57,026 bases of DNA, taken from assembly GCA_016879935.1 (NCBI GenBank), contig JAACJQ010000339.1:1-57026 (forward strand). Reading direction: 5' to 3'. The notes under the pieces are model-generated. The model was not told where the DNA came from, made no database searches, and saw only the letters and a list, made by a program, of their open reading frames with translations. The DNA is from Archangiaceae bacterium (GTDB taxonomy: Bacteria; Myxococcota; Myxococcia; Myxococcales; Myxococcaceae). The translations under genes were made by a program, and so were the position numbers. Shown here one piece after another: positions 1 to 57,026 of the stretch (position 1 is its first letter; each line of letters starts with the position of its first letter).

Positions 1-3000
1 CCTCGACGATGGTGCCGTCTTGCAGATGGTCGACCAGCGTCGCTTCACGCCGCACCTGCTTCGCCTGACGCGCGGCCTGAAAGAGTCGATGCGCCAGCGC
101 AGCTTCGACGGCCTCGGTCGCGGCCTTCACCTCGGCGTCGGGTGCGCGCAACGAGCGCCCAATCACCTCGACGATGCCGCTCACCACGTCGTGCGCTGCA
201 TCGAGCGGTACCGTCGCGAGGCATGCATGCACGAGCTCGCCGAACCGGCGACCGCTCGGCCGGCCCGCACGCCGCGCCACCGTCTGCTCCACCGGCACCG
301 CGCCTGACACCTCGGGCGGCGGCAGGTCTCTGGCGACGACGACCTTCATGCTCGGCAGCGCGCTGTTGGCGACGGCTTCACCACGCTCCAGCTTCCACGC
401 TTCGTACTCGGCGATGCTCTTCGGGCCCTCGACCTCGTCCTCCCGCAGCGCCTCGTCGGCCTCGAGCCCCGACGCGTCTTCTTTGTTCAGCTTCAGCACG
501 CGTGGGTCGAACCACACGACACCGTTCTTCCCCGACTCCGCGCGATGCAGCCCCGGCTTCGGCACCTCCAGCGGCAGCGGTCCATCACGGTCGACGATGA
601 CGTCGTGCCCGAACGCGGGGCAGCCGGGCGCGGGCTTCGGGTCGTGCGCGCGCTCCTTCGACGGGTAGAGCGACGGGTAGAGCACCTCGGTCCAACTGTC
701 TTTGAAGCGCTTCTCGCTGCACACCGGCACCACCAGCAGGTCCTTCGCGCGCGTGGCGGCGACGTAGCTCAAGCGCAGCGTCTCTTCGTTGTCGCGGCTG
801 ACGGCTTCGTGTTCGTGCTCGCGCAGCTCCGATGGCACGCAGCCTGCGAGCGGGTGCACCCACAGCCCACGCTCGGGGTCCACCCAGTGAGAGGGCTCCA
901 CGCGCGCGGCGTTCGCGGTCGGCTCGGCGAGAATCACGACGGGAAACTCGAGGCCCTTGGCGGCGTGCACCGTCATCATGCGCACGCCCTCGAGGCCCTG
1001 CTCGACCAGCGGCGCGTCGGGCGCTTCACCTTCTTCGGCCTCTGCTTCGAGCGACTCCACCACCTCGCGGAACGACGTCGACCGCCGCTCGTGCCGACGC
1101 GACACCTCGGCGAGCTGCAGCACGTTCGCCAGCGCCTGCGCGCCGGCTCTCCAGAACGCGACGCCCGCGTGGGCGCGAGTCGCTTCGAGCAGGTGATGCA
1201 GCGTGGCTGCGACGGGCCGCTCGTTGCGTTCGCGGTGCAGCTCCATCAACACCTCGAGCGCGGCGACGACGTCGACGAAGGCCGGGTCGGGCAGGGCTTT
1301 GACGTCGAACGGGCGCAGCGGGTGCAGCTTGCCCACCTCGCTCTTGAACGCGAACAGCACCTCGTCGGTGAGCGCGAAGAACGGCCCGCGGAGCGTCGCG
1401 TAGACCGACAGCTCGTCGTCGGGGCGGTCGATGGCGAAGAGCGCCGTGCGCAGGGCCATCACCTCTTCACGGTGATGAAACGAGCGCCCACCCACCAGCA
1501 CGTGCGGCACCTTGCGCGCCTCGAGCGCCTGCGCGTACGGCCGCGGCACGTCGACGCCGCCCCATCGCCGAAGCCGCTTGAACAGAATGCACACGTGGCG
1601 CGGAGCCACCGGCACCTTCTGCCCGTCTTCCTCCACCACCCAGCCGCTCGACGTCACCAGCCACTCGATGAAGCCGCCGACGACGTCGGGCACGCTCTTC
1701 TCGACGGCGTCCTTCGTCACCTTGCCCTTCGCGCTGAAGGGGTACGCGGCGGGCAGGGCGAGCAGTGACGGCTGCTCCTTGTTCGGCTCACGCCACTCAC
1801 CGAGGGCGACGTACTGCGCCTGGTGGTCGCCCTTCATCACCGGCGCGAACGCGGCGTTCACCGCGGCTTGAATGCCCGGCGTGCTCCGGAAGCTCGTCGA
1901 GAGGTACTCCACCTTCGCGCCGTGCTTCGCGAGGTGCGCCTTCACGCGGTGGTACAAGAGAATGTCGGCGCGGCGAAACCGGTACACGCTCTGCTTCGGG
2001 TCACCGACGACGAAGAGCTTCCCCGTCACCGGCGTCGTCTCGTACGGCTCGCTCACCGACGGGTCGGACGACGCGAGCAGCAACACGACTTCGCTCTGCA
2101 GCGGGTCCGTGTCCTGGAACTCGTCGATGAAGAGATGGGTGAAGCGCTGCTGCAACGACTCACGCACCGCTCGGTGCCGCTGCAGCAGGTTGCGCGTCAG
2201 CAGCAACAGGTCGACGAAGTCGAGTACGCCGGCACGGTCCTTCTCGACTTCGTACTGCGCGACCACGGGAGCGAGCTCGACGTGCAGCAGCGCGGCGAGG
2301 TCGGCGTCACAGCGGCGAACCACGTCCTGCAAGGCGCTCCACGCTTCGTCGCGCACGGCAGCGAGCAACGCTTCGGTGCGCCCGTTCAAGAACGAGACGC
2401 CCCACGGCTTCGACTCCCACTCGAACTTGCTGCTGCCGAGGTCGCGCAGCTGCGCCTCGAGCCCATCGTGGTCGCGCGGCGAGACGGACTCGCGGTGGTC
2501 GAGGTCAGAGAGGAAGCGCTTCACCTTCTGGAGCAGGTCGTAGAACCCGCTCCCGCGGTCTCCCTTGAGGCGCACGTGCGGGGCGTGGTCGGCGAAGGCC
2601 CGCAGCGCGACGACGCCGGCATCGAGCGAGGCGATGCGGTCGAGCGGGTCGCGTCTCCACGGCGTCGCGAAGTCGCGGTGCTCGATGAGCTGCTGCGCGG
2701 CGCGGAACAACACGAGGCGTGGCGGCTCGGCGTCACGGCCACGGCCCTTGCGTCGCAGCGCGCGCCGAATGCCCTCGGGCTGCGTCTGCAGCAACTGCTG
2801 AAACGTGCGGGTGAACGCGTTCTGCTGCAGCGCCTCGGCGTCACCTTCGGCGGCGACCTCGAAGAGCGGGTCGACCTCGGCCTCCACCGGGTACTCGCGC
2901 AGCAGGTCGGCGCAGAGCCCGTGAATGGTGCCGATGCGCGCGACCTCGAGCTCCTCCAGCGCGACGGTGAGGAGCCGCCGCTCCTCGGCCTCGGTCGCGG

Positions 3001-3241
3001 CGTCGCGAGCCTTCTCGAGCCGCGTGCGCAGGCGCAGCTTCATCTCGCCCGCGGCCTTCTCGGTGAAGGTGACCGAGATGAGCTGCTCGAGGCGCGCGCG
3101 GCCCTTCTTCACCAGCTGCACGATGCGCTCGACGAGCACGGTCGTCTTGCCGGTACCCGCCGCGGCCTCGACGACGAAGGTGCTGTCGAGGTCGTCGAGG
3201 AGCCGGCCACGAACGTCGGCATCGCCTGGCTGCTTCGTCAC
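1..3241 (-). CDS. AddA/RecB-like UvrD helicase-nuclease, 3' end cut by window edge
   Basis: The frame is open from a GTG at 3241 to the left edge, about 1080 residues. UvrD/REP superfamily 1 motifs are readable in order: Walker A AAAGTGKT (residues 26-33), motif Ia TFTEKAAGEMKLRLR, IGTIHGLCADLL, Walker B FIDEFQDTDP (near 372), GDPKQSVYRFRRAD (near 412), TVHAAKGLEFPVV (near 757) and YVAATRAKDLLVV (near 827). From about residue 997 the text GRRFGELVHACL looks like the start of a PD-(D/E)XK nuclease domain, whose catalytic residues lie beyond the window. Such proteins (AddA, RecB) unwind and resect double-strand breaks for recombination. The GTG overlaps the TGA of the upstream lipoprotein gene by 4 bp (GTGA), so translation is probably coupled. 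No AddB-like gene is visible upstream. AddA versus RecB cannot be settled here; the helicase-nuclease assignment is firm. Confidence 0.9.
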   Translation of the reverse strand, partial: MTKQPGDADVRGRLLDDLDSTFVVEAAAGTGKTTVLVERIVQLVKKGRARLEQLISVTFTEKAAGEMKLRLRTRLEKARDAATEAEERRLLTVALEELEVARIGTIHGLCADLLREYPVEAEVDPLFEVAAEGDAEALQQNAFTRTFQQLLQTQPEGIRRALRRKGRGRDAEPPRLVLFRAAQQLIEHRDFATPWRRDPLDRIASLDAGVVALRAFADHAPHVRLKGDRGSGFYDLLQKVKRFLSDLDHRESVSPRDHDGLEAQLRDLGSSKFEWESKPWGVSFLNGRTEALLAAVRDEAWSALQDVVRRCDADLAALLHVELAPVVAQYEVEKDRAGVLDFVDLLLLTRNLLQRHRAVRESLQQRFTHLFIDEFQDTDPLQSEVVLLLASSDPSVSEPYETTPVTGKLFVVGDPKQSVYRFRRADILLYHRVKAHLAKHGAKVEYLSTSFRSTPGIQAAVNAAFAPVMKGDHQAQYVALGEWREPNKEQPSLLALPAAYPFSAKGKVTKDAVEKSVPDVVGGFIEWLVTSSGWVVEEDGQKVPVAPRHVCILFKRLRRWGGVDVPRPYAQALEARKVPHVLVGGRSFHHREEVMALRTALFAIDRPDDELSVYATLRGPFFALTDEVLFAFKSEVGKLHPLRPFDVKALPDPAFVDVVAALEVLMELHRERNERPVAATLHHLLEATRAHAGVAFWRAGAQALANVLQLAEVSRRHERRSTSFREVVESLEAEAEEGEAPDAPLVEQGLEGVRMMTVHAAKGLEFPVVILAEPTANAARVEPSHWVDPERGLWVHPLAGCVPSELREHEHEAVSRDNEETLRLSYVAATRAKDLLVVPVCSEKRFKDSWTEVLYPSLYPSKERAHDPKPAPGCPAFGHDVIVDRDGPLPLEVPKPGLHRAESGKNGVVWFDPRVLKLNKEDASGLEADEALREDEVEGPKSIAEYEAWKLERGEAVANSALPSMKVVVARDLPPPEVSGAVPVEQTVARRAGRPSGRRFGELVHACLATVPLDAAHDVVSGIVEVIGRSLRAPDAEVKAATEAVEAALAHRLFQAARQAKQVRREATLVDHLQDGTIVE

Positions 3242-4419
3242 CGCACGTCCCGGTAGAGGGTGCGCTGCCCAGACGACGTCTGCCCGATGACGAACACCTC
3301 GTTGGGGCTCGAGACCCAGATGGCGTCGGCCGAGAGGATGAGCGGGGGCGCGGGCTGCAGCGCCGACAAGCCCCCATCGGCGAAGCGCAGGAACGGAGGG
3401 CCGCTCATCGAGTTGCCGACGGCGAGGAACTCGTGGTCGTCGATGGCGGCCACACCATAGAGGTCGGTGCCGGTGATGCCCGGGAGCAGCGACGTCCACG
3501 TGCCCGACGCGTCTCTGCGCGCGAGTCGATAGCCACCTTGCGTGCCGACGAGCAGCCCGTCGGTCACCGTGCCGCCATCGAAGGTGAGCGCGACCCACTG
3601 CCAGCGCGCGGCGCCCTGCATGGCGAGGTCGATGGGCTGTGGGTTTGCGCCACCGTTGACGACCTTCGACACGCCGTTCGCGCCCGAGACCCAGACGTCT
3701 CCGTTCGGAGCCACCACGCAGTTGCGCACGTTGCCGACGCCGAGCGTGGTGGTGACGCGGCTCCAGGCGCCGTTCGAGTACCGCAGCAGAATGCCCTCGA
3801 GCGACGTGCCCACCGCGACCGCGAACACCTGCTCGCCTTCACCACAGAGGCCGAGGAACCAATCGGTGCCGGTGGTGTTGTTCTTCAGCGTGTAGTTCGC
3901 GCCATCGGTGCAGTTGGCCTCGCACACGTACGAGTTGCTGCGACTGCCGGTGACCCAGACCTTCCCCAGCGGCGAGAGGTAGACGTCGGCCGCGTCGCTG
4001 AAGCTGAAGCCCTGCACCTTCGTGAGCGAAGCGCCCGTCGTGTGGAGCAGCTCGCCCGTGAAGGTGACCGCGTAGACGTCAGCGCCCCGCGCCGAGACGG
4101 ACTGCACCGCATAACCGCCGGGGTACGAGATGGCGCTCCAGGTGAACGCACGCGCCGCCGAGCCGCCAGCCGCGCCACCCGCCGCACTCCCGCCTGCGCT
4201 CGTCCCGCCCGCGCCGTTGCCGCCAGCGCTCGCTCCACCGGCGACGTTGCCTCCCGCTGCCGCCGAGCCTCCGCCGCTCACCGCTCCGCCGCCGGTCGCG
4301 GAGCCGCCAGCCGAACCACCGCCAATCGACGGGCCTGCGTCGACTCCGGCGTCGGTTCGAAACGGTGTGATGGGGCTACACGCGAGCGAGAGGGCGCAGG
4401 CGAAGAGAAGGCGACGCAC
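3238..4419 (-). CDS. Surface lipoprotein with Gly/Ala/Ser linker and propeller-like domain
   Basis: This 393-residue protein starts at a GTG. It has a short signal peptide with lipobox LSLAC (Cys 14), then a low-complexity Gly/Ser/Ala linker (about residues 30-90, DNA 4142-4335). The C-terminal domain of roughly 300 residues has repeated short segments such as DVYAVTF, VWVTGSRS and DVWVSGANG. That spacing suggests a beta-propeller of the kind often annotated as a glycosyl-hydrolase-like or Kelch-like repeat, although no family is certain. The architecture (lipid anchor, flexible stalk, globular domain) recurs in three other genes of this window. It lies directly upstream of the helicase-nuclease and overlaps it by 4 bp, but no functional link is obvious. 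Its role is unknown; cell-surface location is inferred from the lipobox. Confidence 0.8.
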   Translation of the reverse strand: MRRLLFACALSLACSPITPFRTDAGVDAGPSIGGGSAGGSATGGGAVSGGGSAAAGGNVAGGASAGGNGAGGTSAGGSAAGGAAGGSAARAFTWSAISYPGGYAVQSVSARGADVYAVTFTGELLHTTGASLTKVQGFSFSDAADVYLSPLGKVWVTGSRSNSYVCEANCTDGANYTLKNNTTGTDWFLGLCGEGEQVFAVAVGTSLEGILLRYSNGAWSRVTTTLGVGNVRNCVVAPNGDVWVSGANGVSKVVNGGANPQPIDLAMQGAARWQWVALTFDGGTVTDGLLVGTQGGYRLARRDASGTWTSLLPGITGTDLYGVAAIDDHEFLAVGNSMSGPPFLRFADGGLSALQPAPPLILSADAIWVSSPNEVFVIGQTSSGQRTLYRDVR

Positions 4420-4493
4420 CGCGATGGTCTACCATGCACTCACGCCACGTCGGAGCGGCCGAGTGCACCATCGCGCCCGAGCCGCAGCGCGCG

Positions 4494-4928
4494 TCACTTC
4501 TGCTCGCTGCCGAACATGGCGATGAAGGCCTCACCGAGCTGCTTCTTCTCGGCGTCGGTCAGCTTCGCCTCGCCGTGCATGGCCACGTAGCCACCCATCG
4601 GCATCTCGCCTTCGCGCAGCTCTTCTTCGGCGTCCTTCGCGTGCTTCTGCGGGCGGTCGAACTCCGAGAAGTTCAGCTCGTGCCGGCCTTCGTCGACGTG
4701 GTGCTGCACCAGCCACGAGACGGGCGCGACGTTCGAGTAGCCAGGCCACTTCGTCTCGTTGCTGTGGCAGTCGAAGCAGGCGCGAACGGCGAGCGCGCGC
4801 ACCTCGGGAGACGTCCACTGCGGCTCGGCTTTCACCGGTGGGTTCGTGTGGTCGCGGCCGTAGGGCACGAGCTGCATGACGACGAAGACGCCGACCAAAG
4901 CTCCGAGAATCTTCACGTTCCTGGACAT
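4494..4928 (-). CDS. Haem-binding domain protein (Haem_bd family)
   Basis: This 144-residue protein has an N-terminal membrane anchor or signal segment (residues 6-21) followed by one c-type haem motif CFDCH (51-55). The text after it, SNETKWPGYSNVAPVSW, and LNFSEFD further on are diagnostic of the small Haem_bd family, periplasmic or membrane-anchored monohaem proteins whose exact role is poorly known. The ATG at 4928 places the hydrophobic segment correctly. It is transcribed on the minus strand, 74 bp ahead of the linker lipoprotein, and is divergent from the plus-strand genes that lead to a pentahaem lipoprotein. A shared respiratory or redox role with that protein is possible but only inferred from proximity. 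Confidence 0.88.
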   Translation of the reverse strand: MSRNVKILGALVGVFVVMQLVPYGRDHTNPPVKAEPQWTSPEVRALAVRACFDCHSNETKWPGYSNVAPVSWLVQHHVDEGRHELNFSEFDRPQKHAKDAEEELREGEMPMGGYVAMHGEAKLTDAEKKQLGEAFIAMFGSEQK

Positions 4929-5059
4929 GGCCGGTCAAAACCGCAATCGGCGCAAAGACGCCAGCGCAGAATCAGGCCGTGGTTCGTTGCCGCGGCTGCG
5001 CGAAGCGATCCACCGCGACGAATTTGAACGGCCCCCGCCCATTCGGGAACCACCGCGGC

Positions 5060-5656
5060 ATGAACAATCGCTGCGTCTTCATGGCCGTGATGATGATCAG
5101 TGCAGTGAGCCTCGCCGACACCGTCGAAGTCACGACGCCGGCGACCCGCAGCCCGTTCACGCGAACGTTCGGGCTCGGCGCGTACGCGACGGGCTGGGCT
5201 GGCGCGTACGGCGGTGGCGGTGTCGGCGGCCGCCTTCGCTACGAGGCGTTTCCTTTTCTCGGGCTCGACCTCTTCGGTGAAGCGCTCCTCGTGCCCGTCG
5301 CGCATGGCGTGCGGCACGACCACCCCATCGGCTTCAACCTGTTCGTGCCGTTTCGCATCGGGCAGGTGGTGCGGCTGCGGCCCCTGCTCGGCATGTGCGT
5401 GACGGCCAGCTTCTTTCATCCAGAAGAGGTCGGCGCTCCGAGGGCCGACACGATTCTCGTCGGCGCTCACGCGGGTGGAGGCCTGGAGCTCGCGCTGCAC
5501 GACCGGTTGTCGTTCTTCCTCGAGGCGAAGGCGGTGGCGTGGTTCGGCAACGACCGCTCGGTGCAGGGCTGGACGGGCGTCGTCGGTGGAGACGTGAAGC
5601 CGTTTCTGCTCGGCCAGGCGCAGCTCGGGTTCACCTTTCATCTCGGCGGCGCGTGA
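5060..5656 (+). CDS. Secreted small outer-membrane beta-barrel-like protein
   Basis: This 198-residue protein starts at the ATG at 5060, where MNNRCVFMAVMMISAVSLA forms a convincing signal peptide; the open frame begins further upstream at 4979 but that stretch is not hydrophobic. The mature part alternates aromatic and small residues in short strands (FGLGAYATGWAGAYGGG, VGGRLRYEAF, LGLDLFGEALL) and ends in QLGFTFHLGGA, a pattern typical of small outer-membrane barrels. No catalytic motif is visible. Its TGA overlaps the GTG of the following pentahaem lipoprotein gene by 4 bp (GTGA), so the two are probably co-translated. Barrel assignment is by pattern only; the family is not recognised. Confidence 0.72.
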   Translation: MNNRCVFMAVMMISAVSLADTVEVTTPATRSPFTRTFGLGAYATGWAGAYGGGGVGGRLRYEAFPFLGLDLFGEALLVPVAHGVRHDHPIGFNLFVPFRIGQVVRLRPLLGMCVTASFFHPEEVGAPRADTILVGAHAGGGLELALHDRLSFFLEAKAVAWFGNDRSVQGWTGVVGGDVKPFLLGQAQLGFTFHLGGA

Positions 5657-6648
5657 GAGCGGTTCTCCTCGTGCTGTTGGCAGGGTGTGGGGCTGAGGCT
5701 CCGCACGCGGCGGGCGCCGAGTTCTGCGGGAGTTGTCACGCTGATCAACACGCGGGCTGGAGCACGTCGGGCCATGCGCGCAGCACGCTGTCTCCGGTGT
5801 TTCAGGCGATGTTGCCGAAGGTCGAGCAGGCGTGGGGTGCGTCGGCGAAGACGCGCTGTCTGTCGTGTCACGCGCCGGGCCACGCGGGTGAAGAGCGCAT
5901 CACGTGCGTGAGCTGTCACGGCGCGGTCGGAAATCGCGGTGAGCAGAACGGGGCCCTCGTGGTCGACCTGGAGCAGCCACTCTCGTCGCGCTCGAAGTCG
6001 TTCACCAACTCTGCGCACGCGGTGGCTCCGCGCGGGCTGCTCACGAACGCGTCGCTGTGCGGAACCTGTCACGAGGTGCACGGGCCGGGGCTGTTCGACG
6101 AGCGCACGCTGACCGAGTTCCGCGCGACGGGCGGAGACGACTCCTGTCTGTCCTGTCACGAGGCGGCAGGTCATCGCTTCACGGGCGTCGACCCGGCGTG
6201 GGGAGAATCAGCCGGGGCGCGAGCGCGAGCCGATGAACGAGCGGGCGCGTTGTGGAGGAAGGGGCTCGAGCTGTCGGTGGTCGACAGTGAAGGCGACGTC
6301 GTCATCACCGTGAAGAACGTGACGAGACACTCGGTGCCGACGGGCGTGGCGGTGCTGCGCGACGTGTGGGTCGACGTCGAGGTCGATGGCGAGCGTCGTG
6401 AGGTGCTGAACCTGCGCGCGAAGACGCTGCGCGACGGGCTCGAGGTGCCGCTCATCACCGATGCGAGAGAGGTCGTCTCGGGTGCGCTCGAGGCGGGAGC
6501 CAGTCGTTCCGTGACGGTCGCTCGCCCGCTGCGCGTGGTGTTGCGAGCCCGCGCCATTCGCACAGACGTTCTTCAGGCGCTGGCAGTCGATGGCGCCGAG
6601 GTGACGACGCACGATCTCGCGGTGGTCGAGCTTCCTCGCCGAAGGTGA
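5653..6648 (+). CDS. Pentahaem c-type cytochrome lipoprotein
   Basis: This 331-residue protein starts at GTG 5653, overlapping the previous stop. The start is fixed by the lipoprotein signal ending LLAGC (Cys 12). Five CxxCH haem-attachment motifs follow: CGSCH (25-29), CLSCH (69-73), CVSCH (85-89), CGTCH (136-140) and CLSCH (165-169). The spacing resembles cytochrome c554-like multihaem proteins. The remaining 160 residues contain no haem motif and look beta-rich (VVITVKNVTRHSVPTG), so this may be an accessory or partner-binding domain. The predicted role is electron transfer at the outer face of a membrane. It is co-transcribed with the barrel-like gene, which hints at an outer-membrane redox pair, but no porin-cytochrome family is recognised. 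Confidence 0.9.
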   Translation: MRAVLLVLLAGCGAEAPHAAGAEFCGSCHADQHAGWSTSGHARSTLSPVFQAMLPKVEQAWGASAKTRCLSCHAPGHAGEERITCVSCHGAVGNRGEQNGALVVDLEQPLSSRSKSFTNSAHAVAPRGLLTNASLCGTCHEVHGPGLFDERTLTEFRATGGDDSCLSCHEAAGHRFTGVDPAWGESAGARARADERAGALWRKGLELSVVDSEGDVVITVKNVTRHSVPTGVAVLRDVWVDVEVDGERREVLNLRAKTLRDGLEVPLITDAREVVSGALEAGASRSVTVARPLRVVLRARAIRTDVLQALAVDGAEVTTHDLAVVELPRRR

Positions 6649-6672
6649 CCCGACCGGTGTAGGCCGCGTGCC

Positions 6673-8112
6673 GTGTCGACGGCGGCGTTCAGAGTGCTGG
6701 CGCTGGGGCTCGCTGCGTTGGCGATGGCTCCGTTGCGATACGAGTTTCCGCCCATCACCGATTTCCCCGAGCACGCGGCCACCATCGCGACGCTCTCGGA
6801 CGCGTGGACGAACGGCCCGCTCTCGACCTGGTACGAGCTCGACTTCGTTCACACGCAGTACTGGTTGATGGCGGTGCTGGGGGCGTTGCTCGCTCCGCTC
6901 GTCGGTGGGCCGGTCACTGCACTGAAGGTGTTGCTGGTGTTGGCCTCGGTCGGGCTCGTCGCGGCGCTGATGCGGTTGGCGAGAACGTTCGAACTCGATG
7001 AACGCCTCGCGCTCGTCGCGGTTCCACTGCTCTGGTCGCGGCCGTTCACCCTCGGGTTCGTTCCGTTCGTGATGGCGGCGCCGTTGGTGGTGTGGGCGCT
7101 CGCAGAGGTCGGTGGCGTCGTCGCGCCGTCGCGTCGCGCGCAGGTGCTCGTCGGCGCGCTCTCGCTCGCGGTCTTCTTTCTCAACCTCGCGTCGGTGGTG
7201 TGGCTCGGTGTCGCAGCGGTGGCAGTTGTCGCGTCGCGGAACTTCGAGTGGCGTCGACTCACCGGCCTCATCGCGCTCGTGATTCCCGTCGGAGCGTGGC
7301 TCGTCTTCAGCGACGTCACGAACGTCGACTCGTCGCGCTTCGCGGTCTCGATGGACGGTCGGTGGTGGTCGCCGAAGCACCTGTTGCTGGAAGCGCCTTC
7401 GTGGCTGACCGACCGATGGAGCGGCGATCTCGACGTCATGTTGCTCGGCATCCTGGTGCTGGCCATCGCAGCGCTCGCCGAAGCGAGGTCATTCTCCCGG
7501 CCAGGACTTGCGCTGTCCCTCTCGACTGCGGCGCTGACGCTCGCGCTTCCGTTCGAACGCGGCTGGCTCTGGGGGCTCTCGACACGCTTCCTTCCAGCGG
7601 CGCTGATGATCGCTCCCTTCGTCTGGAACAAGCGTGCACGTACCGCGGTCATCGTCGTCTTTGCAGCTGTTGGACTGATCAGTTCATGGAACGTGGATCA
7701 GCACGTCTCCCAGGCGCAGGACGAACTTCGCGGCGTGTCGTTGTTGAAGGATCTGCCTGCTGGAAGACGAGTTCTCCAGCTGACCTTCGATGACACCTCC
7801 GCCGTGGTGAACGACTCCATCGTGAGTCACGCGAGCGCGTATCACCGCGTGTGGAATCATGGCGCGAACGAGCCCTCGTTCGTCGACTTGCCGCAGTCGG
7901 TGGTGCGCTACCGCGAGGGCAAGGCGCCGTGGACCCGACCGTGGCCGTGGGAGTTCAAGCCGCACGAGTACGACAACGCGCGTGAAGGAGCGCAGTACGA
8001 CTTCGTGCTGACGAGAGGGCAGGGGGCATCGTTTCCGCCGCCATCGGGAACGGAAGGCCCCGCGTGGACGTTGCTGAGGGAGTCGGGAGCGTGGCGGCTG
8101 TACTCGCGGTGA
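6673..8112 (+). CDS. Polytopic membrane protein, GT-C glycosyltransferase-like
   Basis: This 479-residue protein starts at GTG 6673, 24 bp after the cytochrome gene. About ten hydrophobic segments are visible. An early luminal-type loop reads ITDFPEHAATIATL, similar to the DLPEH/DFPEH motif in the first loop of many bacterial GT-C-type membrane glycosyltransferase-like proteins. The C-terminal 130 residues are soluble, with aromatic-rich text (HEYDNAREGAQYDFVLTR). GT-C enzymes use polyprenyl-linked sugars and often carry an acidic catalytic residue in the first loop; the D/E pair here is compatible, but no substrate can be named. It precedes a small secreted protein by 10 bp, probably one operon. 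Confidence 0.75.
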   Translation: MSTAAFRVLALGLAALAMAPLRYEFPPITDFPEHAATIATLSDAWTNGPLSTWYELDFVHTQYWLMAVLGALLAPLVGGPVTALKVLLVLASVGLVAALMRLARTFELDERLALVAVPLLWSRPFTLGFVPFVMAAPLVVWALAEVGGVVAPSRRAQVLVGALSLAVFFLNLASVVWLGVAAVAVVASRNFEWRRLTGLIALVIPVGAWLVFSDVTNVDSSRFAVSMDGRWWSPKHLLLEAPSWLTDRWSGDLDVMLLGILVLAIAALAEARSFSRPGLALSLSTAALTLALPFERGWLWGLSTRFLPAALMIAPFVWNKRARTAVIVVFAAVGLISSWNVDQHVSQAQDELRGVSLLKDLPAGRRVLQLTFDDTSAVVNDSIVSHASAYHRVWNHGANEPSFVDLPQSVVRYREGKAPWTRPWPWEFKPHEYDNAREGAQYDFVLTRGQGASFPPPSGTEGPAWTLLRESGAWRLYSR

Positions 8113-8122
8113 AGGAGCGCTC

Positions 8123-8596
8123 GTGCTGCGCAGAGTCGTCATCATCGCTTCGCTCGCGCTCGTGTCGCTCGGCCTGACCGTCGGTGAAGTTCCTTCACGC
8201 CTCAGCGCCGCCATCGACTGCTTCGAGGCGGGTCCTTCTGGAGCGGTACACCACTTCTTCGCGCCCATCGTCGAAGTCGACGCGCGAACGTGCACGCGCC
8301 ACTGCGTCGCGTTTCGCACCGAGGCCAGCGAGCTGCGGGTCGAACGAACGAACGGAGAAGCGCTCGCGGTCACCGAGGTCGATGGTGAGCTGCGCTTCTC
8401 GTTCGATGATCAGACGCCGTTCGACGTCGTGCTCTCGTGGAAGCCGAAGCGGTTCGACCCCGGCGCGGTGCTCGTGCACGGAGACTGCCTCTCCGATGGG
8501 CCGCCGATGCCCGTGCGTGCCGGGCGCGCCGCCGATGGTCGAGCTCAGCTGAGGCTCAGGCTGACTGCTGGCACCGACGAGCCGGCACTCCAGTGA
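8123..8596 (+). CDS. Small secreted protein of unknown function
   Basis: This 157-residue protein starts at GTG 8123, preceded by AAGGAG with 5-nt spacing that decides the start. An N-terminal signal sequence (VVIIASLALVSLGLTVG) is followed by a beta-rich domain with four cysteines (DCF, RTCTRHC, GDC), which could form disulfides. No family is recognised. It follows the GT-C-like membrane protein by 10 bp, suggesting an operon, and is convergent with the gene at 8606 with only 9 bp between stops. Confidence 0.7.
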   Translation: MLRRVVIIASLALVSLGLTVGEVPSRLSAAIDCFEAGPSGAVHHFFAPIVEVDARTCTRHCVAFRTEASELRVERTNGEALAVTEVDGELRFSFDDQTPFDVVLSWKPKRFDPGAVLVHGDCLSDGPPMPVRAGRAADGRAQLRLRLTAGTDEPALQ

Positions 8597-8605
8597 GCCG
8601 CGACC

Positions 8606-9100
8606 TCAGTACGGCTTCTTGATGACGAAGAACGACCCGCGAATCGTCCCCGCCAGCTTCGACTTCTGGCGCGCGAACTTGAACGTCGACAGCTCGGGCG
8701 GCACCTCCATGCCCTCCGAGAGCTTGAAGCCGACCGCGCGCTTCTTCGGGTCTCCGTGCGAGTACATGACGTTGATGGAGAGGCCGTTCTCATAGAAGAC
8801 GTAGGCCATCTTCATTCCGCCCACCTCGAACTCGGTCGCCTCGAGCGGCTTCGAGTCGATCTGAATGGCGCGCTCCTGCTCGAGAATGCGGTGCACCCAG
8901 GCGATGGTTGGCTTCGCGCGGCGCGCGGCTTCGACCGTGAACGTGTGGTCGTACTTGTTCTTGAAGTAGCGCGCTTCGTTGGCGCGCAGCCCGGCGAGTG
9001 CGGGCGCGACCGGAGACGACTCGAGGCCGACGGTCGAGACCTCTTCGAAGTCGATGGCGTGGCTCATGGTGTTGCTCTGGTTGGGAACGGACGGCGTCAT
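8606..9100 (-). CDS. Uncharacterised protein, candidate ECF42 target
   Basis: This 164-residue soluble protein starts at ATG 9100, preceded by GGAGACC. It has no signal peptide. The N-terminus is polar, the middle basic (YFKNKYDHTFTVEAARR, WVHRILEQERAIQID) and the C-terminus beta-rich (GTIRGSFFVIKKPY). I do not recognise the family. It lies 89 bp downstream of the ECF42-like sigma gene on the same strand. That gap contains a promoter-like element (9147-9172) almost matching the one upstream of the sigma operon, so it is probably a separate transcript driven by the same sigma factor. That is an inference from the shared motif. Confidence 0.72.
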   Translation of the reverse strand: MTPSVPNQSNTMSHAIDFEEVSTVGLESSPVAPALAGLRANEARYFKNKYDHTFTVEAARRAKPTIAWVHRILEQERAIQIDSKPLEATEFEVGGMKMAYVFYENGLSINVMYSHGDPKKRAVGFKLSEGMEVPPELSTFKFARQKSKLAGTIRGSFFVIKKPY

Positions 9101-9146
9101 GGTGGTCTCCTGTGGTGAGGCCCGCACAGCGCGGGTTCGGAGGACG

Positions 9147-9172
9147 AACGCCGGGACGACACGACTTGGACA
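9147..9172 (-). promoter_or_regulatory. Putative ECF42-type promoter before the 8606-9100 gene
   Basis: Read on the minus strand: TGTCCA (9172-9167), 16-nt spacer, CGTT (9150-9147), 47 nt before the ATG. The block ATGTCCAA is shared exactly with the element at 10776-10801. ECF42 promoters described in Streptomyces have a TGTC-type -35 and a CGTC-like -10, as far as I recall, so the fit is good. Confidence 0.6.
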
Positions 9173-9189
9173 TTCTCGATGATTTGTTT

Positions 9190-10395
9190 CTACCCACCTT
9201 CGCCGAGGGCCCTCAACCGTCGCTCGAGCAGCGCTCTTTCGGGGTTGGTGGGAGCGGCCTCGAGTGCACGCCTCGTGTGGAACGCGGCCTGCTCGCGGTG
9301 ACCGCAGCGGCGGTGGAGCTCTCCGAGGGTGGCGTCCCACAGGTAGTAGTCCTGGAGCCAGCTCGGTGCCGCCAGCGCGTCGAGCTCGGTCAGTGCCGCG
9401 TCGGGCCCTTTCCACTCGGCGATGGCGATGGCGCGGTTGAGCACGTTGAGCGGTGAGGGCGCGATGCGCTCGAGCGTGTCGTAGAGCCGCACCACGGCTT
9501 CCCAATCGGTCTCGGCGTACGAGGGCGCGAGGGTGTGGGCCGCGGCGATGCCAGCGAGGGCGTGGTAGCGCGACACCGCCGAGCCTCGCGCCGAGAGGGT
9601 GAGGTGCTCGAGGCCTCGTTCGATGGCCGCGGTGTTCCAGCGGGTGCGGTCCTGCTCCTCGAGCAACACGAGGCCACCGCACTCGTCGAGGCGAGCGTCG
9701 AAGCGGGCGGTGTGGAAGTGCATGAGCGCGATGAGCGCGTCAAGCTCGGGCACGTCACCGGTCGGGTCTGCTCTGAGCGAATAGGCCAGGTGCAGCGCCT
9801 CGTCACAGAGCTCGCGGCGAATCAGCCGGTCTGGCTGCGCCGAGCTGTAGCCCTCGTTGAAGAGGAGGAAAATCATCTGCAGCACGGCTTCGAGCCGCGC
9901 GGGCTCGACGCCTCGCAGCTCGGCGTGCCCCTCGAGGGCCGTGCGCGCCCGCTGCAAGCGCTTGTGCACCGCTTCCTCCGTCAGGAACAGCCGCAGCGCG
10001 ATCTCGCGGGTGCTGAACCCGCAGAGGGTCTTCAGCGCGAGCACGAGCTGAGACTCGAGCGGAATCTCGGGGTCGGCGCAGACGAAGAGCAGCCGAAGCA
10101 CACCTTCGTCGACGTCCTGCTGGGCGTACTCGGTCTGCACCTCGGCGGCGTAGCGGTCGTCCCGCTTCACCCGCCGCAGCTCGTCCAGCACGTGGTTCTG
10201 CGCAACGCGGTAGAGCCAGGCCCCCGCGTCATCAGGCATCGCCGTGGGCCACGACTGCGTCGCCCGGAGCAGGGCGGTCTGCGCTGCGTCTTCACACAGC
10301 GAGAGCCGCTCGACTCCGAACCGGCGCGAGAGCACCGAGACCAGGCGCCCGAACTCCCGCCGAAAGAAGTGCTGGGGAAGCTCGGGCGCGCTCAT
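9190..10395 (-). CDS. ECF42-family RNA polymerase sigma factor with TPR-like C-terminal extension
   Basis: This 401-residue protein has sigma region 2 near residues 10-80 (CEDAAQTALLRATQSWP, AWLYRVAQNHVLDELRR) and region 4 near 120-165 (LVLALKTLCGFSTREIALRL, AVHKRLQRARTALEG). About 220 further residues are helical and TPR-like (LLFNEGYSSAQPDRLIRREL, LDALIALMHFHTARFDARLD). This architecture, twice the usual ECF length, is that of ECF42 (sigma-24/DUF6596), a group without a classical anti-sigma factor in which the C-terminal extension is needed for activity. The upstream YCII/DGPF gene ends 1 bp before its ATG, the canonical ECF42 neighbour, so they form one operon. A promoter-like motif ahead of the operon suggests autoregulation. 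Assignment to ECF42 is confident; the inducing signal is unknown. Confidence 0.93.
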   Translation of the reverse strand: MSAPELPQHFFRREFGRLVSVLSRRFGVERLSLCEDAAQTALLRATQSWPTAMPDDAGAWLYRVAQNHVLDELRRVKRDDRYAAEVQTEYAQQDVDEGVLRLLFVCADPEIPLESQLVLALKTLCGFSTREIALRLFLTEEAVHKRLQRARTALEGHAELRGVEPARLEAVLQMIFLLFNEGYSSAQPDRLIRRELCDEALHLAYSLRADPTGDVPELDALIALMHFHTARFDARLDECGGLVLLEEQDRTRWNTAAIERGLEHLTLSARGSAVSRYHALAGIAAAHTLAPSYAETDWEAVVRLYDTLERIAPSPLNVLNRAIAIAEWKGPDAALTELDALAAPSWLQDYYLWDATLGELHRRCGHREQAAFHTRRALEAAPTNPERALLERRLRALGEGG

Positions 10396-10396
10396 G

Positions 10397-10732
10397 TCAG
10401 AACGAGGTGATCTCGAGAACCTCGACGCTCGCGAACATCGGCACTTCGCGGGCGATGGCCAACGCGCTCTCGAAGGAGTCGCTCTCGATGAACGACCAGC
10501 CGCCGACGACCTCTTTACCCTCGACGTACGGCCCGTCGCTCACGGTGCCCTTTCGGCAGACCGCCACCTTCCCGCCTGGCTTCGGGCCCGAACGCGGCGG
10601 CGGCTGGTCGAGAATCTGCTGGGCGTGTTTCGCCATCCAGTTTCGCCACTGCACGTAGCCCTCCTGCATGGCTGCGGCAGACGGCTGCTCGTTGGGGTCG
10701 ATGGACTTTCGGTAGAGGAACGCGAATTTCAT
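10397..10732 (-). CDS. YCII/DGPF-domain protein
   Basis: This 111-residue protein starts at ATG 10732 (MKFAFLYRKS), matching the family's short N-terminal strand; upstream in-frame codons reach 10813 but add unrelated sequence. It carries the signature VSDGPYVEGKEVVGGW, the DGPF-type motif, and the following strand FIESDSFESALAIA, typical of YCII-related ferredoxin-like folds. Such proteins are the standard partners of ECF42 sigma factors; their biochemical role is not settled. Its stop lies 1 bp before the sigma factor start, so the two are co-translated. The promoter element at 10776-10801 lies 44 bp upstream of its ATG. Confidence 0.92.
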   Translation of the reverse strand: MKFAFLYRKSIDPNEQPSAAAMQEGYVQWRNWMAKHAQQILDQPPPRSGPKPGGKVAVCRKGTVSDGPYVEGKEVVGGWSFIESDSFESALAIAREVPMFASVEVLEITSF

Positions 10733-10775
10733 GGTGAGGCTCCAGAATTCCCGCGGGAGTGCGGGGCAGCAGCAC

Positions 10776-10801
10776 GACGCTGGCGACACGAAGTTTGGAC
10801 A
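10776..10801 (-). promoter_or_regulatory. Putative ECF42-type promoter of the YCII-sigma operon
   Basis: Read on the minus strand: TGTCCA (10801-10796), 16-nt spacer, CGTC (10779-10776), 44 nt before the YCII ATG. It has the same block and nearly the same distance to the start codon as the element at 9147-9172. This supports autoregulation of the sigma operon. Confidence 0.65.
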
Positions 10802-10881
10802 TTTCTCTACCATCTCGAAGAAGCCGCGTGACTTCGTGGCGTTGGAACGTCACCGGCCTTCCCTCGGTCGAGCGGGTGGGT

Positions 10882-10898
10882 CATGTGTGGGGCACATG
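10882..10898. promoter_or_regulatory. Inverted repeat spanning the dehalogenase start codon
   Basis: CATGTG (10882-10887), 5-nt loop, CACATG (10893-10898): a perfect 6-bp dyad whose right arm contains the ATG of the haloalkane dehalogenase. In mRNA it could fold into a small hairpin hiding the start codon; as DNA it could be an operator. It may also be chance. Confidence 0.35.
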
Positions 10899-11786
10899 GA
10901 ACTCCTGCGCACCCCCGACGATCGTTTCGCGTCGCTCCCCGACTTTTCGTTCACGCCCCGCTTCGTCGACGTCGGAGGTGCGCGCATGGCGTGGGTCGAG
11001 GCCGGGTCCAGCGACGCGCCGGTCGTGCTCTGCCTGCACGGCGAGCCCACCTGGAGCTTCCTCTACCGAAAGTTCCTCCCGCGCCTGGCGAACGTGGGCT
11101 TGCGCGCCATCGCGCCCGACCTCATCGGCTTCGGCCGCTCCGACAAGCCCACGCAGCGCAGCGACTACACGTACCAGCGTCACCTCGACTGGCTGCGCAC
11201 CTTCATCGAGAAGCAGAACCTCACCAACATCACACTGCTCTGTCAGGACTGGGGCGGGCTGCTCGGCCTGCGCCTGGCGACGGAGCTCTCGTCACGCTTC
11301 TCGCGCATCGTCACCGCGAACACCTTCCTCCCCACCGGCGACCAGCCGATGCCGAAGGCCTTCTTCAAGTGGCAGGAGTTCTCGCAGTCGACGCCCAGCT
11401 TCGACGTCGGCGCCATCGTCGCGAGGGGCTGCGTGAAGCCGATGCCGCCTGCCGTGGTCGCGGCGTACGACGCTCCGTTTCCCGACGACCGCTACAAGGC
11501 CGGCGCGCGGCAGTTCCCCATGCTCGTGCCCTCGACGCCCGACGACCCGCAGACCGTCGCCAACCGCAAGGCGTGGGAGGTGCTGGGCGAGTGGAAGAAG
11601 CCCTTCCTCACTGCGTTCTCCGACGGCGACCCCATCACGAAGGGCGGCGACGCCATCTTCCAGAGCATCGTGCCCGGCGCGCAGGGCCAGAAGCACGTCA
11701 CCCTCGAAGGCGGCGGCCACTTCCTGCAGGAGGATGTGGGCTACAAGCTGATTCAGACCGTCGCCGACTTCGTTCGCACGACCTGA
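10896..11786 (+). CDS. Haloalkane dehalogenase (alpha/beta hydrolase, HLD-I-like)
   Basis: This 296-residue protein has an N-terminus (LRTPDDRFASLPDFSFTP) that matches the start of DhlA-type dehalogenases, which fixes the ATG at 10896; a GTG at 10887 is the alternative. Motifs are in order: oxyanion HGEPTWSF (residues 49-56), APDLIGFGRSDKP, nucleophile elbow CQDWGGLLGL with Asp as nucleophile rather than Ser, acid in FSDGDPIT, and catalytic His in GGGHFLQED. These enzymes hydrolyse carbon-halogen bonds to alcohol and halide in the cytosol. Length fits subfamily I. It is divergent from the YCII-sigma operon and 73 bp ahead of a ferredoxin-reductase-like gene. The physiological substrate cannot be inferred. 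Confidence 0.92.
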   Translation: MELLRTPDDRFASLPDFSFTPRFVDVGGARMAWVEAGSSDAPVVLCLHGEPTWSFLYRKFLPRLANVGLRAIAPDLIGFGRSDKPTQRSDYTYQRHLDWLRTFIEKQNLTNITLLCQDWGGLLGLRLATELSSRFSRIVTANTFLPTGDQPMPKAFFKWQEFSQSTPSFDVGAIVARGCVKPMPPAVVAAYDAPFPDDRYKAGARQFPMLVPSTPDDPQTVANRKAWEVLGEWKKPFLTAFSDGDPITKGGDAIFQSIVPGAQGQKHVTLEGGGHFLQEDVGYKLIQTVADFVRTT

Positions 11787-11859
11787 TCAGCTCGCGCCGT
11801 CACCGGTCGCCGCTGCACACTGACTGGACTTCTGACGTCGGGCTGCACATGAGACCGCC

Positions 11860-12618
11860 ATGTCGTCGGCAGCTTCGCGTCCCCTCGTTCCCGAGACGTT
11901 TCAGACCCGCGTCGTCGCGGCGCGCATGCTCGGCCCGCGCGTGCGTCACCTCACCTTCGAGCGCACCGACGGTCAGCCCTTCGTCTTCGACGCGGGCCAA
12001 TGGGTGCAGCTCATCTTCCCCCTGCAGGACGAGAAGGGCCGTGCGATTCGCCGCTCGTACAGCGTCGCGTCGGCTCCCGACTCGAGCCCGCGCTTCGAGC
12101 TCGCCGTGACGAAGGTGGAAGCGGGCCCCGGCTCCACGTTCCTGCACGACGTCGCGGTCGGCACCTCGCTCGACGTGAAGGGCCCGGCCGGCACCTTCAC
12201 CCGCCCGCTCGAGTCCGCGGCGCCGTCGCTCTTCATCGCCACCGGTACGGGCGTCGCTCCGTTTCGCGGCATGGTTCGTCAGGCGCTCGCGGCCGGGCGC
12301 ACCGAGCCGTTGTGGTTGTTGTTCGGTGTGCGCGCTCCCGACGAGCTGCTCTTCGGAGACGAGCTCACTGCGCTCGCGGCGCAGCACCCGAACTTCCGGT
12401 TCCTGCCGTCGCTCTCGCGCCCGCCAGCCGATTGGACCGGCCGCGACGGCTACGTGCAGACGCACGTGAAGGCGCTGTGGAGCGAGCTCACCGCCACGCA
12501 CCCCAACGCCCACGCGTACATCTGCGGCGTGAAGAAGATGCTCCTGGCCACGCGAGAGGTGCTGCGCACCGAGCTCGGCGTCGACCGCAAGCAGGTGCAC
12601 CTCGAGGCCTACGACTGA
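11860..12618 (+). CDS. Ferredoxin--NADP reductase-like flavoprotein
   Basis: This 252-residue protein has the FNR module. The FAD-binding barrel carries AGQWVQLIFP and the flavin motif RRSYSVAS (residues 65-72). The NAD(P)-binding half carries IATGTGVAPFRGMV (near 126-139), LLFGVRAPDELLF and the terminal YICGVKKML. It lacks an iron-sulfur or globin domain, so it is a stand-alone reductase passing electrons between NAD(P)H and a ferredoxin or oxygenase partner that is not adjacent. The C-terminus ends HLEAYD. Its stop overlaps by 10 bp the stop of the convergent sigma factor gene. Confidence 0.88.
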   Translation: MSSAASRPLVPETFQTRVVAARMLGPRVRHLTFERTDGQPFVFDAGQWVQLIFPLQDEKGRAIRRSYSVASAPDSSPRFELAVTKVEAGPGSTFLHDVAVGTSLDVKGPAGTFTRPLESAAPSLFIATGTGVAPFRGMVRQALAAGRTEPLWLLFGVRAPDELLFGDELTALAAQHPNFRFLPSLSRPPADWTGRDGYVQTHVKALWSELTATHPNAHAYICGVKKMLLATREVLRTELGVDRKQVHLEAYD

Positions 12619-13190
12619 GGCTGGCAGCACCCGCGCTCGATGCAGCCACAGTCGAGACACTGACGCAGCGAGCGGGTGCCGCAGTGCTCCGCTACCTGGG
12701 CCTTGAGCGCCTGCCGGGCACGGTGAAGCCGCACCCACGCATTGTTCTGCGTGATGCCCAGCTCGTCGGCCACGGCGCTGACGCTCACCCCATCGACGAC
12801 CACGCGGGTGAGCAGGCTCGCCTGTGCTGCGGGGAGCGCACGCACCTGCGCCACGATGCAGTCGCAGCCGTCGACGACGCGCTCCGGCTCGGGCGGGGCG
12901 GTGGGCACGGGTGCAGCGTCACGACGTTCGGCGATGACCCGGCGCACGATGGTGAAGAGCCACGCTCTCGCCGCGCGCGGGTTCGACAGCTGCTCTGCCT
13001 TCTTCAGCGCCCGCAGGGAGGCGTCCTGCACCACGTCCTCCGCGGCCGGGCCGACCCGTCGACGGGCGTAGTCGACCAGCTCCTGCCGGCGAGCGGCGAG
13101 CGCTTCGGTGACGGGCTGGCGTTTCCGTGCGGGCATCGCCATCGACCCTCGCACGATGGGCTGCTCGCCCAAAAGTGTCTGAACGTTCAT
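12609..13190 (-). CDS. CorE-like ECF sigma factor with Cys-rich C-terminal tail
   Basis: This protein has 193 residues from ATG 13190; ATGs at 13142 and 13136 are alternatives. Region 2 reads LVDYARRRVGPAAEDVVQDASLRAL with ARAWLFTIVRRVIAERR, and region 4 reads SLLTRVVVDGVSVSAVADEL with NNAWVRLHRARQALK. It ends in a cysteine cluster, HCGTRSLRQCLDCGCIERGCC. That tail is the hallmark of CorE-type (ECF44) sigma factors of Myxococcus, in which the cysteines bind metal (copper for CorE, cadmium/zinc for CorE2) and switch activity without an anti-sigma factor. Metal response is therefore a strong inference, though which metal is unknown. No obvious metal exporter lies next to it. It is divergent from a methyltransferase gene across a 75-bp gap that holds a perfect inverted repeat. 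Confidence 0.88.
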   Translation of the reverse strand: MNVQTLLGEQPIVRGSMAMPARKRQPVTEALAARRQELVDYARRRVGPAAEDVVQDASLRALKKAEQLSNPRAARAWLFTIVRRVIAERRDAAPVPTAPPEPERVVDGCDCIVAQVRALPAAQASLLTRVVVDGVSVSAVADELGITQNNAWVRLHRARQALKAQVAEHCGTRSLRQCLDCGCIERGCCQPQS

Positions 13191-13219
13191 CGTCCGTGAA
13201 GACGGCCGCCGCTCGAATT

Positions 13220-13238
13220 CCCTTACAGCGCGTAAGGG
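13220..13238. promoter_or_regulatory. Perfect inverted repeat between the CorE-like gene and the ICMT-like gene
   Basis: CCCTTAC (13220-13226), AGCGC, GTAAGGG (13232-13238): 7-bp arms, 5-nt loop, centred in the 75-bp divergent intergenic region. It is a good candidate operator or overlapping sigma-factor recognition element for either gene. Confidence 0.5.
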
Positions 13239-13265
13239 CCGTGGGCCCGCGCCCGTCTTCCCGGC

Positions 13266-13847
13266 ATGACCCGACTTCAGCTCTGCACCACCCTCGTCAC
13301 TGGCTTCTTCGTCGTCGCGCTCCTGCTCCGCCCGCTGCTGCACCGCCTGAAGACCGGCGCCTGGGGGCTTCACGGCCTGTCGGGAACGCCCCGGCAGGCC
13401 GGTTGGTGGGGCGGCTTCTGCTTCATTCTCAGCCTCGCGCTCACGCCAGCAGCGCTCTGGTGGCCAGCGCTCGTCGAGCTGCCGCTGGCGCCGGGCCTTC
13501 TCCTTGCCTCGGCTGGCGCGCTCCTCACCTTCGTCGCGCAGGCTGGTATGGGCGCGAGCTGGCGCATCGGCGTGCGGGCCTCAGACCGCACCGCCCTCGT
13601 CACCACGGGCCTCTTCGCGCTCGTTCGAAACCCCATCTTCACCGGCATGCTCAGCTTTGCCGCTGGCCTCGCCGTGTTGTGGCCGAACGCGCTCTCGTTT
13701 GCTGCGGCGGTCTCGCTGCTCGTCGCCGTCGAGCTGCAGGTGCGCTTCGTCGAGGAGCCGTACCTGCGGGCACTGCACGGCCAGCCCTACGTTGCCTGGG
13801 CGCGCCGTGTGGGCCGGTTTGTGCCCGGTCTCGGCCGCGTGAGGTGA
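13266..13847 (+). CDS. Isoprenylcysteine carboxyl methyltransferase-like membrane protein
   Basis: This 193-residue protein has four to five hydrophobic segments and ends in the family signature: SWRIGV, then TTGLFALVRNPIFTGML, then VRFVEEPYLRALHGQPYVAWARRVGRFVP. The R-x-P-x-Y/F-x-G and E-E-x-x-L pattern is shared by ICMT and phospholipid N-methyltransferases, which bind S-adenosylmethionine at the cytosolic membrane face. In bacteria the substrate is usually unknown. It is divergent from the CorE-like sigma gene, sharing the intergenic inverted repeat, so metal-dependent control is possible but unproven. Confidence 0.87.
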   Translation: MTRLQLCTTLVTGFFVVALLLRPLLHRLKTGAWGLHGLSGTPRQAGWWGGFCFILSLALTPAALWWPALVELPLAPGLLLASAGALLTFVAQAGMGASWRIGVRASDRTALVTTGLFALVRNPIFTGMLSFAAGLAVLWPNALSFAAAVSLLVAVELQVRFVEEPYLRALHGQPYVAWARRVGRFVPGLGRVR

Positions 13848-13994
13848 ACCAGAGACCTGCCGCTGAGGACGATGGCCAGCTCCGGCGAGGTGCGCGACAC
13901 TGTCACCCGTGCGTTTCAGGTACCCCGCAGAATTCCTGAAAACATTTCAATCAGTCCGTAAAGACAGCGCCCCAACCCGCAGTGGAGTTCCTTC

Positions 13995-15608
13995 GTGGCG
14001 GAAGCTCGTCGTTCAGGCGTGAGGCCGGGCATCAAGCGGCTGGTGTGCCCGTGCGGCGCGCCGGTGATGGTCGACCCATCGTCGATTCGTGCGCCCGAGA
14101 GCGACAGCCAGCACGACGGGCCGGTGCAGCCGAAGGTGATGCCGTGCGGTACGTGCGGGCGGCTCCTGGTGGTGGAGGACCCGAACGTCGGCCGCGTGGT
14201 GCTCGGCAAGTGGCGGCTCGACCGCCGGCTGGGGCAGGGCGGCATGGGCACGGTGTACCTGGCGACGGAGAAGTCGGTCGACCGCGAGGTGGCGCTCAAG
14301 TTCCTGCACCCGAAGCTGGCCGAGCGCGAGGAGTACCGCACCCGCTTCGAGCAGGAGGCGCGCATCATGGCGCGCATCGAGCACCCGAACCTCGCCGGCC
14401 TGCACGGCGTCGAGCGGGAAGGCACGATTCCCTTCCTCGTCATGAAGTACGTGCGCGGGCGGCCGCTCACGCGCGTGATGAAGGAGAAGAAGACGTTCGC
14501 GCTCGAAGAGGTGCTGCCGCTGGTGGTGCAGATGGCGGCGGCGCTCGGAGCGCTCCATGCGCGCGGCTACGTGCACCGCGACCTGAAGCCCGGCAACGTC
14601 ATCGTCTCTGACGATGGGCACGTCACGCTGCTCGACTTCGGGCTGACGCGAACGCACAACCCGAACCTCACGCGGCCCGGCGTCGCGCTCGGCAGCCCGC
14701 AGTACATGTCGCCCGAGCAGGTGATGGCGGGCGCGCTCGATGGGCGCAGCGACCTCTACACGCTCGGTCTGCTCACCTCGGAGCTGCTCGTCGGCCATCG
14801 CCCGTACGCCGACGAAGACACCAAGGCGATGCTGCTGCAGCACCTCAACGACGTGCCCGAGCCCGCGCACCTGGCGAACGCGAAGGTGCCCGAGGCCGTG
14901 TCGAAGGTGTTGCTGAAGGCGATGGCGAAGAAGCCGCAAGACCGGCAGGCGAGCGTGTCGGCCTTCGTCGAAGAGCTGGTGCTGGCGGCGAAGGTGTCGT
15001 CGGTGCAGCTGCCGCGGCGCGAGACGGCCGAGGCGATGCTGGCCGCGGTGTCGAGGCCGTCACCACTTCCCACGAGCCGCACCGTCGAAGAGGAGGTCGC
15101 CGAGGTCATCTCGCCCGACACCATGTCGGTGCCGCCCGAGGCTGGCGCCTCGATTCAGCCCGGGGCGACGCCAGCGGCGATGACGGCGCCGCGCGTGGCC
15201 ACTCCGCCCAGACCGATGGCCGCCGTCACCGCGGGGCCCGTGCCCGCAGCCGGAGCTGATCAACGCACGACGCTGCCCGAGACCGTCAACGACCTGCCGC
15301 CCGTGGCGAACAAGGCGGCGCAGACCTTGTCCGATGACGAGAAGCCTGCTGCGCCCGACCAGCGCACCGAGCGCGTGCCCGCCTGGAACGAGAAGACCGA
15401 GGCCGTGCCGGCGTGGAACGACGTCACCGAGAAGCGCACCTCGCAGAGCGACGAGCAGACGGGGCCGCTCGCGAAGTCGGTGGTGGAAGAAGCGACCGCT
15501 CCGCTCAAACCGTCTGCTGCCGAGGAGGGGTTGTCGACCGCAGGGAAGGCCGGGCTTGCCGTTCTGATGCTCGTCATCATCGTCGCGGTGTGGCTGTTGC
15601 TGAGCTGA
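13995..15608 (+). CDS. Ser/Thr protein kinase with N-terminal zinc ribbon and C-terminal TM helix
   Basis: This 537-residue protein starts at GTG 13995. It opens with a CPC...PCGTC cysteine pattern (residues 18-54), a likely zinc ribbon. The kinase domain follows: glycine loop GQGGMG (80-85), Lys 102 in VALKF, catalytic HRDLKPGN (194-201), DFG (214-216), and GSPQYMSPEQ in the activation segment, so it should be active. After about residue 330 comes a Pro/Ala/Thr-rich linker with a doubled WNEKTEAVPAWNDVTE element, then one membrane helix (about 520-536) ending in LLLS. The kinase is thus probably cytosolic and tail-anchored. The last codons and stop lie inside the first unit of a 56-57-bp tandem repeat that continues past the gene. 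Confidence 0.95.
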   Translation: MAEARRSGVRPGIKRLVCPCGAPVMVDPSSIRAPESDSQHDGPVQPKVMPCGTCGRLLVVEDPNVGRVVLGKWRLDRRLGQGGMGTVYLATEKSVDREVALKFLHPKLAEREEYRTRFEQEARIMARIEHPNLAGLHGVEREGTIPFLVMKYVRGRPLTRVMKEKKTFALEEVLPLVVQMAAALGALHARGYVHRDLKPGNVIVSDDGHVTLLDFGLTRTHNPNLTRPGVALGSPQYMSPEQVMAGALDGRSDLYTLGLLTSELLVGHRPYADEDTKAMLLQHLNDVPEPAHLANAKVPEAVSKVLLKAMAKKPQDRQASVSAFVEELVLAAKVSSVQLPRRETAEAMLAAVSRPSPLPTSRTVEEEVAEVISPDTMSVPPEAGASIQPGATPAAMTAPRVATPPRPMAAVTAGPVPAAGADQRTTLPETVNDLPPVANKAAQTLSDDEKPAAPDQRTERVPAWNEKTEAVPAWNDVTEKRTSQSDEQTGPLAKSVVEEATAPLKPSAAEEGLSTAGKAGLAVLMLVIIVAVWLLLS

Positions 15609-15835
15609 AGAGCGACTCTCGCGCTGACGGGCATCATCGTCGCGGTGTGGCTGCTGCTGAGGTGGAGAGCGACTCGCGCGCTGACGGCATCATCGTCGCG
15701 GTGTGGCTGTTGGTGAGGTGGAGAGCGACTCGCGCGCTGACGGCATCATCGTCGCGGTGTGGCTGTTGCTGAGGTGGAGAGCGACTCGCGCGCTCACGGC
15801 GGTGTGGCTGAAGACCGACTCGCGCGCTGGGCACG
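15575..15835 (+). repeat. Tandem repeat of the kinase gene's 3' end, 56-57 bp units
   Basis: The string CATCATCGTCGCGGTGTGG begins at 15575, 15632, 15688 and 15744, giving periods of 57, 56 and 56 bp, followed by a shortened fifth unit near 15790-15835. Unit one is the coding end of the kinase's C-terminal helix plus its stop; later units are non-coding copies because the 56-bp period shifts frame. The rest of the spacer to 16001 is ordinary sequence with a GCTGATCAGC palindrome at 15950-15959. Confidence 0.88.
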
Positions 15836-16001
15836 GCTGTTTCTGGGTTGATCGGCGATGCGGTCGCAGTGCGAAGTCACACGGCGCGCCCCGCCCCACG
15901 ACTTCGTCGCCTCGAGCTGCTCCGGAGTGCGGAGTCCTGCGCTCAGCTGATCAGCATCCAGTCGATCCAGAATCGTTGATCAGCTCGAGCACCGAGTCGG
16001 C

Positions 16002-17504
16002 TCACGGCCGCGTGTACTGAATGTTCAGCGAGAACGTCGAAGCCTGGTACCCATGAACCATGAGGAAGGCCTGCGTCTGGCCCGCGGGCACGGTGAGGGT
16101 GCAGGTCTCGCTCGCGCCGTTCGCGTAGGGCCGGCAATCGAAGGCGGTGAGCGAGGGTGCGGCGCCGAACTTCACGTAGAGGTCCGGGTCGCCCGTGCCC
16201 GTCATCGTGACGACGAAGCGGGTGCCGGCGACGACGGGGAGCGCAGCGAACGTCTGCTGTGCGCCCTTCGCGACCGAGCCCGACGCGGTGCCAGTCGTGG
16301 GCGTGCCCGTCGTCGGCGTCGGCGTCGGAGTGCCCGAGACGCCACCCGCGATGAACTCGAGCTGCAGCGTGTACGTCGAGGCCGCGTAGCCGACGACCGT
16401 GATGTACGCCGACGTCGGGGTGGAAGGAGACGTGAGGCGGCACTCCTCGTTCGAGTCACCGAGGTACGGGCGGCAGTCGTACGCGGAGGACGTCGGCGCG
16501 GTGCCGAAGCGCACGTAGAGGTCGGCGTCTCCCGAGCCCGCCATCGTCGCGCGGAACGCGGTGTTCGGCTGCACCGCGAAGGGGCCGTAGGTCTTCGTCG
16601 CGTTCGCGGCGAGCGTGTCCTGGAAGTTGCGCACCGTCGCGCCCGGGTTCGGCGTGGGCGTCGGGGTCGGGTTCGGCGTGGGGTTCGTCACCGCCGGGCC
16701 GTAGATGGCCTGCACGCCCTGAATGTCGAGCTGGGTCAGCGGCAGGCTCCAGGTGTTGGTGCCGTTGCACTGCGGGTAGTGCATCACCGACGACGAGTCG
16801 TACGCGGTGACCGCGCGCCAGGCGTTGTCTTCGAAGCACGTGCCGGCCTCGGGGCGCGTGTGCTCGTGACGGAAGCCGAGCGTGTGGCCGAGCTCGTGGC
16901 GCAGCACGCCGCTCACCGAGATGCCGCCGAAGAGCGAGTTGTCGACGACGAGCTCGCGGGCCGAGCGCGTGTTCGAGGGGAAGAAGGCCGCCGCGAGGTA
17001 CGAGCCGTTCGCGTTGATGGGCCGCACGTTGAAGAGCACGTTGGCGTTGGTGCGCGTGCACGTCGCGTCTTGCGCGGGCACGTAGATGAACTTCACGTTG
17101 GCGACGTTCATCCACGACTGGGCGGCGGCCTGCATGCCGTTCACCACCGTCTGCTTGTTCGCGCCGAAGTCGTTCGACACGCAGTACGAGAGGTTCTGCA
17201 CGCGCGTCGCGTCCCACTTGTCGTCGGTGTTGCCGACGCGGTTGATGATCAGCTGCCCTTCCTGAACGTTGAGGTCGTAGAACTCGCGCAGCTGCTTCTC
17301 GCCTTCGAACACCGTGTCGCCGTCGGCGATGTACACGCCGCGGTCAGCGTCGAACTTCGCGTAGCGCGCCTTGAAGTCTGCGTAGCTGAGGCGCGTGCCG
17401 CTCGCCGTCGTGACGTCGTCGGAACCCTGGAGCGTCGCTTCACTCGAGCCACAGCCCGCCGCCACCATCACCACCACCGCTGCTGCCAGAATCGACCGAA
17501 TCAT
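16002..17504 (-). CDS. Metzincin lipoprotein protease (HEIGH/M57-type) with two PPC domains
   Basis: This 500-residue protein starts at ATG 17504, chosen because GGGAG lies just upstream and the signal peptide ends VMVAAGC (Cys 18); the frame extends to 17555 without a better start. A propeptide-like region precedes the zinc site HELGHTLGFRHEHTRP (residues 203-218), the extended metzincin motif, with Met-turn SSVMHYPQ. After a Pro/Thr spacer there are two similar beta-sandwich domains with DADLYVRFG and DPDLYVKFG, CRPY and CTLT/CRLT. These are bacterial pre-peptidase C-terminal (PPC) domains used for secretion or substrate binding. Predicted role: extracellular proteolysis, fitting a predatory or saprophytic lifestyle. 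It is convergent with the kinase and divergent from the large lipoprotein. Confidence 0.93.
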   Translation of the reverse strand: MIRSILAAAVVVMVAAGCGSSEATLQGSDDVTTASGTRLSYADFKARYAKFDADRGVYIADGDTVFEGEKQLREFYDLNVQEGQLIINRVGNTDDKWDATRVQNLSYCVSNDFGANKQTVVNGMQAAAQSWMNVANVKFIYVPAQDATCTRTNANVLFNVRPINANGSYLAAAFFPSNTRSARELVVDNSLFGGISVSGVLRHELGHTLGFRHEHTRPEAGTCFEDNAWRAVTAYDSSSVMHYPQCNGTNTWSLPLTQLDIQGVQAIYGPAVTNPTPNPTPTPTPNPGATVRNFQDTLAANATKTYGPFAVQPNTAFRATMAGSGDADLYVRFGTAPTSSAYDCRPYLGDSNEECRLTSPSTPTSAYITVVGYAASTYTLQLEFIAGGVSGTPTPTPTTGTPTTGTASGSVAKGAQQTFAALPVVAGTRFVVTMTGTGDPDLYVKFGAAPSLTAFDCRPYANGASETCTLTVPAGQTQAFLMVHGYQASTFSLNIQYTRP

Positions 17505-17872
17505 GGGTGCTCCCGGTTTCAGGACAGGGGAGCCCTTGAGCAGCTTTCTTGCCACTCAGAACATCATGATATGTCTGGGTGTACGACTAAGTGCCCGGAA
17601 AAGCTCCGAATCCATGTGGTTGTATCTGAACTTGACTGTTTGTTCTCTCAAACCGCAAGAATCAGTTTAAAAACAATGATTTGACGAGTGTCTGAAGTGT
17701 CTCGACACAAGACAGATACGAAGGCGGTCCGTGTCCTGAATCAGGTCGGTGCGAACGAGAATGAACAGGAAGCAGACAGGGGCGATCATCGGCTGATCGG
17801 CGTCGCGAGCGCACACCGGGCCGACAGAGAGCGCTTGAGGGCGCCGAAGACGCGGCTTCTAGTGCGGGCTCC
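17505..17872. promoter_or_regulatory. Divergent intergenic region of unusually low GC
   Basis: This 368-bp spacer lies between the metzincin and the large lipoprotein. The part from about 17550 to 17690 is visibly AT-richer than any other spacer here (runs such as CAGTTTAAAAACAATGATTTG). It must contain both divergent promoters. A small dyad GTGTC-TC-GACAC sits at 17697-17708. No open frame in it looks like a protein. Confidence 0.5.
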
Positions 17873-20800
17873 ATGAACATCCGCTTCGTCGTGGGGGCGT
17901 TGCTGATCAGCGGTTGTCTCGAGCTGTCGTTGCCGCAGCCGCCTCCGCCTCCGGGCGCGGGCACGGTTCAGGGCACCATGAAGTACTCGGAGCCCGGCCG
18001 GAGCGGATTGCTCGCGGCGAAGAACGGCCGCGTGGTGTTGCTGGGCAGCGCGAACGAGACCCGAACCGACGACGAAGGCCGCTTCACCTTCACGGGCATC
18101 ACCGAGACGACGGGCGCGTTGCGGCTGTACGCCGACCTCGATGGTGATGGCTCCATCGACCGGCAGCGCGTGCTGACGCTCGAGTCGATTGGCGCCGGGC
18201 CGGGCCGTGACATCGCGCTTGGAGAAGTCGTGCTCGGTCGCAACGCGCGCCTGTCGGGCCGCGTGCTGCGCGGAGACCTCACGCAAGACGCGTTTCACCT
18301 CGGCACGACGGTGTTCGTCACCGGCATGGAGTACTCGACCTTCAGCGCCGACAACGGTGGCTATGTGCTCGACGCCCTGCCCGAAGGCCCCCTGCGGGTC
18401 GCGTTCGTTCGCACTGGCTATCTGCCCGAGACGCGCGACGTGGTGCTCGAGGCAGGAGAAGACAAGCGGCTGACCGACGTGCGGCTCATCGCGAGCCCGA
18501 GTGGAGCCGCCACCGCCATCGGCAAGGTGGTCTCGGGCACGGGCCCCGTTGCGCAGGCGAAGGTGCGCGCGGTCTCGAACGAAGGCTCCGTCACGGTGAG
18601 CACGGCCGAGGATGGAACGTTCAAGCTCGGGCCGATGCCCTCGGGCGCGTGGCTCATCGGCGTCGAAGCGCAGGGCTTCAAGAGCGTGTCGCTCGGACGG
18701 CAGCTGCTCAACCCGGGCCCGAATGACCTGCGCGTCATCACGCTGCTCGTGGGCTCGTCGCTGCCGCTCGACCTCGATGCCGGGCTTCCTCCTCCGCTGT
18801 CCGATGCGGGCGCGCCAGACGCGGGGCAGGTCGATGCCGGCGCTGGTGGCGGAGCGGCGGGGGGTTCGGCTGGCGGAGCGGGTGGCGGAGCGGCTGGTGG
18901 TTCGGGTGGCGGCTCGGCTGGTGGTCTTGGCGGCGGGTCGACTGGTGGTGGCTCCGCAGGTGGAGCCGTCGGTGGTGGATCAGCTGGCGGTGCATCAGCA
19001 GGTGGAGCAGCGGGCGGCGCCAGTGGAGGTGGCTCTGCGGGCGGTTCGGCTGGTGGGGCGGCTGCCGACGCAGGTGCACCGCTCGGCTGCGGCGGAGCCT
19101 GCAGCGCGGGCTTCTTCTGCTCGAGCGGCGTGCAATGCCAGACGACGTCGTGTGGTCTCACCAGCTGCGGCGGCGCGTGCAACGACGGCCGCTGCTACGC
19201 CTCGAGCTGCGGCGCCCAGACCTGCGGCGTCGGAGAGGTCTGCGACCAGGCCACCTGTCGACCACTCGCCTGCGCGGGCGTCACCTGCGGGTCGAGCGCG
19301 CAGTGCGCCGCGGGTCGCTGTCTCTCTCAGCTCTGTCGATATGGAACCTGCGCGCCCGGGAGCGTGTGCGTGAACGCGAGCTGTGTCGACGTTCGGTGCG
19401 TCGACGTCGACTGCGGCGCGGGCGCGACCTGCTTCGCGGGCGTGTGCCTGCCGACGACCAGCCAGGCCGGCAGCCCGTGCGCTCCGGGCTTCGTGTACGT
19501 CGGCGGTCGCTGCACCGACGTCGCGTGCCAGGGCATGACCTGCCCCGCGGGCTCGGTCTGCCGGGTCGGGCAGTGCAACCCCTCGGGCCTCTACATCGCG
19601 GGCCTGCTGTACCCTGAGGGGCGCACCAACCTGACGCCCGAGACCGTCATCGCGACGCTCGGCCCGAGCGGGTGGCAGCGCCTCAACGTCACTGCGCTTC
19701 CGCCCGTGGCGCAGCTCTCGGTGTCTCCGAGCGGGCAGTGGTTGTTCGCCATCACCGACGACCTTCCGAACAACGGCAACGTCGAGGGCAGCCTCTGGCG
19801 GTCGGCTGACGGCATCGGCTGGGCGAAGGTGTTCGACGGCTCGAACGTGAACGCTTCGGGTGCGTTGAACTCGATGACGTGGGAGCTGGCGACGAACACG
19901 TTGCTCGTCACCATCAACGGCGGCCCGGGGAACTCGCTCAACGGCTCGCTCTTCTCGACCGACGACGGCACCACGTGGCGGCGGCGCGTCTTCACTCCCG
20001 GCGGCGACTACGTGACGTCGGTGAGCGCCGACCTCACGGCCGTGCCGTTCAGCAACTACGGATGGGCTGGCCTCTACCCGAACGATGGCGGCACCCGCCT
20101 GCCGCACTTCTACAACGCAGGGTGGACGCGACTCTTCGTCGACCAGTCGGGGAGCGGGCCCAGCATCGTCGCCACCAGCGACCTCAAGCTGCTCTCCGAC
20201 GGCGGGCTGCTCGCGCCCGTCACCGTCGCTTCGCAAGACTCCCTCGTCTACGGCCCCGGAGCCCGCCTGTTCGCGACCTCGGCGAACGCAGTGTGGTTCT
20301 CGCTCGACAACGGCCAGGCCTGGGGCCAGCGCGCGCTGCCCATCGTGCCCACCGTGTCGCTCATCGGTGTCACCCGCGGCGCCAACGACGCGCTCATCGT
20401 CGGTAACAAGACAGCGCAGCCGCCGTTGCTCGTGTCAGCTGACGACGGGCTCACGTGGAGTCAGCTCGGCAACGACTGGTACGCCATTCCCGAACTCTCC
20501 GACCCGGTGCCTGCGTGGCAGCCCGACGCGGGGTACGTGTGGGAGCAACGCGTGCGACCGCGTGTGCCGAACGGTTGGGTGTACCAGCGCTACGTCGGCG
20601 GCTCTCCCGTCTCGGGGCCCGTCGAGCCCGCGTGGACGACCGACGGCGGAGACGTTCGCGAGCCGAACACCGACATCTGGTGGCGGCCCGCGCAGCTCCA
20701 CCTCGGCGTGCGGGTGACGGCCATGACGTCGCTGCGCTGCAGCAGCGGGCAGATGCGCTGTGGTGGCGCCTGTGTCGACATCTCCTCGAGCGCCGCCAAC

Positions 20801-21364
20801 TGCGGCGCGTGCGGAAGGACGTGTGCTGGTACTTCTCGCAACGGCGCGTGTGATGCGACCGACGCAGGCGCGCTGCAGAGCGGCTGCGCCGACGGAACGC
20901 GTGAAGGCTTCGTCGACGACGTGGCGTGGCCCGACATCGCCGCGTGCCGTGGCTCGTGGAGCGGCGACCTCTCGGCGGCGGCCGACTCGGTCTGTGGTGC
21001 CGGCTTTCACGTCTGCACCAACACCGACACTGAGCTCTCGCTGGTGCGCACGAGCGACGCCCTCTCGTTCCCCGGGTGTTTTGCGTACCGCGCCTCGAAC
21101 GACGGCTTCGATGGCTGTGAGCCGCTCGAGTGCCAGGGCAACGCCGCGCGTGACGACGTCGCCGGCATGGGCCGAGGGTGTCTGCTCGTCTCAGGTGTGA
21201 GCCGTGCGCCGTCGACGATTCCCGATGGTGGCAGCTCGTGTCTCGCCGACCGTGGGCGCATCGACGCGCAGTGTTGCGCGGTGTCGGTCAGCGTGCCGGG
21301 CTCGGGTCGTTCACCCGGCTGTCCGCAACGCGCGGAGGACGGCGTCGTGTGTTGCCGCAACTGA
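17873..21364 (+). CDS. Large cell-surface lipoprotein: carboxypeptidase-like domains, Gly/Ala linker, Cys-rich and propeller-like regions
   Basis: This 1163-residue protein starts at ATG 17873 with lipobox LLISGC (Cys 15). Residues 30-310 contain three beta-sandwich segments of carboxypeptidase-regulatory type (TDDEGRFTFTGI, SADNGGYVLDALPEG, TAEDGTFKLGPMPSG). A Gly/Ala/Ser linker follows (about 325-400), then a Cys-rich stretch of short EGF- or TIL-like units (SAGFFCSSG, VGEVCDQATC, PAGSVCRVGQC). A region of about 350 residues comes next, with propeller-like text (GSLWRSADGIGW, GSLFSTDDGTTWRR, LLVSADDGLTW), sialidase/YCF48-like. The C-terminal Cys-rich domain starts MRCGGACVDISSSAANCGACG. All parts suggest an extracellular adhesin or sensor. 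The gene's last 60 bases are the first unit of a tandem repeat extending downstream. Function is unknown. Confidence 0.85.
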   Translation: MNIRFVVGALLISGCLELSLPQPPPPPGAGTVQGTMKYSEPGRSGLLAAKNGRVVLLGSANETRTDDEGRFTFTGITETTGALRLYADLDGDGSIDRQRVLTLESIGAGPGRDIALGEVVLGRNARLSGRVLRGDLTQDAFHLGTTVFVTGMEYSTFSADNGGYVLDALPEGPLRVAFVRTGYLPETRDVVLEAGEDKRLTDVRLIASPSGAATAIGKVVSGTGPVAQAKVRAVSNEGSVTVSTAEDGTFKLGPMPSGAWLIGVEAQGFKSVSLGRQLLNPGPNDLRVITLLVGSSLPLDLDAGLPPPLSDAGAPDAGQVDAGAGGGAAGGSAGGAGGGAAGGSGGGSAGGLGGGSTGGGSAGGAVGGGSAGGASAGGAAGGASGGGSAGGSAGGAAADAGAPLGCGGACSAGFFCSSGVQCQTTSCGLTSCGGACNDGRCYASSCGAQTCGVGEVCDQATCRPLACAGVTCGSSAQCAAGRCLSQLCRYGTCAPGSVCVNASCVDVRCVDVDCGAGATCFAGVCLPTTSQAGSPCAPGFVYVGGRCTDVACQGMTCPAGSVCRVGQCNPSGLYIAGLLYPEGRTNLTPETVIATLGPSGWQRLNVTALPPVAQLSVSPSGQWLFAITDDLPNNGNVEGSLWRSADGIGWAKVFDGSNVNASGALNSMTWELATNTLLVTINGGPGNSLNGSLFSTDDGTTWRRRVFTPGGDYVTSVSADLTAVPFSNYGWAGLYPNDGGTRLPHFYNAGWTRLFVDQSGSGPSIVATSDLKLLSDGGLLAPVTVASQDSLVYGPGARLFATSANAVWFSLDNGQAWGQRALPIVPTVSLIGVTRGANDALIVGNKTAQPPLLVSADDGLTWSQLGNDWYAIPELSDPVPAWQPDAGYVWEQRVRPRVPNGWVYQRYVGGSPVSGPVEPAWTTDGGDVREPNTDIWWRPAQLHLGVRVTAMTSLRCSSGQMRCGGACVDISSSAANCGACGRTCAGTSRNGACDATDAGALQSGCADGTREGFVDDVAWPDIAACRGSWSGDLSAAADSVCGAGFHVCTNTDTELSLVRTSDALSFPGCFAYRASNDGFDGCEPLECQGNAARDDVAGMGRGCLLVSGVSRAPSTIPDGGSSCLADRGRIDAQCCAVSVSVPGSGRSPGCPQRAEDGVVCCRN
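18838..19075 (+). repeat. Low-complexity Gly/Ala/Ser-coding repeat inside the large lipoprotein
   Basis: Imperfect repeats of GGTGGCGGAGC-type triplet blocks encode a GGSAGG-like stalk. Composition is biased but in frame, and flanked by DAG motifs on both sides. It is the same type of stalk as in the lipoproteins at 3238, 27925 and 36242. Confidence 0.75.
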
Positions 21365-21660
21365 ACGCAGACGCACGACGTTCCTACGTGTCCATGTCTG
21401 GTGTGGCGTGACCTTCCCGAGCGTCGGCTCGGATCGTTCACCGGCTGCCCGCAGCGCGGAGGACGGCGTCGTGCGTTGCCGCAGCTGAACGCAGACGCAC
21501 GACGTTCGTACGGGTCCATGTCTGGTGTGGCGTGACCTTCCCGAGCGTCGGCTCGGGTCGTTCACCGGGCTGTCCGCAGCGCGGAGGACGGCATCGTGTG
21601 TTGCTGCAACTGAACGCAGACTCACGACGCTCGTACGGGTTCACGCCCGGTCTGCCGTGA
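21301..21660 (+). repeat. Tandem repeat of the large lipoprotein gene's 3' end, about 124-127 bp units
   Basis: Units begin CTCGG(G/A)TCGTTCAC at 21301, 21428 and 21552, giving periods of 127 and 124 bp. Unit one includes the lipoprotein's last codons and TGA (21362-21364); units two and three are non-coding copies with small indels and point changes. The spacer up to 21724 is filled almost entirely by these copies. Confidence 0.88.
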
Positions 21661-21724
21661 CAGTCTGAAGCGGCAGGGCAACGAACTCCTGGAGCGCGCG
21701 TCTGGGCGCGGCCATCATGTCTGC

Positions 21725-22936
21725 ATGACAGGCGCCGTCGTTCGTTCGTGCCTCGTGGCTGCTTGCCTCTCGGCGGCCTGCACGCCCGCGCGCGTCTCGC
21801 GGCTACCGACGAACTTCCACTGGGGCGTTGCGACGTCGGGTTTTCAAAGCGAGGGCTCGTTCCCCGACAGCAACTGGAGCCGCTACGCCGAGCGCCACGA
21901 GCCGTACCGGCAGAGCGTCGACTTCTACCATCGCTTCCGTGACGACCTCGAGCTCGCCGAGGGGCTGGGCGTGAACACGTTCCGGTTCTCCATCGAGTGG
22001 GCGCGCGTGATGCCGAAGCGCGGCGTCGTCGATGAAGCCGCACTCGCGCACTACGACGAGCTCTTCGCCGAGCTCGAGCGACGTCACCTGACGCCGATGG
22101 TGACGCTCCTGCACTTCGTGGTGCCCGGCTGGGTCGCCGACGAAGGAGGGCTCGAGCACGACGGCATCGTCGAGGCGTATGCCGACTTCGTGAAGGTGGT
22201 GGCGCAGCGCTATCGCGGCCGGCACGCGTGGTGGGTTCCGCTGAACGAAGCGTCGGTCTTCCTGAACTTCGAGCGCCGCCACGGAGCGTGCCGTGACGAG
22301 CAGGTCGAGCGCGCGAAGGACCGGCTCGTCGCGATGCACGTGAAGGCCTACGAGCTGCTTCACGCGCTCGACCCCGGCGCGCCCGTCGCCAGCAACGTCG
22401 TCTGGGAGCCGTTCCCCGCGAGCGCGTTCGACGACTGGCTCTTCGAGCGCATTCGCGGGCACCTCGATTTCCTCGCCGTCGACTACTACTACTCGCTCGC
22501 CTTCGACCTCTCGGTCGCGCACGCGGGCCGTGGCCAGTACTGGAAGGTGAAGTTCACGCCGGCGGCGTTGCTCACCGCGCTGCACGACTACCATCGCCGT
22601 GCGCCGACGCTCCCCGTGTACGTGGTGGAGAACGGCATGGCGACCGACGACGGCCGCGCGCGCCCCGAGGGTTACTCGCGCAGCCAGCACCTGATGGACC
22701 ACGTCTACTTCGTGCAGCGCGCGCGAGACGAAGGCATCGACGTGGTGGGCTTCAACGTGTGGTCACTCACCGACAACTACGAGTGGGGCGACTACCGCAA
22801 CCGCTTCGGGCTCTACACCGTCGATGTCGCGACCGACCCATCCCTCACACGCAAAGCGACCGACGCGGTGCCGACGCTCAGGCGGCTCGTGAAGGAGGGC
22901 GGCGTGCCGCATGACTACGTGCCGGTGCGGCGCTGA
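21725..22936 (+). CDS. Glycoside hydrolase family 1 (beta-glucosidase-like) lipoprotein
   Basis: This 403-residue protein starts at ATG 21725 with lipobox LSAAC (Cys 19). GH1 landmarks are in order: FHWGVATSGFQSEG at the first strand, NTFRFSIEWARVMPKRG, VTLLHFVVPGW, the acid/base motif as PLNEAS (family usually NEP), YYSLAF, the nucleophile motif VVENGMATDDGR, and WSLTDNYEWGDYRNRFGLY. Both catalytic glutamates are present, so it should hydrolyse beta-glycosides, here outside the cytosol because of the lipid anchor. At 403 residues it is shorter than the usual 440-480. It lies just downstream of the lipoprotein 3'-end repeats and is read in the same direction, but a 360-bp spacer separates them. 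Confidence 0.92.
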   Translation: MTGAVVRSCLVAACLSAACTPARVSRLPTNFHWGVATSGFQSEGSFPDSNWSRYAERHEPYRQSVDFYHRFRDDLELAEGLGVNTFRFSIEWARVMPKRGVVDEAALAHYDELFAELERRHLTPMVTLLHFVVPGWVADEGGLEHDGIVEAYADFVKVVAQRYRGRHAWWVPLNEASVFLNFERRHGACRDEQVERAKDRLVAMHVKAYELLHALDPGAPVASNVVWEPFPASAFDDWLFERIRGHLDFLAVDYYYSLAFDLSVAHAGRGQYWKVKFTPAALLTALHDYHRRAPTLPVYVVENGMATDDGRARPEGYSRSQHLMDHVYFVQRARDEGIDVVGFNVWSLTDNYEWGDYRNRFGLYTVDVATDPSLTRKATDAVPTLRRLVKEGGVPHDYVPVRR

Positions 22937-23011
22937 TCAGCCGCGCTCCCTCTCTGTTGAAACGACCGACTTTGAGTTGAAAGTGCTCGCTCCGGCGCAC
23001 ACGCATTCCAG

Positions 23012-25051
23012 ATGCAGGAATCGGCCGCTCATCCTCGGGAGTCAGAGCGACTCGCCAGGTTGCACGGCTGTGGGGTGCTCGACACCGGGCCAGACGATGA
23101 CTTCAAGGCCATCACCGACCTCGCCAGCCTCGTGCTCGAGTGCCCCATCGCATTGGTTGGGCTGATCGCCGAGTCGCGGGTGTGGTTCAAAGCGAAGGTG
23201 GGTCTCGCGGTGAACGAGCTGCCGCGCTCCTCCTCGTTCTGCGCGCACGCGATTCTGTCTTCGGGCGAACCGCTCGTCGTCGAAGACGCCCGTCGCGACC
23301 CGCGGTTTCACGACAACCCCCTCGTCGCCGGAGCACCGCACGTCGCCTTCTACGCGGGAGTTCCGCTCGTCGTCGGAGGGCTCCCGGTGGGCACGCTCTG
23401 CGTCATCGACGACAGGCCCCGAACGCCGACTTCCCGTCAGCTGAAGGCGCTCGTTCAGCTCGCCCGTCAGACCGAGGTGTTGCTGGAGGCCTGCAAGACC
23501 AACCGGGCGCTCGAAGGCGTCGCCCGTCAGCACCGCGAATCGGAAGAGCAGCTGCGCGCGGTCGTTCACTCGATGCACGACGGCATGGTGATGCACGACC
23601 GAACCGGCGCCATCGTCTGGAACAACCCGTCGGCGTGGCGAATTCTCGGGCTCACGGAGGACCAGCTGAAGGGCCGCACCTCGTTCGACCCTCGCTGGCG
23701 CTCCGTGCACCCCGATGGAACGCCATTCGTGGGGAACGAACACCCCGCCATGGTCGTGTTGGCGACGAACCGGCCGGTGCGCGGCGTGGTGATGGGCGTC
23801 GGCGTCGGCGACGAGCTTCGGTGGATTCGAATCAACGGCGAGCCGCTCTTTCGGCCCGGTGAGACCGTCTGCTGGGCAGCCGTGGCGTCGTTCACCGACA
23901 TCACCGAGCTGCGCAGACGCGAAGAAGACCTCTCACGAGCCGTCGTCGTCGCGGAGCAGGCTTCGCGTGCGAAGAGCGAGTTCCTGGCCACGATGAGCCA
24001 CGAGCTGCGCACTCCGATGAACGGCGTCATCGGCATGAGCGAGCTGCTGTTGGCTGACAGCCGCGATGACGAACGCACCTCGATGCTCACGACGATTCGG
24101 GACAGTGGCCGGTCGTTGCTGAGCATCATCGACGACCTCCTCGACTACTCGAAGATCGAAGCCGGCGGTCGCCACCTCGCTCCCGAGCCGTGCGCACCCG
24201 GCGCCGTCGCGAGTGGCGTGCTGCAGTTGTTGGCGGCGCAGGCGAAGAAGAAGGGGCTGACGGTGGGGCTCGAAGCGCACGAGGTGGGGGCGCTCGCCGA
24301 CGTCGACGCGCTCCGGCAGGTGTTGGTGAACCTCGTCGGCAACGCGCTCAAGTTCACGTCCACGGGTCACGTCACGGTGCGCGTCTTCGAGCGGGCTGGG
24401 CGCTGTCGCATCGAGGTGAGCGACACCGGCATCGGGCTCACCGCAGAGCAGCTGCCGCGGCTGTTTCAGCGCTTCTCGCAGGCTGAGTCGACGACGACGC
24501 GGCGCTTCGGTGGAACCGGGTTGGGGCTCGCCATCTGCAAACGCCTCGTCGAAGGCATGCAGGGGACCATCGGCGTCGAGAGCATCGTCGGCGTCGGGAG
24601 CACCTTCTGGTTCACCCTTCCTGCCGCGGCGCTCTGCGACATCGTGAAGCCGCAGACCGCCAGCGTCATCACTCCGCTCGAACGCGCGCTCCACGTGCTG
24701 CTGGTCGAGGACAACGTCGTCAACCAACGCGTGTCGGCGGGCATGCTGAAGCGGTTGGGTCACCTCGTCGTGGTGGTCGACGACGGTCGCAAGGCGCTCG
24801 AGGCGGTCGAGCGGCAGCACTTCGACGTGGTGTTGATGGACGTGCAGATGCCCGAGATGGACGGGCTGGAGGCCACCCGCGCGATTCGAACCCGTGGCGG
24901 GCTGCTCTCGGCGATTCCCATCATCGCGCTCACGGCGAGCGTGCTCAAAGACGAGCGCCTCGCCTGCTTCGAGGCCGGCATGAACGACGTCCTCGCGAAG
25001 CCGCTGACGCTTGACGCGCTCCGTGACGCGATGACGCGCATGGCGGCCTGA
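23012..25051 (+). CDS. Hybrid sensor histidine kinase/response regulator (GAF-PAS-HisKA-HATPase-REC)
   Basis: This 679-residue protein has no membrane segment. A GAF domain spans about residues 20-165 (FDNPLVAG-type text [24 protein letters not shown]) and a PAS domain about 175-300 ([18 protein letters not shown]). The HisKA box is [18 protein letters not shown] with phospho-acceptor His 330. The ATPase part has NALKF, DTGIGL and [11 protein letters not shown]-terminal receiver carries [10 protein letters not shown], acceptor Asp 610 in [11 protein letters not shown], and LAKPLT. It is a soluble phosphorelay kinase, lacking a DNA-binding output, so it probably passes phosphate to an Hpt or another receiver. 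It stands alone between the GH1 and metallopeptidase genes. The signal sensed by GAF/PAS is unknown. Confidence 0.94.
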
Positions 25052-25170
25052 ACCAGCGCCCGAAGTCGGGTAGCCAGCACGTGTGACGTGCGGCTCCACA
25101 CTTCGTCTTCGACGCTGGCGGTGCAAACCGGTAGAGCACCCGCGCCTCGCCGTCCCTGGAGCCACACGAC

Positions 25171-27192
25171 ATGCGACGAATCGCTCTCGGCCTCACCGCC
25201 ACTGCCCTCACCTTCGCCGGCTGCGCCAAAGAAGCCGTGAAAGAAGAGCCGAAGGTCACCACGCCTGCGCCTGCTCCGGCGGCGCCGCCTCCTGCCCCGA
25301 AGCCGACGTTCGACCGGCTCTCGCGCCTCGACTTCAACGTGCGCGCGCAGGAGCGCTTCCTTCCCTTCTTCTGGCGTGACGACAACGACGGCAACAAGGT
25401 GCTCGAGCCCGCCGAGCTCGCGGTGCTGTGGGGCCCGCAGAACGCGCAGCGCTCCACCTTCGTCGACGAGAAGGGCGCGTTCACCCAGACGTTCATCGAC
25501 GCCTACGAGTCGATGGTGAAGCCCGCCGACGACAAGAACCTTCCCGCCGACGAGCAGAAGCGCCTCGGCCTCGTGCGCCTCGAGCTCTCGCAGGGCCGGC
25601 CCACGCTCGTCGAGACCGACCTCACGAAGGGCACCGACGAAGACCGCGCCATCATCAAGCACGTCTTCGCCGCGGCGAACGCCATCGAGCGCATTCACGG
25701 CAAGCAGCTCGGCACCGACACCATGGAGGCGAAGGACGCGGCGTCGAAGGCCCTCATCCACCGCAACCAGGGGCCGTTCTGCGTCGCGCCGAAGACCGAG
25801 AAGGACGAAGGCTGCACCGCCATCGCGCCGAAGCCGAAGCAGCTCTCGGGTCTGTACCCTGCCGCCGTGCAGGCCGACGCGAAGTTCTGCGACAAGCTCG
25901 CGAAGGAGAAGAACGCGAAGGACCTGATGGGCCACTTCTCGGCCGTCGTCGCCGATGGCGCGGGCTTCAAGGCAGTGCCGTACAGCGAGTTCTACAAGGC
26001 CGACATGGAGTCGGTGGCCACCTCGCTCGAGGCCGCGGCCAACGCCATCACCTCGCCGGGCGAAGCGGCGTTCCAGAAGTACCTGCGCGCCGCGGCGACG
26101 TCGTTCCGCACCAACGACTGGGAGCCCGCGAACGAGGCCTGGGTGGCGATGGGCCCGACGAACTCGAAGTGGTACCTGCGCATCGCGCCGGACGAGGTCT
26201 ATTACGAGCCGTGTGCGTGGAAGGCCGGCTTCGCGGTCAGCTTCGCGCGCATCAACATGGACTCGTTGGCCTGGCAGCAGAAGCTCGAGCCCGTGAAGGC
26301 CGACATGGAGAAGGCCCTCGCGACGCTCGCGGGCCCTCCGTACAAAGCGCGCGACGTGAAGTTCAAGCTGCCCGACTTCATCGACATCGTGCTCAACGCC
26401 GGTGACGCGCGGCCTGCGCATGGCGCCACCATCGGCCAGTCGCTGCCGAACTGGGGCAAGGTGGCCGAGAAGGGCGGCCGCACCGTCGCGATGACGAACC
26501 TGTACACCGACCTCGACAGCCAGAAGGCGCTCGAGGCGCAGATGGCGTCGCTGTTCTGCAGCTCGCTCATGACGAAGGCCACCACCGACGCGAAGCCCGC
26601 CGTGATGAGCGTCGTGCTGCACGAGGCCGCGCACAACCTCGGCCCGAGCCACGAGTACAAGGTGAAGGGCAAGGAGGACGACGAGGTCTTCGGTGGCCCG
26701 CTCGCCTCGACGATGGAGGAGCTCAAGGCCCAGACGTCGGCGCTCTACTTCTCGCAGTGGCTCGTCACGAAGAACGTCATCACGCAGGCCGAGGCCGATG
26801 CCGCCGCGGTTCGCGACGTCGCGTGGGGCTTCGGCCACATCAGCCGCGGCATGTACACGGCTGACAACAAGCCGCGAAACTACAGCCACCTCGCGTCGAT
26901 TCAGATGGGCACGCTCACCAAGGCCGGCGTGCTCGTGTTCAAGGCCGACGAGAAGGCCGCCAACGGCACCGACGTGGGCTGCTTCGACATCGACTTCGCG
27001 AAGTGGAAGCCCGCAGTCGACACGCTCGCCAAGCGCGTGCTGATGGCGAAGGGCAAGGGCGACAAGAAGGACGCCGAGGCGATGGTGGCCGAGTTCGTCG
27101 ACGGCAAGGACGACTGGGCCAAGCGCCGCGAGCTCATCACCGAGCGGTGGCTGCGCGCTCCGAAGGCGACGTTCGTGTACGCGGTGAAGTGA
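25171..27192 (+). CDS. Zinc metallopeptidase lipoprotein, dipeptidyl-peptidase III (M49)-like
   Basis: This 673-residue protein starts at ATG 25171 with lipobox TFAGC (Cys 17) and an Ala/Pro spacer. Near residues 70-81 the loop DNDGNKVLEPAE matches an EF-hand calcium loop (D1, D3, N5, L8, E12). The putative zinc site is HEAAH (484-488) followed by STMEELKAQTSALY with Glu 516/517, an arrangement like the M49 family, where a second helix supplies the glutamate ligand. Classical DPP III has HExxxH (HELLGH), so this five-residue HExxH is a variant. Mature protein is rich in Lys and Ala. Predicted role: cell-surface or periplasmic peptidase. Family assignment is moderate; metallopeptidase character is good. 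It is convergent with the 27196 gene with a 3-bp gap. Confidence 0.75.
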   Translation: MRRIALGLTATALTFAGCAKEAVKEEPKVTTPAPAPAAPPPAPKPTFDRLSRLDFNVRAQERFLPFFWRDDNDGNKVLEPAELAVLWGPQNAQRSTFVDEKGAFTQTFIDAYESMVKPADDKNLPADEQKRLGLVRLELSQGRPTLVETDLTKGTDEDRAIIKHVFAAANAIERIHGKQLGTDTMEAKDAASKALIHRNQGPFCVAPKTEKDEGCTAIAPKPKQLSGLYPAAVQADAKFCDKLAKEKNAKDLMGHFSAVVADGAGFKAVPYSEFYKADMESVATSLEAAANAITSPGEAAFQKYLRAAATSFRTNDWEPANEAWVAMGPTNSKWYLRIAPDEVYYEPCAWKAGFAVSFARINMDSLAWQQKLEPVKADMEKALATLAGPPYKARDVKFKLPDFIDIVLNAGDARPAHGATIGQSLPNWGKVAEKGGRTVAMTNLYTDLDSQKALEAQMASLFCSSLMTKATTDAKPAVMSVVLHEAAHNLGPSHEYKVKGKEDDEVFGGPLASTMEELKAQTSALYFSQWLVTKNVITQAEADAAAVRDVAWGFGHISRGMYTADNKPRNYSHLASIQMGTLTKAGVLVFKADEKAANGTDVGCFDIDFAKWKPAVDTLAKRVLMAKGKGDKKDAEAMVAEFVDGKDDWAKRRELITERWLRAPKATFVYAVK

Positions 27193-27195
27193 ACG

Positions 27196-27858
27196 TCACC
27201 GCAGGGTGAGGGAGTCGTCTCCGAAGGCCTGCGCCTCGGTGCCTGCCCAGAGTCGTGGCGGGTCGAGGTGCGGGCCTCCGAGGGCGTCGAGGCCTTTGGC
27301 GACCGTCGTCACCATCGAGCCGGTGACGTCGTCTTTCGTCTCGGTGTTCGCGTCGTCGACGGCCTTTCGCAGGGTGTTGCCCTTCGTCCACCGCTTGAGG
27401 AACGCGCGGTAGAAGAGCGGCGCGACGTTGTTGCCGCGATGGCCGACGTACGCACGGGCGCCGAGCGCGAGCATCGCGGGGCCTTGAACCGAACCGCCCG
27501 CGCCAGTGCTGTAGACGAGGCGCAGCTTCTGACGCGCGGGCTCGTCGAGCGCACCGAGCCAGCGGTCGTAGCGGTTTCCATGTGAGAGGAAGAAGACGTC
27601 GATGGTGGCGTCGGTCTTCGCGCGCGTGCGAATCGCGTCGAGCAGCCGGGCCTCGCCATCGTCGGTGGGTGTCGCTTCGAGGTAGTCCACGTGCTCCCAC
27701 GCGCTCCCGAACGCCGAGAGCGTGTACTCGCGGCTGGCGACCATCTGGTAGCCGGGCACGTGGTCTCTGAAGAAGACCGCGCCGTGCGTCGGGGTGGGCG
27801 GCGTCGCCTGCGGGCACGCGCTGATCAACAGCAGCAACAGAGCGTAGCGGGCGAGCAT
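27196..27858 (-). CDS. Caspase-fold-like lipoprotein, probably catalytically dead
   Basis: This 220-residue protein starts at ATG 27858, giving a signal peptide with lipobox LISAC (Cys 15); the open frame further upstream is repeat-derived. The core text IDVFFLSHGNRYDRW supplies the strand-His-Gly element (SHG, residues 92-94) of clan CD / CHAT-like folds. The next strand, LRLVYSTGAGGS, occupies the position where the catalytic Cys normally sits (typically AC-x-SG). It is followed by MLALGARAYVGHRG and the characteristic amphipathic KGNTLRKAVDDAN. With Thr/Gly instead of Cys, peptidase activity is unlikely. Remote homology is by pattern only. It is divergent from the repeat lipoprotein at 27925 across 66 bp. 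Confidence 0.65.
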   Translation of the reverse strand: MLARYALLLLLISACPQATPPTPTHGAVFFRDHVPGYQMVASREYTLSAFGSAWEHVDYLEATPTDDGEARLLDAIRTRAKTDATIDVFFLSHGNRYDRWLGALDEPARQKLRLVYSTGAGGSVQGPAMLALGARAYVGHRGNNVAPLFYRAFLKRWTKGNTLRKAVDDANTETKDDVTGSMVTTVAKGLDALGGPHLDPPRLWAGTEAQAFGDDSLTLR

Positions 27859-27924
27859 CGACGGCCCAGATCGTAGCAGCGGGCGAGGGTTGACTCCCGG
27901 CAGCCGACTGCAACAGTTCGGTCG

Positions 27925-29691
27925 GTGCGACGACTGCTCCCCGTGCTGATGCTGGTGCAGGCCTGCGCTCCTCCGACGTCGATGGTCGTCGAGTTCACCA
28001 CCAACCTGCCGTGCCCCACGCAGCGCACCGCGCAGTACCTGGGCGTCGCGTTCGGCGGCAATGAAGAGGCAGTCGAGACGACGTTCACCGAGGTGTTCGA
28101 CGGGCGGCAGTGTGACGACCAGACCGGCGTGCTCGGCACCTATGCGTTCAGGCCCGCGGCGAACGATCGCGAGCAGACCATCTTCCTGAGAGCGGCGCTG
28201 GCTCCAGCGGGAGACGTCGAGGCGTTCTGCAGCCCGAAGGAGTCGTCGTTCGATGCGCGCCGGTGTGTCATCGCGCGGCGGCGAATCAGGTTCACGCCCG
28301 GCGCGACGCTGCGGGTGCCGTTGCTCTTTCACGACTCGTGTCTCGGGAAGCCGTGTGACGTGAACGAGACCTGCGTCGTGGGCGGGCGATGTGTCTCGAA
28401 GAATCTGATCACCCCGATGTGCCGCCCGAGTGAATCGTGTGTGGTCGAACTCGATGCCGGGGTCGGTGGTGGGAATGCAGGTGGCGGCGCTGCAGGTGGA
28501 GTGGCCGGAGGTTCGGCGACAGGTGGTGGAACTGCAGCTGGTGGAACTGCCGCTGGCGGATCCGCAGGTGGTGGAACTGCCGCTGGTGGAACTGCCGCTG
28601 GTGGATCCGCAGCTGGTGGAATTGCAGCTGGTGGAACTGCCGCTGGTGGAACTGCCGCTGGTGGAACTGCAGCTGGTGGATCCGCAGCTGGTGGATCCGC
28701 GGCTGGTGGAACTGCGGCTGGTGGAACTGCAGCTGGTGGAACTGCAGCTGGTGGAACTGCAGCTGGTGGAACTGCAGCTGGTGGAACTGCAGCTGGTGGA
28801 ACTGCAGCTGGTGGAACCGCAGCTGGTGGAACTGCCGCTGGTGGAACCGCAGCTGGTGGAACCGCAGCTGGTGGATCCGCTGGAGGTGGATCCGCTGGAG
28901 GTGCTTCCGACGCGGGTGTTGCGCCCGACTGTGTCGTCTATCAAGGCCAGTTCTGTCAGGCGCCGGTTGCCGGCTGCTGTCTCCGCTCCAACGTCGACGC
29001 GGGCCTGGGCATCTGCTCCACCTCGACCTGCGCTGCGTCTGGCACCTCATCGGGGATGCTGGTCGGCTGCATCGACAGCGCTGATTGTCTCAACCAACCG
29101 AAGAATTGCTGGGTGCGGGGCAACACGACCGTTTGTCTCGCGCCCGCGGCACCGACGAACAACACCGATCGTCGCTCGTGCGGTCCGAGCGAAGCGTGCA
29201 CCAGCCTGCAGATGCCGAACTGTCAGCCAGACCGCGTGTTCCCGTTCCTCAAGACCTGTCAGTGCGATCCGCTCGTGCGCACGTGCCTCGCGGGCGACGT
29301 GTGTGTTCCTTCGACGCGCCAGTGTCTGCCGATGGGCGCTCCTTCCTTCCCGGGCGTGGAGTGCCAACTCGCGCCCCCGGGCCAGGCGGGCGTGACGTGC
29401 ATCGATGGCACCTACTGTTGCCAGAGCACCGTGCTGCCGCCGACCTGTGAGCCCTCGCTCGGCACCTGCCCCGGCATGACGGTCGGCTGTCGCAGCTCCT
29501 CCGATTGCGCCACCGGTTCGTGGTGCAGCTACGACCGGCTGACGTTCCCCGTCGTCGCTCACTGCCTCAACGGCATCGAAGCCCGCGAGGCGTGTCGGCG
29601 AGGGGTCTCGAGCGCGCGCAACTGCGAAGGTGGTGGCCAGTGCACCGGCATCATCGACGCAGGTCCGGTCGACTTCGGGTTCTGCCAGTAG
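27925..29691 (+). CDS. Surface lipoprotein with long TAAGG-type stalk and Cys-rich domain
   Basis: This 588-residue protein starts at GTG 27925 with lipobox LVQAC (Cys 14). An N-terminal beta-rich domain of about 160 residues ends in a Cys-rich clip (GKPCDVNETCVVGGRC). A stalk of about 25 five-residue units (mostly TAAGG, with SAAGG and IAAGG) follows at roughly residues 180-325. The C-terminal 260 residues hold many cysteines in short units (QFCQAPVAGCCLRS, TYCCQSTVLPPTCEP, RSSSDCATGSWCSY). Together it looks like an extracellular, disulfide-rich head on a flexible stalk. No enzyme motif is visible. It is convergent with the TPR/PEGA gene, stops 3 bp apart. Confidence 0.82.
   Translation: MRRLLPVLMLVQACAPPTSMVVEFTTNLPCPTQRTAQYLGVAFGGNEEAVETTFTEVFDGRQCDDQTGVLGTYAFRPAANDREQTIFLRAALAPAGDVEAFCSPKESSFDARRCVIARRRIRFTPGATLRVPLLFHDSCLGKPCDVNETCVVGGRCVSKNLITPMCRPSESCVVELDAGVGGGNAGGGAAGGVAGGSATGGGTAAGGTAAGGSAGGGTAAGGTAAGGSAAGGIAAGGTAAGGTAAGGTAAGGSAAGGSAAGGTAAGGTAAGGTAAGGTAAGGTAAGGTAAGGTAAGGTAAGGTAAGGTAAGGTAAGGSAGGGSAGGASDAGVAPDCVVYQGQFCQAPVAGCCLRSNVDAGLGICSTSTCAASGTSSGMLVGCIDSADCLNQPKNCWVRGNTTVCLAPAAPTNNTDRRSCGPSEACTSLQMPNCQPDRVFPFLKTCQCDPLVRTCLAGDVCVPSTRQCLPMGAPSFPGVECQLAPPGQAGVTCIDGTYCCQSTVLPPTCEPSLGTCPGMTVGCRSSSDCATGSWCSYDRLTFPVVAHCLNGIEAREACRRGVSSARNCEGGGQCTGIIDAGPVDFGFCQ
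28460..28908 (+). repeat. 15-bp tandem repeat coding for the TAAGG stalk
   Basis: The unit GCAGCTGGTGGAACT and close variants recur about 25 times; a central block of eleven units is nearly uniform. Because the unit is 15 bp and lacks stops in several frames, long spurious frames appear on both strands. Copy number is expected to vary by slippage or recombination. Confidence 0.9.
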
Positions 29692-29694
29692 CCG

Positions 29695-30678
29695 TCAGAA
29701 CGAGAGTTGCGGGAGCAGCGACGGCGCAATCGGAGGCTCGCTCGAGTTCAACGTTCCGCGCATCGCGGGCCGCTCGATGGTCCACGCTGCGGCGACGCCG
29801 GCTCCGGCTGCGACGACGACACCAATCGCTGCCCAGAAGTACCAGCGCTCGTACAGGCGCGGTTCGCGCACGAGCCCCACGTCGACGAGCCGCAGCTCTC
29901 CGGCCTTCACCAGCACAGAGGTGAGCGCCGGCACGAAGCCCTCCTTCGTCAGCCGAACCTGATGCGACCCGGGCGCCACCACCACGTCGAGCGGCACGTT
30001 CCCGCTCTGGGCGTCGTCGACCGACGCCAGCGCGCCGCTCTCGGCCGAGCTCACCCGCAGCACCGCCTTCGTCTCTTTCGAGTCGAGCCGCACCTCGAGG
30101 TGCACGTCCTGCCGGCCCGCCAGCGTCACGCTGCGCGAGAAGGGAAAGAACCGCGCGTCGTCGACGGTGAGCATCGCCGGTTTGCCCGAGCTCACCGAGA
30201 TGGGCTGCGGCAGGGGCGAGCGGCCGAGAATGCGCTCTCCGAGCCGAACCTCGACGCCATCGACCGGCACCACGATGAACAGGCGCGTCACCCGCTCGCG
30301 ATAGGTCGAGAGCAGCTCGTCGAGCGCCGGCACCCGCGCACGCACCGAGTCCTCCGCTTCGAGCGAGAAGCGCTCCAGCAGCGCGAGCGCCTGGGGGAAC
30401 TGCTCGAGCCGCTCGTGGCAGCGCGCGCGGTTGAAGAGGAGCACCGACGACGGCGCCAACGCGTACGCCTCTTCGTACGCCGCCAACGCCTCTGCGGGCC
30501 GCCCGGAGTCGAGCGCCGCGTCGCCCTTCAGCTTCGCCACCCGTGCGGCTTCGGCCTTCGCCGCTGCCTCTGCGACGGCGGGATCGACCGGCTTCGTCGC
30601 CTTCTTCGGCGCTGCAAAGGCGACGGCTCCACAGCAGAGCCACAGCGCGAGCAGCCGGGTCACGTCGTTCGGGTTCAC
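29695..30678 (-). CDS. TPR and PEGA-like domain protein with C-terminal TM helix
   Basis: This 327-residue protein starts at GTG 30678, overlapping the stop of the upstream kinase by 4 bp. After a signal peptide (LLALWLCCGAVAFAA) comes a helical TPR pair (GDAALDSGRPAEALAAYEEAY, LFNRARCHERLEQFPQALALLE). Two PEGA-like beta domains follow (VDGVEVRLGERILGRSPLPQP; DDAQSGNVPLDVVVAPGSHQVRL, split by several residues), then a TM helix near 280-300 and a short tail. TPR-PEGA proteins are common partners of myxobacterial Ser/Thr kinases, thought to act at the envelope, and the translational coupling here supports that. Substrate or ligand is unknown. Confidence 0.87.
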   Translation of the reverse strand: MNPNDVTRLLALWLCCGAVAFAAPKKATKPVDPAVAEAAAKAEAARVAKLKGDAALDSGRPAEALAAYEEAYALAPSSVLLFNRARCHERLEQFPQALALLERFSLEAEDSVRARVPALDELLSTYRERVTRLFIVVPVDGVEVRLGERILGRSPLPQPISVSSGKPAMLTVDDARFFPFSRSVTLAGRQDVHLEVRLDSKETKAVLRVSSAESGALASVDDAQSGNVPLDVVVAPGSHQVRLTKEGFVPALTSVLVKAGELRLVDVGLVREPRLYERWYFWAAIGVVVAAGAGVAAAWTIERPAMRGTLNSSEPPIAPSLLPQLSF

Positions 30679-31973
30679 AGATGCTCTGGGTTCTTGTCGA
30701 CGGGTCGAGGCCGCGACTTTGGCACGACGCGAGTCGGTTTCGGCGAGGGCGATGGTGTCGGCGCCACGACGGGTTCGAGCGGTGCGACGGGAGCAGGCTC
30801 GATGGGCTTCACGGGAGCGGGGTCGGGCTGTGCAACGGGAGCAGGCTCGGGCGCCGCGACTGGCACCTCCACCGCCTTCGATGGAGCGGGTACGGGTGGC
30901 GCCATCGGCTCGCGCGAGGGGCGGTCACGCAGGGCCAGCACGCCACCGCCGAGCACGAGCACGGCTCCCAGCACGACGCCGATGACGACTCGACGAGACC
31001 CCGGCATCACCTGCTCGATGACCTGCGCGGTCTCTCCGGCCGCTGGCAACCCCTGTTGGCGATGAGTCGTCACGGCGGCGGGCGTCGCCATCGGCTGGGT
31101 GTCGGGCACCACCGGCAACGTGGGTGCCGCAGCGGGGTCGGCCTCGGCGAAGGGGCGCAGCTCGTCGGCGAACCGTCTCAGGTCGGGTGTTCGCGTCGCC
31201 TGCGGCCGCAGCGCGCGCGCAATCGCAGCCCACAGCCCCGGTGGCACGTCGATACCGCGCTGCGAGAGTGGCTGCGGTGCTCCCTCGATCACCGCCATCA
31301 GGTACTGACTGAAGCTGGTGCCCTCGAAGGGGAACTTCGCCGAGAGCAGCTGGTACAGCGTCACCGCCATCGCCCACACGTCACAGCGGTGGTCGAACGG
31401 CTCGCCCTGAATCTGCTCGGGTGAGAGGTAGTTGACGGTGCCGACGATGGCGTCGCCGGTGAGCATGCGCGCGTCGTCTTCGCGACGGCGGGCGACTCCG
31501 AAGTCGACGATGCGAATCGTCTGCTCGCGCGTGAGCATGATGTTCGCGGGCTTCACGTCACGGTGAATGATCTGCCGGTCGTGCGCGGCGGCGAGCGCGA
31601 GTGACGCCTCGACGACCCAGCGCACGCGCTCGTGCAGCGGCGTCTCGGGGTGCGCGCGGAGCACGGCGTCGAGCGACTGCCCGTCGATGAACTCCATGAC
31701 GATGAAGGGCAGCCCGTCGTCGTTGGTGTCGACGTCGAAGATTCGGCAGACGCCAGGGTGATGGAGCGCCGCCAGCGCCCGCGCCTCGCGCAAGAACCGC
31801 TCGACTGCGGAGGCCGAGTCGAGCGACTGCGCCGTCATCAGTTTCACCGCCACGGGTTGGTCGAGCAGCTCGTGATGCGACAGGTACACCGCGCCCATGC
31901 CGCCCTGACCGAGCTTGCGCAGCAGCCGGTACTTTCCCTTCAGCGTGCGGGTGGAGTCGTCGACGGCGGCCAT
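30675..31973 (-). CDS. Transmembrane Ser/Thr protein kinase
   Basis: This 432-residue protein has glycine loop GQGGMG (residues 22-27), Lys 44 in VAVKLM, HRDVKPAN (137-144), DFG (157-159), and GTVNYLSPEQ in the activation segment, a complete Hanks-type kinase. After a short Pro-rich linker there is one TM helix (about 325-345), then an extracytoplasmic Pro/Ala/Val-rich tail of about 80 residues with repeated APEPAPVAQ-like units and no recognisable sensor domain. It is the first gene of an operon with the TPR/PEGA protein (GTGA overlap). Likely role: envelope-linked signalling by protein phosphorylation. Confidence 0.95.
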   Translation of the reverse strand: MAAVDDSTRTLKGKYRLLRKLGQGGMGAVYLSHHELLDQPVAVKLMTAQSLDSASAVERFLREARALAALHHPGVCRIFDVDTNDDGLPFIVMEFIDGQSLDAVLRAHPETPLHERVRWVVEASLALAAAHDRQIIHRDVKPANIMLTREQTIRIVDFGVARRREDDARMLTGDAIVGTVNYLSPEQIQGEPFDHRCDVWAMAVTLYQLLSAKFPFEGTSFSQYLMAVIEGAPQPLSQRGIDVPPGLWAAIARALRPQATRTPDLRRFADELRPFAEADPAAAPTLPVVPDTQPMATPAAVTTHRQQGLPAAGETAQVIEQVMPGSRRVVIGVVLGAVLVLGGGVLALRDRPSREPMAPPVPAPSKAVEVPVAAPEPAPVAQPDPAPVKPIEPAPVAPLEPVVAPTPSPSPKPTRVVPKSRPRPVDKNPEHL

Positions 31974-32043
31974 GGGCGCACGACTCTATGGAGGTTGGCG
32001 CGACGCTGGCGAGCGTCGCATGGCGCCTGCCGAAGGCGTGCTG

Positions 32044-33036
32044 CTACTCGGGAGCGCCGGCGCGCTCGTCGCGCCACTGGCTCGGTGACTTCCCCGTCCA
32101 CCGGGTGAAGGCGTGCGAGAAGGCCGCGGCGTCGGCGAACCCCAGCCGCACGGCAATCTCCTTGATGGCCCGGCCGCCGGTCAGCATCGCCTCGGCGCGC
32201 GCGCGGCGCTCCTGGTCGAGCAGCTCGCTGTAGCTGGTGCCCTCGGCGCTCAGGCGACGTTTGAGGGTGCGGGCGCTCATCGAGAGCCGCTGGGCCACCA
32301 CGTCGACCTCGAGCACCCCGTCGGCCAGCACCAGGCTGCGAACCCTCGCGGCCACGCGGCTCGTCTCGCTCAACGCCGCCAGCTCGCGCTCACACTGCTC
32401 CTCGGCGAGGCGTTGCGCCGCGGGGTCGGCCAGCTGCAGCTTCGCGTCGAGGTGGGCCGCGTCGAACACCAGACGATGGGCCGGTTTGCCGAAGACGAGG
32501 CGCTCGAGCCGCGGCGAGTTCATTCGCTCCAGCCAGTCGGGCTTCGGCAGCGCCAGCTCGATGCGTCCCGCGAGAACCTGCCCCGTCAGCGCCTGGCCCA
32601 GCGTCGACAAGCCGACGGCCAGCGCGAGAATGACGACGTCGCGCGCCGAGCCCAGGTCTTCGTGCTCGTCGATGGTGACGAAGGCCGTCGCGCCCTCCAC
32701 GGTGAGCCGGTAGCGCAGGGTCGAGGTGCGGGTGGCCATGAAGCGTTCGCCCAGGCGCAACGCGTCGCCGATGGTGCTGGCCGTCAGCACCGCGAAGCCG
32801 AGGTAGCCGTGCCACGACGCGCGCATCGCGAGGCCGAGGTAGACGCCCAGGCCCGGCTCTCCCGTCAGCAGGCGGGCGCGCTCGATGAGGGCGATGACGC
32901 GCGGCAGCTCGAGCCGCAGCGACCCATCACGCAGGTCGTCGAGCTCGAGGTCGAACGGCTCGAGCAGCTCGTCGGCGTCGACGCCGAAGCGCGCCGCGAC
33001 GTCGACGAGATGTCCGGCATACACGGCGGGGAACAC
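32044..33036 (-). CDS. AraC-family regulator (VirS/OruR-like)
   Basis: This 330-residue protein starts at GTG 33036. The N-terminal two-thirds matches the arabinose-binding-like domain of VirS/OruR-type regulators (LGVYLGLAMRASWHGYLGFAVLTASTIGDAL). The C-terminus carries the two helix-turn-helix units of AraC: VDVVAQRLSMSARTLKRRLS and IKEIAVRLGFADAAAFSHAF, with RWTGKSPSQWR. It is transcribed divergently from the hydrolase/SDR/monooxygenase operon across 81 bp. This is the arrangement of virS and the mymA operon in mycobacteria, so it is most likely the operon's activator. Ligand unknown. Confidence 0.92.
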   Translation of the reverse strand: MFPAVYAGHLVDVAARFGVDADELLEPFDLELDDLRDGSLRLELPRVIALIERARLLTGEPGLGVYLGLAMRASWHGYLGFAVLTASTIGDALRLGERFMATRTSTLRYRLTVEGATAFVTIDEHEDLGSARDVVILALAVGLSTLGQALTGQVLAGRIELALPKPDWLERMNSPRLERLVFGKPAHRLVFDAAHLDAKLQLADPAAQRLAEEQCERELAALSETSRVAARVRSLVLADGVLEVDVVAQRLSMSARTLKRRLSAEGTSYSELLDQERRARAEAMLTGGRAIKEIAVRLGFADAAAFSHAFTRWTGKSPSQWRDERAGAPE

Positions 33037-33117
33037 GCCGACTGCTTAGCTGAACGCTGGCCCACGAAGACAACAGGTTGGCACCCGCGCACATGCCCGC
33101 TCTGTGATGAAGGCTCG

Positions 33118-33912
33118 GTGAGCTCCATCGACGTTCGCGACCTGCGGTTCGACCTCTCCAACGTGCCGCGCGACTGGCACCCACGCGGCGCCGCGGTCAC
33201 CGCCCTCTGGGACCAGTTCTCGGTCTTCTTCCCCGTCGGAGAGGCCTTCTTCGTGCGCTCGGTGCGCCACTTCCTGCCTCAGCTGTCGGACGAGCAGCTG
33301 CGCGCCGACGTCGCCGCCTTCTGCGCGCAGGAGGGCCATCACGCACGCGAGCACAAGGCCTACAACGACTTCCTCGAGGCGCAGGGGCTGCCCATCACCG
33401 CGCTCGAGGGCCGCGTGCGCCGGCTGCTGGGGCTCGCGCAGCGCTTCTCGCCGCACCGACAGCTCGCCATCACCTGCGCGCTCGAGCACTTCACCTCGCT
33501 CATGGGTGAGGCGGTGTTGTCGAACGGCACCCTGCTCGAGGGCGCCCACCCGACGATGTCGAAGCTGTGGCGCTGGCACGCGGCCGAAGAGAACGAGCAC
33601 CGTAGCGTCGCCTTCGACGTGTACCTCGCCGTCGGAGGCAGCCATCTCGGGCGCGCGCGCGCCATGCTGTCGACGACCTTCGTGTTCTGGGTGCTCGTCG
33701 GGCTGCAGACGCTCGTGTTCCTCGGGCGGCGTGGCGCGTTGTTCTCGCTGCGCGAATGGTGGCGCCTCTTCTCGTTCGTCTGGCTCGACCCGAAGGGGCT
33801 GCGCACCCTGTTCAGGCCGTGGGCGCAGTACTTCTCGAGCCGTTTTCACCCGGCGAACCGCGGGAGCGAGCCTTTCGAGACGTGGAAGCGCGAGCTCGGC
33901 GCCGCCTCATGA
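33118..33912 (+). CDS. Metal-dependent hydrolase family protein (PF10118-like, di-iron fold)
   Basis: This 264-residue protein starts at GTG 33118, the first codon in frame after the divergent promoter region. Metal-ligand candidates sit in FCAQEGHHAREHKAYND and in EENEHRSVAFDVY, the helical E-x-x-H pairs typical of this ferritin-like 'predicted metal-dependent hydrolase' family. A hydrophobic segment near residues 185-205 may lie against the membrane. The family often neighbours SDRs and flavin monooxygenases in lipid-modification clusters, exactly as here. Reaction unknown. Its TGA overlaps the ATG of the SDR gene (ATGA). Confidence 0.87.
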   Translation: MSSIDVRDLRFDLSNVPRDWHPRGAAVTALWDQFSVFFPVGEAFFVRSVRHFLPQLSDEQLRADVAAFCAQEGHHAREHKAYNDFLEAQGLPITALEGRVRRLLGLAQRFSPHRQLAITCALEHFTSLMGEAVLSNGTLLEGAHPTMSKLWRWHAAEENEHRSVAFDVYLAVGGSHLGRARAMLSTTFVFWVLVGLQTLVFLGRRGALFSLREWWRLFSFVWLDPKGLRTLFRPWAQYFSSRFHPANRGSEPFETWKRELGAAS

Positions 33913-34751
33913 AGACGCCGGGGTTTCGGGGAAAGGTGGCCGCCATCACCGGCGCTGGCTCGGGCATCGGCCGGGCGCTCGCCGAGGCGCTCTCGCGGCA
34001 GGGCTGCGCGCTGGCGCTCTCTGACGTCGACGAAGCAGGCCTCGCGGCGACGGCGGCGAGCGTTTCGCGTGACGTCGAGGTCACCACGCGGCGGGTCGAC
34101 GTCTCGAACGCCCAGCAGGTGGTGCAGTGGGCCGACGAGGTGGTGCGCGGGCACGGCCGCGTGAACGTCGTCATCAACAACGCAGGCATCAGCTACGGAG
34201 CGACGGTGCGCGGTGGTGACGACGACGACTTCCGCCGCGTGATGGACGTCGACTTCTGGGGCGTGGTGAACGGCACGCGCGCGTTCCTGCCGCACCTCGA
34301 GCGGTCGGGTGACGGGCACGTCGTCAACGTCTCGAGCGTCTTCGGGCTCATCGCGTTCCCAGGGCAGAGTGCCTACAACGCCGCCAAGTTCGCGGTGCGT
34401 GGCTTCACCGAGGCGCTGCGCATGGAGCTCGAGCTGACGCGCTCGTGCGTCTCGGCCACCTGCGTGCACCCCGGCGGCGTGAAGACGAACATCGCGAAGG
34501 CGACGCGCGTGCATTCGTCGCTGGCCGACCTGGGCGTCGACACGTCGCGTGCGAACGAGACCTTCGAGCGGAACTTTCGAACGACGGCCGAGCAGGCCGC
34601 GGCGTTGATGTTGCGGGCCGTCGAACGAAACCGGCGCCGGGTGCTGGTGGGGGCCGACGCACAGGGGCTCGACCTGCTGCAGCGGCTGCTGCCGGGCGCG
34701 TACCAGTCGGTGGTGGTGGCGCTCGGCAAACGAGGAGCCAGTCACGCATGA
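33909..34751 (+). CDS. Short-chain dehydrogenase/reductase
   Basis: This 280-residue classical SDR has the Rossmann motif ITGAGSGIGRAL (residues 13-24), NNAG, catalytic Ser in NVSSVFG, and YNAAK with Tyr/Lys. The long C-terminal part (LADLGVDTSRANETFERNF) is typical of SDRs in mymA-like clusters. Position 2 of the NADP/NAD site is not decisive. Predicted role: oxidation or reduction of a long-chain or lipid alcohol/ketone. It is translationally coupled on both sides by 4-bp overlaps (33909-33912 and 34748-34751), so the three operon products are probably made in fixed ratio. Confidence 0.93.
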   Translation: MKTPGFRGKVAAITGAGSGIGRALAEALSRQGCALALSDVDEAGLAATAASVSRDVEVTTRRVDVSNAQQVVQWADEVVRGHGRVNVVINNAGISYGATVRGGDDDDFRRVMDVDFWGVVNGTRAFLPHLERSGDGHVVNVSSVFGLIAFPGQSAYNAAKFAVRGFTEALRMELELTRSCVSATCVHPGGVKTNIAKATRVHSSLADLGVDTSRANETFERNFRTTAEQAAALMLRAVERNRRRVLVGADAQGLDLLQRLLPGAYQSVVVALGKRGASHA

Positions 34752-36223
34752 ACGACTTCGACGTCATCATCGTCGGCGCGGGGCTCTCTGGCATCGGAGC
34801 GGCCTGGCGCCTTCAGCAGCAGTGCCCCGGTCTGCGTTACGCCGTGCTCGAAGGGCGCGCCTCGCTCGGCGGCACGTGGGACCTCTTTCGCTACCCCGGC
34901 GTGCGCTCCGACAGCGACATGTTCACGCTCGGCTACCCATTTCGGCCGTGGAAGGGCCCGCGCGCGCTGGCGAGCGGCGCCGAGATTCTCGAGTACGTGC
35001 GTGAGACGGCGCAGAGCGCTGGCATCGACCGGCACATCCGGTTTCGGCACCGCGTGAAGTCGGCGGCCTGGTCGAGCGCTGCGCAGCGTTGGCTGCTCGA
35101 GGTCGAAGCAGACGGCAAGCCCACGACGCTGCGGGCGCGCTTCCTTCACCTCTGCGTCGGGTACTACTCGTACGAGCGCGCGCATCAGCCACGGTTCGAA
35201 GGGCTCGACGAGTTTCGCGGCCAGGTGGTGCACCCTCAGTGGTGGCCCGAGTCGCTCGACGTCGGCGGCAAGCGCGTGGTGGTGATTGGCAGCGGCGCGA
35301 CGGCGGTGACGCTGGTGCCCGAGCTCGCCCGAACCGCGGCGCACGTGACGATGCTGCAGCGCTCTCCGACCTGGTACCTCGCGTTGCCGGGGCGCGATCG
35401 GCTGGTGGAGCTCGTGCGACGGCTGTTGCCCGCGACCTGGGCCCACCTCGCCGTGCGCACGCGCAACGTGCTGTTGGCGACAGCGTTCTTCCAGTTCTGT
35501 CGGCGCTTTCCACAGGCTGCCGCCCGGCTCCTCGAGCGTGGTGTTCGGCGGCACCTGCCAGGGCGCCCGCTCGCTCCAGACTTCACGCCCCGCTACGCGC
35601 CGTGGGACCAGCGCGTGTGCGTCGTACCCGACGGAGACCTCTTCACCTCCATTCGCGACGGCCGCGCCTCGGTGGTGACCGACGCCGTCGAGCGCTTCAC
35701 CGAGCGCGGTGTGCGGCTGTCGTCGGGACGAAGCCTCGACGCAGACATCGTCGTGACGGCGACGGGCCTCGAGTTGCTCGCGCTGGGTGGCATTGAGCTG
35801 CAGGTCGACGGGCGGCGTCTCGAGCCCTCCGAGCAGGTCGTCTATCGCGGGCTGATGTTCGCCGACGTGCCGAACCTGTCGTGGTGCGTCGGGTACACGA
35901 ACGCCTCGTGGACGCTGCGTGCAGACCTGTCGGCGCAATACCTCTGCCGGCTGATCAACCACATGCAGGCCGCCGGCTTCACGAGCGCGAGACCAGATGG
36001 CCGCCAGGCGCCCGACGAGCGGCGACCCCTGCTGGAGCTGTCGTCAGGCTACGTCACCCGGGCAGCTCCACGGTTGCCGTCGCAAGGAAGCGAGGCGCCG
36101 TGGGCGCTGCGACAGAACTATCTGCTCGATTGGCGTGAGCTGCGCTTCGCCCCGGTCGACGAGGCCATGCAGTTCGAAGGGCAGACGGGCTTCGTGGCGC
36201 GCGACGAGGCCGCTCGCGTTTGA
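34748..36223 (+). CDS. FAD-dependent monooxygenase, Baeyer-Villiger/MymA type
   Basis: This 491-residue protein has FAD motif VIIVGAGLSGIGAAWRL at the N-terminus and GGTWDLFRYPGVRSDSD. The Baeyer-Villiger fingerprint FRGQVVHPQWWP falls near residues 157-168, and an NADP site VVIGSGATAV lies just after it. VVTATGL marks the class B flavoprotein C-terminal domain. Such enzymes insert oxygen into ketones or oxidise sulfur/nitrogen using NADPH and O2. With the SDR and di-iron-like protein, a pathway that oxidises a ketone made from an alcohol is plausible. The mycobacterial MymA protein is the best analogy. No cofactor or catalytic residue is missing. Substrate unknown. Confidence 0.93.
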   Translation: MNDFDVIIVGAGLSGIGAAWRLQQQCPGLRYAVLEGRASLGGTWDLFRYPGVRSDSDMFTLGYPFRPWKGPRALASGAEILEYVRETAQSAGIDRHIRFRHRVKSAAWSSAAQRWLLEVEADGKPTTLRARFLHLCVGYYSYERAHQPRFEGLDEFRGQVVHPQWWPESLDVGGKRVVVIGSGATAVTLVPELARTAAHVTMLQRSPTWYLALPGRDRLVELVRRLLPATWAHLAVRTRNVLLATAFFQFCRRFPQAAARLLERGVRRHLPGRPLAPDFTPRYAPWDQRVCVVPDGDLFTSIRDGRASVVTDAVERFTERGVRLSSGRSLDADIVVTATGLELLALGGIELQVDGRRLEPSEQVVYRGLMFADVPNLSWCVGYTNASWTLRADLSAQYLCRLINHMQAAGFTSARPDGRQAPDERRPLLELSSGYVTRAAPRLPSQGSEAPWALRQNYLLDWRELRFAPVDEAMQFEGQTGFVARDEAARV

Positions 36224-36241
36224 AGTGCCGAGGGTCGGGTT

Positions 36242-38056
36242 GTGGTGCGGTACGCTTGGCTGATGGGGCGGTTCCTGGTTGCGTCGAGTCTCGTCTTCGT
36301 TTCGTGCGCGAGTGTTCCCGACGCCAGCTTCAGGTGTGAGGCCGACGGCGGGTGCCCAGCGGGTTTGAGCTGCGTCGTGATCGAGGTCAGCTCGTACTGT
36401 CTTGCTCGTGATGGCGGCGCAGTCGGTGGTGGAAGCGCTGGCGGAGCCGCGAGGGCAGGGGGCACCGCAGGTGGTTCGTCGACAGCCGGTGGAGTCCCGA
36501 GCGCTGGTGGAGCTGCGACGGCAGGCGGCTCTCCGGCCGCGGGTGGATTTGCGAGCGCTGGTGGCGACGCGACTGGTGGTGGGACTGGGAGCGCAGGCGG
36601 AACCGCGACGGCCGGTGGATCCGCGAGCGCTGGTGGAACTGCGACTGCCGGTGGATCAGCGAGCGCCGGTGGATCCGCGATGGCTGGTGGATCCGCGATG
36701 GCCGGTGGATCCGCGACGGCCGGTGGATCCGCGACGGCCGGTGGATCCGCGATGGCCGGTGGAGCTGCGAGCGCTGGTGGATCCGCGAACCCCGTCTGCG
36801 ATCCACTGACGCTGCCACCGGCAGATGCGGTCTTCGTGGCCGCTTCGGGAGTCGACTCGAGCAGCGGAGACGCTCCAAGCCCGGTTCTCACCGTGTCGCG
36901 GGCCATCAAGCTCGCGACCGATTCTGCGCCCATCAGACCGGTGGTCATCTCTGACGAGTCTTTCACCGAAGACCTGCGCTTCCTGAATCTCGACGCAGGG
37001 CTTCGGGTGCTCGGCGGATTTCAGCGGGTGACTGGCACGAGTTGGCAGCGGGGCTGTCGCGGGCCCTCCGTGTTCAACACGCCGTCGCCGGTCGGGCTGA
37101 TTGTCGAGAACTCGGCATCGCTGGCGCTGTCTGATCTGTACGTGCAAGCCGCCTCGGCGAACTCGAGCGGCCTCTTTGGTGGCAGCTCGTTCGGCGCGGC
37201 CATCAACAACGCCACCGTCACCCTGACGAACATGACGTTGCGCGCCGGCAACGGCGGTGACGGCGGGAGCCCGCTCAGTCCTTCGCCGCCGACCGCTGCG
37301 AGCTGCGCGGTCGTCACGAGCACGACCGTGGTGGTGCAGGGGGCAGGTGGCGCCGACGGTGGCCCTGGTGGGCTCGGGACCTTCGGTGTCGCCGACTATC
37401 AGCCGGTGCAGGCTCCTCCTGGCGGGCGCGGGCTCGATGGTGGAACTGGAACGGCAGGAGGACTGGGGACGACCCTGTCTGGCTGCGCTGGAGGGTGTTC
37501 GTGCGCGGGCTCCACCTGCAACACGGGTACGCGCATGACGGTGCAGAGCCTCCCCGGGCTGGCCGGCTGTGGTGGCACTGGTGGTCTTCCCGGGCAGGGC
37601 GGTGGCGGTGGCGGCGCCTCGGTGGGGCTGCTGGTGACGGGCGCTTCCCAGGTGGTGCTCGAGCGCTCCTTCGTTCGCAGCGGCGCTGGAGGCAACGGAG
37701 CGCTCGGCGCAGCTGGCGCAAGTGGAGCTGCTGGCTCGACGGGTCAGATGGGCGCGAACGCCACGTGCTGGGCGAACTGCACCGGCGACTGCGGCAACGG
37801 CGGCGCGAACTGCGGTGCGGGCTACATGTCGAGCGCGGGAACGACCGTACCGGGCGGCACTCCCGGGAGCCAGGGCGGCACGGGAGGGCGCGGTGGTGCT
37901 GGTGGGCCCGGAGCGGGCGGCCCGTCGTACGGCATCGTGACCGTCGGAACGAGCGTGGTGCTCAGCTCCGACGCTGGCGTGTCGTTCGGCCCTGGCGGTG
38001 GCTGGGGCGGAGACCCGGTTCGTCGCGCGCCAGCAGCCCCGCAGGTCGGGTTCTGA
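36242..38056 (+). CDS. Surface lipoprotein with Gly/Ala/Ser stalk and beta-helix-like domain
   Basis: This 604-residue protein is read from GTG 36242, which has GAGGG upstream; ATG 36263 (MGRFLVASSLVFVSC) is an alternative start. Lipobox FVSC at Cys 22. A Cys-bearing segment is followed by a stalk of about 120 residues (ATAGG/SAMAGG units, DNA 36422-36788). The rest begins ADAVFVAASGVDSSSGDAPS, which resembles the start of DUF1565-type right-handed beta-helix proteins, and continues with strand-turn repeats (LIVENSASLALSDLYV, VTLTNMTLRAGNGG). It ends in a very Gly-rich region (GGTGGLPGQGGGGGG, GGTGGRGGAGGPGAGG). Probably an extracellular adhesive or glycan-binding protein; no catalytic motif seen. 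Confidence 0.8.
   Translation: MVRYAWLMGRFLVASSLVFVSCASVPDASFRCEADGGCPAGLSCVVIEVSSYCLARDGGAVGGGSAGGAARAGGTAGGSSTAGGVPSAGGAATAGGSPAAGGFASAGGDATGGGTGSAGGTATAGGSASAGGTATAGGSASAGGSAMAGGSAMAGGSATAGGSATAGGSAMAGGAASAGGSANPVCDPLTLPPADAVFVAASGVDSSSGDAPSPVLTVSRAIKLATDSAPIRPVVISDESFTEDLRFLNLDAGLRVLGGFQRVTGTSWQRGCRGPSVFNTPSPVGLIVENSASLALSDLYVQAASANSSGLFGGSSFGAAINNATVTLTNMTLRAGNGGDGGSPLSPSPPTAASCAVVTSTTVVVQGAGGADGGPGGLGTFGVADYQPVQAPPGGRGLDGGTGTAGGLGTTLSGCAGGCSCAGSTCNTGTRMTVQSLPGLAGCGGTGGLPGQGGGGGGASVGLLVTGASQVVLERSFVRSGAGGNGALGAAGASGAAGSTGQMGANATCWANCTGDCGNGGANCGAGYMSSAGTTVPGGTPGSQGGTGGRGGAGGPGAGGPSYGIVTVGTSVVLSSDAGVSFGPGGGWGGDPVRRAPAAPQVGF
36422..36788 (+). repeat. 15-bp-type repeat coding for the ATAGG stalk
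   Basis: Repeated units of the form GATGGCCGGTGGATCCGC (18 nt with variation, mostly 15-bp period) encode SAMAGG/SATAGG. Near 36670-36760 several adjacent units are almost identical, suggesting recent copy-number change. Confidence 0.8.
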
Positions 38057-38077
38057 GTTCTTCGATACGCTTGGGGC

Positions 38078-39178
38078 GTGGTCGCGACGAAGCCACTGGT
38101 CGTTCTCACGCTGCTGCTTGGCACGCATGCCGCGGCCTTCGTCGATGATCTGCAGATCACCGAACACGTCAGGTACTCGGAGCTGATCATCGACGCGACG
38201 ATTCGAGAGCGCCGCTCCGCCTCGGTCGTGCTCGACGTCGTCGAGGTGCTCAAGGGAACGGCTGTGGCTCGCCTTACGGTCGAGCTCGGCTCGGACTTTC
38301 GCTGCGACATGAGCAACGCCGTTCCGTCGAGTGGGCGCGGGCTGTTCTTTCTGCAGAGGGAATCGGGCCAATGGCGCATCACGCAGTTCGGCCGCGGGTT
38401 CATCGAGCGCTCCGCCGACGCGAAAGACGGTCACCTGCTGGGCGGCGTCATCGTTCCACGGGCGTGGCTCGTCGACGGCGATCGCTCGACGGTGCGCTGG
38501 AGTGAGGTGATGAGCGAAGTGCGTCGCCTCGTCGCCGACCGCCGCGTCTTCCCCGATGCTGGTTGGCTCATCGAGCAGGTGGACTGTCATCGCTGCGCGC
38601 TCGGGCCCATCGTGGCTCGCTTCGGCGATGGTGGTGTCTTCGACTGGGGCCGTGCCGAGCATGGGCAGTCATCGGGCGTCAGCTGGTTGCGAGACCGAAT
38701 GCTCGCGGCGCAGGCGAGTCAGCGAAGCTCGATGGGAATCCTGGTGACGGCCTCCTCGTGGCCGCGTTCGGAGGAGTTGGTCGATGAAGGCACGTTGATG
38801 GTGCTCTGGTCGCAGGGCAGGGTGACGTCGGTCGTCGCCGAGCGCATCGACGCCGGCCTCGAGCCCAGTTGCTGGAACACGCAGGTCTCGACCTTCGCCT
38901 GCGAAGCGGTCACGCCGGTCGATGGTGGTTGGCTGCGCTGTGAGCGACCACTCCCGCTCTCGGTGTGCACACCGGCTGCGACGGTTCGCACCATCGAGGC
39001 CGCCGACGTCTCGCGCGTTCGTTGCCGCGGGCGCCGCTGCAGCGTCGACGGTGAAGGCTGGGCGCTCGGAGACCTCGACAGCAGCGGCTCCTGTCGCGCG
39101 ACCGAACGCGGCATGTGGTGTGTCCGCTCCGACGGCGGGGTTCCAACTTCCGAGGTCGTCGCGCCGGGCTCGGGCTGA
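38078..39178 (+). CDS. Secreted protein of unknown function
   Basis: This 366-residue protein starts at GTG 38078 with a signal peptide (PLVVLTLLLGTHAAA). The mature N-terminus reads ADLQITEHVRYSELIIDATI-like text that resembles the small secreted domains seen in myxobacterial 'hypothetical' proteins: a conserved strand SVVLDVVEVLKGTA followed by a Cys-containing segment (DFRCDMS). Further cysteines (VDCHRCALG, SCWNTQVSTFACE) suggest disulfides. No family or enzyme motif recognised. It follows the beta-helix lipoprotein by 21 bp on the same strand and may share its transcript. Confidence 0.7.
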   Translation: MVATKPLVVLTLLLGTHAAAFVDDLQITEHVRYSELIIDATIRERRSASVVLDVVEVLKGTAVARLTVELGSDFRCDMSNAVPSSGRGLFFLQRESGQWRITQFGRGFIERSADAKDGHLLGGVIVPRAWLVDGDRSTVRWSEVMSEVRRLVADRRVFPDAGWLIEQVDCHRCALGPIVARFGDGGVFDWGRAEHGQSSGVSWLRDRMLAAQASQRSSMGILVTASSWPRSEELVDEGTLMVLWSQGRVTSVVAERIDAGLEPSCWNTQVSTFACEAVTPVDGGWLRCERPLPLSVCTPAATVRTIEAADVSRVRCRGRRCSVDGEGWALGDLDSSGSCRATERGMWCVRSDGGVPTSEVVAPGSG

Positions 39179-39300
39179 TGCCGCAGGACACGAGAGTCAG
39201 CGCCCGCTCAGATTCCCGTGAGGTCGAGAGCGCACGTGCCTGCCAACTGCTGAACACCACGAGCGTGAGGCTGGCGGCTGCGTTGCAGTCTGCTCCGCGC

Positions 39301-40554
39301 ATGAGGCGCTCGACTCTGCCGCTGCTGCTCGCGTTGTCGTCTGGTTGTACCGACTTGCGTGACCTGCCTCCGCCGGGCGAGGCGGTCGTCTCGAAGGCGC
39401 AGCGCATCACCTCCGTTGCGCCTGATCAGGACGTCGCCGAAGCCTCGGCCGCGAACACCGCGTTCGGCCTCGCGCTGCTGGCCCGGCACCCCGACGACAA
39501 CTTCATCTTCTCGCCGTACAGCGTGACGTCGGCGACCTCGATGCTCGAAGCCGGAGCCGCCACCACGACGCTCTCGGGCATCACGCAGGCCCTGCGGCAG
39601 ACGTTGCCACCCGCGCAACACCATCGCGCCATGAACACGCTCGAGGCCGCGCTCGAAGTTCGCGGCGCGACGGCGAAGGCCCAGGGCGGTCGGCCCTTTC
39701 GGCTCGTGGTGACGAACCAGCTCTTCGCGCAGAAGGGCCAGCACCTCGAAGCGCCATTCCTCGACACGCTCGCGCAGGAGTACGGCTCGGGGCTTCGCCT
39801 GCTCGACTTCTCGACCGACGCCGCGCGTGTCTCCATCAACCAGTGGGTCGGCCAGCGCACCGAAGGCAAGATTCCCGCGCTCTTCCGTGAGAACGCGCTC
39901 ACGGGCGCGCGGCTCGTCATCGTGAACACGCTCTACTTCCGCGCCAACTGGTCGACGGCGTTTCCCGTGGCGAACACGAAGGCCGAGCCCTTTCACGGGC
40001 TCGACGGCTCGGTCGTCGACGTGCCGACGATGCACCACTCGAACGTCTCGGGCCGGGCTGCGGTCGTCGACGGCGTGCAGGTCGCCGAGCTGTCCTACGA
40101 CGGAGACGACACGGCGCTCGTCATCGTCGCGCCGCCCGCTGGCACCTTCGCCACCTTCGAGCGGGGCTTCGACGCCTCGAAGTACGACGCGCTCGTGTCG
40201 AAGGTCGAGCGCGCCACCATGGACCTTCACCTGCCGAAGCTCACGCTCCGCAGCGACTTCGACCTCACGCCCGATCTCGAGGCCTTCGGCATGGGTGACG
40301 CGTTCGTTCCCGGCAAGGCCGACTTCTCGGGCATGACGGGAGACCGCACGCAGTACCTCGCCGTCGCCGTGCACCAGGCCGTCATCATCGTCGACGAGAG
40401 CGGCACCGAAGCGGCCGCGGCGACGGGCTTCGCCACGCGCGTCACCGCAGCTCTGCAACCCGTCGAGGTCGTCATCGACCGGCCGTTCCTCTTCTTCCTT
40501 CGCGACGTGAAGACGGGCTTGGTGCTCTTCGCGGGCCGCGTCGTCAGGCCCTGA
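39301..40554 (+). CDS. Serpin-family protease inhibitor lipoprotein
   Basis: This 417-residue protein starts at ATG 39301, which places lipobox LSSGC (Cys 16) after a short signal peptide; the frame extends upstream without a signal. Serpin landmarks: DNFIFSPYSVTSATSMLEAGA, LVIVNTLYFRANW, VATMDLHLPKLTL-like text, the hinge SGTEAAAATGF (about residues 367-377) and the C-terminal VVIDRPFLFFLRDVKTGLVLFAGRV. The hinge has Gly-Thr-Glu-Ala-Ala-Ala-Ala, as in inhibitory serpins, so loop insertion should be possible. The likely P1 region follows as ATRVTA. Predicted role: cell-surface inhibition of serine or cysteine proteases, perhaps self-protection from secreted proteases. Its stop abuts the stop of the convergent kinase (TGATCA shared). 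Confidence 0.94.
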   Translation: MRRSTLPLLLALSSGCTDLRDLPPPGEAVVSKAQRITSVAPDQDVAEASAANTAFGLALLARHPDDNFIFSPYSVTSATSMLEAGAATTTLSGITQALRQTLPPAQHHRAMNTLEAALEVRGATAKAQGGRPFRLVVTNQLFAQKGQHLEAPFLDTLAQEYGSGLRLLDFSTDAARVSINQWVGQRTEGKIPALFRENALTGARLVIVNTLYFRANWSTAFPVANTKAEPFHGLDGSVVDVPTMHHSNVSGRAAVVDGVQVAELSYDGDDTALVIVAPPAGTFATFERGFDASKYDALVSKVERATMDLHLPKLTLRSDFDLTPDLEAFGMGDAFVPGKADFSGMTGDRTQYLAVAVHQAVIIVDESGTEAAAATGFATRVTAALQPVEVVIDRPFLFFLRDVKTGLVLFAGRVVRP

Positions 40555-42285
40555 TCACCCAGGCCGCACGAGACCCAGCCGGGTCAGCGTGCGCTGCAGC
40601 TCGGGCAAACGAACAGGCTTCGCCAGGTACTCGTCCATTCCCGCGGCGAGCACCTTCTCGCGGTCTCCGGCCATCGCGTGCGCCGTGAGCCCGAGAATCG
40701 GAACGTGGGCGCGGCCCGCCTCTTCGGAGCGGATGTTGCCCGTCGCCTGGTACCCGTCGAGCACCGGCATCTGACAGTCCATCACAATGAGCACGTAGCC
40801 CCCGCGTCGCCAGCGGTCGACGGCCTGTGCGCCGTCTTCGGCCTGGTCGACCTCGAAGCCGAGGGCCTTGAGGTGGTGCGAGGCGATGAGCCGGTTGATG
40901 TCGTTGTCGTCGACCAGCAGCACCTTGCCGGTGCCCCGCGAGCGCTCGTTCGAAGGCTCCAGCCGGGCCTGTGGCTCGGCCGACCGCGGGAACTCGAGCG
41001 TGAACGAGAAGGCGCTGCCCTTGCCCTCGACGCTCTCGAAGGTGATGGCGCCACCCATCAGCTCGACGAGCTGCGCCGAGATGGCGAGGCCGAGCCCCGA
41101 GCCGCCATACAGCCGCGTCGTCGAGCCGTCGGCCTGCGAGAACTTCTGGAACAGCAGGTGCCGCCGGTCTTCGGGAATGCCGATGCCCGTGTCGCGCACC
41201 GTGAACCCGACCTTCGCGCGCTCGGGCGTGAGCGAGAGCGTCTGCTCCAGCGACAGGTGCCCCTTCGCGGTGAACTTGAGCGCGTTGCCCAGCAGGTTCG
41301 CGAGCACCTGCCGCAGGCGCGTGACGTCACCCACCACGAAACAGTGTGGCTCGGCGCTCAGGTGCACCTCGAGGTCGAGCCCCTTGGCCTGCACCAGCGG
41401 CTCCCAGAAGGTGGCGAGCTGCCGCGCGAAGGCCTGGAGGTCGAACGTCGCCGCCTCGAGCGTGAGCCGGCCCGACTCCACGCGCGAGAGGTCGAGCACG
41501 TCGTTGATGAGCCGCAGCAGGAACTGGGTCTGCTGCTGCGCGAGGGTGAGCAGCTCGCGCTGCTCCTTCTCGAGCTTCGTCTGCAGCAGAATGTCGGTGA
41601 GCCCGATGACGCCGTTCATCGGCGTTCGAATTTCGTGGCTCATGTTGGCGACGAACTCGCTCTTGGCGCGGTTGGCGGCTTCGGCGGCCTCCGTCGCCGC
41701 CTGCAGTTCGAGCATCACGGCGCGCGTACGGGCGTGAGCGTGGGCGCGGGTTCGTTCGAAGACGAGCGTGAGGCCGGTGACCGTGGTGAAGGTGATGAGG
41801 TACTTCGTCAACGCGCCGCCTTCGGTGAGCACCAGGCCCTCGGCTGGCCAGAACACGCGGGCGGCGACGCCGAGCGCGAAAGCCAACGACGCCAGCCCGC
41901 CGCCACGAAAGCCAGCCAGCATGATGGTCAGCGGGGGAATGACGTAGCCCCACAGCAGCACGATGTCGGGTTGAGCACCCGTCCAGTACAGGGCGAGGAG
42001 CATCACCACCACGAACCACGCCTGCGCGCGAACCACGAGCTCGAGCCGCACGCCGCGCCGGAGCGAGACGACGACCGCCACCAGAATCGCAACACAGATG
42101 GCGTTGATCAGCGCGACGCGATGGTCGCCTCTGAACAACCGCACCAGCGTGGCCACGCCGAACAGCGCCAGCATCAGCGCCGTGAAGCCGTGCAGCAGTC
42201 TCGACCGGAACAGGTCGTCGTCGTCGCCCTCCCGCACCCAGGGCCCGACGGCCCTGGACTCGAGACGTTCGAGGAGCCGTTTCAT
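40555..42285 (-). CDS. Membrane hybrid histidine kinase/response regulator
   Basis: This 576-residue protein starts at ATG 42285, preceded by AAAGG; ATG 42303 has no ribosome site. About six hydrophobic segments fill residues 25-165, a multi-helix sensor domain of the 7TM/MASE type. The HisKA box is [18 protein letters not shown] with His 217. ATPase motifs are NALKF, DTGIGIP and [10 protein letters not shown] receiver domain follows: [11 protein letters not shown], acceptor Asp 503 in [11 protein letters not shown], and YLAKPVR. No DNA-binding output exists, so an Hpt partner is expected elsewhere. It resembles the hybrid kinase at 23012 in its kinase core but differs in its membrane input. 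It is divergent from the Crp/Fnr-type regulator. Confidence 0.94.
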
Positions 42286-42486
42286 CGACCTTTCAACTTT
42301 CATGGCGCAGCAGAAGCGTCGCCCTCTTATTCGTTTGACCTCAACGGGCTGCCAATTGCCCGACCCGCACGCCATCTGTCAGCTCGACCTGACGGACTTC
42401 GAGCACTTGGCGCTCGCACGCTGGAATTGCGCGGTTGACGGCCATCACGTCGAAACCTGCGTCACCATGCTCGGTGATCCTCCTCA

Positions 42487-42508
42487 AGTCACTGGTGGCA
42501 CGGTGACT
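42487..42508. promoter_or_regulatory. 22-bp dyad upstream of the Crp/Fnr gene
   Basis: AGTCAC (42487-42492), 10-nt centre, GTGACT (42503-42508), 17 nt before the ATG at 42525. Overall length equals a Crp/Fnr-type operator, though the half-site orientation is reversed from the Escherichia coli consensus. Autoregulation is a reasonable guess. Confidence 0.45.
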
Positions 42509-42524
42509 GCTGAGGGTCGACCCC

Positions 42525-43166
42525 ATGGTCGACGAACCGGGTGCCCGATGCAGTGACTGTGCGGTGAACGCCACGGGTCGATGCCCCTTCACCTCGCGGC
42601 GAGTCGAAGCGGGTGAGCGGTTGTGGATGCAGGGCGACATTCCAAAGGAAGTCGTCTTCGTGCGTGAGGGGCTCTTGAGCGTGTCGACGACCGAGCCGAG
42701 CGGCACCGAGTCGCTCTCGGCCGTGCGAGGCCCGCGCTCGCTGCTGGGCACCGAGAGCCTCTCGAGCCTTCCCGCGCACTCGTCGGTCGAAGCCCTGACG
42801 GACTCGACGGTGTGCACCACGCCGCCGTCGCAGCTGCAGCAGTGGGTCGGCCCTCAGACGCCAGCCGGCTCGCTGGTGGGGCTGCTGGTCGACGAACACG
42901 CTCGCAACGCCCGCGACACGAACCTGCGCACCGGCCCGTCGCTCGCTCGCCTCGCGCGCTTCCTGCTCGACTTCGCGAAGCTGGTCGACGCGGGCCGCAA
43001 GGCGCCGTTCTCGAAGCAGCACGTGGCGCGCATTCTGGGCATGCGGGCCGAGACGTTGTCGCGGTGTCTTCGGCAGTTGGTCGACTCGGGCATCATCGAG
43101 TCGGGTCGGCACGTTCGCGTGAAAGACACCTCGCGCCTGGCCGTCATCGCGCGCGGAGCCGTCTGA
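42525..43166 (+). CDS. Crp/Fnr-family transcriptional regulator
   Basis: This 213-residue protein has an N-terminal cysteine pattern C-x2-C-x7-C (residues 9-20). A cyclic-nucleotide-binding-like barrel follows (GERLWMQGDIPKEVVFVREGLLSVS), then the dimer helix (LARLARFLLDFAKLV) and helix-turn-helix FSKQHVARILGMRAETLSRCLRQLV with the recognition helix near 165-180. The phosphate-binding RxS motif of cAMP receptors is not evident, and the Cys spacing is not that of Fnr, so the effector could be a redox or iron-sulfur signal or nothing known. It is divergent from the membrane hybrid kinase and tail-to-tail with a small lipoprotein gene. A 22-bp dyad lies just upstream. Confidence 0.88.
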   Translation: MVDEPGARCSDCAVNATGRCPFTSRRVEAGERLWMQGDIPKEVVFVREGLLSVSTTEPSGTESLSAVRGPRSLLGTESLSSLPAHSSVEALTDSTVCTTPPSQLQQWVGPQTPAGSLVGLLVDEHARNARDTNLRTGPSLARLARFLLDFAKLVDAGRKAPFSKQHVARILGMRAETLSRCLRQLVDSGIIESGRHVRVKDTSRLAVIARGAV

Positions 43167-43167
43167 C

Positions 43168-43569
43168 TCAGAGCGACTGGAGCAGCCTGAAGACCTCCTG
43201 CCTCGGCGTGAGCGGCGGCACTGTCTCGCCCTGTTGCGGCGAAGCTGGTGTCTCGCAGGCCCACGTCTGACGCCCCTGGTTGGTGACGCGCGAGATGGTC
43301 GACCGGGTGTTCGTGCACGTACTCGGAGCGCCCAGGGCATCGATGGCGCTGTCGAGCGCAGCGACCTGATCCGCTGTGACAGTGTGGCTCTTCCACGCGG
43401 ACCAGACGGGGAACACCGCTCCGACGCCGCGGCGCCAGACCAACCCATTCGGTTCGACGATCCACTCGTCCGTGCGGTCGAGGCCCTGCTGATGGGCCTC
43501 GATGCGGGTGGCCGACGTCGACCCGCAGGCGACGAGCAGCATTGACGAGAGGGCGCAGAGCCGAATCAT
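43168..43569 (-). CDS. Small lipoprotein of unknown function
   Basis: This 133-residue protein starts at ATG 43569 with lipobox LLVAC (Cys 15). The mature part is polar, with EWIVEPNGLVWRRG, two cysteines (STCTNT, TWACETP) and a C-terminus rich in Gln/Pro. It resembles small putative lipoproteins with a WxxxxxxxxR-type beta core, but no family is recognised. The start lies 24 bp from the divergent start of the PAP2-desaturase gene, so their promoters overlap. Confidence 0.72.
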   Translation of the reverse strand: MIRLCALSSMLLVACGSTSATRIEAHQQGLDRTDEWIVEPNGLVWRRGVGAVFPVWSAWKSHTVTADQVAALDSAIDALGAPSTCTNTRSTISRVTNQGRQTWACETPASPQQGETVPPLTPRQEVFRLLQSL

Positions 43570-43593
43570 CGGCCCACCGGTGTACGACAGCCG

Positions 43594-45144
43594 ATGCGCT
43601 ACGGTCCACGGCCCGTGCTCCGCCGCCTCGTCACGCTGCTCGACCAGCACTTCGTCACGCGTGTGGGCACGACGCTCGCGCTCGTCGGTGGAACGCTCGT
43701 CATCTACCAGCGCCTCAACGCTGCGCTGACACCCCGGTTCGACTTCTTCGTTCCACTCGACGGCGCCATTCCGTTCCTGCCGTGGACGTGGCTCGTCTAC
43801 GCGTCGTTCTACGTGATGCTGCCGCTGGCGGCGTGGTGGGCGAAGCCGGGCGAGTACCCGAGAACGCTCGCGGCGGTGCTCACGGCCAACGTCGTCTGCT
43901 GGCTCGGCTTCGTGCTGTTCCCGGCGCACTACCCGCGGCCCTCGCTCGAAGGGGTCGAGCCGGCCTGGCTGCACGACGCCATCGCGTCGATGTGGCGTGA
44001 CGACCTGCCGGGCAACACGTTGCCGTCGATTCACGTCACCACGTCGCTGCTGGTCGCGTTGCGCCTGCATCAGATGCGCGGCGGGCCGGTGTGGCTCACG
44101 TGGGCTTCGGCCATCGCGGTGTCGACGCTCACGGTGAAGCAGCACTTCGTCGCCGACGTCGTCGCCGGAGCACTGCTCGCCCTCGCCATCAACGCCGTCT
44201 TCTTTCCGCCGAAGGTGGCGGCGGCTCCCGAAGACGCGCCCGTGCCTCCGCCGCCCTCGCGCCTCAACGTCGCCCTCGCGCTCGGCATCATCTCGTTGAT
44301 GCTCTCGTGTCAGTGGCTCGCGGCGCGCACGCAGTCTCCGCTCACGCTCGCGCTGGCCGCCGTGGCGTTCGGGTTTCTGTTTCTGCCCGCGTACACGCTG
44401 CTGCACGAAGCCGAGCACGGCATCTTTCACGCGCGCCCGTTCCTCAACGAAGCGTTCGGCGTGCTGCTCGGCCTCACCTTTCCCGGCAGCTTCAGTTTCC
44501 TGCGGCTCTGTCACCTCGGGCATCACCGGCGAAACCGCAGCGAGGTGGAGCGCTTCGAGATTCTCGAGCCCCACGACCACCCCGTGTGGCGGCGCGTGTA
44601 CTTCTACTTCCTGTACCTGGGCGGCTTCTGGGTCGTCGTGCCGCTCGCGACGGTGGCGCTGGTGGTGTGGCCGGGCCTGCTCCAGTCGACGCTCGCACCG
44701 CTGCACGACGACGCCGACGCGATGGTGAAGGGCGTGACGGAGTCTTCGCTCCGGCGGGTTCGCGTCGAGGCGTTGCTCGCCGTCGTCGTGCAGGCGCTCG
44801 GCATTGCCACCTTCGGGTGGACGTGGGTGTTGCTCCAGGCGGCGGGCGGGCTGTGCTGGGCCTCGCAGCAATACGTGACGCACGCGGGCTCTCCACGCGA
44901 CGTGCTCGACGGAGCCCACAACCTGAAGGCGCCGCGTCTGTACGAAGCGCTGCTGCTGCACTTCAACTGGCACCTCGCCCACCACCAGCGCCCGAAGGTG
45001 CCGTGGCTGTACCTGCCGCAGTTCGACGACGCGCGACGTGTGCGGCCTGCCTACTTCGCCTCCTTCGTGAAGTTCTGGCGGGGCCCGAAGCGGGTCGATG
45101 ACGGTTCGATGACGGAGCCGGTGGCACGCTCCGTCGTGTCATGA
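43594..45144 (+). CDS. Fused PAP2-family phosphatase and fatty-acid desaturase-like membrane protein
   Basis: This 516-residue polytopic protein has two readable halves. Residues 1-205 resemble a PAP2 phosphatase / inositolphosphotransferase: NTLPSIHVTTSLLVALRL with PSIH at 144-147 and KQHFVAD at 182-188, the second and third parts of the active site. Residues 225-516 carry three histidine boxes of membrane fatty-acid desaturases or hydroxylases: HEAEH (271-275), HLGHH (307-311) and HLAHH (460-464), with TM helices between. Both active sites look complete, so a bifunctional lipid-modifying enzyme is inferred: a phosphatase or phosphotransferase joined to an oxygen-dependent desaturase/hydroxylase. 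Its TGA overlaps the ATG of the TrhA-like gene (ATGA). Confidence 0.85.
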   Translation: MRYGPRPVLRRLVTLLDQHFVTRVGTTLALVGGTLVIYQRLNAALTPRFDFFVPLDGAIPFLPWTWLVYASFYVMLPLAAWWAKPGEYPRTLAAVLTANVVCWLGFVLFPAHYPRPSLEGVEPAWLHDAIASMWRDDLPGNTLPSIHVTTSLLVALRLHQMRGGPVWLTWASAIAVSTLTVKQHFVADVVAGALLALAINAVFFPPKVAAAPEDAPVPPPPSRLNVALALGIISLMLSCQWLAARTQSPLTLALAAVAFGFLFLPAYTLLHEAEHGIFHARPFLNEAFGVLLGLTFPGSFSFLRLCHLGHHRRNRSEVERFEILEPHDHPVWRRVYFYFLYLGGFWVVVPLATVALVVWPGLLQSTLAPLHDDADAMVKGVTESSLRRVRVEALLAVVVQALGIATFGWTWVLLQAAGGLCWASQQYVTHAGSPRDVLDGAHNLKAPRLYEALLLHFNWHLAHHQRPKVPWLYLPQFDDARRVRPAYFASFVKFWRGPKRVDDGSMTEPVARSVVS

Positions 45145-45830
45145 CTCCTGCGCTCGAGCTCTCACACCCTCAGCCCGTCGGTGAGACGAGCGGCCCGGTG
45201 AAGGTGAAGCCGCGGCTGCGCGGGGTCTTCCACTTCCTCGGGTTCTTCGTCTCGCTCGGTGGGTTCGCCGAGCTGGCGATGGCGCCGCAGACGGGGTGGC
45301 GGTACGTCGCGGGGCTCGTCTACGCCACGTCGTTGACGACGTTGCTGGGCTTGTCGGCGCTGTACCACCGGCCGATGTGGAGCAAGGCCGCGCGTGCCCG
45401 CCTTCGCTTCGTCGACCACTGCGGCATCTTCTTCCTCATCGCGGGCAGCTACACGCCCTTCGCCGCGCTCATCGCCCCGACGGGGTGGACGTGGGGGCTC
45501 GTCGGCATGTGGGGCGGAGCGCTGGCCGGCATCGCGCACGTGTTCTTGAACGACCACGGGTACCGCGGGCTGCGCGCGGGCATCTACGTGGTGCTCGGCC
45601 TGTCGTCGTCGCCGCTGGTGTTCTCGCTGCCGCCGCTCGTGGGCTGGGGCGTCGTCGGCCTGCTGCTCGCCGGAGCGGTCATCTACATTCTCGGCGCGGG
45701 CGTGTACGCGAAGCGCTGGCCGAACCCGAGGCCGTCGTTCTTCGGGTACCACGAGGTGTTTCACCTCTTCGTGCTGGCTGCGGCGGCGTTTCACTTCGCT
45801 GCCGTGTGGAGCATTCAGTACCGCGGCTGA
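45141..45830 (+). CDS. trhA: PAQR/HlyIII-family membrane protein (TrhA-like)
   Basis: This 229-residue protein has seven predicted TM segments. PAQR/hemolysin-III features are present: LSALYHRP, RLRFVDHCGIFFLIAGSYTPFA (Asp-His motif) and the C-terminal YHEVFHLFVLAAAAFHFAAV with the His pair that binds zinc. Bacterial TrhA/HlyIII proteins influence membrane homeostasis, in some species linked to fatty-acid composition, which suits coupling to the PAP2-desaturase gene (4-bp overlap). Zinc-dependent hydrolase activity has been suggested for the superfamily. No missing residue is obvious. Confidence 0.92.
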   Translation: MTPALELSHPQPVGETSGPVKVKPRLRGVFHFLGFFVSLGGFAELAMAPQTGWRYVAGLVYATSLTTLLGLSALYHRPMWSKAARARLRFVDHCGIFFLIAGSYTPFAALIAPTGWTWGLVGMWGGALAGIAHVFLNDHGYRGLRAGIYVVLGLSSSPLVFSLPPLVGWGVVGLLLAGAVIYILGAGVYAKRWPNPRPSFFGYHEVFHLFVLAAAAFHFAAVWSIQYRG

Positions 45831-45833
45831 GAA

Positions 45834-46598
45834 TCAGAGGTTCATGCCGCCCGATGCTTCGATGCGCTGACCGTTGATCCACTTCGTGTCGCCCGCGAGC
45901 AGGCTGGCGATGACGCCGCCGATGTCGTCGGGTTTTCCCGCGCGGCCCAGCGCCGTGAACGAGCTGATCATCTGGTTGAGCTGCGGGTTGTCGCGCACGT
46001 GCCCACCACCGAAGTCGGTCTCGATGGCGCCGGGAGCGATGACGTTCACCGAGATGCCGCGCGCGCCGAGCTCCTTCGCCTGGTAGCGCGTGAGCACCTC
46101 GATGGCGCCCTTCATCGCCGCGTAGGCCGAGTAGCCGGGCAGGGTGAAGCGCGCGAGGCCGGTGGAGACGTTCAGCACGCGGCCACCATCGGCGAGCAAC
46201 GGCAGCAGGCGCTGGGTCAGCAGGTACGGCGCCTTTACGTGCACGGCGAAGAGCTCATCGAGCTCGGCCTCGGTCGTGTCGGTGAACGGCTTCATCAGCC
46301 CGTGGCCCGCGTTGTTCACGAGGAAGTCGAAGCGCTCCCGGCCGAAGCGCTGTGCGAGCGTCTGCTTCAGGTTCGTGGCGAAGCCTTCGAACGAGCTGCT
46401 CTTCGACGCGTCGAACGGGAGCGCGGCGGCCTTCACGCCCGCCTTCTCGAGCTCGGCCACGACGGCGTGCGCCTCTTCGGGGTGGCTCCGATACGTGATG
46501 ATGCTGTCGACGTGGGCCTTCGCGAGGTGGAGCGCCGCGTTCTTCCCGAGCCCGCGACTGCCACCGGTGATCACTGCCAGACGGTTGGTGTTGGTCAT
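45834..46598 (-). CDS. Short-chain dehydrogenase/reductase
   Basis: This 254-residue classical SDR starts at ATG 46598. Rossmann motif AVITGGSRGLGKNAA, NNAGHGL, catalytic Ser in LNVSTGL, YSAYAAMKG with Tyr and Lys, and PGAIETDF. The C-terminal KWINGQRIEASGGMNL is typical of the FabG-like group. It is divergent from a LysR regulator across 75 bp, the standard arrangement in which the regulator controls the reductase. Substrate unknown. It is convergent with the TrhA-like gene. Confidence 0.94.
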   Translation of the reverse strand: MTNTNRLAVITGGSRGLGKNAALHLAKAHVDSIITYRSHPEEAHAVVAELEKAGVKAAALPFDASKSSSFEGFATNLKQTLAQRFGRERFDFLVNNAGHGLMKPFTDTTEAELDELFAVHVKAPYLLTQRLLPLLADGGRVLNVSTGLARFTLPGYSAYAAMKGAIEVLTRYQAKELGARGISVNVIAPGAIETDFGGGHVRDNPQLNQMISSFTALGRAGKPDDIGGVIASLLAGDTKWINGQRIEASGGMNL

Positions 46599-46673
46599 GC
46601 GCGATGAATACGGCCGGGAGCGTGGCCGAACAATCGTGCGCCGAATGGAAGGACTGTCTAGATTCGACGAACA
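46599..46673. promoter_or_regulatory. Divergent SDR/LysR promoter region
   Basis: The 75-bp spacer has two copies of CGAACAAT (46627-46634 and 46668-46675, the second touching the LysR ATG) and a CGGCC/GGCCG dyad near 46613-46630. These could be LysR-type binding elements; none matches a full T-N11-A site with certainty. Confidence 0.4.
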
Positions 46674-47585
46674 ATGGATCGACTGCAGGCATTGGGCATC
46701 TTCGTGCGCGTCGCCGAGCTCGAGAGCTTCACCGGAGCGGCGAAGAGCCTCGGCCTTCCCAAAGCGACGGTCTCGAGCGGGGTGCAGCAGCTCGAGGAGC
46801 GGCTCGCCACCCGACTGCTCTCTCGCACCACGCGGCGGGTCAGCCTCACGCACGACGGCGCGGCCTTCTACGAGCGCTGCAAGGACCTGCTGGCCGACGC
46901 CGACGAGGTGGAGTCGATGTTCCAGAGCGGCGAGGCGCTGGCGGGCCGCATCAGGGTCGACCTCTCGACGCGCTTCGCCCGCTTCACCGTGATGCCGGCG
47001 CTGCCGAAGTTCCTCGCGGAGCACCCGGCGTTGCAGCTCGAGCTGGGCTCGACCGACCGGGCCGTCGACCTCGTGCGTGAAGGTTACGACTGCGTGGTGC
47101 GGGCAGGGCCGCTCGCGGAGTCGGGTCTCGTCGTGCGTCGCGTCGGCAGCTTCGAGCTCGTCAACTGCGCGAGCCCGGCTTACCTGCGCCGCCACGGCGT
47201 GCCGCGAAAGCTGAAGGACCTCGAGCGCCACGTGCTCGTGCACTACACGAACTCCCTCGGCGCGAAGCCCGACGGCTGGGAGTACTTCGAAGACGGCGAG
47301 TGGAAGGAGAAGCCCATGCGCGGGCAGCTCACCGTCAACTCGGCCGAGACCTACGTCGCCGCAGCGGTCGCGGGCCTCGGGCTCATTCAGACGCCGCGCA
47401 GCAGCCTCGAGGAAGAGCTGCGCTCGGGCCGGCTCGTCGAGGTGATGAAGTCAGCGCGCGCGCGGCCGATGCCAGTGTCGATTCTGTACCCGCACCGAAG
47501 GCAGCTCTCGCGCCGGGTGCGCGTGTTCATCGACTGGCTCGAGGGGTTGCTGCGGGAGACGCTCTCTGGAAGCAGGGGCTCCTGA
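46674..47585 (+). CDS. LysR-family transcriptional regulator
   Basis: This 303-residue protein has the N-terminal helix-turn-helix FVRVAELESFTGAAKSLGLPKATVSSGVQQLEERL (split here by family position), with LLSRTTRRVSLT after it. The effector-binding domain has YDCVVRAGPLAESGLVVRR and VAAGLGLIQTP-like text. The domain order and length are typical of LTTRs of the subgroup found next to SDRs. It is divergent from the SDR gene at 45834-46598 and most likely controls it. The remaining spacer 47586-47825 shows nothing beyond two short doubtful frames. Confidence 0.95.
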   Translation: MDRLQALGIFVRVAELESFTGAAKSLGLPKATVSSGVQQLEERLATRLLSRTTRRVSLTHDGAAFYERCKDLLADADEVESMFQSGEALAGRIRVDLSTRFARFTVMPALPKFLAEHPALQLELGSTDRAVDLVREGYDCVVRAGPLAESGLVVRRVGSFELVNCASPAYLRRHGVPRKLKDLERHVLVHYTNSLGAKPDGWEYFEDGEWKEKPMRGQLTVNSAETYVAAAVAGLGLIQTPRSSLEEELRSGRLVEVMKSARARPMPVSILYPHRRQLSRRVRVFIDWLEGLLRETLSGSRGS

Positions 47586-47825
47586 AGGCTGGGCGTTGTC
47601 GGAGCGTTTCAGCCGGAACATCTCCTCGAAGGCATCGGGCTGCTGCTGCTGCTCGACCTCATCAGCGCTGCTGCGAAGGAGCCGTCACGATTCGCCGTCG
47701 TCGTCTCACGTGGTTGATCAGTTCCGCGCGTCGGGCTGCTTCGGCTGTCAGGAGCGAACGGGTGTGTCGGCTGGCACGACCCACTGAGATGCCGCTCGTT
47801 CACCACTCCGGCCAACGGCCACAGC

Positions 47826-48794
47826 TCAGGCGTCGCCGCAGTACCGCGCCCACGCTGGGCTCGGTGCGCCGGCCTCTTCCTGCGCTTCGATGTCGGCGTT
47901 CACCTGCTCGAGCGCCGCGGTCCACGTCGCCTCTTCGGCGCTCTCGTCGTCGAGCAGGCGTTCGAGGGCTTCTCGTGACGGGTACAGCGCATCGAGCGCG
48001 TGCTTCGCCGCCCGCTTCGCCATCGGAGCCAGCTTCGCCACCGTCGCGAACTCACCCGCGTCGAGCGCTTCGTAGAGCGGCCGCAGCTCAGGGGCGTTGG
48101 GGAAGAGGTCGGTGAGCGTCACGAACTCGGCGTCGTCGCGCAGCCCGTCGAAGTCGCGCTCGTAGCGGGCAAGGCCGCGCACGGCGATGGCGCCGCCCGA
48201 GTGCTCGAGCGCCGCGTGGAGATGCCGGAGCACGAGCGGCTTCTTTCCCAGCCGCGCGAACAGGCGTGCTCCCAGGTAGTGAGTCTCGGCGTCAGCCCCG
48301 TCTGCCGCGAGCGCGCGCTTGAGGAGCGCCAGCGCTTTCACCACGTCGCCTTCGTCGGCCAGGTGCTCGGCGAGCAGCCGCAGGCTCGGCGCGTGGTCGA
48401 ACTTCAACCCTTCGACGACGAAGCGTGCCGCACCGAGCGCGCGCGGCGGGTCTGCTTCGAACGCGTCGACGAGGCGATTCGCGAGGCCCTGCGGCTCCCA
48501 CGAGCGCTGCTCCTTCACCTCGTCGTCGCGCTCCGTCGCCTGCGCCGCCGCGATCAACTCGAACGCCTTCTCGAGCGAGCGCTGCGCAGCAGTCGTCTTC
48601 CCCATCACCCACAACGCCAGCCCGAGCCAGCCATGCGAGGCGTAGTCCTTCGGGTCCGCCACGAGCTGTTCGCGGGCGAGCGTCTCGACGAGCTCGGGCT
48701 GTTGGCTCAGCCACGCGTCTTCGATGGGGTGCAGCGACTCACCGACTTCCTCGTCGGGCATCGGCATTTCACCAGTCACGTCGTCGCTGCTCAT
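47826..48794 (-). CDS. TPR-like protein of unknown function
   Basis: This 322-residue protein starts at ATG 48794. It has no signal peptide. Helical repeats of TPR type are visible: YASHGWLGLALWVMGKTTAAQRSLEKAF, SLRLLAEHLADEGDVVKALALLKRAL and THYLGARLFARLGKKPLVLRHLHAAL (each shown in parts). The C-terminal third is acidic with no motif. Expected role: a scaffold or protein-binding protein in the cytosol. It follows the VanY-like gene by 24 bp on the same strand and may be co-transcribed. Confidence 0.75.
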   Translation of the reverse strand: MSSDDVTGEMPMPDEEVGESLHPIEDAWLSQQPELVETLAREQLVADPKDYASHGWLGLALWVMGKTTAAQRSLEKAFELIAAAQATERDDEVKEQRSWEPQGLANRLVDAFEADPPRALGAARFVVEGLKFDHAPSLRLLAEHLADEGDVVKALALLKRALAADGADAETHYLGARLFARLGKKPLVLRHLHAALEHSGGAIAVRGLARYERDFDGLRDDAEFVTLTDLFPNAPELRPLYEALDAGEFATVAKLAPMAKRAAKHALDALYPSREALERLLDDESAEEATWTAALEQVNADIEAQEEAGAPSPAWARYCGDA

Positions 48795-48818
48795 GGTCGT
48801 GCTCCAGAACCGCGCCCG

Positions 48819-49460
48819 TCAGCGACGATACGTCCAGTGCCAGGGCTCGGTGCGCACGTCGTTGACGAAGCCGTAGTGGCGCGCGTTGCGGGCGAGCCAC
48901 TTGTACGCGCGGCTCGAGTAGCCGCCGACGCCGATGTCGACCGAGAGCCCGCCCTGATGGTTGCTGTAGCCGGGGCGCGCGGCGAGGTTGCCGTGCCCTG
49001 CTCGGTACGCCGCATAGAGCGCCTTCTGCTGCGCCATCGTGCGGAAGCCCGAGACCGCAGGCAGGTTGATGCCCGCGCGCCGCGCCGCCGCCTTCATCTT
49101 GTTGAACGACGCCGCCGCATCGGTGCGCAGCATCTTGCCGTTGCCGATGGGAGCGACCTGAATGCGGCGCGCGCGCCCGTTCACGTAGCCCGTCACGCTG
49201 GTGCCGCGCGGCGTGCTCGACGGCCTGCTGACCGACTGCGTGCCGCCCGGCTTCTTGCCGTCGGTGAGGAGCTTGTTCCACGTGCGCGGCCCGACGATGC
49301 CGTCGGCCTGCAGGTGGTAACGCGACTGGTACGCCTTCACGGCCTTCTGCGTGTTCTTGCCGAACGCGCCGTCGATGGCGCCCGGGTTGAAGCCCGCCGC
49401 CTTGAGCTCCGCCTGCAGCCTCGTCACCTGACTTCCACGACTGTTGATTCGAAGGGTCAT
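48819..49460 (-). CDS. Peptidoglycan-binding and VanY-type D-alanyl-D-alanine carboxypeptidase
   Basis: This 213-residue protein starts at ATG 49460; a GTG at 49487 is possible but less likely. A PG_binding_1 domain spans about residues 5-65 (GSQVTRLQAELKAAGFNPG, AIDGAFGKNTQKAVKAYQ, DGIVGPRTW). After a linker the VanY-like peptidase carries zinc motifs SGFRT, SNHQGGLSVDIG (His 168, Asp 175) and EPWHWTY (His 208), all present. It should cut D-Ala-D-Ala or cross-link peptides in peptidoglycan. Notably no signal peptide is visible, so export would need another route, as in phage endolysins. The upstream 371 bp hold no clear gene and a small palindrome. Confidence 0.88.
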   Translation of the reverse strand: MTLRINSRGSQVTRLQAELKAAGFNPGAIDGAFGKNTQKAVKAYQSRYHLQADGIVGPRTWNKLLTDGKKPGGTQSVSRPSSTPRGTSVTGYVNGRARRIQVAPIGNGKMLRTDAAASFNKMKAAARRAGINLPAVSGFRTMAQQKALYAAYRAGHGNLAARPGYSNHQGGLSVDIGVGGYSSRAYKWLARNARHYGFVNDVRTEPWHWTYRR

Positions 49461-49831
49461 GCCGAATTGTCGGCGGCTGTCCCACACTCGGATTCCGAGA
49501 AGAGTGTTCCGTGTCTTGACGTTTCTCTGAATGAGTTAGCGAATTCATGTTGTTGTGTGAGTCGTTCTGGGGCCCGGCAGCGTTCGACGAGGCCAACCAC
49601 GTCCGGGGTCCGCAGCTTTGCCGTGCCGGCGTTGCGCGTGTGCTTCGAGAACGGCTCCTGGCTCACCGTGAGGTCGGCTCCGCGATCGAGGCGATGGTGG
49701 ATGCGCCGTTGGCAGCAACGAGAATCAGCCCGTCGACGTGGGCCTCAACGGGCTCTCAACCTGAGCACGGTGTGCGCGACGACCCCCGTTGAGACCAGCG
49801 CAGGGCCGCGTCACCATGCCTCTCTCCTTTC
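49461..49831. other. 371-bp spacer without a supported gene
   Basis: This stretch between the VanY-like gene and the kinase has short frames on both strands, none with family features. It is locally less GC-rich near 49510-49560. It includes the dyad at 49487-49499. Promoters for both divergent genes must lie here. Confidence 0.5.
49487..49499. promoter_or_regulatory. Short palindrome upstream of the VanY-like gene
   Basis: CTCGGA-T-TCCGAG, a perfect 6-bp dyad 27 bp ahead of the ATG at 49460. It could be an operator or a 5' leader hairpin; function is unproven. Confidence 0.35.
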
Positions 49832-50830
49832 ATGCCCACGCCATCGCCTGACTCCCTGCGCCTCGTTCGTGTGGGGTGGATTCAGCTCACCGACTCGTTG
49901 GTGGTGACGCAGGCCGACGCCACCGCGCAGCAGTTGGTGAACCGTGAAGCGTCGCTCGAGGGCATGGCGCTCCAGGAGGCGCTGCCGCCTGATCACGAAG
50001 GCGCCTCGTGGCAGCCGCCCTTCAACTACCTCGCCGTCACCGGCCCGGCCTCCAGGCTGCTCGTTCACGTCGCGCGACCGTTGACCTCGCAGGCGGGGTT
50101 GGTGGGCACGCTCACCTCGGTGAACGAGTACCTCGCCGAGGCGCAGTCGCTGGCGCGGGTTCAGCTGCGCAACACGGTGGAGTCGATCATCGCGGGCTTC
50201 GCGCACGAGGTGCGAAACCCGATGGCCGCGATTCAGAGCCTCACCGAGGTGGCGCTGCAGCAGACGCCGCAGCACGACTCGGTGCTCGTGCGCATTCCCG
50301 GGTTGGTCGCGCGGGTGGAGTCGTTGATCAAACAGGCCCTCGCCTACAGCCGCCCCAAGCCACCGCAGCGGTCGCTGCACCAGGTCGACGTCCTCGTCGA
50401 GCGCTCGGCCTCGCTGCTGCGGCCCCGAGACACGCCCGTCTCGCTCGACCTCTCGTTCGACGACCTCGAGCTGCCGCCGGTGATGGTCGACCTGCTCCAG
50501 GCCGAGCAGGTGCTCGTGAACCTGCTCGAGAACGCCCTCGACGCGGCGCGCACCCGGGTGGTGGTGCAGGCCCGCGAGGGCGGCACTCCGGTGCCGTCGG
50601 TCTGCATCGAGGTGAGCGACGACGGCGTGGGCGTGGCGCCCGACCTGGTGCCCCGCATCTTCGACCCGTTCTTCACCACCAAGGCGCATGGCACGGGTCT
50701 GGGGCTGGCCATCGCGCGCGACCTCACCCGGCTCACCGGCGGCGAGCTGCGCCTCAACACGCAGCGCAAGCAGACGACCTTCGAGCTGTTTCTTCCTTCG
50801 ACCCCGGCGCACGTGCGCAGCAACTGGTGA
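49832..50830 (+). CDS. NtrB-like soluble sensor histidine kinase
   Basis: This 332-residue protein lacks membrane segments. Residues 1-110 form a PAS-like or small sensor domain (VGWIQLTDSLVVTQADATA). The HisKA box is FAHEVRNPMAAIQSL with phospho-acceptor His 125, the HEVRNP form typical of NtrB/AtoS kinases. The ATPase domain has [32 protein letters not shown] and TTFELFLP. Its neighbour two bases downstream is an NtrC-like activator, so a dedicated two-component pair is very likely. This is the first gene of the GTPase/Roadblock cluster. Signal unknown. Confidence 0.95.
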   Translation: MPTPSPDSLRLVRVGWIQLTDSLVVTQADATAQQLVNREASLEGMALQEALPPDHEGASWQPPFNYLAVTGPASRLLVHVARPLTSQAGLVGTLTSVNEYLAEAQSLARVQLRNTVESIIAGFAHEVRNPMAAIQSLTEVALQQTPQHDSVLVRIPGLVARVESLIKQALAYSRPKPPQRSLHQVDVLVERSASLLRPRDTPVSLDLSFDDLELPPVMVDLLQAEQVLVNLLENALDAARTRVVVQAREGGTPVPSVCIEVSDDGVGVAPDLVPRIFDPFFTTKAHGTGLGLAIARDLTRLTGGELRLNTQRKQTTFELFLPSTPAHVRSNW

Positions 50831-50832
50831 CC

Positions 50833-52215
50833 ATGCCTCGCGTTCTCCTCGTCGATGACGACCCCACCTTCACCTTCGCCATCTCGGCGCTGCTCCAGAA
50901 CCAGGGGCACGACGTCGCCATCGCCAACCGGGGCGACGAGGCCATCGGCCGGGCGCGCGCCGCGTGCTTCGACGTGGCCTTCCTCGACCTGCACCTGCCC
51001 GATGCCGACGGGCTGGTGCTGCTCGACCAGATGGCGAGCGTCGACCCGCTGCTGCCCGTCATCTGTCTCACCGGCCGCGACGACACCACCACCGTGGTGC
51101 AGGCGATGCGAAAGGGCGCGCTCGACTACCTCATCAAACCCGTCGACCGGCAGACGCTGTTCAACGCCGTCACCTCGGCCTCGCAGTACTCGACGGCGCG
51201 GCGGAGCGGCTCCTGGCCTGCCCGCGCGGGCGCCCCGTCATTGCCCGTCGGAGCGTCACCGGCGTGGCTGCACGCAGTCGAGCTCATCACCGCCGCCGCG
51301 GCCGCGCCGAAGACGACGGTGCTCATCACGGGCGAGCCCGGCACCGGCAAAGAGGTGATGGCCACGCTGCTGCACCGCATGAGCCTGCGCCGGTCACAGC
51401 CGCTCGTCACCGTCAACGCCGCCTGCTTCACCCCGACGCTGATGGAGTCGGAGCTGCTCGGCCACGAGGCAGGCGCGTTCACCGGCGCGACGAAGAAGCG
51501 GCGAGGGCTCTTCGAGCAGGCCGACAAGGGCGTGCTGTTCCTCGACGAGATTGGTGAGCTCGCGCTCGACCTGCAGGGCAAGTTGCTGCGGGTCATCGAG
51601 GGGCACCCGTTTCGCCGGCTGGGAGGCGACACCGAGGTCTCGGTCGACGTGCGGCTGGTCGCGGCCACCAACCGCAACCTCAACGACCTCGTCGCGCGTG
51701 GGCTCTTTCGCGCCGACCTGCTCGAGCGCCTGCGGGTGTTCGAGGTGCGGCTGCCGGGCCTGCGCGAGCGCCGCGAAGACATTCCCCATCTGGTGCACTA
51801 CTTCCTCGCCAAGCTGGGCCCCGAGGTCGGCGTCGCGGCGCCGTCGATTCAGCCCGAGCCGCTCCAGGCCCTGGCCAGCCATCACTGGCCGGGCAACGTG
51901 CGAGAGCTGCGCAACGTGGTCGAGCGCGCGCTCGTGCTGTCGGCTGGTCAGCCCATCGGCCTGCGTCACCTGCCACGCGACCTCGTCGAGCCCCGCCCTG
52001 CCTCGTCGTCGCCGTCGGGCGTCACCAGCACTCCGAGCCCGCCGCCGATGTTCGAGTCCGCCGTCACGCTGGAAGAGGTGATTCGTCAGCACATCGTCGC
52101 ACAGTTCACCGCGACGGGCGGCAACGTCACCCGCACCGCCGAGCGGCTGGGCATGTCGCGGCTGGCGCTGCGCAAACGGCTTCAGGCCTACGGGCTGCGG
52201 CCGGTCGGTTCGTGA
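50833..52215 (+). CDS. NtrC-like sigma-54-dependent response regulator
   Basis: This 460-residue protein starts at ATG 50833, two bases after the kinase stop. The receiver has VLLVDDDP and acceptor Asp 52 in FLDLHLPDADG. The AAA+ domain has Walker A GEPGTGKE (167-174), GAFTGA loop (214-219) for sigma-54 contact, Walker B LFLDEIGEL, and RADLLERL. A helix-turn-helix of Fis type ends the protein (GGNVTRTAERLGMSRLALRKRL). It therefore activates sigma-54 promoters when phosphorylated by the adjacent kinase. Its targets may include the downstream Roadblock/GTPase genes or genes elsewhere; no clear sigma-54 promoter was seen in the 99-bp gap that follows. Confidence 0.96.
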   Translation: MPRVLLVDDDPTFTFAISALLQNQGHDVAIANRGDEAIGRARAACFDVAFLDLHLPDADGLVLLDQMASVDPLLPVICLTGRDDTTTVVQAMRKGALDYLIKPVDRQTLFNAVTSASQYSTARRSGSWPARAGAPSLPVGASPAWLHAVELITAAAAAPKTTVLITGEPGTGKEVMATLLHRMSLRRSQPLVTVNAACFTPTLMESELLGHEAGAFTGATKKRRGLFEQADKGVLFLDEIGELALDLQGKLLRVIEGHPFRRLGGDTEVSVDVRLVAATNRNLNDLVARGLFRADLLERLRVFEVRLPGLRERREDIPHLVHYFLAKLGPEVGVAAPSIQPEPLQALASHHWPGNVRELRNVVERALVLSAGQPIGLRHLPRDLVEPRPASSSPSGVTSTPSPPPMFESAVTLEEVIRQHIVAQFTATGGNVTRTAERLGMSRLALRKRLQAYGLRPVGS

Positions 52216-52314
52216 CCGGTCGCGATCGAACCACCGAGATCATCGTCACCACCCCGGCTCGTCGAACATCACGCGATTGAGGGTGGATCGGCGGTTGCTC
52301 TGGGGCTCGGCGCG

Positions 52315-53448
52315 ATGCCGACACTGCCCGGGCCCATCTGGATGGTCGATGACGAGGCCGAGCTCGTGGGCGCCACGGTGGCCATGCTCTCGCGCGACGC
52401 CGGAGACGAGGTGCGTGGCTCGACCGACCCCCGAGAGGTCGCGATGTGGATCGAGCAGACCCGGCCGGCGGTGCTCATCACCGACGTGCGCATGCCGCAC
52501 CTGAGCGGCCTCGAGCTGGTGACGCGGCTGCACCGTCGCTGGGGGCCGGTGCCCGTCATCATCATCACCGCGTTCCCGACGGCGCAGGTCGACACCGACG
52601 TGCGCGCGGGCCGTTTCGCCTACCTGCCCAAGCCCTTCACCTTTCAGGTGCTGCGCGAGGCCGTGCTGCGCGTGACCCAACAGCCGGCGTCGTCGGCCTT
52701 CAGCGGCGCCATCGCGGTGAGCATGCTGGGCGAGGTGGTGCAGCTCTACGGGCTGGCCAATCGCAGCGGCGTGCTCCGCGTCGAGTCACCCTCGGGCGTG
52801 GGCGAGATTCACTTCGACGCCGGGCGGGTCGTCGACGCCGTGGCGCCGCAGCAGCGCGGCGTGGAGGCCTTCAACACCATTCTCGGCTGGTCGTCTGGCC
52901 AGTTCTCGTGGCTGGTGGCGGTGCCGACGGAACACACCATTCACCTCGGCCTCTCGGAGCTGCTGCTCGAGGCCTACCGCGTTCGTGACGAGGCCGAGGC
53001 GGGCCACACCGCGGCTCCCGTGCCGAGCGGGTTCGACGAGCTCGACCTCGCGCTCGATGGCCTCATGCCCGGTGGCGTGCCGACGGAGCAGGTGAAGCGT
53101 GAGCTGCAGCGCCTGGGGCGGGCCGAGGGGTTTCTGGGCGCGGCGCTGTTCGACCTCGAGTCCAACCAGTGCCTCGCCTCGCTGGGTGACGGCGGCGCTT
53201 CGCCCATCGAGCACGCCGTGTCGGGCCACGCCGACCTCGTGCAGGCCAAGCAACGCACCATCGCCAAGCTCGACCTGCACGACGAGCTCGAAGACATCGT
53301 CATCTCGCTCTCGCGCGAGTACCACCTCGTGCGCCTGGTGAAGCGCCAGCCGCGGCTCTTCTTCTTCCTCACCCTCGACCGTGCGCGCGCCAACCTGGCG
53401 ATGGCCCGCTACCTGCTCTCCGACGTCGAGAAGGACATGGTCGTATGA
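52315..53448 (+). CDS. Response regulator with DUF4388 and C-terminal Roadblock domain
   Basis: This 377-residue protein has three domains. The receiver (1-125) has WMVDDEAEL, acceptor Asp 57 in LITDVRMPHLSG, and YLPKPFTF. A DUF4388/PATAN-like domain (about 128-225) shows FSGAIAVSMLGEVVQLYGLANRSG and GEIHFDAGRVVDAVA. The C-terminus (about 262-377) is a Roadblock/LC7 domain: FLGAALFDLESNQCLAS, LEDIVISLSREYHLVR, ANLAMARYLL. That last part is clearly similar to the two free Roadblock proteins at 54367 and 54771. A phosphorylation-controlled Roadblock protein is inferred, perhaps a GTPase-activating or scaffold unit for the GTPase at 55151. Its stop overlaps the next ATG by 4 bp (ATGA). Confidence 0.9.
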   Translation: MPTLPGPIWMVDDEAELVGATVAMLSRDAGDEVRGSTDPREVAMWIEQTRPAVLITDVRMPHLSGLELVTRLHRRWGPVPVIIITAFPTAQVDTDVRAGRFAYLPKPFTFQVLREAVLRVTQQPASSAFSGAIAVSMLGEVVQLYGLANRSGVLRVESPSGVGEIHFDAGRVVDAVAPQQRGVEAFNTILGWSSGQFSWLVAVPTEHTIHLGLSELLLEAYRVRDEAEAGHTAAPVPSGFDELDLALDGLMPGGVPTEQVKRELQRLGRAEGFLGAALFDLESNQCLASLGDGGASPIEHAVSGHADLVQAKQRTIAKLDLHDELEDIVISLSREYHLVRLVKRQPRLFFFLTLDRARANLAMARYLLSDVEKDMVV

Positions 53449-54305
53449 CGGGGCTCGTCGAGGGGCCCGACATCGCGCTGCGGGTGTTGTCGAGGGTCGA
53501 GGCGCTGGCCGACGACGCGACGGGCGCGCTCGTCTTCGGGCAGGGGTCGTCGATGTCGGGGGTGGTGCTCGTCGAGAACGGGCGGGTGTGCTGGGCCGCG
53601 GCGACGGGGCTGCGCCAGCGGCTGACCGACCTGCTGCGTGAGGCCTGCGCGCCGCGCCCGAGCGGGCTCGAGCTCGAGGCCCTGTTCCTCGAGTGCCGTG
53701 AGCGTCACCAGCCCATCGGTGAAGCGCTGGTGGCGCGCGGTGTGCTCGCGCCCGACGCGTTGCGCTCGGCGCTGCTCCACCACTCCGCGGAGTCGCTCTC
53801 GGCGTCTGCCTGCTGGAGCGGCGCACACCGCTTCGTCGCGCACCGGGCCCGTGGCTACCACTCGGCCTTCACCTTCCTGCCCGTCGAGCTGCTCACCTAC
53901 GCCAGCGCCGTGGCGAGGGGCGCCGTGGTGGCGCGCTCGGCGCAGTGCCGGTTGTCGACGCTGGCCGGGGCGCGCAACGCCGCCGTGTTCGACCAGCCCG
54001 GTCAGGTGCTGCTGGCCTGCCAGTTGCCGGCAGACCGCTCCGGCCTGCGCGAGCTTCGGGTCGCCGGGGCGTGGGCGGCAGAGAGCCTCGCGGAGTGCCC
54101 CGGGCCCAGCGCGCCGCTCAAGTTCGCCATGGACGGGCGGGGCGGGGTGTGGGTCGGCTGGCGCGACGAGGGGTTCACCTACCTCGTGCACTGCCGCGAC
54201 CGCGAAGACTTCTCGAGCCAGGTGCGCACGCTCATGCGCCGCGGCTTCACCTCGGCCGTTCAGAGCAGCGTGCCGCTCCCGACCTCAGACGCGCTCAGTC
54301 CCTGA
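53445..54305 (+). CDS. DUF4388-like protein of the GTPase cluster
   Basis: This 286-residue protein has an N-terminal part (GSSMSGVVLVENGRVCWAA) that resembles a DUF4388/PATAN strand pair. A helical middle (FLECRERHQPIGEALVARGVLAPDALRSALLHH) recalls the MshE N-terminal domain, and a C-terminal beta-rich region ends FTYLVHCRDREDFSSQV. No enzymatic motif. It is translationally coupled to the receiver-Roadblock gene (ATGA overlap) and 61 bp ahead of a free Roadblock gene, so it belongs to the same system. A protein-interaction role is inferred. Confidence 0.78.
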   Translation: MTGLVEGPDIALRVLSRVEALADDATGALVFGQGSSMSGVVLVENGRVCWAAATGLRQRLTDLLREACAPRPSGLELEALFLECRERHQPIGEALVARGVLAPDALRSALLHHSAESLSASACWSGAHRFVAHRARGYHSAFTFLPVELLTYASAVARGAVVARSAQCRLSTLAGARNAAVFDQPGQVLLACQLPADRSGLRELRVAGAWAAESLAECPGPSAPLKFAMDGRGGVWVGWRDEGFTYLVHCRDREDFSSQVRTLMRRGFTSAVQSSVPLPTSDALSP

Positions 54306-54366
54306 GCCGACCCCTGTCTGCACCTTCGTGCAGCGACCCACGGCAGCACCCACCGGAGACACACCC

Positions 54367-54732
54367 ATGGCTACCCCGAAAGAAGCGCTTCCCAGGTTGA
54401 TGGAGATCGACGGCTGCATCGGCGCCTGCATCGTCGACGCGAGCAGCGGCATGATGTTGGCGGCGAGCGGCAGCAGCGCGGCGATGAACCTCGAGGTCGC
54501 GGCCGCGGGCAACACCGACGTCGTGCGCGCCAAACGAAAGACGATGAAGGCGCTCGCGCTGAACGACTCCATCGAAGACATCCTCATCACGCTGGGCAAG
54601 CAGTACCACCTCATTCGCCCGCTCAGCTCGAACGACTCGCTCTTCATCTACCTCGCGCTCGACAAGTCGAAGTCGAACCTGGCGATGGCGCGCCACGCCC
54701 TCGCGAGCGTCGAGAAAGACCTCGCCATCTGA
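54367..54732 (+). CDS. Roadblock/LC7-domain protein 1
   Basis: This 121-residue single-domain protein starts at ATG 54367. It reads IGACIVDASSGMMLAASG, then IEDILITLGKQYHLIRPL and LFIYLALDKSKSNLAMAR, the strand-helix pattern of MglB-type Roadblock proteins. Myxococcus MglB is the GAP and polarity partner of the GTPase MglA; by analogy this protein should act on the GTPase at 55151. It resembles the C-terminal domain of the receiver protein at 52315 more closely than it does Roadblock protein 2. Confidence 0.93.
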   Translation: MATPKEALPRLMEIDGCIGACIVDASSGMMLAASGSSAAMNLEVAAAGNTDVVRAKRKTMKALALNDSIEDILITLGKQYHLIRPLSSNDSLFIYLALDKSKSNLAMARHALASVEKDLAI

Positions 54733-54770
54733 CGCCGTTCCACTCCAACCAGGACGAAAGACACCGACCC

Positions 54771-55139
54771 ATGGCCTCTGAAAAGCAGATCGTCGACACC
54801 TTCGAGAAGATTGCCGCCGAGATTCCGGGCTTCATCGCCGCGTCGCTGGTCGACCTCGACTCCGGCATGACGCTGGGGCTCAAGTCGCTGCGCCCCGAGT
54901 TCGATCTCGCCGCCGCCAGCGCCTACAACAGCGAGATGGTGAAGCAGAAGCTGAAGATCATGCGCTCGCTGAACCTCAAGACGCACCTCGAAGACATGCT
55001 GCTCACGCTGGGAGATCAGATTCACCTCATCAAGATGATTGGCACCGGCTCGTTCATCTACCTGGCGGCCGACCGCTCCAACTCGAACCTGGCCATCGTG
55101 CGCATGGCGGTGAACAAGAACGTGGTGGGCCTGCAGTAG
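54771..55139 (+). CDS. Roadblock/LC7-domain protein 2
   Basis: This 122-residue protein starts at ATG 54771. Text FIAASLVDLDSGMTLGLKS, LEDMLLTLGDQIHLIKM and FIYLAADRSNSNLAIVR shows the same fold as Roadblock protein 1. The two may form a heterodimer, as some Roadblock pairs do. It is 38 bp after protein 1 and 11 bp before the GTPase gene, so all three are almost certainly one transcript. Confidence 0.93.
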   Translation: MASEKQIVDTFEKIAAEIPGFIAASLVDLDSGMTLGLKSLRPEFDLAAASAYNSEMVKQKLKIMRSLNLKTHLEDMLLTLGDQIHLIKMIGTGSFIYLAADRSNSNLAIVRMAVNKNVVGLQ

Positions 55140-55150
55140 GAGCGAGCCCC

Positions 55151-56494
55151 TTGGCGACCCTCGACGCGGCTGGCGACGCGCTGGTGGTGCGCATCGTCTA
55201 CGACGGGCCACCCATCGCCGGGAAGACGACGAGCCTGTTGGCCCTGGCCGAGCGGCTCGGGCACGGGCGGCTCTTCACGCCCGAGGTGTCGGGTGGCGGT
55301 CGTACGCTGTTCTTCGACTGGCTCGAGTACGTCGGCGGCCGCTACGACGGCCGGGCGATTCACTGTGAGATCGTGAGCGTGCCCGGCCAGGCCGAGTTCG
55401 CGCCGCGCCGGAGGTTGCTGCTGAGCTCTGCCGACGCGGTGGTGTTCGTCGGCGACACCTGCGCCTCGGGCATCGACGAGACGACGGCTCACCTCGCCGA
55501 CCTGCGCGCGCACCTCGCGACGAGAGAGGGGCCGCCCGTCGGCGTGGTGTTGCAGGCGAACAAACGAGACCTGCCCGACGCGGTGCCGCTCGAGCGCCTG
55601 CGCGGGCACGGGCTGGCCGTCATCGAGTCGGTCGCGAGCCGCGGAGAGGGCATTCGTGAGGCCTTCGTCTTCGGCGTGCGGCTGGCGCTCGACCGGGTGC
55701 GTGAGCTCGAGCGGCTGGGGCTGCTCCACCGGGTTCCACGTGCGCACGACGAGGCTGGCCGGTTGTTGACGGCGCTGCGGGGCGTCGCCTTGAGCGGTGA
55801 CGGGCGCGTGTTGTTCCCCGAGGCTGCGTCGCAGACCGGGGCCCTCGTCGGGCACGCGCCGAAGGTGCCCGACGCCGAGATTCCGAGCGGGTGGGTGTGG
55901 CCGCCCATCAACGGCCGGGTGTCGTTGCAGGAGGCGACGGCGCGTGGGGTGCCGCTCGCTCGCGAGCTGTCGCCCGACGAGTGGGTGGCCGACTCGGAGT
56001 CAGGGTGGCGGTTTCACTCTCCGCCCGGCGGGGCCTTCGTCGACCCGGACGAGGCGCGCGCGGCGCTGAGTCTCTGGGCACAGGTGCACGCCTCGCTCGC
56101 CGACTGGATGAGCCCGAGCCGGTGCGTGGCGCTCGTCGAACACGGAGGCCGGTTTCGGCTGTGGCAGGTGGTGCGTTCGGAGCCGACGGTGTGGAAGTGG
56201 CTCGCGTCGAACCTCAAGGCTGCCGATGCGGGCGCGCTCGTCGACCAGGCCGCCCGCCTGTGCAACCGCGTGGCCGAGTCGTGGGCGAAGGCGCCGTGGG
56301 AGCTGCCCTGCACGCTCGAGACGGTGAGCGCGCTCGACGGCTCCTTCGTGAGCCTGGTGCCCGATGCCGGCAGCGTGAGGCCGACCGAGTCGACCGACCG
56401 GCGCGCCCGGCTGCGACACCAGCTCCAGACGCTGCTCGAAGGAGAGCTGGGCGTGAAGGGGCACGCCCTGGCCCGCTCCCTCGCCGGCGGCTGA
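55151..56494 (+). CDS. MglA-like small GTPase with long C-terminal extension
   Basis: This 447-residue protein starts at TTG 55151, supported by AGGAG eight bases upstream. Residues 1-195 are a Ras-like GTPase: P-loop GPPIAGKT (19-26), the MglA-type RTLFFDWL (51-58), a G3 element VPGQAEF (77-83) and NKRD (137-140), so it should bind GTP. The P-loop, FFDWL and NKRD are closest to MglA among families I recognise. The remaining 250 residues form an unassigned extension with several Trp-containing strands (GWVWPPINGRV, WRFHSPPGGAF, WQVVRSEPTVWKW) and a Cys-bearing helix. Preceded by two Roadblock genes, its likely regulators. It is convergent with a PDZ gene, stops adjacent. Confidence 0.9.
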   Translation: MATLDAAGDALVVRIVYDGPPIAGKTTSLLALAERLGHGRLFTPEVSGGGRTLFFDWLEYVGGRYDGRAIHCEIVSVPGQAEFAPRRRLLLSSADAVVFVGDTCASGIDETTAHLADLRAHLATREGPPVGVVLQANKRDLPDAVPLERLRGHGLAVIESVASRGEGIREAFVFGVRLALDRVRELERLGLLHRVPRAHDEAGRLLTALRGVALSGDGRVLFPEAASQTGALVGHAPKVPDAEIPSGWVWPPINGRVSLQEATARGVPLARELSPDEWVADSESGWRFHSPPGGAFVDPDEARAALSLWAQVHASLADWMSPSRCVALVEHGGRFRLWQVVRSEPTVWKWLASNLKAADAGALVDQAARLCNRVAESWAKAPWELPCTLETVSALDGSFVSLVPDAGSVRPTESTDRRARLRHQLQTLLEGELGVKGHALARSLAGG

Positions 56495-56866
56495 CTAGTT
56501 CGGCAGCTCGGGCTCGTCGTCGCCGTCGGGCACGGAGCCCAGCTCGGCGGCGCGCGCCATCGAGAGCACCTTCGTCGCGACATCGGTGAGCAGGTGGCCG
56601 GTGTCGATGGGCGCCCGGCCTTCGGCGAGCTCGAGCTCGACCGACGTCTCGGTGCCGTCGCGAAAGTAACGCACGCGCATCACGCGGGGGTCGCGCTGCG
56701 TCGCCTGGAGGTACGCCGCCCACGACGAGGTGGCGATGCCGTTCACCTCGAGCACCACGTCGCCGTACCGAAGGCCGGCGAGGTCGGCGGGGCTGCCGGG
56801 CAGGCACCCCAGAATGCACAGCCCGTTCATCGCCTCGGCCAGCTCCATCAGCGCTTCCTTCGTCAT
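56495..56866 (-). CDS. Small PDZ-domain protein
   Basis: This 123-residue protein starts at ATG 56866. Text GCLPGSPADLAGLRYGDVVLEVNGIATSSW is the carboxylate-binding part of a PDZ domain, followed by MRVRYFRDGTETSVELEL. No protease domain or signal peptide accompanies it, so it is probably a cytosolic adaptor that binds protein C-termini. Its TAG abuts the TGA of the GTPase gene, and it faces it. Membership in the GTPase system is possible but only positional. Confidence 0.85.
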   Translation of the reverse strand: MTKEALMELAEAMNGLCILGCLPGSPADLAGLRYGDVVLEVNGIATSSWAAYLQATQRDPRVMRVRYFRDGTETSVELELAEGRAPIDTGHLLTDVATKVLSMARAAELGSVPDGDDEPELPN

Positions 56867-56955
56867 GTCGGCTCCTGACGAAACGCTAACGCCCGCTGCG
56901 CGGAGCGGCCAACCACACCCGCAAGCCTCACTTCACGCGGACTTGCACGCTCGGT

Positions 56956-57026
56956 TCAATCGAAGACGGGGCGCCAGCAGAGGGTGCCCATCACCGAGAA
57001 GTGCGACTCACCGGCGATGGCCGAGC
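56956..57026 (-). CDS. 3' end of a further minus-strand gene (partial)
   Basis: From the right edge the minus strand reads SAIAGESHFSVMGTLCWRPV then F-D and stop (TGA at 56958-56956), about 22 residues. The start lies outside the window and no family can be assigned from so little. The 89 bp between this stop and the PDZ start contain no other frame of note. Confidence 0.4.
   Translation of the reverse strand, partial: SAIAGESHFSVMGTLCWRPVFD

What the first reader, a model, noticed from the sequence alone, without database searches (positions are those of the whole stretch)
49832..56866. Phosphorelay-wired MglA/Roadblock cluster resembling a conservon
In 7 kb, mostly on one strand, there are an NtrB-like kinase, an NtrC-like sigma-54 activator, a receiver-DUF4388-Roadblock protein, a DUF4388-like companion, two single-domain Roadblock proteins and an MglA-like GTPase, with several 4-bp or very short junctions. 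Streptomyces conservons pair a kinase-like protein, a Roadblock protein, DUF742 and a GTPase; Myxococcus MglA/MglB uses a Roadblock GAP. Here the GTPase module is joined to a real two-component pair and a receiver fused to Roadblock, which I do not recognise as a described system. The function is inferred, but the linkage of parts is clear.
Basis: partly seen in the sequence, partly recalled or inferred. Interest (0 to 1): 0.75.

Follow-up and report, generated by a model that had tools for sequence, protein, structure and literature searches.

The report
Sigma-54-linked Roadblock–MglA switch operon
A myxobacterial gene cluster sets a sensor kinase and a gene activator beside three predicted Roadblock proteins and an MglA-like molecular switch, and a conserved promoter motif between them suggests that the kinase pair likely turns the switch genes on, which would be an undescribed way of wiring such a switch to signalling.

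The parts
49832..50830 (+). NtrB-like histidine kinase, 332 aa, no strongly hydrophobic (membrane-like) segment
   Evidence: HisKA 32.4 bits, HATPase_c 80.1 bits; highest 19-residue hydropathy 1.19; 55% identical in L005, 54% in L168
50833..52215 (+). NtrC-like sigma-54 activator, 460 aa (receiver, AAA+ with GAFTGA, Fis-type HTH)
   Evidence: 62% identical in L005 and L168; tree
52284..52299 (+). sigma-54 -24/-12 promoter-like site TGGATCGGCGGTTGCT (GG-N10-GC); ends 15 bp before the RDR start codon
   Evidence: the same position is occupied in 8 of 8 fetched loci where RDR follows NtrC
52315..53448 (+). RDR: receiver (about 52336-52665), DUF4388/PATAN (52705-52995), C-terminal RblA-like Roadblock domain (about 53077-53442)
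   Evidence: Rbl HMM E 5.1e-22, E 1.2e-21; 40% identical to RblA over the domain
53445..54305 (+). DUF4388-like protein without receiver, 286 aa
   Evidence: DUF4388 19.1 bits, below cut-off; relatives at 12 of 23 GTPase loci; in one open frame with RblA in L165 and L166
54367..54732 (+). RblA, 121 aa, Roadblock family not covered by Pfam
   Evidence: 61-82% identical in 13 other loci; at E<=0.001 the own-genome hits of this family lie only in this locus; no Pfam hit
54771..55139 (+). RblB, 122 aa, predicted Roadblock fold
55151..56494 (+). MglA-like GTPase, 447 aa: G domain (residues 2-185) plus a conserved C-terminal domain (about 55859-56374) of no Pfam family
   Evidence: C-terminal domain
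56495..56866 (-). PDZ-domain protein, 123 aa, convergent neighbour
   Evidence: PDZ_6 38.8 bits; matched also in L005, L006, L010, L012, L013 and L168

Best explanation
The locus encodes a kinase, a sigma-54 activator, a receiver-DUF4388 protein with a predicted Roadblock domain, a DUF4388-like protein, two further predicted Roadblock proteins and an MglA-like GTPase, and the kinase-activator pair is predicted to switch on the Roadblock and GTPase genes from a sigma-54 promoter while the receiver likely lets the same signal act on the GTPase switch itself. Shown: the genes, their domains, the recurrence of the set in two phyla, the fused open frames and the conserved -24/-12 motif. Inferred step 1: the soluble kinase phosphorylates the NtrC-like protein, which then drives sigma-54 transcription from 52284-52299 of RDR, the DUF4388-like gene, RblA, RblB and the GTPase. 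Inferred step 2: RblA and RblB act as MglB-like regulators of the GTPase, perhaps as a heterodimer. Inferred step 3: phosphorylated RDR enters this complex through its RblA-like domain and changes GTP hydrolysis, exchange or placement. Inferred step 4: the GTP form acts through its C-terminal domain; a surface-motility or pilus output is the best guess, because PATAN response regulators elsewhere bind the pilus motor.
Against: Among the 10 genomes that carry a locus-borne activator, it is the best match of the window NtrC in 1 (G024), so the activators are not simple orthologues, and the tree is a quick one with weak deep branches. Four of 17 RDR receivers lack the aspartate (L012, L013, L014, L025), so phosphorylation is not needed everywhere. 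In L168, a member of the same family, HK-NtrC-RDR/RblA-PDZ stands without RblB or GTPase, and 47 of the 50 Myxococcota genomes with the Roadblock family have no such GTPase. The window's site has two mismatches in the -24 box and would leave a leader of only about 5 bases before the RDR start. Eight of 23 loci have neither HK nor NtrC within 8 kb (L007, L009, L011, L015, L016, L017, L078, L081; L011, L016 and L017 are cut short by contig ends). L078 has no other part of the set. No interaction, GTP binding or phosphotransfer was tested.
Confidence: 0.55

Rival explanations
1. Two separable modules that happen to sit together: HK-NtrC-RDR(-RblA)-PDZ is a complete signalling unit, and RblB-GTPase is a mobile add-on with its own regulation. 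(This rival overlaps with the next one; the odds need not add up to 1.)
For: L168 has HK-NtrC-REC-DUF4388-RblA-PDZ without RblB or GTPase; L130 and L169 have HK-NtrC-REC-DUF4388 without the GTPase; L007, L009 and L015 have RblB-GTPase without HK or NtrC; the GTPase is patchy.
Against: The two halves recur together in both phyla, share the RblA-type domain, and in six divergent loci sigma-54 motifs face the RblA-RblB-GTPase operon directly.
Confidence: 0.27
2. The NtrC-like protein regulates the cluster only at the level of transcription; the RDR receiver is a localisation or dimerisation module and no phosphosignal reaches the GTPase.
For: Sigma-54 motifs are very consistent; 4 of 17 RDR receivers have lost the phospho-aspartate.
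Against: 13 of 17 keep it, the window among them; receiver-Roadblock fusion is found with both Roadblock types.
Confidence: 0.3
3. An actinobacterial-type conservon transferred to Myxococcota.
For: Kinase, Roadblock and GTPase genes in one cluster; a relative of RblB sits beside a Robl_LC7-like protein (16.8 bits, below the 23-bit cut-off) and a small GTPase in Austwickia.
Against: No DUF742 hit; arginine finger and VPGQ instead of the Group 2 motifs; real response regulators; no C-terminal LPxR in the kinase.
Confidence: 0.02
4. Chance neighbourhood of common signalling genes in a large myxobacterial genome.
For: The genome has 59 sigma-54 domain matches and 151 Pkinase matches, so signalling neighbours are frequent.
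Against: Expected 2.3 and 0.6 of 23 loci against 13 and 16 seen; promoter placement 0 of 20000.
Confidence: 0.02

Closest known systems
Myxococcus MglA/MglB with RomR/RomX and RomY (polarity module)
   Same: MglA-fold GTPase with the arginine finger and VPGQ; Roadblock-fold partner; RomX stimulates MglA exchange and the response regulator RomR enhances this (PMC9481161 passages; RomR as response regulator).
   Different: 447 aa with a second domain; two tandem Roadblock proteins outside Pfam Robl_LC7; receiver, DUF4388 and Roadblock in one protein; linked HK-NtrC with sigma-54 motifs. In M. xanthus mglA is not near the genes of these partners (PMC4316618 section 18).
Actinobacterial conservon (CvnA-D; Group 2 MglA)
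   Same: Kinase, Roadblock and small GTPase encoded together (PMC4316618 section 18; PMC13343842 passages).
   Different: No DUF742 (that CvnC is DUF742 is from the finding and recall); Group 1-like G2/G3 motifs; has DNA-binding and Roadblock-fused response regulators, which conservons lack.
Group 3 MglA systems of beta/gamma-proteobacteria
   Same: One GTPase with one or two Roadblock proteins and a receiver-like partner with a predicted DNA-binding region.
   Different: Groups 2-5 lack the arginine finger and have GTPGQ; the receiver-like partner of Group 3 carries a predicted winged helix, not DUF4388-Roadblock; no HK-NtrC pair is described there.
PATAN (DUF4388) response regulators of cyanobacteria such as PixG
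   Same: Response regulator with a PATAN domain (that DUF4388 is PATAN is from recall).
   Different: PixG binds PilB1/PilC of the pilus motor (PMC12288463 passages); no Roadblock domain is mentioned in those passages.
NtrB/NtrC two-component systems
   Same: Domain make-up, order and GAFTGA loop.
   Different: The predicted target operon encodes a Roadblock/GTPase switch.

Membership tests
Conservon (Group 2) | CvnC protein with DUF742 (label from the finding and recall) | tested here: not met
   No DUF742 among Pfam hits at E<=1 of the cluster proteins (and, for RblA in the right frame, 113)
Conservon (Group 2) | GTPase without G2 arginine and with GTPGQ | tested here: not met
   RT in 34 of 34; SVPGQ 26, TVPGQ 7, SAPGQ 1
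Conservon (Group 2) | Kinase with C-terminal LPxR extension and no response regulator | tested here: not met
   Kinase ends 8 residues after HATPase_c, no LPxR read there; two response regulators present
MglA Group 1 | Arginine next to the G2 threonine and a TVPGQ-type G3 | tested here: met
   R51-T52 in 34 of 34; window SVPGQ, so the first G3 position differs from the published TVPGQ
MglA Group 1 | Single-domain GTPase of 240 aa or less (limit of the published set) | tested here: not met
   447 aa; C-terminal domain in 20 of 23 loci (L014 is cut by its contig)
Roadblock fold (MglB-like) | alpha-beta-beta-alpha-beta-beta-beta-alpha Roadblock fold | tested here: met
Roadblock fold (MglB-like) | Pfam Robl_LC7 match | tested here: not met
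   Not among hits of 37 members, nor of RblA, RblB and the RDR piece
Roadblock fold (MglB-like) | Stimulates hydrolysis or exchange of its GTPase | not testable with these tools
   needs purified proteins
Group 3 MglA systems | GTPase without G2 arginine, GTPGQ | tested here: not met
RomR/RomX GEF | RomR- or RomX-like sequence | not tested
   No comparison with RomR or RomX sequences was made
NtrB/NtrC pair | HisKA and HATPase_c kinase; receiver, GAFTGA AAA+ and Fis HTH regulator | tested here: met
   motifs read
NtrB/NtrC pair | Sigma-54 promoter motif nearby | tested here: met
   52284-52299 and equivalents in relatives; motif only, no transcript data

The most novel reading that the evidence does not exclude
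A two-armed His-Asp switch for a Ras-like GTPase: one kinase both builds the switch, through NtrC and sigma-54, and gates it, by phosphorylating a receiver whose fused Roadblock domain swaps into a RblA-RblB heterodimer and so sets the GTPase cycle; the two-domain GTPase, with a C-terminal domain of no known family, is the output.
Probability: 0.3. Interest if true: 0.82.

Novelty: new variant of a known kind. Interest (0 to 1): 0.62.

Why it matters
Bacterial Ras-like GTPases are known mainly from cell polarity (MglA) and conservons, and how phosphosignals reach them is only partly understood. This locus puts kinase, receiver, Roadblock and GTPase in one testable cluster, with receiver and Roadblock in a single chain and a promoter motif that points to its activator. 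It also brings a Roadblock family that Pfam's Roadblock model does not see in the members tested (37 scanned; RblB alone has 3022 relatives) and a GTPase-linked domain without a Pfam family.

Tried and rejected
Protein-kinase reading of the GTPase C-terminal domain: suggested by the strand/helix order of the model, dropped as unsupported because profile comparison with 11 own-genome kinases gave probability 0.5%. No convincing Pfam family for it: 3 families at E<=10 among 19 members, best E 0.016 in one member. PDB sequence hits (6 at E<=10) are short matches, the best to PkwA at E 9.5e-06 with no stretch passing on its own; they were not taken as kin.

Simple orthology of the activators: rejected; followed by the tree test. 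The 40 background rows are high-ranking matches to the window NtrC in 10 other genomes plus four own-genome activators, not a random sample; the 14 locus rows include a distal second activator at L079, which falls outside.

Sigma-54 scan: L007, L010, L016 and L079 show no site of 17.5 before RblA, nor do L005, L006, L008 and the window, where RblA follows other genes. The sets were defined after the pattern was seen; L168 and L169 were fetched later, L130 before the scan. L012 and L013 are near-copies and L014 is close, so 6 of 6 is about four independent cases. The threshold was 17.0 and 17.5; L005 and L168 pass only the lower one. The -24/-12 consensus and its weights were typed from recall. 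A hairpin after the GTPase was looked for by folding 56480-56560 and gave no signal (z -0.62).

Fusion in L080: REC-DUF4388 and RblB share one open frame while RblA lies between them in another frame; this may be an assembly error and was not used.

Names such as NtrB-like, the phospho-acceptor residues, DUF742 as CvnC and PATAN as DUF4388 rest on recall or on the finding. Papers: PMC4316618 outline and sections 13, 14, 15, 18; passages of PMC7159879 (no match), PMC13343842, PMC9481161, PMC11580455 and PMC12288463; all others as search listings only.
Full report
The observation. The window lies in a 9.53-Mb, 445-contig assembly. Kinase and activator are 2 bp apart; RDR follows after 99 bp; RDR and the DUF4388-like gene overlap by 4 bp; RblA, RblB and the GTPase follow with gaps of 61, 38 and 11 bp. 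The TTG start of the GTPase agrees with relatives that begin M/V/L-A.

Gene neighbourhood. A genome-contig scan with an RblB alignment gave 25 loci. The full order of the window recurs in L005. Elsewhere the same parts are shuffled. In L012, L013, L014, L018, L019 and L021 a HK-DUF4388-like-RDR operon runs away from RblA-RblB-GTPase and the activator lies a few kb off. In L006 and L008 most parts follow one another on one strand, with the activator upstream on the other. In Acidobacteriota, L079 and L080 carry HK, NtrC, REC-DUF4388, RblA, RblB and GTPase.

Counts. Across 23 loci with a GTPase domain over 90 bits (window included; duplicate L069 and one 38-bit match in L071 dropped; several loci are cut short by contig ends), the counts within 8 kb are: C-terminal domain 20, RblA 18, RblB 19 (the fused copy of L011 counted), RblA or RblB 21, DUF4388 16, REC-DUF4388 15, DUF4388-like companion 12, HK 15, NtrC 13. 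Most of these loci were found through RblB or its family, so presence of RblB is partly by construction. The unbiased set is the 10 places found by the GTPase sequence (window, L005, L021; L016, L017, L078-L082): a Roadblock-family gene within 8 kb in 9 (not L078), HK and NtrC both in 6 (window, L005, L021, L079, L080, L082). With 59 sigma-54 domain matches and 15 DUF4388 domains in the own genome, chance would give about 2.3 and 0.6 of 23 loci. Loci are related by descent, so this is a guide and not a test of independence. Eight of 23 have neither HK nor NtrC.

Fusions. L011 and L025 encode REC-DUF4388-RblB in one open frame (the receiver of L025 is below Pfam's cut-off). The window, L005, L071, L073, L079, L168 and L169 encode REC-DUF4388 with an RblA-type domain. 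L165 and L166, from two other genera of the family, encode a DUF4388-like domain and RblA in one open frame, without GTPase or RblB within about 7 kb. Receiver, DUF4388 and Roadblock thus occur as parts of one chain, which is the firmest ground for an action of the receiver on the Roadblock side. Thirteen of 17 RDR receivers keep the phospho-aspartate; L012, L013, L014 and L025 do not (read from the alignment).

The sigma-54 promoter. A -24/-12 motif lies at 52284-52299, between activator and RDR. In eight fetched loci where RDR follows the activator on the same strand (window, L005, L073, L079, L082, L130, L168, L169) all eight have a motif of 17.0 or more of 19.5 within 100 bp of the receiver; in the six divergent loci all six have one before RblA and five before the kinase; random placement gave means of 0.12, 0.10 and 0.30 and reached the observed count in 0 of 20000 trials each. 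Over every RDR, Rbl, GTPase and NtrC domain in the loci, duplicates dropped, sites of 17.5 or more stand within 150 bp upstream of 5 of 17, 9 of 49, 1 of 24 and 0 of 16; random placement reached the first two in 0 of 2000 trials and the GTPase count in 448 of 2000. The window's site is among the weaker, and its start point would leave about 5 bases before the RDR start codon.

Does the activator belong? Among 11 genomes searched with the window activator, 10 have a locus-borne activator; it is the best match in one, G024. On a tree of 14 locus-borne and 40 background activators the locus-borne label needs 5 changes against 12.4 in shuffles (0 of 500), though deep branches are weak. The nearest background row to the window pair, L090, itself sits in a HK-NtrC-REC-DUF4388 cluster (L130).

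Distribution. The GTPase is rare: 1 of the 59 other genomes in a set of 60 relatives, 3 of 195 Myxococcota genomes with the window's own counted, and 5 of 396 genomes of the Acidobacteriota sample with the centre G203 and the known G204 counted. None of six other genomes of the window's genus has it. The Roadblock family is commoner: 50 of 195, 44 of them with a single match. Of the five contexts read, two are DUF4388-like/RblA frames (L165, L166), one shows no other part (L167) and two are HK-NtrC-REC-DUF4388-RblA (L168, L169). L168, in the window's family, is a natural version without RblB and GTPase, with the PDZ gene in the same convergent place.

Mechanism. The most likely reading is that the soluble kinase phosphorylates the activator, which opens the sigma-54 promoter of the RDR-to-GTPase operon, and that RDR, expressed from it, carries the signal into the Roadblock-GTPase complex. 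The first half rests on conserved DNA motifs, the second on fused frames and on analogy with RomR/RomX acting on MglA (PMC9481161 passages). The output is unknown. PATAN response regulators bind the pilus motor ATPase in cyanobacteria (PMC12288463 passages), and in L169 a T2SSE-family ATPase gene follows REC-DUF4388-RblA, so pilus or surface motility is the first thing to test.

Comparison and novelty. It is built like an MglA/MglB switch and is not a conservon (membership table). Wuichet and Sogaard-Andersen noted PATAN genes near some Group 1 and 5 GTPases (section 18) and classified GTPases of 240 aa or less (section 13), which leaves this GTPase out. Ten searches of the open-access library turned up, in titles, abstracts and the passages I read, no description of a receiver-DUF4388-Roadblock protein or of a sigma-54-linked Roadblock/GTPase operon; subscription journals are mostly not held. 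I rate it a new variant of a known kind.

Noticed in passing
L165:7439-8380 and L166:7578-8996 (minus strand): A DUF4388-like domain and RblA in one open frame, away from any GTPase of this kind; the Roadblock family occurs in 50 of 195 Myxococcota genomes, 44 with a single match. The GTPase partner there may be ordinary MglA.
   Followed up: partly
L168:4248-8626: HK-NtrC-REC-DUF4388-RblA-PDZ in the window's family without RblB and GTPase: a natural comparison for what the GTPase adds.
   Followed up: partly
L026:8489-10369: In Austwickia an RblB relative stands beside a Robl_LC7-like protein (below cut-off) and a small GTPase on the other strand; in Kribbella L022 a 210-aa GTPase-like frame precedes it.
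   Followed up: partly
L017:2025-2912: A histone-deacetylase-family gene lies between RblB and the GTPase in a Vicinamibacteria contig.
   Followed up: no
L169:5332-6750 and 2441-3376: A T2SSE-family ATPase and an FHA-DUF4388 protein near REC-DUF4388-RblA, a possible link to pili.
   Followed up: no
L089 (G000:C193:1-11000): The own genome has another cluster with a kinase, a classical Robl_LC7 protein and a REC-DUF4388 protein.
   Followed up: no
L087 (G000:C82:1-13000): A DUF4388 frame lies beside another MglA-like GTPase of the own genome.
   Followed up: no
L071:6219-8226: A weak GTPase-like frame (38 bits) and REC-DUF4388-Rbl are divergent with a sigma-54 motif facing each.
   Followed up: no
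L080:9181-11355 (minus strand): REC-DUF4388 and RblB share one open frame with RblA in another frame between them; possibly an assembly error.
   Followed up: no
window 39115-40554: A serpin-family gene (Pfam Serpin 283.7 bits) in the same window.
   Followed up: no
L012, L013, L014 and L025 RDR receivers: The phospho-aspartate is missing from the receiver (alignment).
   Followed up: no
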